The position numbers and the translations under genes are program-made. Below, piece by piece: positions 1-64,000 of a DNA stretch of 64,000 bases (position 1 is the stretch's first letter; every line of letters begins with the position of its first letter). The notes beneath the pieces are model-generated. The model was not told where the DNA came from and did not search any database. It saw only the letters and a list, made by a program, of their open reading frames with translations. Origin of the DNA: Bryopsis sp. KO-2023 (Eukaryota > Chlorophyta > Ulvophyceae > Bryopsidales > Bryopsidaceae); NCBI GenBank assembly GCA_030272585.1, contig BSYQ01000001.1, positions 5,642,001-5,706,000 of the forward strand. The letters are read 5' to 3'.

Positions 1-1641
1 CTTTATCAGCCGACTTTCCAACCCCACCCATTGCTTGGGGAGCCGATATCCACATTGCGGTCTTTTCATTTTCGAAAACCTCTCGATGTTTTTCCCATCG
101 CATAGCACACTCCAATATTTGATCCTCTGATAGCAACAAGTTGGACAATTTTTCCTTGTTTAAATCGCTCTGAAAACCAAGCACAGACACAAACCATCAT
201 CTTTTCAATACCACAATTATAGACACTCTCACTACAGTCAAATTATTTCACTCACATCGAGTGAACAGGCTCTCTTAAAGCTTATCAATAAACATACATT
301 TATATACAAATAATTCTGTTTCATTTGCTGAAGAAGGTCTTTATTCATGGTTCCGTATTTTATTTTTTTTCACGATAGGAATTCTCAGCGACTTCGACAA
401 AACAAGAAAAAACCTCGTCCTTACCAATCCTAGTAAATTTGACACGGCTTGTATTCCACACCACCGAACCATCACATCCTGCAGAAAAATGCAATACATC
501 AACGCATCCATTGGAAACATGGCATCCAGAAAGAAAGCAAGTCTCTTGTTGGCAATCACATTTTTTTATTTTTTTTAAAAGACGTTTCAGATAGGCTCTG
601 CCTAACAGTTTCAGTAGAATCTGTATCATCTCATATCCCTTGAAAGATCAGGTACAATCTAACCATGATGTCGATTTTCGAGACTTTGCTTTTTCTCTGC
701 TGGTTTAGATTGCTGCACTCACCTCGTTTTTTAGTAATTTCAGCCAGGGATTGAAATTCCACACTTTGCACAGATCTGGCACAACATCTTGGGCTGCCAA
801 GCATGTCAATGCAACTTCCGACATGTCCCCTGGCTCCTGTACTATGTCTAGTGGGCATGGTTGAGACTGGAAGAACCTCAACACAACCCTGGGAAAAAGA
901 TATTGCAGAACTCAAGCGGTGCACATTTTTGGAGGTGCAATGTCGCGATGATGAATCCATCAATGGTGGAAATCCATTGGTTAAAGTGGGAAGCATTGGG
1001 TTTTTCAAATTTTGTTGTTGGGTGGGAAAACTTTTCACATTCTGGGTGGGGTCATTTCTATTTCATCTGCTTCATCTGTTTTTTCTTTCAACTTTCATGC
1101 ATGCATGGATTAATTCTCTTGGGGAGAGAATCGTTTCTGGCAGATTTGATCTTTAAAGATTTTTCTGTCCAGACAAATCCTTTCGTGACGGAGTGCGGGA
1201 CGTTACGCCGAAGTCGTCACCGTTACGCGTGACGAAAAACACCCACCTGTTCAAGTGAGGGGCGACGACAACGGCCTTGGCCAACGCCAAGCAACTGAGG
1301 ATGTCGACAGGATGTTGTTGGGCCTTGTCGGCATAAGAACTGGCCAAGTTCATCAACACGCGGCGGAAAGCGGTGCATACCGAAAGCGTCAGTTCCGGTC
1401 GGGCGAACAACTCTTGAAACAAGAGATTCACGCTTCGCCAATCAGGATTCTGTAGGAATTCACCAACTCTTCAGGACTTATGATCACGAAACTGCATAAA
1501 GCGGCGGCGAAAGTGTGAAAAAAGACCCCAGGACAAAACCTTATCAACGAGCAATGCCCGAAACTGCTGGCTATCGTGAAGCGCTGGGTGTCGCTGGCCT
1601 AGCAGCTCCAATGCAGATCTCAGGTCCAAATAGTCTGCCAT
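1..1641 (-). CDS. Partial multi-exon gene, helical-repeat-like protein
   Basis: The gene starts at an ATG at 1641 and runs off the left edge. Exons that keep frame: 1641-1540 (begins MADYLDLRSALELLG), 1449-1247 (ends ALAKAVVVAPHLN), 775-723 (SVEFQSLAEITKK), 478-425 (VRWCGIQAVSNLLGL) and 169 to beyond position 1 (SDLNKEKLSNLLLSED...). Each is bounded by pyrimidine-AG acceptors and GT donors. At least one exon between 723 and 478 is unresolved, because the phase changes from 1 to 0 there. The peptides are leucine- and alanine-rich amphipathic helices, as in HEAT/ARM-type proteins; the leftmost exon also resembles a BACK-type helical segment (SEDQILECAMRWEKH). No catalytic motif is visible and the protein is not identified. 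The start lies 387 bp from the divergent channel gene. Confidence 0.6.
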
Positions 1642-2028
1642 ATTGCGTGTATCTGCGTTAACAAGCCTCGTTCTCTCTTGCTCGGCGGAGACCGGCGCAA
1701 AGCACAGTTGCCGATCGGCGGCGATAGGTGGAAAATTCTAAACTGGGTTACATGATAAACACGTCCATGTCAGACGCTGGATATATATTACGTGATGTAT
1801 GCGCTGGCGGCACTCTGATAACTCTTTTTCTGTTTCGAGCAAGATACAAGGCATCTTCACGGGTGGGAGTGTTGGGGTCATATCGCACAATTCCCCCCCG
1901 CTGTCTTCACTGGGCGACCACCGTAAGAGATCATCGCGAGGAATCGCGGGCTTAAAATGGAGCTCTGAAACAGTCATGCGTATGAGTAAAGATAAATTCT
2001 GTTTTGTCGCTCCAGACCGACAGTAGCC
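1642..2028. other. Intergenic gap between divergent starts
   Basis: This 387-bp stretch lies between the minus-strand start at 1641 and the plus-strand start at 2029. It holds only weak overlapping ORFs and presumably carries both promoters. No clear TATA box or other site was recognised. Confidence 0.4.
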
Positions 2029-5000
2029 ATGCGAAAAACTTCAGAGGATGGAGAGCAGTTCAAAGCGAACGTAAGCTCGGAGTTCAGTAGCGGCGAATAT
2101 GACGGGGTAGAGACGACAGATGTAGGCAAACGGAGGTAGGAGGGGAAAAAAAACGCTTTTGGATAATGATGATATTGCCGAGCGAATCTAAATGAGCTTG
2201 ACTAATCTCGACCACTTGCACCTTTCTGAAGAAAAATCTTTCCCTGTTGGAGTTGATGGTATGCTGGGAATCTTTCACATGCTGTTCATCACTCAATATA
2301 GAATGTGGGGTTTGGTAAAAAAAAAGTGTGTGTAACTTCCGACCGGTAAAAAAAGTGTGTTTGTAACTTCAGACGGAACTCGGGGCAGGGATTGCATAAG
2401 TTGACCAGGAGCATCGATGAGGGACTCAGCAAGGTCACGGGGACATTGGCAAGTGCTCTTCCGACACAAATGGTGAAAGGCATTTTCAAGGGGGTGTCTG
2501 AGGGTCTGTCGGGAGTGAAGGACAGCGGAGGCCCCACCATGCTGGGGAAGAGTCTGGCGGAACTCTTGGAGAGCGATCCCAGCCAGCTGTTGCATGTGAT
2601 CAGCAAGCACGGAGTCAAGAAACTGGGGGAATTCAAAATCAAGGTGTGGACGAAATTTTGACCTTCGATCCCTCTGTGAGTCGAAGGATCCAACTTGAAC
2701 TGAAAAGGTTGAACTGAAAAACTCGCCAATCGTTTGGCGAAGAGTTGGTTCCAGCTGCTTTCCTGAATGCTGTGACTGTGGAATTTCAGGAAGATGTCAT
2801 GAAAAACTTTTTCAAGTCGAAAAAAGTGGTGACGCTTCGTTCCAATTACATGGACGATATTGATTGGAAATCAATGTGGAACCAGGAGCTGAACAAAACA
2901 AGATGCGAAACTGGGAAAGGTACACAAATCCATCCGGCGAAGAATCACCAGTCACAATATAAAAAGCATGCCCCAGAATCATAAACCCACCCTGCTATTT
3001 TTGCCAGGGGCTACTGTCTATAGAGAAGTGGAAGCCTACGTTGTGACCATTCGGGATGCCGCTGGCTGGGGTAGGCGAGGAATTCTCAGACCGATCACTC
3101 TGAAATGGGAGTCGGGGGGATGTCCTCAAAACATATTTTCGGCCCCAGCTCTCCAAGCTGTTGTGAGCTACAAATGGCATCAATGGGCCAAGAAAGTTCT
3201 TTGGCTGGAGCTGCTCCTGTTCATCGGCTGGCTGTTTTCTTTCCTTGCATTTGGCAGGCTATACTCAGTGAGTATCTCTTGAGAACAGTGTCTTTTCTGC
3301 AGATGAGAGGTGCCATAATCTATGTGGATCACTGTGGGGAGGTCTAAATGTGCAATTAATATGTGATTAATTTTAGACGATTGACTAGATTAATTTCTAC
3401 ACTAGATTTCTGTTTTCTGTCGCCTGTGCGATTATACATAATTTTTTGCCCCAGCACAAGTGATTTTGAAGACCCAGGAGCATAGCTTGGATTCCTGATT
3501 TTTGTGTCTCTATGTCAGCCCGACGACCTGTCCGAATGGTGGTGGGAAACCGTGAAAACTGGAGATCGAGGAAGATTGTCGGTGATCACTTGCACATCGT
3601 CCATGATCTTCATGTTGCCTTTCGCATACATCAGCATCTGCGAGATCTTGATGACCGGGTTGGGCCGGTGGTTTGGTTTCTGGAACATCACTGATGCTGC
3701 TGCGGAGGTCATGCAAGTCATATGCTTCATTTTACACATGTCAAACTCCGACGTTGGTGCAAGAGCATTCGACATCATCTTGGCCACCCAGACAGTGTTG
3801 CTCGTGACCAAAATCCAATATTTCTGCAGGTGCTTTCTGTGCTTTCGTTCAAAGGAAATTCTTTTCCAGATTGGATTCCACTTCTCTTCTCTGTTTTTTT
3901 GTTCTCTCTGTTTTTTACCTTTCTTGGGGTAACCTCTGTTGTTTTTGTTTCAGGGCCTTTACCCAGGTCAAGACGGCTTTCATCGATGCCCTGATTGATA
4001 TCACGAAAGACATCGTCTGGTTCCTGGTGTTTGTGTTTCTCAACATGTTTTCTTTCGCATTGGCACTGTACATCCTCTTCCGGAAAAACAGATATGACTT
4101 TGTGGTGAGCCATTGATATTTTGGTCTTATTCTGTTCGGAGAAAAAGGGTAGTGATTAGTTTGCCAACATCTGATATCCATCTTGCTTTTCAGTGCAGCA
4201 ACTCTTCATTGAAAGAAGAAATACCCACTGTTGAATGTATCGTTTGCAAGCTGCTGGTTGGACAGTCTGTGGGTAATGCTCTTCTGAGAACTGTGTGGTT
4301 TTGTTCTCTTCCAGGAATACAGCAGCATCTGGCACAGTTTCATCACTCTGTACAGCAGCATGTTCAAGCGATTCAGTTTCGATCCCTACTTGAAGGCGGA
4401 TAACATGGAGATAGTCGTTCCTGTGTTTTCTTTCTTCCTTTTTCTCAACACCATTACACTGTTCAATCTACTGATATCCATCCTGATATCCACACACAAA
4501 AAGGTAACCCACACAAGAGCTCCATTGTTTGTGCTCCGACCGCACGTGCCCTGTTTGCCTCGAGTTGGGCCAATATCTTCTGTGAAATCGCGTTCAATTG
4601 ACGTGCAATCATGGCTTCCAGGTTGCGAATGATCCGAAGAGTCTGGTGGTCAGCAGCCGAGCCCAGATGATCACTGAGCTGGAGTCAGGGGTGCCACATT
4701 TTTTGGTTAAGCGTTTTGATGCCCCATATGTTCACTTTCTGCGTGTCCTTCCACCAAGTGACATCAAGACGGTGTGGCAAGAGATTGGCCATGCAGAAAA
4801 CGCAGCGGAAAACCAAAAGCTTACGATTTCTAATGCGATGGATGAAGCAGAGAAGACAATCATGGAGCACATCGAGGTAGGCAGCACTGATCAGCACTGC
4901 TCTGGGATGCATGTTATGTGAGTATTTGAGAAACTGGTGGTGGTCAGGGTTGTTCTCTTATAAAATATCTGTGTTTTTTGGTGGATAGGTGTTGTCGCAG

Positions 5001-5030
5001 GAGATCGAGATGATCAAATCCAAGTACTGA
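2029..5030 (+). CDS. TRP-like cation channel, multi-exon
   Basis: Probable TRP-family or related six-helix cation channel of a cell membrane. Suggested exons: 2029-2106 (MRKTSEDGEQ..., start least certain), 2389-2643, about 2750-2920, about 3010-3268, about 3520-3830, about 3953-4104, about 4315-4503, about 4622-4875 and 4991-5030 (ends EIEMIKSKY). The sequence YKWHQWAKKVLWLELLLFIG matches the pre-S1/S1 region of TRP channels, where a SYKW-type motif precedes S1. Four further hydrophobic segments follow. The exon near 4315-4503 has a pore-like part (WHSFITLYSSMFKRFSF) and an S6-like helix (TITLFNLLISILIS), as in TRP and polycystin channels. No ankyrin repeats were seen. The ion and gating stimulus cannot be read from the sequence. 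Identification rests on motif order rather than an alignment. Confidence 0.68.
2306..2376. repeat. Two-copy tandem repeat, A-rich/GTGTGT unit
   Basis: A unit of about 32 bp reading GGTAAAAAA...GTGTGT..TAACTTC is present twice in tandem. It sits in the first intron of the channel gene, just upstream of the acceptor at 2388. No function is evident. Confidence 0.6.
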
Positions 5031-5765
5031 AGAAGCCGGTTGTGCAAAAAGAATTCAAAACATGCATCAGAGTTGCTGTGCTAGGTGTCATGCAGAGGTT
5101 ATGCAGAGGTTTCCATTCGTCCCTTTTTTTGTTTTCTTCAACAAGGAATAAATGAGTAGTTTTTTCTTTTTCATGGACCCATCTGTTTTATCTTTCTCTA
5201 CTCGATCAAGCATCCAAGTGGGGTTCAGTTTTTTTTCTTCTTGTATCAGTTCTGGGGAATTCTGTGGGGCGGTGGTGGTCATTTTTTAGGGGGGGTTAAC
5301 ATGGGGAAGGACTATCTCATCAAGTTGTCTAGGACTTGTATGTATGATGTTTCGTTGCCAATCTTTTGTCAAAAAGGTTTTCAGAACATTTTCACCCAGG
5401 GAACAAACAGAGCCCAAACGCTTTAGGAAAAAGTAACCTGGACGACTGAATTGCTCTTTCCTTCCAGAAAATTTCTTTAAAAACCACAAGGCATCATCAA
5501 ACTTGACCCCCAACCGAAAAGATAGACCGAAAAGGAAGAACCCACCAACCCAATTCGTGTTCGTTCGCATTTCATGTGGAAGGAAAGCCTACCGGCTTCC
5601 TGGTCAGCCATGGAAACTCTGTGCATGAAACCAGCAGGTCAGTCATGGGGACTTTCTCTCGAAATGCCAGAAACCACTCACGCTCTATTGAGCAGGCAGC
5701 CCACTTGGTGCAGCGCAGGGTCGAGGTGGGCCTGGGGCATCCTTCGCACAAACGCTCCCCGCAGG
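5031..5765. other. Intergenic region
   Basis: These 735 bp lie between the channel stop and the MRNIP-like start. The frame of the next gene is open upstream from 5574, so its start could be earlier, but the conserved zinc-ribbon sequence begins at the ATG at 5766. No other feature was recognised. Confidence 0.4.
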
Positions 5766-6828
5766 ATGCCGGAGTATATGTGTGTTCAGTGCTTCTCTTG
5801 TGAAACCTATCAAGTGCAGCAGGTAAAGAAAGCGAACAAATTCCAATGCAAGATGTGCGGAGAGAAGCAGTCCGTGCAGAAGATCTTTGCAGTGAGCGAT
5901 AAGGCGAAAGATGTGAGGCTCGTCGTTCAAGAGAGGAACATGAAGCGATCTGAAGAGGGACAGTCAGTCCAGGAGAACGGGAATGTCGACAACTCCGCCT
6001 GTGACGACTTTCGTTCAGAGACAGTACGACGAGAAGTGAACTGGGACGAGTTTACCACCCAGGTGGAAGATTGCGCTGTTGAAAAAGAGGATGGTGTGGG
6101 AGACGATCAGGAAAAATACGTCACAAGTGTGCCAGAGAGAAAGCGTAAAGCGACAAGAGAAAACAACTCTCCTTCTTCTCGGTCGAAGAAGAACAAAACG
6201 GCGGCAAGAACTCTTGTTTCAGCGCGTACGCCCCCCTTGTGCAGAAACGAAGCTGGGGAGCGTGATGGTTCAGGATCTATTCCCAATGTGTCCCCTGCTG
6301 CGAGAAGGTATAACTCCCGCGACGTCTCAAGTTTAGTGGGTTCAGTCCGCCTTCATCTTTTTTTGGACCGCACTATTTCTTGTGGTGAATAGCTCACAGC
6401 TCTGACCATCCCGCAGGGAAGCCGGCGGCGTGAAAGTCCTTTCGGAGCGCTGCGGAGTTGAGGGTTCTCCCTCTCAACGACTGGCGAGGTTGGAAGACAC
6501 CCCGACAGAACCACATGTGATCGATGCCAAGAGCAAGCATGACATCGCTGTGAACGAGTCCGCGGACGCGGACAGTGGGTCGAAGTGGGCGTCATTTTTG
6601 GAGGGTGGACAAGATGCAGCAGGCGAGGCTGGGTGTGGAACGAAATGGGGGGCATTCGTTGAGGAGGGTGAACAAGATGCAGCAGACGAGGCAGGGTGTG
6701 GAACGAAATGGGGGGCATTCGTTGAGGATGATGGGGTTGAGACTGGGCTGAGTGGAGGGAAGTGGGGGGGGCATGATGATGTTGAAAACAGAGAAGATTC
6801 ATCTGTGTTTGTGACCACATTAGACTGA
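5766..6828 (+). CDS. MRNIP: MRNIP-like protein (MRN complex-interacting)
   Basis: Two exons, 5766-6307 and 6417-6828, join in phase to give 317 residues. The N-terminus is a four-cysteine zinc ribbon: CVQCFSC at residues 6-12, then QVQQVKKANKFQCKMCGEKQ. It closely follows the MRNIP N-terminal pattern (CC-SC, QVKK, W-CK-CGEKQ). In animals MRNIP binds the MRE11-RAD50-NBS1 complex and aids the DNA double-strand break response. The middle is charged and basic (ERKRKA, RSKKNK), suggesting nuclear location. The C-terminus carries three related motifs, SKWASFLE, TKWGAFVE and TKWGAFVE, like the SKW-(S/A)-(K/F)-(Y/F)L boxes of MRNIP; two lie in a tandem duplication. The intron removes the in-frame stop at 6390. 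Role here is inferred by homology. Confidence 0.85.
6605..6733 (+). repeat. 63-bp in-frame tandem duplication in MRNIP-like gene
   Basis: Two nearly identical 63-bp units (21 codons each) encode QDAA(G/D)EAGCGTKWGAFVE. The near identity at DNA level indicates a recent duplication of the tryptophan box. Confidence 0.8.
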
Positions 6829-8293
6829 CATGGACTAGAACATGAAGCTGTGCAGGGGAGATATCCCCCCCTGCTTTCTTCAAGGAGGGATCAAGGCAAG
6901 GGTGGAATGTTCTGGCCGCCTTAGTGTTACATAGATCAATATCTGCTTTTACATGTTGAATGCAATCCAGTTTGTTCAAGAAGCTCACTTTTCTGCAAGT
7001 CTGATGCAAACAGATGCTCTCTCTCTCTCCAGAAATTCAAATTTACTTTGAACTACACTATACATTCCAGATATCATCAATAAAATATAATGCACGCATA
7101 CATCAAATGCTGTGTATTTCGATTTGAAATTCACTGTTGCTCCTTCCTCCCTACTCAATTCGGAAAGCAAGTTCTGCCCTGCAACCCCACCATGACGACA
7201 AAACCAGAGATGGAAATGCAATCAAGCACATTCGTTAAGGTTCAAGCTGGGATACAAATAATGAGCACGATCAACCCAGAAAAAAAAAAAAAAAGAACAA
7301 GAAAAAAAACAAGAAAAATGGTAAGAAAAAAAGAAAGCAAACCATTGTCCTACTCATTCAAGTACACAGCTAGCCCCCCAATTCAATCGCTACACTAAGA
7401 GGTCACCATTGGCACAATTGCTTAGCCGAAATGGGGATTGCTACACTCCATCCTCTCTCTTTTTCATTTGAAAAAAAAAAAAATCCTTATTATTTCACAA
7501 TAATATGACCCTACCAAGTAAATACCCTAGCAACGAAACGCAAAAGTACCTTGCTTTTAAAGTAAAATATCCTTTTCTTATATATATGTATATTTTTTTC
7601 TTTTCTTTTTTCCAACGATATCAAGACATTTCACTGGACGCAGGGAAATTATAGGGGTGATCAGCGACTCAATGGTTCCCCCCCCCATCTTCCCTTTTCC
7701 CCCTTCCTCAAAATGTAAACTGATTCCAATAGATCAAGCCCCCTCCCCCCCAAAATTAAAAAAAATAATAATATATTTTAGATGAGCCTCAAAGAGCATG
7801 TGCACCTGTCTCCACCACATATCACCATTGATCGGTTTCCAAAACACGCGTACATGATTGCCCTATTCGTACGCTGACAAGCTCTTTTGTATACCTAACG
7901 TCCATTCTCCTCCGAACCCATGCTGCAGATGACAATGACGATCCAGATTGGCTCACCAATCATAACAAGGCAGGGCTCCTCAAAATCCCTCGCTACTCGA
8001 CAAACTTTTTTCTTTTTTCCATAACGGTTGCTACACATATACCTACACCAATAAGTAACGGATTGTATACAGTGAGTCTGCACCGTCGATGGACGGCACG
8101 TTCACACGATTTAATATCCTTTTTTCCTCTCCAAAACTGCTGCGTTTTGTGGTGGGGAGGCCCCCTTTGCACCTCATTTTAGTGGTTCAGAGTGGCCAGT
8201 ATCACCAGAATGGCCAGGGGCATTATGTTGCTTTTTTCCTTTTGTTTGCGAGGAGACTCCCCAGGCATCCTCTGGAATCCCATCCACGATTTA
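6829..8293. other. Intergenic, low complexity
   Basis: About 1.46 kb separates the converging 3' ends of the MRNIP-like gene (+) and the coiled-coil gene (-). It holds A-rich tracts (near 7279-7300 and 7470), a TATATA stretch near 7580 and C-runs near 7680 and 7745. No credible coding sequence or RNA gene was found. Confidence 0.5.
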
Positions 8294-11282
8294 TCACTTG
8301 GGCCCCTTCCCTCCAGAGCCCTTGCCGAATAGGGATGGCATTGGGAAACACGTATCACTGAGTGCTCTCCTTGCGCGTGATTGGTCCGTGGAGCTGCGCT
8401 TGCGACGGCTTTCCATGGATGGCATCCTTGCCCGTAGACCCCTTTCATCCACCTGGATTTCCCCAGCAGTGGATCCTCTTCGTGGAGCAAAAACTCCCCT
8501 GCTTGATCTGGTCGAGGAGGATCTTGGGTGCAGCAAAAACACGCAACAAGAAGTTAACCACAGCCTGTCAGTAGCATTGGACTTCCTCAGAAGACTCTGG
8601 AATGCGTTCATATATTGATTTTCACCTTGTGCTTCTCGACCCATTCTCCCGCATCGACCGGGAACTTGGTTGTGGAGTTTGCTTCGAGCTGGGCTGCGGT
8701 TCCAACTCTGTTGGTCTCATCCCTTGCAAGGAAATCTTTACACAACGTTCTTATCAGCGACCCCCACAGACAATCCTAATTCCATTCAGGGTTTGATTTC
8801 ACCGTCCAAATCGGGCTGTGCATGAATCAGAAACGACCTTCAAAATGTAGATTTTCAAGCTCCAACCATTCTTTCAGGTCAGACTCAGGTAGGAGGCAAT
8901 CCGGTCCTTGCTTTCACAAGCCGTTAAAAGTCGCCAGGACGGTTTCTATGTGCGACATGGGGAGGGTTGGTTTAGGGTTTAGGGTTGCGCGAGCGACCGG
9001 CGTAGGGCACATTCGTTGGACATTGGACCACGGTCCTTGGCGGCTTTTAACGAGATGTCTTGCTTTCTCACCTCCGAGGCATCACGTCTACCAAGATCCT
9101 CCATTTTGTTCACGTTCTCAACAGTGCTGTGTAGTCTGACATTTTCGGTAACCAAAGGGGACAATTCCTTGATGTTGGTCTCGAGACGCTCATTTTCTTT
9201 CTGCAGCCTTCGTGACATCTTGGCACGCTCATGCAGGAAGGCATTTCTTGCCTGAATTTGTCCCAACAAAAATGACTCTCTTCAACTCTTCCTCCAATAC
9301 ATTACAGAGGCTGAAAGCTGTTGTAGCCCGATTCACTATGCATATGAGTGATACGAACCCAGGATGTTTTTTTTGCTATGAAAACAACAGACCGACCTAA
9401 TCGCCACATTTTCCTCGATATTTAATCTGCACATTGTTTGATTGTTTGGGACATAGGGTTTGACTGACATGCCCCTACCTCAGTTTTTATCACCAGACAA
9501 GTAATCCACTTTTTTGGCATTTGGATAAATGTGCCGTGTTCTGCAAGAGACAGCCTACAAAACTACGTTGGATAAGGAAGGAGCTAAAGTGATTACCTCA
9601 ATCTGGGCACTCCAGCGCGTTTCTCGTTCAAGGGCATTATTTTCATTGACGAGGTCTTCCATCCTGAGCCACCACAAGAACACCGATGTTGAGATAAGAA
9701 TGGGGGAATTGAAGGGCAGACAAGAGACCTTAACGGGAAACTGCTGGAAATTAAAACTTGCGCACACGGTATTCGACTTGGCATGCTGCCAATGTCACAA
9801 CAGTCAGACAACCACACGACACCAAGCAGCAACCCAATACATTTGATCAGTTTCTATTTCTCAAGGAGGTCCAGACGAATGAGATCCGTACGTCTCGACA
9901 AGTTTCTTGAGTCTTGCATTTTCTTGGCGGGCACGATCCCTCCGAGCCACAATTTCTTGCAGTTCAGCATTTTCACGATTCAATTTCTCGACTGCCTCCG
10001 CCTCTTTCTTGAGATCCTGATTCTTTTTTACAACAGCTGGCATTTGGTTCACGAGCGTCCTAAGGCCCATGTTTTTGGATTCCAACGCACAAATTTCATT
10101 AACCTGCCCACACAGCAAGCAACACAAGAATTGAACACCATCTCGACGTTTGAGCATCCATAAAGCATTTTGGAAAATCGTTTCTTCAAGGGAAAAGGAT
10201 AATTGCAATTCCTTGATCGGCAAATTTTTCAACACTCCATGAAAACTCACTGTCGGATGAGTCAATCGTTCTTGGCAGGGTGCCACCCCAACCAATCAAC
10301 TCACTCATTCACTCACTTTTTCAAGGGTGGCCTTCAATCTCTTGATTTCAGCATCTTTCACAGCAATCAACTCTTGCATTTCTTTGAATTTCACACTTCC
10401 ATTTGGAACTTCTCTCACAGCACTGTCCCTACGTGCTGCGCTCGATTCGGCTGCAACAGGAGCTGCTCCACCAGCAGCCATACTGGTGGTCGCTCCCTTC
10501 GACCCAATCCCTCTACTCGAAGTCGATCGAGAAACCCTGGCACCCCCCAAAGAATCCATCATACCCTGCATGGATACATTTCCTTCCTGTGCTTTCCGTA
10601 TGGTGGCTTTCAGTCTTAGAGAGGAGCTCTCTGAGCTTGAGGTTTGTCTGGCTGAGTCATTGTCACCCCTTGATCCTGGCCTGGATTCTACACCCCCACC
10701 CCCCTCCCCACCCCGGACCCCATGTGCCCGATCCCTGTCACCCCTGATCTTCTCATTCCCTTTCAGGTTCCACGAGCTTTCCACCATGGACTCGAACCTC
10801 CCCACTGTAAAGTCATCACTCTTGCTTCTAGTTTTTTTTGCCCTGGGCTCTACTTCACTTGAAGTGCTTCCAGTCGTCTGTAGCAACCTCTGTCCTTTGC
10901 TTTGACTTCTTGAGGTGCTCCCCCCACGAATCCTATAGTGCAACCGTTCTATTCTGGACTCGCAGTTCGCCAGACTCCTGTCCAGGGATTCCAGTCCATC
11001 CCCGATATTGGGAGATGTCTCGCGCGCGACGACGCCCGAGGTACGTTTGGGAGCTTTCAGAGTCGACTCGGGGCTCTGCGCACCATCGAACGAGAAAGAA
11101 TCCGGCCCAGCGTCGCAAGAGGTTTGCCTGGGGCGACACCCGATTTCTAGCTCCCTTATCTCTTCGGAGAGTCGCTTGAGTCGTTTTTCTCTGTCGGTTA
11201 ACGCTTTGTCATAAAAGAAAGTGCGCTCCAACTTTTTTTCCTCGTGCTGCTGCGTCGTCGACGGCAACTTTCGCCGTAACAT
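8294..11282 (-). CDS. Coiled-coil protein, multi-exon
   Basis: Starts at the ATG at 11282 (MLRRKLPSTTQQHEEKK). Exons in consistent phase: 11282-10317, 10103-9892, 9663-9597, 9251-9072, then probable serine-rich exons near 8730-8633 and 8535-8294 (ends LFGKGSGGKGPK). The first exon encodes a charged N-terminus (RTFFYDKALTDREKRLKRL), a long Ser/Arg/Gly-rich disordered stretch, and then a helix (KEMQELIAVKDAEIKRLKA). The next three exons are heptad-like coiled coil (NRENAELQEIV, ENNALERETRW, RRLQKENERLETNIKEL). The tail is Ser/Arg-rich. It may be a structural, cytoskeletal or centrosomal protein, but no family was recognised. The exon between 9072 and about 8730 is uncertain, and the intron there contains a telomere-like repeat fragment. 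Confidence 0.68.
8961..9006. repeat. Telomere-like repeat fragment in intron
   Basis: The stretch contains GGGTTGG, then TTTAGGGTTTAGGGTT, then GCGCGAGCGACCGGCG. In reverse complement the same order (CGCCGGTCGC, CCCTAAA units, ACCAACCC) occurs at 14882-14926 inside the fold-back element. It therefore looks like a remnant of the same repeat family, lying in an intron of the coiled-coil gene. Confidence 0.7.
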
Positions 11283-11447
11283 CCGTCCGCAATGACTGGC
11301 AAACAAGCATGAGGTGAGATTGCGAGCAGCGAAGAAGCGTCTAGCATGGGATGCAGCAAAAACGCAGTCCAAAGAAAAACAAAGCGAAAGAAGCGCGCGA
11401 GCGCGCTCAATGCATTGAGCTTTGACAGCCAGCTGAATCACGCTTCT

Positions 11448-12106
11448 TCAGCCACCGCCCATTTCCAAACAAACGTATTGTTGCTTCTTTTTGACCGATG
11501 GAGGCATGACGTACGTTATGTCGCAAGGGATGGCGCAGGTGGCAGCACGATTTTTGTTTACCGTCAACTTGCCGGGCCCAGCTGCGGCCTCGCTTTGGCG
11601 GACCGATGTGGTGACATCCGCAACTTTTTCCCAATTTTGGGGTGGACACCTCGCGGAACGGGATGATTCCTTCTTTCTCGTGCGGACAACTTCGGGTTTG
11701 GGCATCCTGAATCGCGCCGTCGGTGGCATGAGTAACGAGGTATGTTGGGTTGCGTGAGGTGATGAGACATTGGGTTGAAGAACGAGGGGCTGAAGCGAAA
11801 AGGACTCGGAGAAGTGAGACTGCAGACGTACCAGGAACCTTGATGGCTGCACCCTCGAGCCAGATCATCAGCCGCAGGATTGATTGCTGATTCGGCGACG
11901 GAGGGTTCCTTTCCCCATGACAATTCTTTCCCAAGGGCTCTGGTTTCTTTTCGGTTTTCCCTTTTTTTTTAGGAAGATGTTTTACGATGGCCTCTTTTCA
12001 CCAGAATTTAATTCATTTTCTTTTACACAGAGGGTTCCATCAGGCAAATTGGCTTTAGTCTCAGGGGCTTCTTCTTGTGTGATCATGATTTGCTTTGAAG
12101 GGAGCT
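11448..12106 (-). CDS. Possible small minus-strand gene, unidentified
   Basis: Three minus-strand peptides look coding. MITQEEAPETKANLPDGTL starts near 12090. LSWGKEPSVAESAINPAADD lies near 11925-11860. The third, containing RFRMPKPEVVRTRKKESS and ending CDITYVMPPSVKKKQ...LEMGGG, stops at 11448. They could be exons of one hydrophilic, basic protein, but phases were not all reconciled. An overlapping plus-strand ORF at 11512-11757 is also open, so strand is uncertain. No family was recognised. Confidence 0.35.
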
Positions 12107-12494
12107 CTTTGTTTGTCTGCTTGCAGTTATTGATTGAAAAGAAAAACAGTGTAATGTTGTGTTGCACTTGAAAAACCAACATGAGAGGAGGTTCTCAAGA
12201 AGGGGTTGCTTTTCAGATTGATCGGACAGCATCTTTGCATGAAATTGTTGTTTATAGAGATCAATTCTTATCCAAAAGTGTGGAGAAAGGCAGGCGTTCA
12301 AATGTAACGATGAATGTCTCACACATTGCTTCCCTTACAATGATTTTTTTCCTCAAAAAATACTTCAACGTTCCATCAATCCTGAAATCTATATTCTATT
12401 ATACAAATTCGGTGTGTTTGCTTGCAAACTTTAAAGTTGCCTCAAAATTCGATTTGATCCAAAGACCCCTCGATTGAATGAAAAGGGGTGCACC

Positions 12495-14137
12495 TCAGGC
12501 ACAATTCAGATTCCTTCTGTCCTGAAGAACACCGCTTCTGTCAGTTTTCTTCTTGTGCCCACTGGTGCGTTGCGAGTTGAAACCACCTCGACCCTTTGTG
12601 GTGCGACCATGTCCAGGACGTGGGACGGAGGCGGATCTGGGGCGGTCGGGTCGAACCAGTTCACTCAAATTTGCGTCAACAGCTGTGATCATTGGCGGGC
12701 CTCTCCTGCCATGGTTCAAGCACACACAACAACGTTTTCGCGACAAATTTCACTTCATGGGTCTAAAACCAGGATCCATCGTCATGGCCAAAGCAAATAA
12801 TACTAGGGAGCACCTCCAATTAGAAAAGGTCTTCTCTGCGAAACACCAAACGTGTCTTGCCGAGTTATCTTAACAGTTACCTGGTGCGGGGTGCAGTCTC
12901 GCTCTTCACTTCGGCCTTGCTTCTTGGCTTACTGGAATCGCTGGATGGGGTCAGACTGCCAGGTTCTTTCATGCCCTTCTTTTCATGAGCATCTGGATTG
13001 GGCAATCGGGGAGAGACCTTCTTCGATTCCCTGCAGGAGGAAAAAGAACAATGGGAATAAAGCACCCAGGGAAATTGGGTCGAGAAAACACGTGATCCGC
13101 AAGCCTTCTGTCAACAATAGACGTTGAAACACAGGAAAAAGGCTTTTCGTGAGCATGCACTCGCCCTTCGGAAATTCCGGATGATGGGGTCGCCCTTCTG
13201 TTGTGCCAGTTTGCAGGTCGTCGTTGTCGTACTGGGCGGGGTGCCACTGGCAAGGGACTGTCCACTTTGAGCATGATGGAAATGAACGAAACCAGGGGTC
13301 TTGGCGGCAAAGAGGACCTCTCATCGTAGATCTGGTGAGTGCTGCCAATATTGCTGGCCATTTGAAGAATAGGGATACGACGCTGAATGGCATTGGCTGT
13401 GATCAAGCGCAAACCACCACTCAGAGTCGTCAAAAGAAAATCAGCAGTGTTGGGCTTCGAAGTGACGTCTTTTGCCAACCCCACGTACCAATGTCGACGG
13501 TTCTCTGAATGGCGCTTCCGAGTCCTCGCAACACAACAGCAACCTTTCCCTGGTGCTGCGACGGCATACACTGAGATTTTAAGCGAGAAGAGAAATACCT
13601 GGCCGAAACTTTAACAAAAGCCAGAAACGTCTGCTACCTGAAATACATGAACTCCGTAGTCGACGGTTTTTAGAAAGTCCCCCTTCGCGGTCACGCGAAT
13701 CTGTGGAAAGCAGAAGTTCAAAGGGATGAGAACCACCTCTATAGAAACTCGAAAGCAAACCGTTTGCGTGCGCACACCCTCACCTCGTCTTTCACCTCCG
13801 GGAAGTTCAGCTTGATCGCTGCCGACAAGGGGTCACTACCTTGTTCGACAACAGACTCTTCGCTCTGCAGACTGAGATCATCTTCCGACGCAGCGGACCT
13901 CGGTCCCTCCAAATCAGAGTCGCTGACCGTGTCATCAACCGCAGGCCGGTTGTATCTGCCCTTACGATTCATTTTCTCCCTTTCCACACTGTCTGTCGAG
14001 TAAACTGTTTCACTCTCGGGGTCCTCCGAACGACGTACCTCCTTGACAGAAATAATTTTCAAGTAGTCTCTGGCGGAATCCTTCGCAGCACCACCCCACT
14101 GCGTGCAAACATCTCTGACCGTCACGACAGCAACCAT
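12495..14137 (-). CDS. Alba-domain DNA/RNA-binding protein
   Basis: Exons in consistent phase: 14137-13784, 13700-13638, 13555-13489 and 13396-13266, with further 3' exons near 13045-12888 and 12700-12495 less certain. The joined core reads IRVTAKGDFLKTVDYGVHVF, then KVAVVLRGLGSAIQRTVDI, then ANAIQRRIPILQMASNIGST and SFISIMLK. This order matches the Alba fold found in archaeal Alba, Rpp20/Rpp25 and protist Alba proteins, which bind nucleic acid as dimers. The SAIQRTVDIA helix corresponds to the conserved GxAIxxxVxIAE segment. The first exon adds an acidic 118-residue extension. The tail is basic with a GRGG motif (RTTKGRGGFNSQR), like RGG-tailed Alba proteins that act on mRNA. Start is an ATG 110 bp from a divergent ORF. 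Confidence 0.7.
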
Positions 14138-14247
14138 ATTGTGTTTCGACCAAAGCTATATCAGTTCCCGTTCGGCTAGCTCGCTCAACGTTCTGAGAAC
14201 ACAAAGATGTTGAGATCGCCGTTGGGACACGGACAAGGAGTTCAGGC

Positions 14248-14439
14248 ATGGAGCTGGTGACGGAACAGAAACTGTTTTCCTGGCTGCGCAAGGGAGAGGG
14301 CGGGTTGCTCGATATTACCCGTCTGGTACACCTCTGGAACAAGAAGAGCCAAGCACTTGTTTCAAGTTTCCGAGAGCGCAAGGACGCCACTGATGACAGG
14401 GGAGCCTGGCTGACGTTCTCAAGTATCGCTGACGGTTGA
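14248..14439 (+). CDS. Short ORF, possibly truncated gene
   Basis: A 63-codon ATG-initiated ORF beginning MELVTEQKLFSWLRKGEGG and ending WLTFSSIADG. It is helical and soluble in character. It starts divergently from the Alba gene and stops about 100 bp before the left arm of the fold-back element. It may be a small gene, the first exon of a longer one, or a remnant cut short by the insertion. No family was recognised. Confidence 0.35.
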   Translation: MELVTEQKLFSWLRKGEGGLLDITRLVHLWNKKSQALVSSFRERKDATDDRGAWLTFSSIADG

Positions 14440-14786
14440 CGATTTTGCCAAATTATTATGTTGACGTGGAGTGACCAACCAGCAGAATATCGCGCGTTCA
14501 GGGGGAACTCGATGGGGATTCTGTCGTTGCTCGGGCACCACAGTAGGGATCTTGCGCAAAACGACGTGGCTCCCAATTTACGCAGCCACGTCACGTACGA
14601 CAGCGTAATTTCGCGGAAATTTTCACTGATGCTGACAAGGATCCGTAGTTAAACGGAGTCCTGTTTGAAAAGAGTCAAAATACGTACGTAGAAAACCTGC
14701 ATTTCCGCGAAGGACGGCACTATATCCCGTCCGTTGGGGGGTGGGTCGTACGAATCACGTGACCATTTCGAATTTCAGATGATCAT

Positions 14787-14895
14787 CGCGCCGGTTGCGC
14801 CGGTCTACTCCGCGGTCGCACGGCGCGCGCCGGTCCACCTCGCGGTCGCGGCGAACGCGCCGGTCTACCCCGCTCGCGGCGCGCCGGTCGCGCTA
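14787..14895. repeat. GC-rich imperfect tandem repeat
   Basis: About four degenerate copies of a unit starting GCGCCGGTC and containing CGCGGTCGC, with sharply higher GC than the flanks. It forms the central part of the fold-back element. Confidence 0.7.
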
Positions 14896-14919
14896 ACCCT
14901 AAACCCTAAACCCTAAAAA
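14893..14919. repeat. Interstitial telomere-type repeat (CCCTAAA)n
   Basis: One CCCTAA-like start followed by three CCCTAAA units, directly after the GC-rich tandem core and before AAACCAACCC. TTTAGGG is the telomere unit of plants and several algae, so this hints at the host's telomere type or at capture of telomeric sequence by the element. Confidence 0.75.
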
Positions 14920-15084
14920 CCAACCCAACATTATGTTTTCGAAATGGTCACGTGATTCGTACGACCCACCCCCCAACGGACTGGATATAGTCCCGTCCTT
15001 CCGCGAAATTACGCTGTCGTACGTGACGTGGCTGCGTAAATTGGGAGCTGCGTAGTTTTGCGCAACATCCCTAGTGATGTTTGA

Positions 15085-16093
15085 AGTTCGCTTTGTTTGT
15101 GTGTGGACTTGATCAGATAACGAGATAACGGCATCCCTTCAAGATTACCACGAGTGATCGCGCGACTTGTGGGCCACAAGTCGCCACAAATTGTGGCTCA
15201 TCCAACCGCCGCAGCTAGCCAGGGGTAACGTACAGGATATTCTAAGGACTGGAATGAAGTCTCCAAGTCTTTGGTAGAGAGCTCCAACGAACTGTGCGTG
15301 CGATTTGTATTTAATTCTTTCTAGATGAGTTATCACAGCTGGATGTATTAGCCTCAAAGGGGTGTGTGTTGGGTGTGTGTGGGATGGACCCCTTTTCACT
15401 TCTTGCGAGGGATTGTCACACACAGATCACTGAGTGCGTAAATGAGACATGAAAGTGCATTCAAAATAAACTCCCACACAGGCATAGTTGGTACCACTCA
15501 AGAAAAGAAAACACCCAGGCACATCCACAGAATTCACAATGCTCCAGGCTGCTACAATATCACACTTAATTCTATGATCCCCTCCGAATATCGACAGATC
15601 CTGCCGCCACCTGCAACCACAGATAACATGATCTCTTCACCCAGCTGAAATTGTGACTTGGTCTACATTGTATTATGTTCTATTCAATCAGAAAAGCTTT
15701 CACAGAATCTAATAATTTCACACATTCACAGGGGCAGCAGCAACATCAAAACTTTTGGGCCTCAGAGATCTTGGTGATATGTCTTGTTTTCACAGGAAAG
15801 TATCCCTCAAATAGCAAATATTTTCATCATCACCAGCCCACAAAACATCCCAAGCATGCAATAACACGAAAAAGGGATACACTCATGTGTGTGTGATGTA
15901 CAGTTGATCCACGAGGTCTCAGAGAGAAGATTAGTACATATCATAGGAGGCTGAGCCCCTCATCTGACACGCATGAAGATTATCTATCATCATTGACCAT
16001 CAAACCACATCAAAGAGGTGTCGATCCAAAATGCAAAGATCCATGGATGCCCACCTTGTTATCTGCTTGTCAAGATCTTCTTCGGGCACTATG
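15085..16093. other. Intergenic region
   Basis: About 1 kb between the fold-back element and the 3' end of pICln. It contains a GT-rich stretch near 15360-15383 and AT-rich sequence. No gene, RNA or repeat array was recognised. Confidence 0.4.
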
Positions 16094-17323
16094 CTAATGG
16101 GACAAATCCCCATTGCCCATTTTTTGTTGTGCTGGTGCCTCATCATCAGCCTCATCCTCAGCATCTTGAAAGCGTTCGGGGTCGTTGCCCACAAGCTGTG
16201 CAGATTGAAAGAAGACATGGGTCAACTACCAATGAAACCAAGGTATCAATCAACCCAAGGTCCTCCATACATGAAATTATATCGCCACAGATGTTTTGGT
16301 TCGCAAAATTCTATCTGTGTGAGAATGGTGGGTGGGTATACAGCCTCAGAACTGTGAAATTTTTCGTCATCGCATCACTCAAGAGTAGCAAATATCACTC
16401 GAACATCATTGGCTAGCAGATCCCAACTCCTCCATGCATAATTAACACAACATTGTACCTCCTCAAGATCCCCCTCTCCCGTAGTTATTTCTATGCCCTC
16501 CAGAGCTTCCTCCATGAGACTCAAGTCAGAGTTTGCCAGCGCTCGCTCGGAGTCGTAGAAAAACCCATCCCCCTCATCTGTCTCATCCAGGGGATCTGGG
16601 TTCAGGGCTGCACATTCCGATAACACATGGAACATTTCCTCCACTGCAAAAAGAACACCACATTTTCAGGCATGCATTATCTAATATATGTTAGAGACTC
16701 ACTGGGACAAACCGAGTCTAGTTTCAATGAACACTGAAGGTGAAGCTCACACAGTGTAAAGGTACTGAAGGGGAAGTCAGAGGTTGATGCACACCTTTGC
16801 CCTCCTCCGCAGGGATAAGCCTCATCTCAGGGTCAGGAGGATCCACACCCTCGTCGTCCTCGTCGTGTTGCAGTGAGGTGTCCAACTGGGTGTATATGCA
16901 TGCCCTAGAGGCAACTTCAGGATCTCTAGACACAGCGTGCATCACAATGTTCTGATAGTCCACTGCAAAGCCCCTGGACGCTGCGCCACTTTTCATCCAC
17001 ACCACCCTCCTGACGACATAGGTCACAGCTGTGATTCAGCCGAAGGAACCTCACAGGAAAGGCGGGCCAACCCTCCCAACGTCCGTGTCGTGCATCAAAG
17101 CTGCACGCCACCGACAGCAAGGGGGTCCTCACTTTGTCGTAATGAAAAGATCGCCTTGCCCTTGGATCAAGTTGCAACCCAATACGAGCTGGACGTCCTG
17201 ATATTCGCCTCGGACCTCTTCTCCATCGTCTTGCAAATTTGGTCTGCCAGTTGCGTCGGCGGCGTCGACCACCTCCAAACCAAACAGAGACGCTATGTCT
17301 TGTGGATCGTTCGAGGCCGCCAT
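16094..17323 (-). CDS. CLNS1A: pICln, methylosome / snRNP assembly chaperone
   Basis: Four exons, 17323-17133, 17009-16795, 16643-16459 and 16195-16094, join in phase to 230 residues (human pICln has 237). The N-terminal PH-like domain shows LVLGCNLIQGQGDLFITTKR, then GFAVDYQNIVMHAVSRDPE and IYTQLD, all in the family's order. An acidic loop (HDEDDEGVDPPDPE) precedes EMRLIPAE and VEEMFHVLSECAALNPDP, the hallmark helix of pICln. The C-terminal tail is acidic (DAEDEADDEA). In other eukaryotes pICln binds Sm proteins and presents them to the PRMT5 methylosome for spliceosomal snRNP assembly in the cytosol. The start ATG has a GCGGCC context and lies 216 bp from the divergent flavodiiron gene. Confidence 0.92.
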
Positions 17324-17539
17324 GATCTCCTCTTTGGTTGCATCACTGTCGTGCTCCCCTTTTTTTAATTGTTTTTCAAACATTCCACTCTCAAGATCAA
17401 CAAATCTGGAAAATCAACTAATCCACGGCGGCTAACGTATGACGTCAGCGAATTCTGGCACTTCTTTTGTCGCGAAACCTCAGATTGTCAAGCTCTTCCA
17501 CAAACTCCCCGACTGCGGAACAGCAGACAGTTGACCACG

Positions 17540-20500
17540 ATGTCCCTTGTGACGAGTCGTTCGGGATTGGTATTGGACCGCGGAGGCAGGTATTTGAAGA
17601 ATGTGCCTGCGTTCAGAAAGATCAGGTCCACCTGTCGGGGTAGAGTCGCCCCTGGGTTGAGATCCAATGCCAACCACAAGAGGGCGACGAAGCTTTTCGC
17701 TCAAGCTCCGACGACGGAATCAGTTCGACAGGTTGGCCTTTTTGGATCTGGGGGAAGGGGTACAACATGGAGTTACGTCACATTCAGACGCTTTTGCTTG
17801 GTTGAGGCACTTGGGAGGGGGTCTCAGAGCGTGCGCTGTCACAGTTTGCTTGCTTGTAGAAAATACAATAGATACTGGTGGTTGGTGAGGACTCAATTGT
17901 ATGTTGTGCTGCAGCCTGAACAAGATCCTGACGTCGAAGACGTCGAAGGTAAAGAAGACGTTTTCGAAGTCGCTCCCGGCGTTCTGTGCTTTCGTGCGAC
18001 TTGCAGGCAGCGGCTTAAGTTTGCCATTCAATACGGGCTTCAGCGAGGAACGACGGATAATTCATACTTGGTGAAGGTGAGTTTCTTGGTTTCAAACTCG
18101 ATTCAAACTCTGGGTTGTATTGCTTGCTGCACTGTCCAGTTTGAAAAGCTTGCGTTGCGACAATCGGATTCAGGGCAATGGTGAAAATTTTGCAGTCCTT
18201 CTTTTTTCTGATCTCAAGAGTGGTGGATTCTGTGAAGTACAGTTCAGAAATGTCTGCTGGCAAGATTTTGTTACAGACATCATGGGATCTTGTCAATATT
18301 CCCCTGTGTACTGACACACTTCACATGAATTATCTCGATGCAGGGGGATTCCAGAGAGACAACCGCCCTCATTGATATTCCCTATGGGACATTTGCTGAT
18401 GACTACAGTAAGCATGAATGAATCCTGGCTCTTAGGCTGACACGATTTAATTCGTTTTCCCGGCTACCATTGAAAAATGAGGGGAGGGGGGAAGGGGACC
18501 ACAAAACATAAAACACAAAATGTATGTAATGATTAGTGACCCTTTTTTTTGAAGTGATATCGGTTTTAATTCATCAATCTTTAGTCAGTAGATTACTAAT
18601 CCAAAGTCAAAGAACGTGAATGGCCACCACCATCATCTTTGTTTTGATCTTCTGTACCTCGACACGCTTCTCCAAACGGTTATCATGACAGATATATCGC
18701 CAATTTATCCCATTATATATATTTGAGCAATTATATAAGTTGATCGGGAGAGGGGGAGGAGGAAAAATCGGGGGGCTTAGCCGAAACGACTAATTATATC
18801 GTCCTGGCCTTAAATCGATTTTTTTTCGCCTATGAAACAAATGTCAAGCTAACCAAATGACTTTTGAAACAAATTGCAAGAAAAGTAAGTCGCATTGCAA
18901 TGAAACAAAGAAATTGTGTACATTGCAGTCAGGACTGTGCAAAAGACTGTGGGCTTTGGCTCCATCGGCCACTTGGTGATGACCCACGTGGATGTCAAAG
19001 GAATTCCAACCTTGCAAATGGTTTTGGAAAAGATCCTGGAATCCGGGGCCACCAATGTAACCATGCACTTGTCAGCCGCTGGAATCAATTTCCTGCGGAA
19101 CGTCATGGGTGAGCTTTTGAAAAATGCCCTGCAACAGGGAATGGGATGCTTGGGAGAGGTAGTGCTATTTTTCTAATGTTTGCTTTTTTTGTTTTTTGCA
19201 AAAGGGGAGACTGAGAAAGGGACTAAGCTCTTGGAGTCCTGTACCTTGACGGTGGCCAGCCCTGGCTCTGTCCTTGATCTGGGTGATGGGAAGCAGCTGG
19301 AGTTCATAAGGACTGCTACAGCTCGCTGGCCTGACTTGCTCGCTGTGTATCTCCCCAGCTCGAAAACCTTGTTCTCCTCCAAGTTTTTCTCTGGCCACGC
19401 CGCTCCAGATGTGGTTGGAACTGAGGTGAGCAATCAAAATAAAAACGGGCCATTGCATCATTACAAGACCAGTATCTGGCCTGTTGGTTGAATTTACCGC
19501 CTCGACCGAATGGTATGTGCAAAGAAAAGAATTTGAACTTCAAGAAATTGAAAGGGGTAGTTGAGCTGTGTTGCAGGGTGCATTTGACGAGCGTGGCTGG
19601 CAGGAATTCGGAAACGATTGGAAGTACTACTTCGATTGCATGTTTGCACCCACTGCCAGTCAAGTGGGAAAGACTTTGAAACTTCTCAACTTGCAAAGTA
19701 CTCCTGTGAGCAGCAAGGGATCCAAGAGGCAGGTGGTGTACCTTCCACCCCCCCCCCCCCCCCCTTTTTTTTTTAATAATATCACTGTAAAGCCCTTGTT
19801 TCCAAAAAAATCTGTGTTTGAATGGTCGACGGGAGAGTTGGGGAGTAGGTGAATCCAAAAAATGAGAAGAGTGGAAGTAGCGCAAAGAAGTATATTTTTT
19901 TTTGTTTTTTCTGATTGCTAAATTTTCTGTTGTGGCTGTCCTTCCAGTTTCTGGGATAGACTCTACTACTTTTTGAGTGGGGAGTCGGATCCCAGTAAGG
20001 CAAAACCTGGTGATGAGGCGTCTTCGGATTTGCGAAGCAGACCCGTTTCTTACCTTTGCCCTATGCACGGCCCTGTCATCAAAAACTCTGTGAATGAAGT
20101 GATTGAGGAGTACATTGCATGGGTTGCTGACAAAGACAAAATCTTGAGCAGAGTGGCAGTGTTCTATGCGAGTGCGTATGGACACACTGCGACGTTGGCC
20201 CAGGTAGGCTGTGGGAAGACTTCTGCCTGTGTTTAATGAGACGGGGATGCTCATCTTCTGGGGGAGAATTCAAAGGAGTTTGTGTGGTGACAGGCACTCA
20301 GTCGAGGTATTTCCAAAGCTGGTGTGGGTGTGGACACGGTCAACTTGGAAGTTGCTGCACCAGAAGAGGTGGTAGCAGCAATTACAAACGCAAGTGGATT
20401 CGTTATTGGTGAGGATCTTTCTTTGCATCCGTAGTATGTTCAGAAATTCCCAATATCGCGTGGCTTCTGTGTCGATTTGCTCGGGATTCAACTTAGTTAG

Positions 20501-21873
20501 CATTTTTTCACAATGAATCAAAGAGTCGTTGTTTTAGGGAGTCCCACTCTTGGAGGACACATGCCAACACAAGTGCAGTCTGCCCTGGGCACCATTCTGC
20601 GTGAATCAAAAGCCAAACAGCTCCCATGTGGAGTGTTCGGTAGTTTCGGATGGAGTGGAGAGGCTGTGGATGAAATGGACCAAAGACTGAGGGATGGAGG
20701 CTTTACCTTTGGATTCGAGCCAATCAAAGTGAAATTCAGGCCTACATCTAAGGTTAGAAGAATGTGGTCTCCTGCTGTTGGATGGAGCTGTTGGTTTGGC
20801 CTTTATGGAAAGGATCCAATAGGAGTATATAGAACATGCCCCTCAAGTTTGTTGTAGCACAAAGTTCAAAATTCTGTTTGAAGCGCATCAACAGAACCCC
20901 TTGGTGAATGTAGAGTGGACTCTGGTTGATGGTAGATTTGATCATTGTGCAGGATTTGCAAGTTAGCGAGGAGAGCGGCACTGACCTTGCGCAGTTGATC
21001 CTGAAAAAGGAGAAACAGAAACGCAAGCGAACTGCTTCTGCTTCGAAGTCTAGGGGGGCATCGGAGGCTGCTCAAGCCACAGGAAGGGTGGTCGGGGCAC
21101 TTTGTGTTTTGACGACACGAGATGGGGATGCAGAGGGAGGAATGCTCGCAAGCTGGATCTCACAGGTCAGTTTGATTACGTTTCTTGAAAAGCACAGACA
21201 TTCCCTGCAGGATGAATCGTAAGGCAACCAGTGCAATGTATGTGTGTGTGTCTCGAGAGAGTATTGCTCAAGACCAGTGGTCATCTTTTTTTGGGCAGGC
21301 GAGTTTCGATCCTCCAGGCCTCACTGTGGCTGTGAAAAAGGACAGAGCCATGGAGAACCTGATGTTGCCTGGCAACAGGTTCAATGTCAATGTCCTCGCT
21401 GAAGGCAGGGAAAAGCCCACCGTGAAAGCAATGCTCAAGCCCTTCAAACCTGGCGAAGATCGTTTTGCAGATATGGAAATAGAGGTGCGTAGTTGCTTCT
21501 TGGCTCCACGGATTTGTAAGAACACTAGGACCTATCCAATGTATACGAAAATCAGTTTTAGATTAGATATTAGAAGTAGAAGTACAGAATTAGAAGTACA
21601 GCTTAACGCAACGGACTTCCTCCTTGAATGCCCAACATTAAGGTGCCTTTACCCATCCCCATACAATTCATATTTTTGGTTCTTTCGCAGAGATCGGAGG
21701 GAACTGGGTGCGTTGTTTTCCCGGATGCTGTCTCGCTGATGGAATGCTCCGTTGTGACCCGCATGGAAGCTGGTGATCACTGGGTTGTCTATGCCTCTGT
21801 TCAAGAAGGAAAAGTGATGGATCCCAAGGCAGTCAGCGCCGTGCACCACAGAAAAGTTGGCACATCTTACTGA
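17540..21873 (+). CDS. FLV: Plastid-type flavodiiron protein (FLV), 12 exons
   Basis: Exons 17540-17731, 17915-18076, 18344-18407, 18929-19108, 19205-19425, 19577-19737, 19948-20203, 20294-20408, 20538-20752, 20953-21165, 21299-21484 and 21691-21873 are phase-consistent and give 715 residues. After a basic, probably plastid-targeting N-terminus comes a metallo-beta-lactamase-like domain (FAIQYGLQRGTTDNSYLVK; ALIDIPYGTF; HLVMTHVDVKGIPTL). Next are the flavodoxin domain (VFYASAYGHTATLAQALSRG; GSPTLGGHMPTQVQSALG; GVFGSFGWSGEAVD) and a C-terminal flavin reductase domain (DPPGLTVAVKKDR; LPGNRFNVNVL). This three-domain form is the cyanobacterial/green-lineage FLV, which reduces O2 at the acceptor side of photosystem I, often as an A/B heterodimer. 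The canonical iron ligands H-x-E-x-D-H are replaced (THVDVKG). The introns at 17732 and 19738 are the least certain. No hydrophobic signal peptide precedes the basic region in this model. Confidence 0.92.
19748..19774. repeat. Homopolymer tract C17-T10
   Basis: Seventeen C followed by ten T, lying just inside an FLV intron after the donor at 19738. This is a likely site of length error in sequencing or assembly. Confidence 0.9.
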
Positions 21874-22386
21874 AGTGAAAAATTTGGAGGAAGAAAATGC
21901 ATTTAATTTTGTCTATAGGGATTTTTTGCGAGTGCATGGGTTTGGGTTAGGTTTTTGTACTATTTTGAGAGGAGAAAACTGGAATGGGTTTATTGAGACA
22001 TCCGAATTTTGATGTGGTTGGATGGGAAGGAATGAGTGCACAGAAAACGTATGTACAACAGATGTTGCACGTCTCTTTTTGTATCAGATTATGTTGCTTG
22101 CAAGACCATGCCCAAGCAACGACACAAGTTGGTCAGAATGAAAAAGAAAAGTTGAATTAATACTTGTCCAGTCGTGAAACAGACAAAGACATCAATGTGG
22201 CTTGCACCTTTGCTTGTTTCCAAACCCGTAATATGTCGATGTTTGGGTCCATGACCATAGCGCCCACGAATCACGTGGCTCTGCACATCTTCAAGGATCG
22301 CCGGGGTGTTGTTTCCATGATCAAGCCGAACGTCTTGGCACGGTCGGTCGATTGCGGCGACCTGGTCGATTGTTTTCACCATTTTT
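21874..22386. other. Gap with ambiguous short ORFs
   Basis: Between the FLV stop and the first supported exon of the next gene. Both strands carry short open frames at 22158-22382: a minus-strand peptide VMDPNIDILRVWKQAKVQA ending at 22158, a minus-strand ATG frame from 22382, and a plus-strand ATG frame from 22232. None could be joined convincingly. The first exon of the neighbouring plus gene is probably hidden here. Confidence 0.35.
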
Positions 22387-22892
22387 GCTGCCCGGCATCA
22401 ATTATCTAACAGCAGTGAACAAAGCTCGGATTGGCTTGCTGCAGGACATTACTGTGCCAAGCCGAAGGTGAACACAGCCCCCACTCCAAAGATGGTGTAA
22501 TACTGCAGGGATCAAACACGTTGGATGCAGAGAGCTCTTCCCCAACTGCTATGGACGTTGAAGGTAACATGGAATGAAATTCAATAGACCTATTCAATCC
22601 TGACAGAAAGGAAGTTGAGACAGGGTTCTCTGTTCCAGATATTGCACCTGGCCACCAATCTCCGTGCAATGAGGTCCTCAACGAAATTGAAATGCACAAA
22701 GGAAGAGAGGTTAGGATGGAGACATTAGAGAGATGGGAAAGGTGCTATGCTGCTTTGGCAGATGAGGCGGTAACGATGGGGATACCCAGATCTGTTATCC
22801 CAGTTGTTGGGGATTTATCTGTCGAAACATTGACCTCATGTCGCAACCACTTGCGAGGCATGATCGCTTCTTTTTCCAGCTCGGGATTGTGA
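22387..22892 (+). CDS. Unidentified small multi-exon gene, 5' end unresolved
   Basis: Phase-consistent exons: an exon ending at about 22469 (SSEQSSDWLAAGHYCAKPK), 22519-22565 (GSNTLDAESSSPTAMDVE) and 22640-22892 (DIAPGHQSPCNEVLNEIE... ending MIASFSSSGL). The N-terminal part is serine-rich and acidic. The last exon is predicted helical (RMETLERWERCYAALADEA). The initiator codon was not found. No family was recognised. Confidence 0.5.
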
Positions 22893-23756
22893 TTTGTGAG
22901 TGAGCTTCAGAGACTGAGTTCCCCATCGAAGTTGCTGTTGTGGTGGAAGATGTTGTGACTGCAAAGGTCGCATTCTTCATGGTGTTGGTGGTGTTGTTTT
23001 CTTGACGATGGCCGTAAAATCATAAAAAATTGTGATTGTGAATCAGTTATCGCTGGGAAGATGGTCGGTTTCTTGTGATGTAAAACTGAAGGGTATCAAA
23101 TGCATCAAAACATGCAAATGGATTCGTGTTCAGGATAAACTAGAGCATTCACCAGTTTGGTAGTGCATGTTGGCTTAACTCAAGGTAGATGTCTACAGAA
23201 ACATCCCAAGATATCCCTCAGTCAGCAACTATACAGCCAACACTATATCCAACCATCTAGGACCCCTGGAACTTCCTGTTCATTCTAAAAAACACAGACT
23301 TGAAACAGGCCGCAGGTGTACAGCCATAGCGGCCTACTCAAGTGTAAACTGATTCCTGTTCTTTCTAAGACTGCTCTGGAATGGCCTTGTTCCTCTCCAT
23401 CACCTGGTTTGTCTGCCTCATTCAACCCTGAAGTGAACCCTCACTGGATGAAGGTTGCACACAGCACTGTTTGGAAGGTCCAAGGAAGGTGTGGTGTTTC
23501 AGCTGTGGTGGGCAGAAATGGGGGTCCCATTTATCGTTTTCGATTGCGGAGTGGAACGTGAGCTGTCAGTCAATTTTCTGTCCGGTTCAAAAAGAGTGTT
23601 GACGACCACAGCGCCTGCGTTGTACGTTTTTCCTCCCTGAAACGTATCGAGTATCTCAAGAAGTGACGGAATCAACCCGACTACCGTCGTATTTCGTTTG
23701 AGCGCGCCACGCGATCCTCGCGAGTCCCGCTGTTTGTTTTGTTTTGAACTTTCTGT
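22893..23756. other. Intergenic region upstream of helicase gene
   Basis: About 860 bp with no convincing coding sequence; short ORFs at 23316-23640 lack coding character. It should contain the helicase promoter. Confidence 0.45.
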
Positions 23757-26700
23757 ATGGACTCGAGAAAGAGGAAAATTGGCGAACCCCCGCCCCACGT
23801 TAAACGGACCAAGCTCACCACAAAGGCCCCTCCGAACGGCCCCACTAAAATAAAACTGTTGGACGGCATCGTCCCCCGGCCAGACAACCGAAAAAGAAAA
23901 AACAGACCACGACCTCCCCCACGAGGTGGAGGCGGGCTGTCCGGTGAAGGCACCGCAGGCCAGCAGTCCAATGCACAGGGGGGAAACAGGTCCCAGCCTT
24001 CAGGGGACAGACTGATAAGAACGATAATCAATGGCTGCCTCTGGCATGAGGACTGTAAATCGCTAATGCCAGAACTGCCCGGGGAGGCACCCCTGTGTTT
24101 TTCATCGGCAAACGAGTACATACGAACATATGAGCCCCTATTGCAAGAAGAGGGAAGGGAATCTTTGAAAACCAACTGGGTGGATGCTTGTGAGGCTGGA
24201 AACTGCTGGGCAGTGCGGGTGGCCAAGGTGGAGCATATGAAAGGTGGGGGGGCGAAGCTGGAGGTGGAACTGTCAAAGCACTTGGGGGGAAGGCGTGACA
24301 CCCCCAACCCAAACTCGATCGTTGTTCTGTCGTCATTCTGCCCACCCAAAAAGAACCCAGCAGAACACCTCCAAAGCGCTCTGTCTGGAAAGCCCCATCG
24401 GAGGGGTGGATCAGGGAAGGGAGCAGCATCCGGACTCGGCATGGGTGGGGGTGGAGCGGGAGAGGGGGTTCCTGGAATCGTGGCAGGATTGGTGGGTCCA
24501 TCAAACAAGGAGGTGCCTCAGAGATTGTTTGTCGAAGTCTTCCCAGAGTGTCCTGGCCATGCTGGGTGTGTGGAAGCTCAATGCCAGAAAGTGCTGAGGA
24601 TGCTGGAGGATAAGCAATTTCAATGGTACCTGGTTCCCACCGGTTCCCTGGTGACCCACATGCGGGAGCACGGTGCATTGATGTCGATCAGGAAACTGAC
24701 ATTCCTCAAGGCTCTTCTCAGGCCAGATCAAGAATTGAACGAGGCGGTCGACGAACTTCCCAGGAAGCTGCCCAGGGAAGTTGGGATGGGGTTGCATGAA
24801 GCAATGAAAAAGACATACGATGGCCCCCAGTCTGACGCGATTGCCATGTGTACAGCCCATTTTGCCACGGATCCTGGGACTGGGAAAGAAGGCCGAAAAG
24901 CTCTCCCTGTCATGTTGATTCAAGGCCCCCCTGGCACGGGGAAAACTCACACAGTCCGAGGTGTTTTGAATTTATGGCATTTGGTCCAGTTCCAACGGTA
25001 CTATGAAAGAGTGATCGGACAATACCGGCCACCATCAGAGGCGGAGTCGAAAAGCAGGGGTGCTGGGGATTGGGCTGGGCTAATGGATCTAATGAAAAGT
25101 GGGGAGATGAGGACCAGCATGAAACCTCGGATTTTGGTGTGTGCTCCATCCAATGCTGCCACAGACGAGCTCCTGGAAAGGATTCTGAAGGAGGGATTCT
25201 TCGATGCCTCTGGGAAGTTGTATTTCCCCAACGTAGTTCGGGTGGGTGCGGAAGCCAGGGTGGGTGCGGAAGTGCTGCCGGTGTCCGAAGGGGTTCGGGC
25301 GGTTTGGGTGGAGGAGATGGTTAATTTTTGGCTGAACATGACTGGAAAAGAGTGGGAAAGACGGATACGCGAGTGTGGAACCAAAAAGCGAGTTTTTTGT
25401 GAGGAAATTGCCGGGTTGGAGGGCCAGATGCGCCGGGATCCCAAAGCTGTGGATAACCTTGCAGGATTTCTGATCGCAAACATGGAAAAACGGGAAAAGA
25501 ACGATATTGAACTCGAGAGGTTGGAGATCGTGCAGCCACTGCTGTGCGGGTCACATCCTGGTGCATTGAGGGAAGCCAGGGAGAAGCTGGAGCTGTCGTA
25601 CATGGATCATGCGGAAATGGTGTTCACCACGCTGTCCAGCACCGGAAAGAAGGTATTTTCCAAGGTGAAAAGAGGATTCGAGACGGTGTTAATCGATGAG
25701 GCGGCCCAGGCCTGTGAAGTGGCAGCTTTGCAGCCGCTGGTGCATGGGTGCAATCATTGCGTCCTTGTTGGGGATCCCCAACAGCTACCCGCAACGATGC
25801 TTTCACAAAAGGCAAAGGAATTGAACATGGAGAGGAGCCTGTTCGAGAGGCTGCAGTGCGCGGGGGCACCAGTAAAGGTCCTGACGATCCAATACAGAAT
25901 GCACCCCCAGATCCGTCAATTTCCGTCGGCGTATTTCTATGATAACAGCTTGGTGGACGGACAGAACATCTTGAAGGACTCCTTCCACGAGTTCTACAGC
26001 CACTCCTTGTTGAAGCCTTATGTTTTGTTCGATGTTGCATCGGGTCAGCACGAAAGGCAAAACTCAGGCTCCCTTCAAAATCAGGTCGAGGCTCAGATGG
26101 CTGTCGCTCTGTTCAAGGAATTGAGGGATTGGTTGATAAAGGAGGCGGCAAAGTTGAGAGGGGAAGGCAAGCCTCCACTGCGATCTGTTCGAGTCGGTGT
26201 CGTCACTCCATATAAGAGCCAGCGAAAATGCCTCAAGGACACTTTCACCAGAGTTCTGGGGGAACGGATAGCCAATGAGGTCAAAATTGCAACAATAGAT
26301 TCCTTCCAAGGCAAACAATGCGACGTAGTGATTCTATCGTGTGTTAGGGCATGCAATAGATCCTCTGGGGTGGGTTTTGTGGCAGACATTCGTCGAATGA
26401 ATGTTGCAATCACTCGGGCCAAGAGGGCTTTGTGGGTGTTGGGGAATTTCCGCACTCTGAAGGCCAATGCTGCTTGGTCTGCCCTGATTGTAGATGCAGA
26501 AAAGAGGGGCTGTATCATTCAGAACGCCATCGCCAAGGAGCTGTTTCCACACCAACCTCAATTCCAGACGAGTACAGAGTGCAAGGGTGATGAGGATAAG
26601 ATGGATATTGACTCGGAAGCGGTGGTGGAAAAGGTCAACCACAGCATGAAGGCACAGAAAGATGATAGACGACATGGGAAACCATATCAAAGGGGGGGTA

Positions 26701-27515
26701 GGGGGAGAGGGAGAGGAGGGCGTGGTAAGGTGCAGCAACTTCAAGGAAATGATCGAGCGTTAAGGACTGAACCAATGGACATTGTGAGAGATGTGGGTGA
26801 AGCGATCCAGTCCAGCAACCAAACCGTCAAGAATGTCCCACAAGATCCAAGAAAGGGAGTTATTGCCCCGGCAGATACAGATGAGATGCAGTCAGCATTT
26901 TTTGGGCAGATGCGTAGACTCCCTGATCCTCGGAAAGCTGTTGTAAATGTGGAAAACAATTCTGGTGGGGGTCTGTCTGGGGAAGGAACTCTGATGAGCC
27001 CCCCCGTTTCGGATGGCATAGTCGGCTCCTCGCAACATGGTGGGTTGATTGGCTTGGGATCCCACGTAAAGTCTGCTCAAGGTGGGGATGTGGTAGGGCC
27101 TCATCAACTCACGATATCAGGACAACCCAAGCGGATGGATGGGTCTCTTGATTGGATTAGCGACAGCCATCAAGTTGCATCACTGCACGAGGCCATTCGT
27201 ATGGCAAAGAACGGCAAGCCCACACAGATTGATGGAGATAGGGAGCAGCAAACCATGTTTCAGAATCAGCCAGGGAGCATTCAGGGTTCGGGACTGCAGC
27301 TTGGAGGAGGGTTTGGGGGGGCAATGATGAGGCCACAGCCGGAGCACCGTCAACAGCATGTTTCTGGTAGTGGAGAGACATCCCGAAGAGGTTGGCGAGG
27401 GAATCATCGAGGCATGGGCAGGGGAGGGGGTCTAATTTCAAGAAAAAGGCATGGATGGTCAAACCGATCCAGAGGAGGTTCACGAGGCGGGGGTGCTCGA
27501 ACAAAAGGGTCTTGA
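23757..27515 (+). CDS. Superfamily 1 RNA/DNA helicase, SEN1/IGHMBP2 type
   Basis: A single uninterrupted ORF of 1252 codons, unusual among these intron-rich genes. The N-terminus is basic (MDSRKRKIGEPPPHVKRTK), a likely nuclear signal. Helicase motifs occur in order: I GPPGTGKTHT (about residue 390), Ia ILVCAPSNAATDELLERIL, II VLIDEAAQACE (about 647), III VGDPQQLPATM (about 672), IV IQYRMHPQIRQFPS, V ATIDSFQGKQCDVVI (about 850) and VI IRRMNVAITRAKRALWVLG (about 880). This is the UPF1/SEN1/SETX/IGHMBP2 group of 5'-3' helicases, which act in transcription termination, R-loop removal and RNA decay. The C-terminal about 320 residues are low complexity with Arg-Gly clusters (RGGRGRGRGGRGK and SRGGSRGGGAR), typical of RNA-binding tails. 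A GGGLSGEGT segment occurs once near each end of the protein. The DEAAQ box and lack of a CH domain argue against UPF1 itself. Confidence 0.93.
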   Translation: MDSRKRKIGEPPPHVKRTKLTTKAPPNGPTKIKLLDGIVPRPDNRKRKNRPRPPPRGGGGLSGEGTAGQQSNAQGGNRSQPSGDRLIRTIINGCLWHEDCKSLMPELPGEAPLCFSSANEYIRTYEPLLQEEGRESLKTNWVDACEAGNCWAVRVAKVEHMKGGGAKLEVELSKHLGGRRDTPNPNSIVVLSSFCPPKKNPAEHLQSALSGKPHRRGGSGKGAASGLGMGGGGAGEGVPGIVAGLVGPSNKEVPQRLFVEVFPECPGHAGCVEAQCQKVLRMLEDKQFQWYLVPTGSLVTHMREHGALMSIRKLTFLKALLRPDQELNEAVDELPRKLPREVGMGLHEAMKKTYDGPQSDAIAMCTAHFATDPGTGKEGRKALPVMLIQGPPGTGKTHTVRGVLNLWHLVQFQRYYERVIGQYRPPSEAESKSRGAGDWAGLMDLMKSGEMRTSMKPRILVCAPSNAATDELLERILKEGFFDASGKLYFPNVVRVGAEARVGAEVLPVSEGVRAVWVEEMVNFWLNMTGKEWERRIRECGTKKRVFCEEIAGLEGQMRRDPKAVDNLAGFLIANMEKREKNDIELERLEIVQPLLCGSHPGALREAREKLELSYMDHAEMVFTTLSSTGKKVFSKVKRGFETVLIDEAAQACEVAALQPLVHGCNHCVLVGDPQQLPATMLSQKAKELNMERSLFERLQCAGAPVKVLTIQYRMHPQIRQFPSAYFYDNSLVDGQNILKDSFHEFYSHSLLKPYVLFDVASGQHERQNSGSLQNQVEAQMAVALFKELRDWLIKEAAKLRGEGKPPLRSVRVGVVTPYKSQRKCLKDTFTRVLGERIANEVKIATIDSFQGKQCDVVILSCVRACNRSSGVGFVADIRRMNVAITRAKRALWVLGNFRTLKANAAWSALIVDAEKRGCIIQNAIAKELFPHQPQFQTSTECKGDEDKMDIDSEAVVEKVNHSMKAQKDDRRHGKPYQRGGRGRGRGGRGKVQQLQGNDRALRTEPMDIVRDVGEAIQSSNQTVKNVPQDPRKGVIAPADTDEMQSAFFGQMRRLPDPRKAVVNVENNSGGGLSGEGTLMSPPVSDGIVGSSQHGGLIGLGSHVKSAQGGDVVGPHQLTISGQPKRMDGSLDWISDSHQVASLHEAIRMAKNGKPTQIDGDREQQTMFQNQPGSIQGSGLQLGGGFGGAMMRPQPEHRQQHVSGSGETSRRGWRGNHRGMGRGGGLISRKRHGWSNRSRGGSRGGGARTKGS

Positions 27516-28152
27516 ATATGCATTGTCACATCAAATCAGAGATTGTGGATTTGTAGAGATTTTTGCTATTGGAAGGGATTGGAAACAGACACAAATTTTG
27601 TACTTATACTTCGGAAAAGATATAGTCGACTGGGGGAGAGAAGGTTGAGAGTAATTTGTCATTGCCTCCATGTTGGGGCAATTCTGAGACAAGGGGAAAG
27701 GATTCTCATAAAAATGCTTTTCACATAGTTTATGTCAGAAGATCCCTAGTGGATTTTTTTTGTGGGTGGACGTTTTTGAACACGGTGTTTCAAAAAGCAA
27801 GGATAGTTATCATTGTTGACAAATCCTATCTCCCAGTAAGATTGCGGAAAATCTGTGGCAGGCAGCTCCACTCTGGCAGTTTTGCCAAACAATCGTTTTA
27901 GCTGCCAAGGCAAAATGGTGAGAAGGACCAGTTGCTTTTTTTTTCAAGAAGGATGATTTGCTCATTCAACAGCCTTTATGCTGAAATGGCATTGATGGCT
28001 TCTCCCAAGTCTGACCATGTCAAATGACACCAAAATACAAATCCTTATGTCCGCAATCGACAAACAGTGTACAATGACTAAGCATCGGAAGAGGGTGCCG
28101 ACTTTTACAACATCAGAGAAAAACATATTCCCAAATTTTGATCTGTTGAGAT
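27516..28152. other. Intergenic region
   Basis: The 637 bp between the convergent 3' ends of the helicase (+) and the desulfurase (-). AT-rich with T-runs; no gene was recognised. Confidence 0.5.
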
Positions 28153-30504
28153 CTACTTGACTCCTTGCACAATGATTTCAGCAGCCCGAGCAACATCTTC
28201 AAGGGTGGTGTGCCGTCCAGTGGATAATCTCAGAGTCCCCTTTGCGGCCTCCCCTGGCACCTACTCACAATCATGCAGCAAATCACTGTTGTACAGGCTG
28301 ACTGCTGCTAAAAGTGCAATGACTTTGCTCAGTGCATGTCCAAAAGGTGCTCCGATCAACAACATAAAAGGTACCCTGAATGTTGTACCTTCATGGCCTC
28401 AAGTACAGGTGAAGATGAATGCTCTCCTGAATGGCACGCTGACCCAGCAGACGCTGCTAAAGTTTCCCCTAACCCAGAAAGCAGCTTGTTCGAGTCCAAT
28501 CCATCAATGCTGACATTCAAAGTGTTGGGGAGTCTCTTGGAAGGGTCTGTGGGGCCATTCAGATGAACGGAATCAGCCCCCAGTCCTGATATGAGGCATT
28601 CGTGCAGCTTTTCCCGTGTTTGCATCATGTTTTGATAAATCGCTGTGGCTTCCTTTCTTGCGATTTCACAAGCCATTCCAAGACCCACCACCTGAAGGAC
28701 ATTCTCAGTCCCTGGACGAGATCCCGCTTCCTGACCACCCCCACGCAACAAAGGTTCCAGCTGAACACCAGACCTATGCTGCCACAATTTGAGACAAGGC
28801 AATCTCAGTCAACAAAACTATGTACTGCATTCCAATCAGAGGAATCCTTTACTGTGTCCAAACATATGACAATAAGTAGAACGGAGTGTGGGAAACCCTT
28901 GCACAATATTACCGTATGTACAGAGCAGCCACTCCTTTTGGAGCTCCAAGCTTATGCCCGACAATGGACAGCATATCAACTCCCAGACTTTGGACATTCA
29001 GAGACACCTGGATGATAAACAATGTGGATTAGAGTGGCAGTTTCAGTGGTTGGCAAAGCTTTCAACTTCTCCTGTTCTGAAGGGGGGGGGGGTCAGTCAC
29101 CTTGCCAAGACTCTGGGCTCCATCACAATGGATGAGTGCCTGCGGTGTCGCTTGCCTCACAGCAGCAGTGATTTCTTCGAGTGGCTGAATAGCCCCCACC
29201 TCATTGTTGCTGTGCATTATTGAAACCAGGACGGTGGATTCCGGGTCGATGGATGCAATGACATCTTGTGGCCTCACCAAACCTTGTTCCGTAACAGGGA
29301 CTGCAGTGAAAGTCAAGAGTCCCTTCACACAGAAAACAAGACTCTTCGGTCAATAGGAACCCGCATTGCCAATAAAAAATGAGTCACATGGCGGATTCCC
29401 CACATGCATTCCAAGCAGAGTCAATTAGCAATGCACTCGTTCGTCTTATGCTGATGATCTCTTTTCGGGCTCTTCTTTCTTTTTTTCTTATTGCCCTGTA
29501 TTTTGTGTGTAGAAAACCTCCCAATGTCGACACTAGAGTGGAAAAAACTGCACCAGGTACATCCAGACCTGCTCTTTCAGTGCAATCAGATAATTGAGAA
29601 CAGCAGGGTGCTCCACTGCACTTGTGACCACATGCGGACATTTGAGGCCTCTTTTCCTGGCCATGGCAATGCTCCCCCAAATTGCCCAGTTGTTGCTCTC
29701 TGTTCCACAGCTTGTGAAGTATATCTCAGATGGCGAACATCCAATCAAGCCTGCCACCTGTTTCCTGGCATCCTCCACGGCCCCATGACACTGCAAAGAC
29801 AGCTCAGGTTTCAACATTAACCACCCAACCTAGAACATCCTCAGCCTTTGTACTTCTCAAGTAAACAAGCTTTTCAGTAGAAAATAAAACACAAGAAGTT
29901 GGCAATGGGGACTGACCTTTGTCCCATAAATGTGCTTGCTCGAGGGGTTCCTGCATGTTGATGTGGGCAACAATCAGTTCAAGTTTCAAGTGAAATATGT
30001 TCCATAGACCTCCAGTGCAAAACCTCACCCAAAATGTTTATGAAGAAAAGGGTTCATTGCCTCAGCCACCTGCATTCACATCAAAGCTGTGATCAATCAA
30101 AGGGGGAACTGACAATGGATATTCTGACTTCGCCGACTGAAAGCTTGCAACTGTCAGCATGGACTCAACTGAAATCGAATCAAGACCACCAACATTCTAA
30201 TCTGCTCAGTGACTCAGTACCGAGGAATTGTTCTGAAATTGTGTTTGTTGTTGAGAAGATCGACTGATGTTGGTAGAACAGCTGCAACCTCTGGATAGAT
30301 TGGTGTGGTTGCATTGTAGTCCAAATAGATGCAGCCAGTTTCCTCAAATATTGGCAGGGTTCGTCCTGTCCACTTTGTTCCATCCATAGCCCATGCACGC
30401 GATTGCCTTGTCCCAGCGATGACTCTCTGCTCCCGTGCTAGCCCCACAAGGAACCGCTTTTCAATGGGCAGGGATTGAGATATGCGAGATGCTGAGACAA
30501 CCAT
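28153..30504 (-). CDS. NifS-like cysteine desulfurase / selenocysteine lyase
   Basis: Eight phase-consistent exons (30504-30289, 30069-30029, 29950-29917, 29790-29569, 29322-29101, 29007-28913, 28773-28389, 28260-28153) give 440 residues; a start at 30387 is also possible. This is a class V aminotransferase-fold, PLP-dependent enzyme. Signatures are IYLDYNATTPIYPEV, FGNPSSKHIYG, TSCGTESNNWAI, SSVEH-like TSAVEHPAVL, HSNNEVGAIQPL, HCDGAQSLGK, SIVGHKLGAPKG (PLP lysine), GGGQEAGSRPGTEN and SAGSACHSGEHSSSPVL (the mobile-loop cysteine). The end reads TLRLSTGRHTT. It removes sulfur or selenium from cysteine or selenocysteine. The CHSG-E loop and GGGQE box resemble selenocysteine lyase and related eukaryotic desulfurases, so substrate is undecided. 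The basic, Ser/Arg-containing N-terminus (VVSASRISQSLP...) could target an organelle. Confidence 0.9.
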
Positions 30505-31097
30505 GCCGCCTCGTGTTGGAGGGAGACATGCTTTCCCTATATAAGTTGGTCTTGTCGCATTTTTATGTCGATTTGACAAATCGAATTCACAAGGAGCGGA
30601 AGAACAATTCGATTCCAGATTCGAGGTCCCTTCCGGGTTTGCGGTGGGTTGGGCCTCACTCGCCTAACAAAAAATTAGCAGTGTTTGGTGCCCCTGGCAT
30701 GCATGGAAACTCCCAGCACTGTTATTCGCGACCACCGCCGCCATAATGCTCAGCATCACATGCTTGACGCTGTGGAGACGGGCCATCGTGGAATCGAGCC
30801 GTTCCCCACAGCATTTCTTTCCAGCTCTGCCCAGGGTCCCTCCTATCTTGGAAAAAGACGATTACCAGTAATCCTAACAAGGGCCAAGTGGCGGCGTAAA
30901 AAATCGTCAGAACCCCACCCGAATCCAAAACTGAAAAGTCGTCAATGGCCCCCGCCCGTCATGGCGGCGCTGCAACCGACGATAATGGGAACATGTTTCG
31001 CACTCACCACCACATCACTGGATCGCATCACCCCCTCCGCCCAAAATTCCCCCACCCGCAACAATGCTTCCCCCCACGAGCAATTCAGCACGTCAAC
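30505..31097. other. Gap upstream of divergent genes
   Basis: Between the desulfurase start (-) and the next plus-strand ORF. It contains proline/histidine-type noise frames and probably the promoters of both flanking genes. Confidence 0.4.
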
Positions 31098-31385
31098 ATG
31101 CACAGTGGATCATGCACCCTGCGAGCGGTCCAACCACGAGTGCTGAGAACCAATCGAGCGAAAGCATGGTGGAGTCCTGAGATTAAGCCCATCTTCTTAA
31201 GAAGCAGGGCCTTTCAAACAGCGAAGCTGTCTTGCCGCTGCTCCAGCGAAAGGGATACCCAAACTAAAACAGGTGGGGACGGACAAAATACACAGCGGGG
31301 AGAGCCTTTTGAGTGGCAGCAAACCCTTGTCTTGGCTGTGTTCATGTATGTCATGGGTGCATGGATTATTCACAATTACATTTGA
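31098..31385 (+). CDS. Small ORF with one membrane segment, or upstream exon of SPP gene
   Basis: A 95-residue ATG frame (MHSGSCTLRAVQPRVLRTNR...) with a basic, Ser/Ala-rich N-terminus resembling an organelle transit peptide, followed by WQQTLVLAVFMYVMGAWII, one hydrophobic span, and a stop. It could be a small organellar membrane protein. Alternatively the first part is a transit-peptide exon spliced at about 31270 (AAAACAG/GTGGGG) into the protease gene downstream; the phases tried did not fit cleanly. No family was recognised. Confidence 0.35.
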   Translation: MHSGSCTLRAVQPRVLRTNRAKAWWSPEIKPIFLRSRAFQTAKLSCRCSSERDTQTKTGGDGQNTQRGEPFEWQQTLVLAVFMYVMGAWIIHNYI

Positions 31386-31446
31386 TTGGGTGTTGTCATT
31401 AATGGAGAGAAGCACCCAGAGCAATCAGCAACTTCTTGACAATTGC

Positions 31447-33928
31447 AAGGGCCCAGATATCCCGCTGCCGGGTAGATCCTGAATGTGTTTCATTGGTGGG
31501 GACTTTCCAATCAGAGTCCCTTGAAGTTTCGACCTCTGATAAGAATGGAAATGGAAATGGAGCTTCTCTTGTGGAATCATCATCCAATGGAGCTTCTCCT
31601 GTGGAATTATCATCCAATGGTGCGGACCTATTGATCAGTCCCTCTCAGACAGACGAATCAGTGGAGCCATGGCTGTGGGAAGATTCTCAGGATGCCGTCG
31701 TTGCTTATGGCGTCCTTTTTGGACTCATAGCCCTGGGAATGACTCCTGTATTGCCCACCATTAAGTTTGGTGAACTCTTCTATTTCATGGGCCTCGCAAC
31801 CACCACAATTTATATCGGTGCACACAGGAGCTTGGGGGCAAAGCAACGGCAGCAAATAACTGTCAAGGAGGTGGGCTTGCTTTGATTGTCGTAACCACTG
31901 AATTTGCAAGAAAAGTTTGCTTTTTGGGAAACATTCTGTGTCATTACTTTTTTAGTCCTTTAGGTTGAAGATTATATTTTATGCCTTGGAATTTGTAGTA
32001 CATGGATTCACACTGGACGATTTTTTCTAGCCAGGCCGTCTATGATTGATGCCCCACCTTGTCAAATATTCTGGCCACACAGGGACGTACCCATTCCAAA
32101 ACTACACAAATGATAAAATCATGCTGAGAGAATGTGTATATCTTTACATACATGTTTTCCCCACGAAGCAGAAAATCTGGGAAGAGAAAAAGAAGAAATG
32201 CTTGCTAACTGAGTAATTGCATTAAGTGTTTACTTCAGTGATTCCTTTTTCTTTCTTTTAAATCTCCTTTATGTTGGGACTCAGTAGGGCGCATTGGCTC
32301 CAATACTTGCATCAGGGGTTCTCTTTGGCGGGTATCTTCTCATCAAGTTTTTCCCCAACCTGTCTCTCCAAACATTCATCAACCTTTACTTCGGTATTTT
32401 GGGGACTGGTGCGGTGGCTGGGGCAGCGTCTCCTCTCTTTGCCAGGTTTCCTTTCGCGGATGCTTTGACCATAAAATTCCCCAAGTGGTTGGCTGCTGAT
32501 GAGGAAGGCGAGGGCTTGGAAACGCCATGGACTTCTCTGGTTGCTGTTGGCTTGGGGTTCGCACTCGTGGTGGCTGATGTTATGTGTGAGCATCAAAACT
32601 ATACACTCAACAACATCCTTGCATGCCTGATTGTAACCGACATCTTGCAGGCAAGTCAGTTTTGGCCTGTAACTCTTCTTTCCTGCTCACTGGTGATTTT
32701 CGAGCATCTTTGAACATGCATCTTTTGCATAGCTCTTGCTTTTCTTCACCAACCAGGAAATCGATCTGGATTGGTCGGTGTTGTGTAAGTGGCGAAACTT
32801 TTGTTCTCACAGCTATTAGGGTTGCGGAGCTTCAAAACAGCTGCTGTTCTGCTGGTGGGATTGCTGTGCTACGACGTCTTTTGGGTGTTTGGCAGCCCGA
32901 AGGTCGTGGGGGACAATGTGATGCTGACGGTTGCCACCTCAAATCTGATCGAAGGCCCCTTCAAGCTTCTGTTTCCCAGAGCTGTTGGCGGCATGGGTGA
33001 AGGGGCAGGCTACCCGTTCTCGCTGTTGGGACTTGGAGATGTCGCAGTGCCAGGTACATTACAACTGTCCAGACTTTGCACAGGGAATCAGAAGTGGAAA
33101 AGGATTAGTGCTGCTTGTAATAATGGTATTCGATACGGAGCATTAAATTTCCCACTGGAGACTATAGTTGCTGTGCTGGTTCTGCTTGGGGGTAGTGCAA
33201 GGTGGTCTTGGAACAAGATGGATACCCATATTGTGAGCTTCTGTAGGTTTTTTGGCTTGTCTTGCTTTGCGGTATGATGCAACGCGCTCCATAGACATGA
33301 AAGCAAGGGCAGTAGCTGCTGCTGATGCAATGAAAGATGCCATATCCGCTCTCAAGACAGATGCTTCCGATGAAGAAATCATGGATGCAACCCAGTCAGC
33401 TGCCTTCGAGGTTCGCCCGAATTTATTACTTTGTTGCCCTGAGAATCCCATTACTCCAACACAAATCAAGCAGCAGAATAGTGTCTGCACCAGGAATGTT
33501 TTGGTCTTTAGCTTTTGCCAGGTTTCTGAACGTGATCTGTGCTGAGCCAGGCATACGACAATGTTGCTGATGAGCAACAGAGGCAGCAAGTTCAAGACGG
33601 TGACAGTGCTCCATCGAAAGAGGTCAAACCCCCCATCAGTGATGCGATCTTATCCTCACGAACCTACTTCAATCCGACTCTGGCTGCGTATGCAGCTGGC
33701 TTGCTGGTTGCTTTCGGTGCGAATGCAATCACTCGTCTCGGCCAGCCTGCCTTGCTTTACTTGGTGCCTTTCACGCTCGGAACGATTGGAGTCAAGGCTG
33801 CCTCCAGGAACGAGCTGGGGAGGCTCTGGGACTTCAGGGATGCCCCCACTCGCAGCCCATTGGATGTATTGAAGGAGAAAGAAAAGGAGGAGAAAGAAAA
33901 GAAGGAGAATGAAAAGAATGGGAACTGA
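31447..33928 (+). CDS. SPP: Signal peptide peptidase (SPP), intramembrane aspartyl protease
   Basis: Phase-consistent exons: one ending at 31870, then 32288-32650, 32813-33053, 33247-33410 and 33551-33928; the 5' end is unresolved because the first exon has no ATG in frame. The protein has about nine hydrophobic segments and the three SPP/presenilin motifs: YD in LLCYDVFWVFG, GLGD in LLGLGDVAVPG, and PAL in LGQPALLYLVPFTLG. The two aspartates are the catalytic pair that cuts leftover signal peptides and other single-span helices within the membrane. TM1 is DAVVAYGVLFGLIALGM. SPP lies in the ER in other eukaryotes. The N-terminal region before TM1 is low complexity with a Ser/Asn tandem repeat. 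A lysine/glutamate-rich tail (KEKEKEEKEKKENEK) ends the protein. The intron after 32650 appears to start with GC. Confidence 0.9.
31558..31623 (+). repeat. 33-bp in-frame tandem repeat in SPP N-terminus
   Basis: Two copies of a 33-bp unit encoding GAS(L/P)VE(S/L)SSN in tandem, with a third partial copy (GAD) following. It lies before the first membrane segment. Confidence 0.8.
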
Positions 33929-34389
33929 GAAATTGATTCAGAAGAGAAAACCTTGATGAGGCATTTTTTTTAGCGTCACTGTATTCTTTCCATTTTTTTG
34001 TCCACACGCAAGGATGGGGTATATGGGTTGTCCAAAGCCAGAGTTTTGAGTGGAATATACCGGTGTTTTTCAGTTACTTTTCCCCCACCTCTCACAAAAC
34101 CCACCTTGTGATAGTGAGCGAGTGTTGAGTGCTTTTTTCTAAGATGTTGCTGAGTCTGACACAGTTCAGGGGGCACTGTGTAATTGTTTGGATCAGATGT
34201 ACTATCTGTGGAGTGAAAGTATTGTCATTGATTTACATTCCCACTCTCACAAATTTGATGGTGAACGACACTCGGCCCACATCGCACATGTGCGGCAGAA
34301 CCGTCACAGGTTCGATCAAGCACAAAGAAACAGAGGACAAGAAGACAAGGAATGGCCACCATTTCAATTGAACGTTTCTGAGAGAATCC
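33929..34389. other. Convergent intergenic region
   Basis: The 461 bp between the SPP stop (+) and the next stop on the minus strand. No gene is seen; presumably 3' UTRs. Confidence 0.5.
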
Positions 34390-35722
34390 TCAGAATCCAC
34401 GTGGAGGGCCACCGTTCTTTTCCACCCACTCATTGATCTCTTCTGGGCTCATTCCCTGCAGAATCAAAATCAGCAGTGGACACACCGTCAATTCAATGGA
34501 TGTCACCTTTTGGGTCAATCTGTGGAAAGAAACACCAAGCTTTCGCAAAACGGAAGCATTCCCGATGGCCTTCCAGACATGGAAAATCCTGGTCCTACAG
34601 AATTTCAAAGCAGAGAGGATTACCTCGAATGGGTCCGTATCTGACGCCCCTGTGGCTTGCTCCACATACGTCTGAATTTCTTCAGGGGACAACCCATCGA
34701 ACGGATCTTCATCAGTGTGAAATCCTTGAGTCCCCACAATTGCGGAGCGAGCTGCGGCCTGTTTCCTGGCCTCCAGCTCCTCGTCAATCTGTGCCATCCA
34801 GCTTATGATTTTTTTCGTGACAAATGGTTGTCATGTGAATGTGACGGTGATGGAACATAAAAGGATTCCTTACCTCAGGTTCTTGTTCCACATGCAACCA
34901 TCGCTTCCCCATAGTAAACAACATCACTGCGGTGCCCCCTGCAAAAACCCACCAGTATACTTTTTCCCACCATCGCAGAGGCGTCCCTTCACCGTCCATT
35001 TGCCTCTTTTCCCAAGGAAACATGAAAGAATCCGTCACTGCAGGATAGCCAACAAATTTGCACTTTAAAGTGCTTGTGACACTTTCCCTCTCTTTCTCTG
35101 AGCCAATGACCATTGTGGCCGATGGATCATTCAATCGATTAATCAATGGTTACATACCACAAGGAATGAGTCAGGCCATACTGTTCCAACCATTGGAAGA
35201 ACCAGATTTTCCACTGTGCGGATAAGGGGAGGATTCATATTCATATTCATCGGCACTTAGCAATTATACAAGAAAAAAACAAACAGAAACACCATGGGCA
35301 GGAGAAAATCAATGGTCCTGGTTGCTGTGCATCATTGTTCAATTTTTAAGTTTCCAAAGGAACGCATGTGACGGATTTGCACAATAGTTGAAATGGAAAT
35401 GTTTGGTCGCCAGACACATGTCCAAAAATCGATGGCACATGCTTCAGATGTGTTTCCCACCTGTTTTGGCAGTTTCTATTCTGGTTTTCAGATCCAGCTG
35501 CGCTGTAGTTGCGTCTTCTGGTGCTGAAAACCTTGTGGCTTTGTCCAGGGGGCTCGAAGTACTGGGAGACGAACCCTCCTGGAAAGGGAGCCGTCCCATC
35601 CAGCACTTTTGACAAAGCGACGAATCCTCCAAGGAGCTAGCCCAGGTCCCCGCACAACCATCAGAGGCAATCGATAACAGCGGGCGCGACAACCGCCCCG
35701 TCGATCTCAGCCTCGCCAGCAT
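34390..35722 (-). CDS. Probable mitochondrial single-span membrane protein
   Basis: Four exons, 35722-35461, 35037-34874, 34788-34624 and 34455-34390, join in phase to 218 residues. The N-terminus MLARLRSTGRLSRPLLSIAS is Arg/Ser/Leu-rich without acids, a classic mitochondrial presequence. After a disordered part comes FMFPWEKRQMDGEGTPLRWW, then one hydrophobic span (VYWWVFAGGTAVMLFTMG) and a charged C-terminal helix (VEQEPEIDEELEARKQ). Two similar short motifs end the protein: LSPEEIQTYVEQ and MSPEEINEWVEK. Size and topology recall small accessory subunits of respiratory complexes, but no specific subunit was recognised. It starts 204 bp from the divergent PAP2 gene. Confidence 0.7.
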
Positions 35723-35926
35723 CGTTGCGCTGGGGTCGGTCCTCTGTTGGGCGTCAATTCTGTCTTTGACAGAATTGTGCTTTCCCTCATTATTGAGAAA
35801 TGGTGTAGTACTGGAGAGAAGGAAAATGGCATCATGTGTTGGAAAGCACAATTCCAAGAGGAATCATTCTGCGGCACCCCCTCTGATAACCGCTCCAACA
35901 ATCGTCTGGGGTGCTCCCCAACAGAG

Positions 35927-37051
35927 ATGCTGGGCTCGCGACTGTGCGAACGATTGGCCTGCAGCGTTCCATCTGGATCCCCTAAGGCGACTCCCTGCAA
36001 GAGATTATGCCTAAACAGGCAAAGAGTCCGCGCTCTGGACGATGAGAAAGGTGAGTTTGGGGAGTTACAACATCAAACGGAGGGTCCACCTTTGAACCCA
36101 ACTGGAATCTGGAATCTGGAATCTTTGCGCAACTAGGAGCAGCATTCTGGGTCAATCGATGCGCGCTCATGTGTTGTTGCAACGCCTACGAGCATGATGG
36201 GTAAACTCAATCACCCAGCGCTCGGATCCAGACCCACCGACATCTAAGGTTCTCTATTATCTGTTGAAGTTGGAAGATTCTCAGAAATCTCACAACAGGA
36301 TGACCAGAAGGCCATGGTCTTTGGATTGAGCCCAGCTCAGCTTTTGATTGCTTCTGTGAGTGGTTTTGGGCTCGTGGCCCTGGACGTATTCGATTCGCAT
36401 TCCCTCCACCTCCTGGCACCCATAGATGTCGCACTGCACTCATGGGTGACGGAGTACTTTTCCCCATCAACCAGCCAGCTGTTTGGTCGTTGGATATCAG
36501 ACATTTTTATTGTTCCAGAGTTGCTCCTCTGGCCGGTGTTGTGGGTGTTGATGCTCCGGAAAGATTTTTTCGAGGGAGGTGCTGTTCTGAGCTTGTCGTG
36601 CATGGCATATGCAATGGGAGGACCGATTCTGCATGGGGACACAGCGCTTGTGAACGCTCTGAAGGTTGCGTTTCAGAGAGCAAGGCCTGGGGGCATTCAC
36701 CGAACGTTTGCTTTCCCTAGCGGACATACCACAGCCGCAATGCTGTTGACAGGAACCATCTTGTTCGTTTTTCTGCCCGTTCTCTTTGACGCACTCCCTC
36801 AGATGCAAGGAAAAGTTGTCGAAACTGAGAAAAAAGAAGTCGGTCCATCGAAAATGGATGTTGTGGGGAAGTATGCCCCAGTCATTTGGGGACTGGCATA
36901 TTTTACGACAGCAGCAGGGCGTGTAGGGGCTGATGCACATTGGCTTTCTGATACCCTTGCTGGATTCTTTCTGGGGATTGGTTTGGTTGCTTCCTTGAGA
37001 ATTGGTGTAGAGGAGGTGATAAAAGCAAAAAATATTGAAAACAGTTCATGA
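35927..37051 (+). CDS. PAP2-family membrane phosphatase
   Basis: Two exons, 35927-36050 and 36285-37051, give 296 residues. The junction DDEK/EISQQDDQKAM keeps frame; a shorter start at 36314 is possible. The second exon carries the three PAP2 signature blocks: K-x6-RP as KVAFQRARPGG, PSGH in FAFPSGHTTAAML, and the GRVGADAHWLSD block holding the catalytic histidine. Several hydrophobic segments surround them. PAP2 enzymes dephosphorylate phosphatidic acid, diacylglycerol pyrophosphate, sphingolipid phosphates or polyprenyl diphosphates at the membrane face. The first exon (MLGSRLCERLACSVPSGSPK...) is Ser/Arg/Cys-rich without acidic residues until its end and resembles an organelle-targeting peptide. 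The exact lipid substrate cannot be told. Confidence 0.87.
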
Positions 37052-38109
37052 CGTTGCACAGGTGTATCGCATTCAGACAAGACTGTCAGAGAAAACCAGT
37101 TAGATATTGTTCAACTGGTGTGCATGCGGGCGGGGGGGGGGGGGGGGGAACCAGACCAGTATTGTTAGCAAGAGGCCCTTGTTGACAATATTTCGATGAA
37201 CTTGCCAATTCCCAGTCGTCCAAACTGCATCTACACACCCATATTCATTCCATGACCTAATCATGCCAATCATCACTGGCTCTTGGAGTTTGGTGGAATG
37301 TTCCCCAGGCATCTCCTGCCCTGACTTGGCTGTCCCACAGCTGTTCTATGTTTGCATCCAGAAGAAAAAAATCTGAACTACAAGCTTCTCTGGAGATGGA
37401 ACTTGGTTAACTGCTTGCTGATCTAGCGACTTGGAGTTTTCAGATTCGAACACACGGCAAACCTTGAAATCTTTCCCCATTTCGGCTCCACTGAGGTCCA
37501 GGTGCTTATTTCGATCACGATGGTGACGACGCAAATGGATCACACTTGAAACGCCCGCATTTCGAATCGATTGATTGATTTTGTCCGCGCGGTGTTCGAA
37601 TGCTTCGGAAAAGAGAGGAGGAAGGAAGGAGGAATCTTCAAAGAAACCAAGGCGCAGTTTTTGATTGACGGCCTCCTTGCGCATGGACGCGCGCAGAAAA
37701 CTGGTGTGTAAGCGCGCATAAGCAGGATTCCATCGAAAAAGATTATGTGATCGTGCACGGTGGTTCACAAACTTTGCGTGCTACAAGAGATCGCATCACA
37801 CTTACTAACAGACGTCTGTGTGTAGTGCACGGAAATGAAGATTTATAGCAGAGTCGCGGTGCTGTGGCCTCTTCATATATCCCACAGCTCTTCTCCCCAA
37901 CACAGAAACACGGCCTGTGCGCAGCTTCACGAAGGTTGCTCAACAGATAAAACAGGTGGGGTAACCTTGTCTACCATATGGCGGCGTCTCGGTTGTAGGA
38001 GGCGCGCTTTCTCTTAGTTCAACGCTTACGAACGACAGGATACAGCCTCCACTTGCACTGCAGGGGTTCCGAGAGTGAAAGCCATGGGGTGTTTTTGCTG
38101 TAGGACACA
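37052..38109. other. Intergenic region with G17 tract
   Basis: About 1.06 kb. It contains a run of 17 G at 37132-37148. A minus-strand open frame at 37346-37765 has no ATG at its start and was not accepted as a gene. No RNA gene was recognised. Confidence 0.4.
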
Positions 38110-39110
38110 ATGAATCTGAGGTCGACTTCCCTTCTCGCACTGTGCCTGCTAGCTCTTCTAGCGGCCCCAGCCCTCTGTGACAAAACAGGTGGGAAGGAGA
38201 GCAGGAAAGAAATGCTGAAGAAGAAAGTTAAGGCGAAAAAGGAGACGGTGAAAGCAGCTGCCGAGGAGACTGTCAAAAAAGTTACCGAGGAGACTGGCAA
38301 AAAAGCTGCCGAGGTGACTGGCAAGAAAGGTGGCAAGAAGACTGGCAAGAAGGTCAAAAAGATTGTCGAGGAGAAGAGCTGCAAGGGAGACGTGAAATAT
38401 ACAATTCAAACCGACTGCGAATGGACCAGGAAGACTCATCCTGTTGATTACCCCAAGAAAGCCGAACTGAGTCCACTTTGCGGTATGTATCGACACCTTG
38501 CAAGTTCGTCCAGCAGCAAGGCTTTTCGTTTCTGTACGCACAAGCAGACCAAAAATTCCTTCCTGCGAGCAACGTGTTTTCGTTTTTCCTTGCAGGTACC
38601 GTCCACAGCAAAAACTACTTCTTGTGGCGACTGGACGACCAGGCCAGGAATGGGGCGAAAGAGATCGCCGAGACGGGCATGTGCAACTCAGCAACCGACG
38701 AGATAAGGAATTGCCAAAACCAAGTTCCTCCTGCCTGTCAGGAACCCTTCTCATTTCCTTGCAGCAAAAAGTCTGGAGTGTGCTCCCATGGGGGAGAAGT
38801 CACTGCTACACCGGATCACACCTACCTGTCGTTCCAGTCCATGATTGCCCCATCTCCTGACTGGTCGATCGGAATCGACGCCTTGCAATTGTGCAAGGAT
38901 GGTGAATGGATTGAAGAGTACGAAACTTACCTGTACCCTCTTGACATGGGAACGGATGAGGGCACAACCTTCACCGCAAAGGACGCGCCAAATGGCCTTC
39001 GACGCCCGATCACTCCTTTCGATCCAAAGGACGCGTCGAGCATTTTTTACAACAAGAAGAAGAAGAAAACTTTCCCTATCTGCTTGGTTCTCATTACCCT
39101 ACAGGAGTGA
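38110..39110 (+). CDS. Secreted spondin-domain protein with Lys-rich N-terminal region
   Basis: Two exons, 38110-38482 and 38596-39110, give 295 residues. A signal peptide is clear (MNLRSTSLLALCLLALLAAP...LC). Residues about 25-90 are Lys/Glu/Thr/Gly-rich with repeats such as EETGKKAAEVTGKKGGKKTG. The rest matches the spondin N-terminal domain: CEWTRKTHPVDYPKKAELSP, HSKNYFLWRLDDQARNGAKEIAE split across the intron junction, SFQSMIAPSPDWSIGIDALQL and LYPLDMGTDEGTTF. The last contains the family's D-x-GTD-x-G calcium-site pattern. The domain is known from animal extracellular matrix proteins (F-spondin) and from bacteria and some protists. A role in the cell coat or adhesion is inferred. Extra cysteines (CQEPFSFPCSKKSGVC) suggest disulfides. 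Confidence 0.85.
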
Positions 39111-40196
39111 ACGCTCCCATGGAGCCGTGTTGCGTTTTTTTTTATCATGGCTGTTGAATAACTGTTTTGATACCATGCTAATGCCTCGCGGCAATTTTCC
39201 GAGCATGACTAGTTTTCTTTTTTTTTTATGAAAGGGATGGGTGGGATTCAAGTACTCACTTCGTGGTTTTTCTCTAGCTGTACTATGCTGCAACAGTGTA
39301 AAGAGTTCTGTGCATGATTTCGACGTTCGAACTAAGTGACGAATATGGTGTCATGGAATGGCAACGGGAGTTGCAATGTTTACATTCAGTCTTGACCGTA
39401 TCGGTTTCTCTGGAGGCGGACAAAACTTCCCTCGAAAGACGCAGAAACCCAACGATGCGCCAACAGGCTTGCCCTTCACAAGCTTTCATGACAAGAACAC
39501 TAAAATGCATCCACAAGAAAACACACTTGTTGCTCCAACTTTTCAACAAAATGGTAGTGATCAGGGAAAGTGCTGTTCAACCTTTGGGTGGGCGATGCAG
39601 TAGGAAGGCTGGAATTTTGAGAAACTGTGCAGATAGACGAAATCAAAGTTGCATTACTCTGTGCAAAAACTGAGTGCATAACAGGAATGATAATCTTGGT
39701 GGTGTTAGTTTGAGTAGAGGGGTGTTTATGTGGGTGGAATAGTGGATGGTGGCCAGACAAGAGGACTCCAAAGGATTCGGGGGAAAGACAAGGAAATCAG
39801 GATTTGTTGCAGACTAAATTTGTCATTAATCACAATTTTGTTCCTATCCTGTTGATTGGATTGTAGTAACACCTACTTTTCTACACACTCAGCTAAGCAT
39901 TGAGTCTGCTGCCCTCTCTATATCTCCGTTACTCAGCATCAGTGCCTTTTCTGAACGTTTTCGATCAAACCCCATGGACACTAACACATCCAAGCTTTCA
40001 GTGTCTAACCTGCCATTTCCCCCCACTCGCCTATTCTCTTCCCCAAAAGACATACTTTCCCGTGCCTGCCGCTTGCCAGCATGCCCACCTGTGCCTTCAT
40101 CTCCTGCCTAAAATCAAAACAAATGACATTCACAAAAAATGGGAAATTAAAGCACCCAAGTAGACTTTTTCAAGCATTTCTAAGAGAAACAATGGT
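39111..40196. other. Convergent intergenic region
   Basis: About 1.09 kb between the spondin gene stop and the 3' end of the Strawberry notch gene. Only noise ORFs were seen. Confidence 0.45.
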
Positions 40197-43100
40197 TCAT
40201 TTGTCCAGACCAACAATTGCAATGGGAAGACACGACTTTGTCACCTTCCGTTTTCCTGCTGCTGATTGCCCAGCAACCTTTCTTGAATTTTGCATGCCGA
40301 AGTAGTCTAAGACAGTTCTTGGTGCTTGATATGCTTTCTTGAAGGATTTCTGATTGACTGGTGCGACTTCTTCTAGTTTCCTGAATCCCAAATTCTCTCC
40401 ACTGGATGCAACGGTTCTTTTTGACGCAGCTTCAGAAGACCAGGTTTGCTCTGCTTGGGTGGTTTCAAGAGTGACCTTGACATCGCCTAATAGATGCTTG
40501 GGAAATCGAATCCCCACTAGGTGTGATTCGTCTTCCAGGCCGACACGCACCACTCGCATCTGTCTGTCAGACCTCATCAAGGATCCTTCGTGTGAGGTTA
40601 AAACTTTCTCCAAGCATCCCCAAATTCTAACCACAGAGCCAGACAGGATGGTCACATTCGTCACGCGCTTCCCAGCCTGTCAGACCCACATCATAAGCCA
40701 AGAACTGTGTTACCCTCAAATTCCGGGAGGAAGATTCAGCTGCACTTGTCATTATTATAGAATTCACATGTAAAATCAAGCAGCCAGTAGAGCTTTTCCC
40801 AATTCTACCTGGCAATCCTGTCCCTGGGGGCACTGCATTCCGTGCATGCATGTCGTCAGGGATTTCTCGTAGACTTCGTCCCAATGATCTTTGGCATCAG
40901 CCATAGAAACCTTCATATACTTCCTCTCTAGATCATCTCGTTGCATGTCAAAGTACGATTCCCCTGTGTTGGGGCGGAAAACCCTGAAAGTGTTCTTGTG
41001 ACCTGGTTTTTGGATCGCCAGCATGTACAATATCATGCCCATGATAGGATGCCGGCTGCTTCGGAATCCACTATCATCGTCGTGACTTCTCTCAAGCTCC
41101 AGTATACGCACGCCATCCTACCAACACACACACAGATCCACTTTCAACAAAACAAGGAAAAACCATCACTTTAATGCCCCAGGCCGCCCAGCCACTTTTC
41201 ATTATTAGTATGTGGTTTTGTTTTGTTGTCCTGTCAACTAACACATGCATTTGGTACATCCGTTTATTTTCTGTATTCTGGGAAAGTTTTACATCAAGTC
41301 ATATGGATGGAAAGGTCTCGATTTCTTTTTCCAAATTGTACTTTCCACAAAATAATTATTTTGAGGAACAAACACAAGGGGGGGGCGGATTCCGATTGGA
41401 CAATGATATAATTTTGCTTAATTATCAACAACGCATGCTGATTGCATGTCCAATAATGTGCAACACATTCAACCCAATGCCGACAATTTCAACATCAAGA
41501 GGCCGAAAAATGAATTTCGAACGTGGATATGGGGAACTTGGTTTATCGCTGTCAGAAAATTGTGCCCTCATCACTCAGTTGCACAGCGGCCAGGCTGCAT
41601 GGGGCTATTAGTCTCTGTGATACATTTGAGGAAAAAGAAATGAAAGAGAATCCCTCATACCTCAAATGCCAGCCCTCTATCGATCGTGACTTCGTTCTGT
41701 ATGCATGCGAGACCGCTCCGAGGATCCACCCAAAACGCTCTTGGTGGGGAAGCTTTTGTGATTTTTCTGCCTGGCAAATCGCTGACGCCTTCCGAATATC
41801 GACCTTCTGCTTTTGCCATTGTGATTTCGGCCTCCAAGCTCCCAGCAAAATAATTGAAAAGGATTGTCTGTGTGGAAATCGGGAGGCCCAGCAGCCGATT
41901 TAGAAATCTACGGACATCGCCAACATCTTTTATGCTTGAAGAGGCACCACCTGGATGGCATGCAAATCAGATGAGTCAAAATGAAAATCCCTTTCTTTAC
42001 CAGAGCATGCAGCATTCCCACATCATTAGATGATTTCCTCCCCGGATCATGACAGACGCAGAGCGCCTCAAAACTCAAAACACAATTGCTGCACTGACAC
42101 TCCACCATACCAGTGTTCACTTCGTTTACAAGGAAAATCTTGTTTCACAAATTGATGCACATCCTCTAAAACTAGCAAAGTCGGATTGGGCGGTCTTTTT
42201 TTAAGAAAAAGGGAGAAAAAAAAAACGATGAAAGAAAAGGCCTACAAAAACGAAGACTCAAGTGCAGGCTTTTCGCTGAGTTTGATTTGTACCTGGGACT
42301 TTCTGTTCGGCTATGTTGTCATTGTGATACATTTGCCCAGCAGACCCCACTCCCATCATGTCCACACATCCCATCAATCTTCGATGCAGGAGCTCGATAC
42401 GGTGTGGCTCTTTTGCATTTTTATCAAACACTCCCTGCAAATGGTGGAGACAAACTCAAGACCACACGAAGAAAGAAAAAAACGCAGCTTGTGATATTAT
42501 GCACACGCACAGATTATGTTAACATAATATAATACTTAAGTACATACTTAAGTATATATTGTATATCTATATTTTTATTTATTTATTTATTTATTTATTT
42601 ATTTGTCCGTAGTGGATCATCATGGCAGCCAAAGGGAGTTTCACAACAATTGTGAACACACACACTCATATATTTAAGTGTGTGTTTTGCTGTACGACTT
42701 CTATAGAAGTCTGGTTGAAACAGGCACCTTCCAATCCAGATCTTGTGCCCCCTTCAAGATATTGCCCAGGTCCACCCCATTCGGGAGCGAGCTGCTCTCC
42801 TGCACAATGGAATCATATATCCTCCGCAAGGATTTCCTTCCGAAGGGGCTGTCGAAATTGCTCTCAGATAAATCAATCCCTGCAAACACCACAATCAGAG
42901 CACTAAGGGCTCTCTTGTCATTTCATTTCTGTTTTTGGTTGTGGTGCTGGAATGCTGTGGGTGAATCCCTCGAGACAATGATGAGGCCTATCTGTTTTTT
43001 TTACGTCAGGTCAAGTGGTCAAAACCCATTGCACAGGAATTTCACCTGAAGCTGCCCTTCTATCGCCCCTGGTTAAAGCTCCTAGAGATTGCAGTCTCCG

Positions 43101-46100
43101 AGCCACAGCAGCAACGAACCTCCTCTCACCCCCGACATTTGTGGATACCAACTTGTACAGTGGAGCACTCACCTGCAAATGTGCATTAACACAACGTATC
43201 AATTCAGTTCAGAAATTAAACACCTTCAAATCGCACATGCACGATGAACCCCACGGCCTGATTTCTTGCTTTCACCTGATTGGAGCGATGAGATCTGCCC
43301 AACTGCTGAATTGCTTTGTCAGCGCTCCAGGGAAGTTCAATTGTTATATGCACTCTTCTCTTTTGATTTTTGCACGTTCGGGATGCATGGAGAGAGATGC
43401 CTGTGCTGGCTGCATCCGAAATCAGAGCAACGAGCTTTTCCCCCTTCATGAAGGCATTCCTTTCCCGCACTGCATGCATTTCACAATGATCCATCAAATG
43501 ATTTCATGCAAGCAAACACGGCTGCATGCAGCAGCAGTGTGGTTAGTTATCTGAAGCGACTCCAACACACCCAATTGTATCAAGGGAAAAAAAAAAACAC
43601 CCTTGTGCATGCAGCACTGCAATCCAACCAGAATTTGACATCAAAGCATTCCCCCAGAAACGGTTTGAACAAAGAATGGTGCACACCATTGAGGGAGTCC
43701 ATTTCTGAGGAGTCTGGCTTCGCCCTTAACCGAAATATCTTTCTGCGACCTTCCCTGACGATTCGGCCACGCCTTCCTGTCATTTCTGCAACACACTTCA
43801 CTCCACCGAGCTTGTCCACCAGCTGTGAAACACAAAGAGGCAGAGACCAACCTACTGAGACATCCCCAAACCCAATTCATGTTCTTCAATTCTGCGGCAC
43901 TATGGAAAAATCCCATCTAATCACCACCAAAACCAGGGGGGGGGGGGGTACATCCATGCCTGCTGTAAATAAGGAAAATGATACCCCCAACCCAAACTCT
44001 CAAAAATTATATAGAATTTTCTTAAAGATGATACAAATTGTATTTGCATTTGTTTTTGTATTTTTTTTAAACCCTGATCTTCCCACCTCGTCTAAGAAAT
44101 TTGAAGGCAAATCCAGTCTATCCACGGTATTGAGCAACGCTTCTCGCATCTGGATACACTCTGGCACTTCCCTCGATTCATGCACAAACTCGCCTGAACA
44201 AAACCCACCCAGAAATTCTTAGTCCATTGCCCCCTTTAGGAATAAGACAAATCGTCAAAAAATCGTGGGTTGTTTTTTGTGCCAAAAGCATGACTAAAAA
44301 GACCTCCAAGTGCATACAAGGTTGTTAGAAAGAAAACAAATAGAGCTCTTTGACACAAACACATGTATTTATGACCCAAACACCAGACCTGGCTTTGCCC
44401 CGGGTTTTTTCGTGTCCATTCGAACGGGGAAATGTAACTCCAGAAATCTTTTCAGCATGATTCTGGTGGTCGATAAGAAACCGCATTCTTCTCCGGGTTG
44501 AACACCAAGCACATCCACAGCAGCTTCTCCAGTGGATTGGAAACCTACGACAACGGCATTGCCGTTTTCCAGTGCTTGCTTGACCTCTTCCACAATATGA
44601 GGAACCTACACAAAGCCAACCAGAAAGACCAGTGGTTAAAACTTACATATATATATAAGTCATATAAAAATATAGATATGCATCAAGCACCTGAATCTGT
44701 TGGGACTGCATTACCTTCATGGACACGCACAGCAGCTTAAAAAATTGCTGCTGGGAGCCCCAAAAGTGTTTCCAAATCTCACGACTCTCCGTCAGTGTCA
44801 AATCCAAGGCTTTTGTCAATTTTGCCCTCAGAGTGTGCCAGTATCCGACTCCAGAATCGTATATTCGAACCTGTATTCCCAATTCAGCAATTCAGCACCC
44901 TTGGGCCCTCAGTTCAGGCCATTTTTTTCTCAGAGTTCAGTCATCTCCCACACAATAAAAGAATGATCGAAGTGTGACGGCAATTCTGACAGGGCCTTTC
45001 ACAGATATCAGAAACCAATAAGGGATGCGGTCTACCTGGTCAGGGGTCAAGTTGCACTGGACTTCGACGAACTCTGCTTGGCTGAAATCCACACCAAAAA
45101 AATCCTCTCATTTGCTCCGATGACGAAATCCAATCGGCACATGCAATACAATGTTTTCAATTGATGATGAGACCCACACAACAGGTGTACATATGTCAGT
45201 TTCCTGATAATAAGAGCTTACCTGAATGCAAGCCCCCGTGCCACGTATTTTCCCTCCGCTTTCATTTCCATCGCCAACATCTCCAGAAGCGAAACTCCCT
45301 TAGTCTTCATACTGTCGAAAAATGCCTAGCAGCACAAATCCAAACACACATGGCAGCCAAATTTGAGGAACCTACTGCCCAGCCAAAAAAGAAAAAAAAT
45401 ACAACACATCAAAATCAAACAAAAACTGCACACTCAACATGTGCATGAAAACTCCTTCGATCTGACTGCAAGTTGCATTTTCCAGCAAAATCGTTAGACA
45501 AGTCATTAGTCATGCGCACCGATGGAAACGACACCGGACAAACCTTGAAATCGGCGAAAGCAGTGCCTTCGTTCCAGAGCCCCATTCGCGACATGTATGC
45601 CATGTTGCCAACATCCGAAACCCCAGTTGCACTGCAATATACTACCCTTGCTTTAGGCAGCTTCTTCTGAATGTCTATGACATATAACGATACCTGTGTG
45701 AACCATCTAAACCTCAAAACTCAGCAAATTTCCCAGAATTGGACCTCACATGCACGCATTACCCACAACTCTTCCCCACATGGTTGTTACGTGTGTGTTT
45801 TTCTCACCTTTGTACTTTTTTCGACATTCCCACACGAGAAATTCTTTGCCTTGTGGCACTCATCGAATATCAAACAGCCATCGAACTCCTCTCCCCCAAC
45901 CCAATCTACGATTTGGTCCAGTCTTGACCTTTTCTGAGTGCTAGAAATTAACGTTGAGTAGGTCCTGCAACACCCCCACCGAACGAAGGCACTGAGTCAA
46001 AGAAAAAGTAAACCACAGGTTGAAATTGGAGTGTACAAACATGAGGAGGCCTTCTCCTGCCCAACGCCCCCCTCCAGAATGACTTACAAAAAGAGAACGC

Positions 46101-47525
46101 CCTCTTGGAAATCTTTCGCAAGGCCGAAGGCTCTTTGTTCTTTGTCCAGTTCCTTGCATCCATTAATCACGTTTAAATGGGAGCCCAAATCTCGAAGATC
46201 TCGTGTGGCATCGATGGAAAGGTCTGTGCTTGTGCTGAACCAAACATGCTTCCTGAAAGCGACAATAAGCGACAAGCAATAAGTATGAAAACATTGCAAC
46301 AGCAATTCAACAACTCCGGGGGGACAGGTGATGCCAAACGATGCGTCATCTCGTTGAATAAAGTTCAAGAAAGTTCAAGAAAGCATTCAACTGGGCCCAT
46401 GGAATTCACACCTTCTGCCTCGTGCATAGTTGTCCAGAACTATTCCAGAGATTTGCCTGCCTTTGCCCACGCCCGCACCATCTCCAATGAAAAAACCAGC
46501 CCCTGGAACCACCACAACATTTAATTTCATGAGGGCTTTCTTTTTTCTTTTTCTGCCATCTACCTCCAACTTTTTTGGCAGATGATGGAACCTATACAAA
46601 CTATCTTATCAAAAAATAGGATTTAAGAGTGGAAAGCGTTTGATTCTTCTTTCAAATGACGACACACATGCAAAGTGGAAATCACTTTTATTCACAAAAT
46701 CGATGAAACATACTGCGAGCCGTGCCCAATGCCTCGGGAAAGTGCATTTTGAAAAAAAAAGAGTCATATTTACTCTGTGAATTTCAACATCTGAATTTTT
46801 ATTATAGATGTGCATCACTTTCGCCGTTTGGAAGCCATTCCAGGTGCTTGGCACAAGCATAGAAAACGCCCTCCAGCTGCAATTGACTCAATTTTCCTTG
46901 CGTCACGACTTCTTCAGGCAAACTGTCCCAAAGGGGGTATTCTTTATCGGGAAGCGAAATGGCCCTGCGAATTCGTGCATTGCATTTTGTGGGTCGGTTT
47001 TTAGCATGAATATGGAACAGATTTTCTTTTCTATTGAAGCATCGAGTTTACATCGAGGAAAATTTCTCAATCATGGAATGCAATCCATTTGGAATTCACA
47101 AGAAATAAGAACACCCCTCCAAACTTCCTGAGCATCCATATGTTGATCTCATGTGAAAGGTAACATCCAGATTCAGGTGGTCTATCTGTCGTCGATCTGA
47201 ACCACTTAGGGCTGCTAATGAAATCCTGAATGCAGTTCTACCGCTGCACCCAAGATCAATCTATAGAATAGCCACATGCTCTTCACCGCTCAAGGAACAC
47301 CGCAGCAACACTCGAAGTACAGTCCTAAGCCAACACCACCACGCACCCTAGAGACGAGGCTTCAGCTATATCTCCAGGGTGTGGAAGGCCTCTTTGGGCT
47401 CTTGAGCGGCATACATAAGACGTGAAAACTTCCTTCGTGACGCTTTCTGATACAGCTTCGTCGCCGCCAATATCCCTGGACGTGTCTGGAACTGTAGCCA
47501 AAATCGTGCTTGGCTTGGTGAACAT
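40197..47525 (-). CDS. SBNO: Strawberry notch (SBNO) family helicase-like protein
   Basis: A long minus-strand gene with about 17 exons. Well-placed exons: 47525-47347 ([12 protein letters not shown]), 46964-46819 ([21 protein letters not shown]), one with [20 protein letters not shown] (Walker A, near 46530), [12 protein letters not shown] near 46200, TYSTLIS...[12 protein letters not shown] (DEAD-like box, near 45870), [19 protein letters not shown] near 45640, [20 protein letters not shown] and [24 protein letters not shown] near 43300, [15 protein letters not shown] near 43100, [16 protein letters not shown] near 41910, 41117-40809, and 40676-40197 ([19 protein letters not shown]). This order is specific to SBNO proteins, nuclear helicase-like co-regulators of transcription. 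The start at 47525 is the first in-frame ATG; further 5' exons are possible. The C-terminal about 80 residues are basic and poorly conserved. Confidence 0.9.
42575..42606. repeat. (ATTT)n microsatellite in SBNO intron
   Basis: About eight TTTA/ATTT units, preceded by AT-rich sequence with two ACTTAAGTA copies. Confidence 0.85.
43936..43948. repeat. G13 homopolymer in SBNO intron
   Basis: A run of 13 G. Possible length error in assembly; it appears to be intronic. Confidence 0.8.
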
Positions 47526-48039
47526 GTTGGTCGATAGCGGAGATGGATGCACAGGCGTGGGAATGAGTTTAGTGCAGTGTTTTCGTGCTGACGTCTTTTT
47601 GGTGATGTGTTGATGAGAACCAATTATGCAGTCGCAGATGGGGTTCACGAGCCAGACCTCATGCAAACTGTAACATCCCCTGGTGTTCCCTGTCCTGTGT
47701 GTTTTTTTTATTTTCTCGGCACTCCCACACAGTGTCAAATGAATTTCCCACCAGTGACATCGAATAGAAATATTCCCTTCCGACATCAATTTCCGATGTC
47801 CGAGAATTCTCTTGGATTTGTGTTTTCTGTGCATTCAGTCAGCAGCTCACTCAGAATAGGTTGAGGGAGCCACCACTGCAACCATTCAGTTTGTGATCAA
47901 ACAAGGGGGTTGGGCAAGTGCCTCCACCATTTTCACATCATCGACACCGAACGCATATTTTACACTATCTTACTTGCCAGCGGGCATCACTTCCTGGAAA
48001 CGAAGTCACCCACAAAGCACACAATGCCCGACAGTTCTA
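47526..48039. other. Intergenic gap, possible SBNO promoter or 5' exon
   Basis: The 514 bp between the first SBNO ATG found and the stop of the BTB gene, both on the minus strand. No convincing additional exon was recognised. Confidence 0.4.
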
Positions 48040-50285
48040 TCAAGACTCAGCGGCCCCCTTAAATTGCTTCCCAGTTTTCACACGATCAGTGTAGATTCTG
48101 ACACCACATATATCAGCATTGATGAATCGGTCCTTCCAATGGGGATTCGTTCCAATGCACATGTGCCCGAAAAAATGCACGACTTCCACATCCTCGGTAA
48201 TGAAATGATGCTCACCCCCCCTGGTGTTGAAGTTTGGAATTCTCTTCATGCCTAGATTGATCCCATTGACGTACACCGCCGCAGCTTGCCCGTCGAAAGT
48301 GCCAGCCACATGAAACCATCCAGTCCGATCCGAATTCCCGTCCTTGCAAGCATTATGGGTCACCTCAACAACTTCATGCCACACCCCTGCAGTGCCTTGC
48401 CCACCCCGGGTGTCCCGTAATGTCACCAGGAACTGGGCTTGTTCACGATTTGCCCGGATCTCCCATCCAGATGCAGCCCCATGTTTCGACACTATGGCGC
48501 CAAGACATTGGTCGAAATCCCCATTTTGCTCTTCATCATATTTCACCCAGGCCTCCACCGAAAAGGCTTTCGAAGCGTTCAACCGACCATATGTGTCCGC
48601 CACAACTGCATGATCTCCCCCTTCCGTGTGCACACCAAACGGTGATGGCAGTTCTGGTACTTCGATCCATCTTGATTTTCCACCCGAAAGCTTAGGCACC
48701 CCAACGTCCTTGTACTTGGATGGAGGACATCTTGGATGTGTCATTAGGAATGCCCAATTCCGGTACCTAGTCTTCATCAACTCTGGAATTTTGTCACCGC
48801 GGGGAGGTCCTCCAACCCACTTCAAAACCTGCGATCATGAAACACCAAAAGCCAATCATGCAGCTGTTCTTGGTCAATTTGTTTGTCATGGGGTGTGTGC
48901 ACGCATACAATACTCTTGTCATGGACTGCTATCCACATAGGGCAACACATTGTCAACCATTAATTGGATCCTTATTCTTCCTATGGAATGGGGAAGATTT
49001 AAATCTATGAATTGAACCTATAGTGAACCCTGAGTGAAATTTCGACTCGCGAACGACCAATTTTGGTGCTTGGACATTCCACAAGTGTAACTGTTCGAAG
49101 AAGAAGCAACGTCTGACCCACCTCAGCCATGACATCATTCGGCAGCATTCTCTTTTTCATTGCCAAGGAAAGAAGCTCCATGTCTTCCTCATACACCTGC
49201 GGCCAGCAAATGTGCCTCAACACTTCATCCACGTCCTCTTTCGGCGCGCTGGTATTTTCCACCCATTGGGACAAAACTGCTCTGGCCAACTCTTTTTCAT
49301 AGATGGTCAAATCCCCCCTCTTCACGACTTTCAACAGAGCAGCCGATGTAATGGAAGCCGATCCAAAGTCGGTGCTGGCCAGAACCAGCCTGGTTCTCTC
49401 TGCCACTCGATCCAGGGCAGCATTGATCAAGACTTCGGATTCCAACAAATGCCCACTTTCCAACACCCCCCAGGCATTTGAATCCGTGACATTCTCCAGA
49501 ATCAAGTTTGCACAGGCTGCCGTCAATGCGTCCAGATTCAGGAACATCCCGGCTTGGAAAACTTGCCACACTTGATCGGCTTCGAATCGAAATCCCGCGG
49601 TGTAAATGAACTCCAAACACGCCCACACCCCGGGAACGGTCAACTCCGGCAAAGGTATGACGGCGTCTCCCTCGCTGTCACCCTTCCACCCCACAGACGC
49701 CAACACGTACGGACATCGGGTCGCCACAATATCCCTATGAGCCAACAACTTTTTCTGCTCCTCCCCAACAATAAACACCACCACGGGTACACCAGAGGTC
49801 CCCCTGTTTCTTTTCAGTGAACTTTGTTGCCGCTGCAGACCACTTGTCCTCGAATCCTTACCGACGACTTTGGCTGGGGTGGGCTCGCTGTCGTCGTCTG
49901 GTAGATCCAGCGAAAGATCATCGTCCGAAAGAGATATATCGATCGACGAAACGTCATCGACGTCCCCGTTCGTTCCTAAGGTCAAGGACGTTCCCGTCCC
50001 CCCCCTTTCCGACCCGCTGGCGTCACCTGTGACGACCTTGCTTGCATCCTCGTCAACCACCTGGCCGTTGTCAATCTCCTTCGGAGTGTCGGCTCCGCCC
50101 TCAGTTTCTGGTGCACCATCCGTGCAACTGGTCTGCAGGTCTCGCAGGACTTTCCCTAGAGCTGCGGCCAGATCTCCCAGTTGGCCTGCATCGCCGTGCA
50201 CTTCCACCACGCTCTTGTCCAAACCGAACGAGGAGGTCGCGTTCAACAGCTCTTTGCTGGAGGGAGGCCGTCGAACGTTTTCCAT
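48040..50285 (-). CDS. BTB-BACK protein with C-terminal LamG/lectin-like domain
   Basis: Two exons, 50285-49122 and 48828-48040, give 650 residues; the start is the first ATG (MENVRRPPSSKELLN). Residues about 1-150 are acidic and disordered, including SLSDDDLSLDLPDDDSE. Then comes a BTB/POZ domain (VVVFIVGEEQKKLLAHRDIV, YVLASVGWKGDSEGD, VWACLEFIYTAGF, FLNLDALTAACANLILENV) and a BACK-like helical region (ALLKVVKRGDLTIYEKELA). The second exon encodes a concanavalin A-like/LamG-type beta-sandwich: KAFSVEAWVKYDEEQNGDF, FLVTLRDTRGG, GWFHVAGTFDGQAAAVYVNG and INADICGVRIYTD. BTB-BACK proteins usually recruit substrates to Cullin-3 ubiquitin ligases; a ligand-binding sandwich in place of Kelch repeats suggests a different substrate reader. 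The boundary between the two parts is exactly the intron. Confidence 0.82.
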
Positions 50286-50553
50286 TGCGCAGCGTTTTTC
50301 CAGGCCAGTCAAAGTGTCCCACTTTCTTGACTCATGCAAACTTGTCTAGCTCCAGCAAACATCGCCTCTGTGGGCAATCGTACTCCAATCGTATCACCAG
50401 TTGAATCTATTTATGTGTGCGGACACACTCACACATGCGGCGGCCAGTACGGGGGTGTGCCATGCGGAAGTGAAAAGGGACAGTTACGACTCAAGTGCGG
50501 CTGAGTTGGTTGTTGCAGCAACACGACACCTTCCGACGATCCAGGCGGGTAGG

Positions 50554-52911
50554 ATGGCGTCGAATGAGCTGTCCTGCGAGAATCTGCTGAACACAGAGGC
50601 GTATCACGCCTTGTGTGAAGTCTGTGGCGAGGAGAAAACGCAAGCCCTTTTCCATGCCGGGTTCAGTCAGCAGCAGATCGAGGCGATCTGCTCCATAACG
50701 ACGTATGTTTGATTTGAAAACGAGGGCGGACGTCTGTTCTCGTGGGCTTTTCAGTGTCGAAAGGTCGCGAGTGCTTGACGAAACGCTTCACGCCGAAGTT
50801 CCACACCTGCGTTTGCAATCTCTCTGAAGCTCTATTGCGTGTGCCTCGGCGTCTTGACACAGCGAAACCAGAAACTCCATCGATACGCTCTTCATAGTGC
50901 TAGCGGCGGCGATCGTCTTCTTCATGCACGCCGGTTTCGGAATGGTGCGTTTTCTTTTGAAAAGCGATGTATAGTTGTGATCACCAGTTAAACAAACTCT
51001 GTTTGAGGTTGGCGGTGTGTGTTGGACAGCTGTGCGCGGGAGCTATCAGAACGAAGAACACTATGAACATTCTTTTGCAAACCGTTTTGGACGTGTGTTT
51101 GGCCGCCCTTTGCTTCTATCTGCTCGGGTAAGGATTCCAATGTCGGAAATCGACGACTTGTGTCGAAAGCCAAAAACAATGCGGACTTGAATCAGAATGA
51201 AATTCAGGGAAAGGCTTAGCAGGGTTCCTGTTCCTTTAAATCTGTCTAATAAACAACTTGATAGATATGATTAGATAGATAGATAGGATTCATAGATAGA
51301 TACAGAATAAAGCCAAAAAACCCAGCCTTTTGAAAGTGGTATTGGCTTCCAAGAATTGTTTTTTTGACACACGCTAATATCGCCAACAGACAAAGAAAAT
51401 GTTAAAAGGAGCAAATTCTTCTTACAGTTTGGGAGTCATAATAGGAACGTGGTCTATGCAAATGTGTTTTAGGAATGGGTTGGCTTTTGGAACCAGCGAC
51501 CACAACAACAGTTTCATCGGAACCGGTGGATTTGCGGTGGTCGATCCGGACGAATGGGGAATGTGGCTTCTGAGGTGGGCATTTGTTGCCACGGCCACAA
51601 CCATTCCTGCCGGATCTGTTGCCGAAAGGTTTTCGTTCGTGGGCTACATGGGCTACACCACATTCATTGGTGCATGGGTGTATCCACTTGTTGCCCATTG
51701 GGCCTGGTCAGAGCATGGCTGGTTGTCTCCCTTCAATTCTAAGCCGTTCCTTGGCTCAGGATTGATTGATTTTGCAGGTGAGTGTGGCAACACGTCCTAA
51801 TGAAATGATAGGTCGGTTTGGTGTTGGTGGGACAGTCGTTTCTCATGTGAAAGATAGAGGAAACATGCACAGGCGTCAGACTCAGCAGCAAGATTAGGCC
51901 ATGCCACTGATGGATTCGAGATCAAATCGCTATTTGGGCCTGGTTCAGGGTGCACAGTTGTTCACATGGTGGGAGGCCTGGCTGGGACCATGGGTGCATA
52001 CATTGTCGGACCCAGGATTGGCAGATTTGATAGATATGGAAACCCCATGGCAATTCGAGGCCATTCAGCGACGTTGGTGGTTCTGGGAACTTTCGTTCTG
52101 TGGTTTGGATGGTATGGTTTCAACCCTGGCTCAACAGCCACATTGGTGAATGAGGTCGACGCCATGGTGATGGCAAGGACGGCTGTCACCACCACGTTGG
52201 CTGGGTGTGCAGGTGCATTCGTTTCGCTGTTGTGGGCCAAATTCAGGTATTTCGCTCATTTACAGCAGTCGAATCAAGTTATGGAATGTATGTGTGGGTG
52301 AGGGTTCGTGATGAACATTTTTTCCTGATTGGTTCAGATATGGTGCATGGGACTTGCTGGCCGTGTGCAATGGGCTGCTCGTTGGCCTGGTCTCGATTAC
52401 TGCTGGGTGTTCGGTTGTGGAGCCCTGGGCGGCGATCATTGCTGGAAGCATCGGTGCCATCTTGTTTGATTTTAGTTGTATCTTGTACCTTCGTCTCAAA
52501 ATCGACGACCCCCTCTGTGCGGGACCTATGCATGGTGTGTGCGGAGCCTGGGGTGGCATATTCGTTGGATTCCTTGCCAAACAAGAGTACGTCTTGCAAG
52601 TGTATGGAGGCGACGAATCTCGTTCGTTTGGGTTGCTCTATGGTGGGGGCATCCAGTTGTTTACGTGCCAGATGATCGGAGTGGTGGTGGTGGCTACCTG
52701 GGTTATTGCTCTGATGGGTGCTTTTTTTATGATCTTGTATTCGGTCAAGATCCTGAGAATCACAGCGGACGAGGAATTGAAAGGTCTGGACTTGTCAAAA
52801 CATGGGGGTTCTGCATATTATGATATCACTGACAGACAGGGTGCTGGGCAGCCCATGCTGGAGGACCCCGGTGCAGAGCGTGACGAAACCCTGGACAAGA
52901 TCAATGGATAA
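50554..52911 (+). CDS. AMT: Ammonium transporter, AMT1 type
   Basis: Six phase-consistent exons (50554-50702, 50872-50944, 51030-51127, 51473-51777, 51949-52246, 52338-52911) give 498 residues. The protein has about 11 membrane spans. Diagnostic segments are [70 protein letters not shown] (pore aspartate and first pore histidine, split by an intron) and [16 protein letters not shown] (second pore histidine). These twin histidines conduct ammonium in Amt/Rh proteins. Location is probably the plasma membrane, for nitrogen uptake. A soluble C-terminal tail (about 60 residues) includes [14 protein letters not shown], similar to the regulatory tail of AMT1 proteins. It starts 268 bp from the divergent BTB gene. 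Confidence 0.92.
51262..51302. repeat. (GATA)n-like microsatellite in AMT intron
   Basis: Imperfect TAGA/GATA repeats (GATTAGATAGATAGATAGG... then CATAGATAGATA) in the third intron of the transporter gene. Confidence 0.8.
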
Positions 52912-53877
52912 TTGGAAGGTGGGGGACGAAAAGAGGATGGTTGAAATGGAGGGAATTTCTGAGAGGGGGGGGGGATTCTTGAAAATATTTGTTTTTACTG
53001 AAGGATCAAATGTGATATCTTGTGTCCTTGTATTATTTTTTGGTTTTTTTACGGACATACCATACAGATTTGTATTGGATTGCTGTGACGAGCCTGAGTT
53101 CAAGACGGTGGTGTTCTTTGGAGGGACGAGTTTGGGTGGAGGGGGGAAGTTGTAGAACACTTAGGTTTATGTAAATTGAGTACTGTTGAGAATTGTTGAA
53201 CGGATGTGTGATAACAAAGGAGTGGGAATCAGTTGACAAGGGTCTAAAATCATAAACTTCTGTCCAATTGGTGTTTGTTTTACAGAAATGTTCATACAGA
53301 CTCAAATTTGTCCGCGACTCTTCGCTTTCGCTTTTTTTTTATCATAAACTTCTGTGTGTTTGATTTGAGGGAAGATATTATCTGGAGGATAAATGGGGAA
53401 TAATAGATTTCCTGATCACAAAAATGATTGATTGGCACTCCAGTGTTCGATCGATTGGCTGGCTGCATTTCCCCCACTTGCAGTGGGAGCTGTAACATAT
53501 TTGCAACTGTCCCCAAATTCAACAGTTCCCATCCCTGAACCATGTGAACATAAATCACCACCATCCCCAACTCTCGAGCGCATTTCTCTTAATGCGGGTG
53601 CCTTGTCTTTCATTGCTCTTTTGGAAAATGCAAAAAATTCAAACCTCCAACCAACCAATTCACCCAAAATTCAACTGTTGGGAGAATTCCGCGGGTCGAG
53701 CCTTGTACCAGAGGTACCACACAGAACACCTGCTGTACCGTATGACACGTGCAGAGGATTTAAGGCAGATCCACAACTTGTGTTGGGACATATCTTGATA
53801 TCGTGCAGGTTTCTTTTTGGCGCGGGGTGGTTCTCACACCAACGATTTTTGGCACGAAGAAGGAGGTGCTGTGAAGG
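52912..53877. other. Intergenic region
   Basis: About 970 bp between the transporter stop and the aminotransferase start. A long open plus-strand frame (53432-53896) begins at a non-ATG codon and lacks coding character; no exon could be linked to the aminotransferase. Confidence 0.45.
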
Positions 53878-55326
53878 ATGGACGACTCGACGCCTGTGAA
53901 CGTCGTGGACGGGAAGGTGCTCCATCCAGATCTCTTGCCTGGCAATATCAAGAAGACGTCCTATGCCGTCAGAGGGGAGCTCTATTTGCGAGCTCAAGAG
54001 CTGCAACGCGAAGGACGAGAAATCATATACACGAACATAGGGAATCCGCAAGCATTGGGGTTGAAACCACCCCGGTTCAGTCGTCAGGTGCTCGCCCTCG
54101 TGATGGCCCCGTTTTTGATGGAAGACCCGAACGTCGGCAGCATGTTCCCGTCGGACGCGATAGCTCGTGCAAAGCACATAACGGAGCTATTCAAAGGTGG
54201 CGTTGGCGCGTACAGTGACTCGAAAGGAAACCTGGGAATCCGCGAGGAGGTCGCTAAATTTATTGAGAAGCGCGATGGATACCCTTCCAATCCGGAACAC
54301 ATCTTTTTGGCCAATGGAGCAAGTATGGCTGTGCGGCTATGCTTGGAGGCTTTGGTGAGAGATGACAGGGATGCGATCCTCGTGCCCATCCCCCAGTATC
54401 CGTTATATTCCGCGACGCTTTCGATTTTGGGTGGAACTCTGCTGGGTTACTATTTGGACGAGGACAAAGGCTGGGGGATGGATCTGGAGGAGATCCGGAA
54501 ACAAGCGAACGACGCGCGTACTCAGGGAAAGGCTGTTAGGGCTCTGGCCTATATTAATCCCGGAAACCCAACAGGACAGTGCTTGACGTACGAGAACGTC
54601 AAGGAGATCATCAAGTTTGCGTATGACGAAAAGGTGGTGCTCTTGGCCGATGAGGTGTACCAAGAAAACATATATCAAGACGAGCACCCTTTCGTATCCA
54701 CCAAGAAAGTTCTGATGGACATGGGGGAGCCCTACTCTCAGTCCGTTGAGCTCGCATGCTTTCACACGGTGTCGAAAGGGACGATCGGCGAGTGCGGTCT
54801 GCGGGGAGGATACGTCGAGTTCACCAACGTCCACCCCGACACCATTGCTGAGCTCTACAAACTGGTGTCCGTCCAGCTCTGTCCAAACAACGTGGGGCAA
54901 GTTGCTGTTTCTCTGTCGGTGAATCCTCCCAAGGAAGGCGACGAGTCGTACTCACAGTACAAGGAGGAAAGAGAATCGGAACTCGCCAGTATGAGGAGGC
55001 GTGCCCACATGGTGACGAATGCTTTCAACAAGTTGGACGGGATGAGGTGTAATTTCACGGAAGGGGCCATGTACTCTTTCCCCCTGATCTCCCTCCCTCC
55101 CAAAGCACTCAAAGCTGCAGAAGAGTCGGGCAAGGCACCCGACGTGTTCTACTGTTTGAAATTGCTGGAAGCCACAGGAATCAGCACTGTTCCTGGATCT
55201 GGGTTTGGACAAAAACCTGGAACGTTCCATCTCAGAACAACAATTTTGCCCCGAGAAGAAGTGGTGGAATCTTTTTGCAAGAAATTCATGGATTTCCATG
55301 TGGAATTTATGTCAACCCATGCCTGA
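53878..55326 (+). CDS. GPT: Alanine aminotransferase
   Basis: One uninterrupted ORF of 482 residues starting MDDSTPVNVVDGKVLHPDLL. It interconverts L-alanine plus 2-oxoglutarate with pyruvate plus glutamate using PLP. Family landmarks include VKKTSYAVRG-like NIKKTSYAVRGELYLRAQEL, TNIGNPQALGL, VGAYSDSKGN, FLANGASMAVRL, PIPQYPLYSATL, YINPGNPTGQ, LLADEVYQENIY and TVSKGTIGECGLRGGYVE, which holds the PLP-binding lysine. It ends with TGISTVPGSGFGQ and HLRTTILP. Length and start match cytosolic alanine aminotransferases, and there is no presequence. The lack of introns contrasts with its neighbours. Confidence 0.95.
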   Translation: MDDSTPVNVVDGKVLHPDLLPGNIKKTSYAVRGELYLRAQELQREGREIIYTNIGNPQALGLKPPRFSRQVLALVMAPFLMEDPNVGSMFPSDAIARAKHITELFKGGVGAYSDSKGNLGIREEVAKFIEKRDGYPSNPEHIFLANGASMAVRLCLEALVRDDRDAILVPIPQYPLYSATLSILGGTLLGYYLDEDKGWGMDLEEIRKQANDARTQGKAVRALAYINPGNPTGQCLTYENVKEIIKFAYDEKVVLLADEVYQENIYQDEHPFVSTKKVLMDMGEPYSQSVELACFHTVSKGTIGECGLRGGYVEFTNVHPDTIAELYKLVSVQLCPNNVGQVAVSLSVNPPKEGDESYSQYKEERESELASMRRRAHMVTNAFNKLDGMRCNFTEGAMYSFPLISLPPKALKAAEESGKAPDVFYCLKLLEATGISTVPGSGFGQKPGTFHLRTTILPREEVVESFCKKFMDFHVEFMSTHA

Positions 55327-57207
55327 AAGGGGAGGGGGTGGCACGGATAGTTGGAACAGCAAGGTGGGTGATAAAAATTTTGAATTGGGTTGAATTGGAT
55401 TGCTTATTGCGCTGCGCATTGCTCGTTTTTTAGGTTTTTTTTTGGGGGGGGGAGTGTGCCCTGTGCATCGACAGAAAGGATTGAGAACTGTGGAAATTGA
55501 TATGAATGAGATGCTGTCCGATTGTGAGGATTCCTCCTCTCAGGGGAGCCTCATATTGTGGAACACTGGGAAGATCGTCTCAGGGAGCTTACTGGGTTTG
55601 AACTTTGTCGGGCAGCACGAGGATGCTTGCTGTGTAAATATGTATATCGCATATCAAGATGTATCTGTCAGAATAGGGAATTCCCTTCTATGTTGCGAAG
55701 CCTCAATGATCCCCTTATGAAATCCTGACATTCACAATGTCTCTGTAATGCTCATCACTGGGACTGTTGCCCACCCAAAGTGTGGTTTCTAAAAGCTCTT
55801 GGCCATTTGGACAAAGGCGTCAACGTCATTCACAGAAGCCGCCAAAAGTTTGAAGGAATCCCTGATTCGTTGTGTAGTGTAGTCTGACTATCGATTGCAC
55901 ACCATCGAGTTCCACTTTGCATATCCACCTTGCACCCACCCCCCCTCGCCAAACGCGCGTGTTGCATTTCTCCTACAAATGAGGTGGTGTTCACCACCTC
56001 TCAGCAGCAACGCACACATGTATTGACCTGGACCAGGTCAGAAATTTGGCTGCTGGAGGAACACCACACGTTAACGCGCGCGAGTCTGTGCCGTTTTATC
56101 TCTCTTTGTTTCTTGCAGTACCAGTTGTGGAACACTGTTCGCAAATCAGATTTATCAGACATCTAACGTCCATTTTTGAATCAATCCACCGATGGCGGTC
56201 TGAAGCAGACTCCAAAGTGCGCCAGTGATCTATGCACACAGAACTCCCTCTAGAAACAATGGAGTGCGATCCATGTAGATTGGAATTGCTTGGGCCTTCA
56301 GGTATCTTCCTAGCCCCCAAAAAACACATTGTGAACGAAGTGAAAAGCGAGAATTGAAGCCTACAGGCTTGCTTTCTCCTCAAGTAACGTTGCGTTCGAA
56401 ACACCAAAACCAACACAAGAAAACAAAGAGTTCTGAAGGAAAGTGAAAAGGAAAAATCACCAATATACTGTTCTGCGTCTTTGAGTTGAGCAGCTCATAC
56501 GTTTTCGAAAAGAAAAATAGTTCCACACCAGCTTTTTTGAAGACAAACCACTGAAACCAAAACCTCCATTCCCAAAAAGAGTCGGAAAAGGGTGTTCCTT
56601 TAATTGGGTCTGCCATGGACTTTCAGCTTTTGGATGCTGTCCCAAAGTAAATTTCCAAGCTTAGTTAAGGCGTAGCATATAGGGCCTTGTATTGCTTGTG
56701 TCCGATTTGGATCCACAACAGGAAAAAAAATCACTCTATAATAAGGAATCTCTACTGTTCAACACAACTTTGTGTTGGTCCCAAATGTTGCAATCAGGCA
56801 ATTTGCTGGGCCGCCTGGAAATTCCATCAGAAGTGTCTTTCGACGAGCTGACATGCCTGATTCAAGAAGAGTTAGGTACTGTTCACTGAGCAAGACCATT
56901 GGGCATACGTTGGCTCAATGCGTTCATCCTAAAGCTGTTTCAACACGCCCTGCTTCCTGTAAAGAATCAATTTAATCTATGTTTTATCAACTTGATATTG
57001 ATGCTGTTGTAGGGATCGACACAAGTCCCAAAGAGGAGATTTGGCATGAAGAGAGGAAACGTGTCGTCAAGGTTGCCCTGAAATAAGCTTTTTTTTAGTA
57101 CATGTCTCACAAGTGCATTTTGATTTTCCAAGACTTGACCTTTTCTTGCGTGGAAAATAGTCTCAAGGAATTCGGCTTGCGCTGAGACCTGTCCGCCTAC
57201 CTCGAGA
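55327..57207. other. Long region without recognised gene
   Basis: Nearly 1.9 kb. It holds T- and G-runs (near 55430-55455), short noise ORFs on both strands, and no recognisable protein, RNA or repeat array. It may include 5' exons or the promoter of the next plus-strand gene. Confidence 0.4.
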
Positions 57208-60200
57208 CATGGCTGGGAAGGAAGAGAACGAAATCCCAATTAACTCCCAACAGGTAGCTAAGGAGAGCCGCAAAGTGTCCGGTTCTTGTGCTGTTCTCTG
57301 GCTTATTCCCTTCATGTGGCGTGGCAGGAGTGGAAGCAAGTGCACTGTCACCTGTTCAATTCAAAACTAAGCAAAGCATCAAAGGTGTTGGAACTCCTGC
57401 TTTCCAAAATTACATCACGCCGATACGACCAGAGACTGGAAGGTATTGGAGGGATAAACCATGGAATTCGACTATTATGGTTTTGAATCAACATTCTTTA
57501 TCAACAGGACACCCCAAGGTTTGTTCTTCGATATGCAGGATATTACGGCGCCTACGAAGTCGCTGCTGCACAAACGCAACTGGGACAAGGGGACATCTTC
57601 TCTGAGGAAATTCTAGCCCAACAAATCAGAAGCGTTGAAATGGCGTTTCGATGGCCTCCACAGGAGAGCAGTGGCAGAATAGCAGAAGGCGAGTGTGCAA
57701 ATGAAATCAGTGTCCAGCTAGCAGCACCAAAGATTTCCTACCGCTGCAGATTCCTTGGTCTCGACAGAATAATGTTCCCTTTTCAGCGTGCTCAAGCGCT
57801 CACACTCTTTGGTGGATCGCAACCCAAGATAAGGAGGAGCAAACGAGCGCACCGAAGGTATATATGATGGACCAGTTTTTTTATTCCTGTATGTTTTGGA
57901 TAGTTTGCACCACAGATCTTTTTCGTTTTCGCCAGATCACGGGCACATGTCCATCATCTTCAGCGGCAAAGCTAGTGAGGTTGGGGGTTGTTGGGGCGGC
58001 TTTGAAACTTTTGGGAGACTTCGAAGAGGCGCTGAAGACGTCGAAAAAGCAATTCAACTCTTGGAGGGGAGATGTTGCAGTGAAGGCATCGACATGGACG
58101 TTGGTACAAACAAAAACAATTGTAATATTGATTGATTGATTGGTACAAACAAAAACAAAAGAAAGATGAGGGAAGGGTTTCATTTGTATAAAAATGCCCT
58201 TGCCCCCCCCCTTTTACCCATCCCTCCGTCTGTGCTCGCAGGGAATGCTCTTTTCAGTGCTCGACCAGCATTCGGAAAGGCTTTTTCAAAGCCATGACGA
58301 TAGCGCGAGGGTTCGGTTTGACAAGGAGGTTGTTGAGGTACGATTTCAAGGCGACAACGTCTTGCTTGTGATTTATTTCCCTATATTTTTGTCTTCAAAC
58401 TGAAAAAAATGGGAGCCATTCATGCGAACAGGAAACGGACATTCTTGGAGCCGACACATCTGCATTCTTAAAATTAATGACCAGACTAGGGAGCGTGGAC
58501 GTATATCAACACGACAACAAAGTTGATATACTGCCCATGGAACAGAAGCATGCCGTCTCTGCCATTCAACGGATATTCCGACACTGGGTGCTCGTCAAAA
58601 AGAGAAAACAGATGATTGCTTTAATGCAGAAAAATAAAGCGAGACTGGCGATGAACAACCTAATTCAAAATGATAAAAGGTACAATATCACCATGATCGC
58701 GTCCACAGTTTTCTCAGTCCTTCACAACAGATCGGGTCCTAATATCCTTTTCCTAAAACTTCGAATCCATACACCTCGCCCTCTTGTTCAGTTCCCCCCA
58801 CATTGACACAGTGGATTTCATAAATGGCTCACCGTTAACCCACAAAGACTCCTGGCCTTCTCTTAAGGAATATTCATCGAGCAACTGTCCACAGTGATAC
58901 CAGATAGAGCAGTAACGAATATAACTCCAAGTGGGCTGGGAAGACAAAATGTCCATCAGTTACATATGAAGTTTATGCCGGCAGATATTGAGTGTTTTTT
59001 GTGAGATCGAAAAACGCTACCGCAAAATTGTTTGAGTTCCTTTTCATATCTAGCTTCGGGATCCTCAAATCTATTTGTTCTGCGTGCGAAGCGCCCCAGT
59101 CCAGAAGGAGTCAGTGACGGTGTCAATGAAAAGGCGAGTCCTGTCTTCAAAAGAAAGGAAGAGAAGTCTTCTCCTCAAGCTTGAGCGTTATTTCATCGAC
59201 ATACCATGCTCGCTCCCAAGCACAACATCCTTGGAAATATTGCTTTGGATGCTTTCCCGGGGTGGCGATCGTATGATTCAAAAATTCCAAGAGAGTGTAG
59301 GCATAAAAAGGCTGTGGGAACTGTGGCAAGAAGACAAGCCAATGAGGTACAATAGATTGCTTCAAGCCACTCCAATAGTTTTCGTTTTGGTGATATTAAA
59401 ATAGTCGTGTACTTGTCGCGCAGGATACAGCACTTGTGTATTTCTGTGTGGCTGGTACTCTGCACATCGCCGTCTGGGGTAGCTCCAATATGTGAGTGCG
59501 GGTTCCTTTCGAAACTACTGGATCGCTTCTTCGATATTTGTACTATTGAAACCGCCGAAAGAGCCTTACGACATCATGAAGTCGTTCCTCGTCGAACATC
59601 CAGCTGCGATACACAATCGTCGATGAACACTGGGAAAGTTGAAAGTGAAGTTGATGACGGCTCGGATATTCCCTGGGCGGAGATGAACGAGTGGCCTGGC
59701 GCTCCAGAAGATGGTTCTCCATTCTGGGGGGGCTATGGTCCAGATGTTTGTCTTCAATCAGCAACTTGCGCGTGGGGAATTTGTAAGTCCATAGTCGACA
59801 TGCGCATCTCGAGCGTGATACCAGTTGAATACATCGCGAAGAGCATTTTGACAGCGCTTAACGAAGGTGGGAATCTCATCGACCCAATACGTTTACTGTG
59901 TATTATCCTTGTGTGTGTGACCCAAGGATATTTATATATATATTTTTTACTGATCATTGTAATAGGAGAATATCTATCCTACACAATGTAATTGATGTTT
60001 GTTTGTTTGTTTGTTTGTTTGTTTGTTTGTTTGTTGTGTGACCCAATACATTTGTTGCTCTGTGAAAAGATGGGAATAACCATCTGGATTGCCTTAAATC
60101 AGCCACAACAGCGCCGAATCCACGAGGAGCATGTGACACCTTGGCACGTGGGGTGGGGACCCTCTGCCTGGACTCCACTTGGACACATGTATTGTGCAAA

Positions 60201-63200
60201 TTTGGGCTTGCAGATGTGGGAGATGAAATCTTAAACCACCCAAGTGCATCCTTAAAAAAGAAACGGAGCTTTGGTAGAGTCCCATCCTCGCCAAGTCTTT
60301 CCCCTAGACAAGTGAGTTGAGGATCAAGCACATCCTGGTTTCCCAATATCGCATTTTCGCACCCTTTCTGTGATCATCAGGTTAACAGAACTCGGAGGTC
60401 TCCGAGAAGCAGTCAGCAAATTTGGCCAGCCAAGGACTGCACGGAGTCGCAGGGGGAACAGTGCACAACGGCGTCATAGGAAAGCTCTTGGCGGCGCGCA
60501 ATGTGGGATGCAATATGACTGGAATGGCTATTTTGGGCATCTTGGCTGAAGTGTCTATACCAGGGAGCGGTGGTCTTTCAGGGCCACACCGCAGACGGCT
60601 CCTAAAAGTGGGCACCCTATTGGAAAAATTCTTTTTCGTCTTACTTCACAGATGAAATTTTTGCCTGCAAACAAACAGACAAACAGTATGCTGTGAAGAA
60701 GAATTGACGTTCTACTAGAATACCCGTATGAGCCGCAAGAACAGGAAGAGAATTGGTGGGTTTATATCTGCACAGGCCGGCTTCTTTTCTCAATTGGTGG
60801 ACATTACCCTGAACTGGCAAGATGAAACACACGGTGAGGAGCTGGAGGAAGTTGTTGCGTGTATTTTGATGTATCTTTCAACAGAGGTATTCACTGACAC
60901 ACATTTCCAAATCATTCGAGCCTATTCGGAAATACAAAACGCAACAAGACAATTATAACAAAAGCGTTGATCAAACTGCAGATATCCTTTTCATTGACGC
61001 TCGGAGACGGGTACAAGCCAGATGCTTTCGAAAAGTCGTTAGATGTGCTGCAAAAGTTGATGAGAGCATCTTCCATCAGCTGTGTTACGTATGCTTGCGC
61101 CGCGGTTTGGGCGCTGGGAAGATGTGGATCCCTTAGTGAACCTCTTGGAGAGGTGAGACACGGAGCTCGGTTGTTCAAATAGAGTGGCCGATATCTTATT
61201 GATGCAAATGTTTCGACTACACAGGCTGGCGTCATATGCAGTGGCGTTGATGTTGTTCGTCGGTGGTACGACCTAGATGAACGCGATAGAAAAGAGAACA
61301 AGCCCCTTGTGGAGTGGTCGCTGGCAGCCCTTGTTGTCTTGATCGCCCATCCTGACAATTTGAGGCGATTCTGCGAGTCGTGGAAGGTTGATACGGAAGA
61401 GGGTAAGGCGCTGACGGCTATTCGTGATTTTGGATACAAAATGAGGGCGCCAGGCGCGCCAAACAGAACATCGACTGCCCCATCAACGCCGCTGCTTGAT
61501 GGTGCCGCTTGGAATGGATGTGGGCGGTCCGAAAGGGAGGACGCAAGACCAGCACGGATCAAGCAAACGTTGAACAGCTCTCCAGAATTCTTCAGACCAA
61601 CCTTGAAAAGGACGGCAGAGGCCAAATTTAGCAGTCACAGGGGAGCACGTCACAACTCCCAGCGTGAGGCATCCGATTCGTTCTTTTCTACCACAAAAAG
61701 CTATCACCATTCTGAAGCGTTGGAAGTGTCATAGCCTCTGACGTTTTTGAGTGCACACCAGGCAGCGCGGGCACAAATGTAGAACGTGACAAAGGACAAA
61801 ATCTTGCAATCCAGTCCAAGGAGAAAGACTCTGAAGATAAAATACAGGAGATGCTTCGAAGCTACAAGGCCGGGAAGTCAGCAGCCGACCCAATTGGATT
61901 GATGGTTCAAATAATCGCTTTGAAGACTCGTCAGATATCAGTGTATGTAAGGGCTAAGCTGCTTGCCGTTCGGATTCTGAGGCATCTGTCGAAGGTAGGA
62001 AGATCTGATATGATGCATGGCCACGAAAATAAGAGACGACGGCCACCTCAACACTGATGTACATGTCAGTGCAGGTGAAACAATATCGTCAGCGAATGAT
62101 TGACGAAGGCGCTGGGGGGGAGCTCTCTGCTGTCGCCTGTGATCCGCAGTACGATCCAAAAACAAGAGCTGCTGCTGCCAGACTATGGTTTGATGTTTCA
62201 TTGTCGGAGGAGGGTCACCACCCATCGTGGTGGGAGGATGCGTTTCCTGCAGGAAAAACTGGGACAGATCTTTCTTGGCCAGTTGACAAAGAGAGCCTGT
62301 GGTTCAGAGCGCAAGTCTTGATGCAGGTAAGGGTCTTTAAGAATGGTTAAATCCTCAACAGGCTTTTGGCGTTTCCTCTTTCAATGCTTTTTTTTCTCCC
62401 AAAGGTGGAAATGCTAAAAAGCAACGAGCCCGATATGGAGCGAATTGGCGCTTTTGCTGCAACGAATTTGACTGCTCAAGGAGACAAGGCGAAACAGTCC
62501 TTCCTACATTTTGGCGGCTTAGATCCAATTCTTGGTACTGATATGAAGCTCTTGCGTTCGGAAATAAACCTTCCCCCCCTTCCCCTCAGATCCCAGGTCT
62601 TAATATTTTTGGTTGTAAAGACAGTTTAGGAGGGGGGGGGCACACTTAATCTTAAGCATCAAAGGGGCAGTGTGCAATTACAAGCACCGTCGTCTCGTTT
62701 ACAGTGCGTTTTCCTTTCGGTGGGCTGAATTTTTGTCAGGCCTCTGGGAGATGAGGGAACACGCAGGACATAATAATACTTGTGATTGTGTTGTGCTTTC
62801 CCAAGAGAATAAGACTGTGACTTCTCCCTGGATGGCAGGTCTTTGTGTTCGGCCTTTCATCAACCAAGAATCTCTCATGTTGTCATGCTCCTTGCTGCTC
62901 AATCTATCTTCTTACATCCCAGAGCAGCCAAAAATGTGCAAGAAAATGCTTCATCTACTTTTGCACCTGAACAACTCGCAGTGTGGTTTGAACGGATGTG
63001 GGGACGTCAATCAAGCAATTGGACACTCGTCGAATATTGAGGTTTGTGCAACCCCTTTTTTCGTCACGCCACTGCACTTCTCGGTCACGCTAACATCAAG
63101 ATCTTTTTTGTTCCCATGCACAAGCTACACGAGAGAATTGTTCTTGCAACCAGCGGAGCATTGAGCAATCTCTCTCGGCACCCCGACAACCGTACATCTT

Positions 63201-64000
63201 TTTATAAGGCTGAGTTGGGTCTGAAGACACGTGCAGCGCTGAGTGAAACTGAGCCTTTGGACGATCAGCAAGCAGAGTATCTGGCACAAAGGCTTCTTTC
63301 GAAGGGAAAATTTGAAGTTTTGAATCGAAAATATGATGAATCTAAGGTTTTGTCTGTGGGGAGCGGAGCAACGCTGGAGACGACTACAAGTAGAGCTCCA
63401 TGTGGTACGACTTGTGCCAGCTCTAAGTCTGGCATGACACCAAGGTGAGTACATTTGGAGGAATGTAACATGTAATCATTGATTGATTGATTGACATCAG
63501 GAGGAATATCCTCTGATAAGTGATCCAACACATGGTAATACACATGGTCACATTTGATTTTTACTGATCATTGTAATAGGAGAATGTCTCTCCTACACAA
63601 TGTAATTGATGTTTGTTTGCTTGTTTGATAAGTGATCCAACAGTGTAAATGGTCTTAATCACTCCCAAGGACGATTTTGTTTTGGGGGGCGTGCTGGTCG
63701 CAGATCAAGGGCAAGTGAGATTGATGGTAGCGAGGAATTCGACCAAGCGTCAGAAGACAACTCGGTGACTAGCGATCATGAGGAAAGCGAAGCTATTTTT
63801 CTGAAGGATCTGAACACAAAATTGAGAAAGCCTTTAAAAAAAATATGGTGCGCTCTGCTGCATTCTGAAGTTTGTTCACCAAATTGAAGATAGCAATTGT
63901 TTGCATGAAATAACACCAACTTGCTGGCAGGAGTGGCCTCCATATTGACCGCCACGATGGACCAGCAAAAATCATAACTGATATTCCGGATTGTGTATCG
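57208..64000 (+). CDS. Large multi-exon helical-repeat protein with IQ motif, partial
   Basis: A plus-strand gene running beyond the right edge; the start is tentative (MAGKEENEIPINSQQ at 57208). Strong exon peptides: RFVLRYAGYYGAYEVAAAQT near 57515, LVRLGVVGAALKLLGDFEE near 57980, 58241-58336 (FSVLDQHSERLFQ), 58432-58679 with an IQ calmodulin-binding motif (AVSAIQRIFRHWVLVKKRKQ), 59160-59345, 59424-59866, 60410-60610 (GVIGKLLAARNVGCNMTGMA), about 60735-60886, 60990-61151, 61225-61730, about 61760-61994, 62073-62325, 62404-62535, about 62840-63040 and 63124-63445, then a Ser/Glu-rich exon after 63700. Many are ARM/HEAT-like helices (MLSCSLLLNLSSYI, LATSGALSNLSRHPDNR). No family was recognised, several junction phases (58680/59100, 59866/60410) do not reconcile, and it may be two genes. 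Confidence 0.55.
59947..60012. repeat. Dispersed intron repeat, copy 1
   Basis: TTACTGATCATTGTAATAGG followed by AGAATATCTATCCTACACAA and TGTAATTGATGTTTGTTTG. A near-identical block occurs at 63560-63619. Confidence 0.85.
59998..60033. repeat. (TTTG)n microsatellite
   Basis: Nine TTTG units in tandem, at the end of the dispersed repeat copy. Confidence 0.9.
63560..63642. repeat. Dispersed intron repeat, copy 2
   Basis: Same 60-bp block as at 59947 with two or three substitutions, followed by TGATAAGTGATCCAACA, which also occurs just upstream at 63514-63530. Located in a later intron of the same gene. Confidence 0.85.

Follow-up and report, generated by a model that had tools for sequence, protein, structure and literature searches.

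A block of minisatellite and telomere-type repeats common to MITEs with different terminal repeats in Bryopsis sp. KO-2023

The 64-kb window analysed here (contig BSYQ01000001.1 of Bryopsis sp. KO-2023, positions 5,642,001 to 5,706,000) contains at 14541-15074 a pair of long inverted arms enclosing GC-rich tandem repeats and telomere-type CCCTAAA units, which raises the question of what kind of element carries telomere repeats between its arms. A preliminary description took the locus for a single fold-back element with arms of about 230 and 137 bp. A scan of the whole window for inverted pairs (arms of at least 30 nt, spacing up to 2,500 nt) found two pairs at the locus, 14541-14618 with 14999-15076 (78 nt, 94%) and 14686-14772 with 14938-15024 (87 nt, 86%), and the sole further pair in the 64 kb was 33 nt at 73%. 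The arms are thus present as described. Their lengths are not, because the two apparent arms (14541-14772 and 14938-15074) each sum two separate inverted-repeat pairs, which is also why they are unequal.

The exact nonamer TTCCGCGAA flanks the inner element on both sides (Table 1). When 11 of the 16 other outer copies with both ends were compared with the outer sequence of the window minus the inner element and minus one TTCCGCGAA, all 11 aligned through the insertion point with 92-97% identity and no more than one gap. A search of the organism's own genome (91.1 Mb, 28 contigs) with 14541-15074 as the query found parts 1-171 and 459-534 side by side with the middle missing, and the middle on its own. 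It is nearly certain that the locus consists of two nested MITEs, the inner within the outer, and the empty sites and duplications show that a family A MITE (287 bp, 9-bp duplication) landed within a member of an unrelated MITE family (3-bp duplication). Capture of subtelomeric DNA by one fold-back element whose arms differ in length would explain the inverted arms and the CCCTAAA repeats, both of which exist, but it is highly improbable: the inner element is missing from every outer copy compared, full inner copies (L010 and L011) sit outside any outer copy, the locus has two different duplications, and the GC-rich repeat is absent at the four telomere boundaries read. The view of the locus as a non-autonomous transposon type held up, with many copies, conserved termini and target-site duplications; the genome search returned at least 114 matches (40 of 121 candidates scored). 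A second copy of the composite, with outer ends around an inner A, was not found among the scored matches. The window locus is a nested pair prior to any end-swap step, with mobilisation of the composite as a proposal.

Table 1. Window positions of the features of the nested locus and of the family K element
Feature	Position	Strand	Remark
Outer MITE	14545..15072	.	AGGGATGTTGCGCAA termini; about 232 bp without the inner element
Outer 3-bp duplication AGT, left	14542..14544	.	read at L036
Outer 3-bp duplication AGT, right	15073..15075	.	read at L036
Inner 9-bp duplication TTCCGCGAA, left copy	14703..14711	.	
Inner 9-bp duplication TTCCGCGAA, right copy	14999..15007	.	
Inner MITE, family A, 287 bp	14712..14998	+	full copies elsewhere with other duplications
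Inner left terminal inverted repeat	14712..14772	+	61 nt, 97% to the right one
Inner right terminal inverted repeat	14938..14998	+	61 nt
GC-rich minisatellite part of shared core	14786..14890	+	
Telomere-type tract, CCCTAAA x3, of shared core	14897..14919	+	
Family K MITE, 143 bp	8916..9058	-	ends ACAAGCCGTTAAAAG / ACATCTCGTTAAAAG
K 9-bp duplication CTTGCTTTC, left	8907..8915	.	
K 9-bp duplication CTTGCTTTC, right	9059..9067	.	

The outer element is a MITE by its short length, inverted ends and duplication of fixed length. Of 20 loci examined, among them that of the window, 17 have both ends, and the 3-bp duplication was exact in 14 of these 17 (19% in the swapped-pairing control). PIF/Harbinger elements make 3-bp duplications of the form TWA; the 3-bp duplication of the outer family reads AxT in most copies and AGT in the window. 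Three outer-type copies, L048, L050 and L052, are 705, 770 and 435 bp, well above 232 bp. From these long copies, the outer family may contain other inserts and may often serve as a landing site.

The inner element also has the properties of a MITE, with 61-bp ends at 97% identity and duplications that are exact in three of five family A elements. The full copy L010 is identical to the window's at 284 of 287 letters and is flanked by the duplication AACTTTCAA; L011 is identical at 265 of 287 and is flanked by TTTTGAGAA. L003 matches the window's inner element at 99% over 283 letters and misses the outermost letters of one end, and the A ends of L022 and L024 are flanked by letters that do not match (3 of 9). 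The inverted ends make the whole inner element fold strongly (z -13.5); the core by itself showed no unusual folding (z -1.33), and the Rfam model MIR8670 stayed below threshold on the inner hairpin (50.8 bits against a gathering score of 150, E 6.4e-9).

The ends of family A are also found 7 kb apart at L123 (about C4:6243916-6250897), where they match A at 88%, form inverted arms with 98% identity over 91 nt and are flanked by the 9-bp duplication TTTCGAAGG, read by eye. L123 has neither an exact GCGCCGGTC nor a pair of heptamers, and the core of A is not a remnant of this element, the one DDE-transposase element found. Two overlapping frames of L123 (373 and 172 aa) encode a putative transposase: they match a 533-aa open stretch in L124 at E 2e-10 and 5e-8 (values from a one-sequence comparison with no composition correction), a genome search with the first stretch found L124 at E 2.8e-5, and three acidic positions, which we take to be a catalytic triad, are in register between the L123 and L124 frames. 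Among five L123 frames scanned with Pfam, DDE_1 was the only match (16 bits on the second stretch, cut-off 22), with no transposase match on the first stretch and no MULE domain; the L124 frame passed the DDE_1 cut-off with 31.2 bits. Sequence searches of the PDB with the transposase frames returned no transposase. The search with the L123 transposase frame gave three matches of equal score, at C1:7757343, C10:4012561 and C13:1063253, each in a 672-aa open frame; the first of these, read in part, is L124. Judged from sequence, family A looks like the non-autonomous partner of a DDE-transposase element, with an element of the L123 kind as its likely source, and the L123 transposase may be active or may move A. 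DDE_1 transposases do not usually make 9-bp duplications. Families A, H, I and K share their 9-bp duplications and long terminal repeats with Mutator-like MITEs, but Pfam found no MULE transposase in the scanned frames of the 7-kb relative with A ends, whose DDE_1 match is weak.

Between the ends of the inner element lie the GC-rich tandem repeats and CCCTAAA units that had been noticed at the outset, and both were confirmed: an array with a period of about 30 nt of the GCGCCGGTC type at 14797-14884, and three heptamers starting at 14897. The telomere-type pattern CCCTAAACCCTAAA, for which shuffled sequences give an expectation of 0.00, occurs three times in the window, twice overlapping at the inner tract and once at 8971. 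Classification of MITEs usually rests on their ends, and where their interiors come from is often obscure. The same block, minisatellite then telomere heptamers in the same order, was found inside ten terminal-repeat families. Both ends could be recognised in 39 elements of nine types among the 66 loci read, which represent 65 places (L020 and L118 overlap); L106 and L112 match the 12-base core pattern alone and have no core, and the remaining loci have one recognised end or none. Apart from full-length copies, many places in the genome (a lower bound) match in the GC-rich and telomere part only, and the 66 loci read are of this sort.

The flanking duplications of the core families are 8 or 9 bp long, and 9 or 10 bp in family C. 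The 8-bp duplication was exact in 3/3 elements of B, 9/9 of D, 1/1 of E, 3/5 of G (the other two with one mismatch) and 1/4 of J (three with one mismatch); the 9-bp duplication was exact in 3/5 of A, 4/4 of H and 4/5 of I (one with one mismatch); and family C, scored as 10 bp, had one exact duplication of three, one of 8 of 10 and one of 3 of 10. Across the 39 elements 29 duplications were exact and 6 more had one mismatch, so that 35 of 39 had at most one, while pairings swapped within a family matched at a mean of 2.0-3.7 letters and at most 6 (family E, with one element, has no such control). Terminal motifs and duplication lengths were taken from the same loci in which they were then counted, so these figures are descriptive and not predictive; for the duplications the swapped pairings serve as a safeguard. 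The four elements without a good duplication are L022 and L024 (3 of 9), L015 (8 of 10), which is an odd pairing of two ends, and L084, which scores 3 of 10 with its stated ends and yet has a 9-letter duplication beside them. In family C copies with an intact left end, an A precedes that end, which leaves 9 or 10 bp as the length of the duplication, and C, like A, may make one of 9 bp. The superfamilies of the core families are guesses from duplication length. The ends of D, E and G are similar; therefore ten families need not mean ten transposases. Family F (L014), with A-type subterminal sequence and ends that are not settled, is an eleventh candidate. Five family I elements (L083, L090, L091, L102 and L114) are about 550-590 bp long, and in those examined the core is present as two pieces, both of which have a telomere-type tract. 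The C-type copies L026 (C2:3029241) and L027 (C2:2546928) have flanks that look mutually reverse-complementary, as a segmental duplication in inverted orientation or a fold in the assembly would give.

The cores form three related groups, A/B/C/J/F, D/E and G/H/I. In a comparison of family representatives (plus strand, E up to 1e-4), A matched C at 96.8% over 125 letters of core, with no match between their arms found at E 1e-4, B at 89% over 161 and J at 82% over 291; G and H, which differ in their outer ends and in the length of the duplication (8 and 9), matched at 89% over 217, and D and E at 80% over 187. The best matches between families reached 98%, both for A/C and for G/H, and some cores were closer to another family than to their own: those of L013 and L022 in A, three J copies, L115 in G, L105 in H, and L083 and L087 in I (L105 also has an I element, and its row in the comparison may be a mix-up). 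The junction from GC-rich repeat to heptamers is alike in nine representatives; J has a ten-letter gap, and in H the start of the tract is shifted. An exact core/telomere junction occurs 97 times on 16 contigs and a longer form 49 times, both with 0 in the control. Searches with one exact pattern found no core in viral contigs or in bacterial and archaeal genomes. A search for the PBS-linker domain (PF00427) gave no match, which speaks weakly against a red-algal host. On these sequence comparisons, it is well supported that the minisatellite and telomere block is a homologous core common to the ten families. That such repeats are prone to collapse in assembly is general knowledge, but the chance that the pattern is an assembly artefact is negligible, with exact duplications at many separate loci and those 97 junctions spread over 16 contigs.

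How did one core come to lie between so many ends? The reading that we favour, and consider probable, is that of a modular MITE core whose terminal repeats were changed by nesting and by recombination through the repeats of the core. The core would repeatedly have swapped its terminal repeats, and hence the transposase that mobilises it. By the first route, a core-bearing MITE would enter another MITE, the outer ends would mobilise the composite and the old ends would erode; the window locus could represent the first step of this route and family J its outcome. By the second, ectopic recombination or gene conversion between elements would exchange cores, the breakpoints falling within the minisatellite and the telomere repeats. 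Transposases acting in trans would move the elements, and slippage would vary the tract length between copies; within family D the tract ranges from 2 to 7 heptamers. This mechanism of core exchange between ends is likely, and we put it forward as inferred from two patterns. The interior of J is the body of A minus its outermost 10 and 14 letters, set between different ends. The three A-bodied J copies have a duplication with one mismatch each, and the fourth, L100, with another core, an exact one. This pattern suggests that nesting came first and that the new ends were then used; J has no trace of A's 9-bp duplication, and so we infer its nested origin. The match between A and C is bounded by the margin of the minisatellite at one end and by the telomere tract at the other, which suggests recombination through the repeats. 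Because GC-rich repeats recombine easily, the A/C match may reflect later homogenisation and not a single transfer.

Vertical descent from one ancestral MITE, with ends that diverged and cores that were never exchanged, could account for the three related core groups, for the similar termini and 8-bp duplications of D, E and G, and for the subterminal sequence that B, J and F share with A. We consider it unlikely, however, since the A and C cores are 97-98% identical with no arm match found, the G and H cores are 98% identical with different outer ends and duplication lengths, and gradual divergence would not spare the core alone unless the core was homogenised. Still less likely, in our judgement, is a core that is itself mobile or templated and was pasted independently into many MITEs, for instance as double-strand-break filler. 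Clean edges at the repeats between A and C would fit such pasting, but no core with its own flanking duplication was noticed among the loci read, loci without ends (L030, L107 and L108, for example) look by eye like decayed A-type copies, and the subterminal sequence of A also occurs in B, J and F, so more than the core has travelled.

The heptamer tract bears the organism's own telomere unit, as had been supposed: arrays of CCCTAAA occupy 8 of the 19 readable 1.5-kb stretches at contig ends (one more, L071, reads N throughout). At L075 (C9:5678730-5680229) the contig end opens with other sequence, and 23 heptamers lie further in the 1.5-kb stretch. The proposed capture of subtelomeric DNA found no support in what was a limited test. 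Exact GCGCCGGTC is absent from the 19 readable ends and from three further 3-kb stretches, which together reach four telomere/subtelomere boundaries (C1, C3, C7 and C9), and the GC-rich repeat that was expected beside true telomeres was not found at any of these four. The longer junction was placed 48 times on contigs whose length is known, never less than 100 kb from an end, where a uniform spread expects about 1.6; there is thus no sign that junctions are enriched at contig ends. The GC-rich block lies distal to the CCCTAAA strand, whereas a simply copied chromosome end would be expected to have it on the other side. The other suggestion, a scar of telomere insertion at a break, does not fit this locus, since the tract is internal to an element and is found in other copies of that element elsewhere, with duplications of their own. 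The tract probably derives from old telomeric DNA or from a seeded heptamer, and probably none of the subtelomeres read here is its source.

A G-quadruplex motif with loops of up to 12 was found in 31 of the 39 elements, where shuffles expect 2.6, and with loops of up to 7 in 27 (0.8 expected). As a common denominator of the families the motif was rejected, for it is not universal (0/3 in C, 1/3 in B, and 0/5 in A with short loops). It is conceivable, though we hold it doubtful, that the block is a selected, exchangeable cargo domain that aids the amplification or persistence of MITEs as a binding platform for telomere-repeat proteins or as a G-quadruplex former. Such a domain would be to DNA transposons what the conserved central domains are to SINEs.

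PMC6887750 describes highly conserved SINE domains (CORE, V) and a composite MITE, MER6, that took up a V-SINE. This conserved central domain and its passage into MER6 are the closest parallel: in both systems a central block is conserved while the rest changes, and spread inside a MITE is one of the routes proposed here. The present case differs in its inverted-repeat MITE carriers, its block of minisatellite and heptamers and its nesting of MITE in MITE. Tetris, a foldback element of Drosophila, is likewise non-autonomous, with inverted arms and tandem repeats in the element (PMC4079207); in Tetris the tandem repeats form part of the arms, whereas here the arms enclose them as part of the core, and the long unequal arms arise from two pairs, one nested in the other, rather than from the tandem-repeat arms of one foldback element. 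In Anopheles, AgaP2-P12MITE combines parts of two P subfamilies, and copying from ectopic sites is discussed as a source of MITE interiors (PMC1562414); that MITE has two unlike ends within one element, whereas here one interior has many end pairs. Among the listed titles and abstract openings of the open-access literature, none announced a core that recurs in MITEs whose ends differ, or a MITE core that contains telomere heptamers, and passages of PMC12595863 and PMC2820488 hold nothing on either point.

If cores have changed ends as proposed, one interior has outlived many end pairs, with both 8- and 9-bp duplications, and the persisting unit would be the core and not the MITE. The core is also a source of interstitial telomere repeats for which neither telomere fusion nor break repair is needed, and the window locus illustrates what the first step of an end swap could look like.

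The window contains a second core-bearing MITE, of family K, 5.7 kb from the nested locus, with a truncated core and two CCCTAAA units on the minus strand. Two more K copies have the duplications GGAACAAAC and GGGGAAGTC, read by eye, so that 3/3 copies read have a 9-bp duplication. Among the matches listed for the genome are 41 further ones to K, and 24 of these span at least 130 of its 143 letters.
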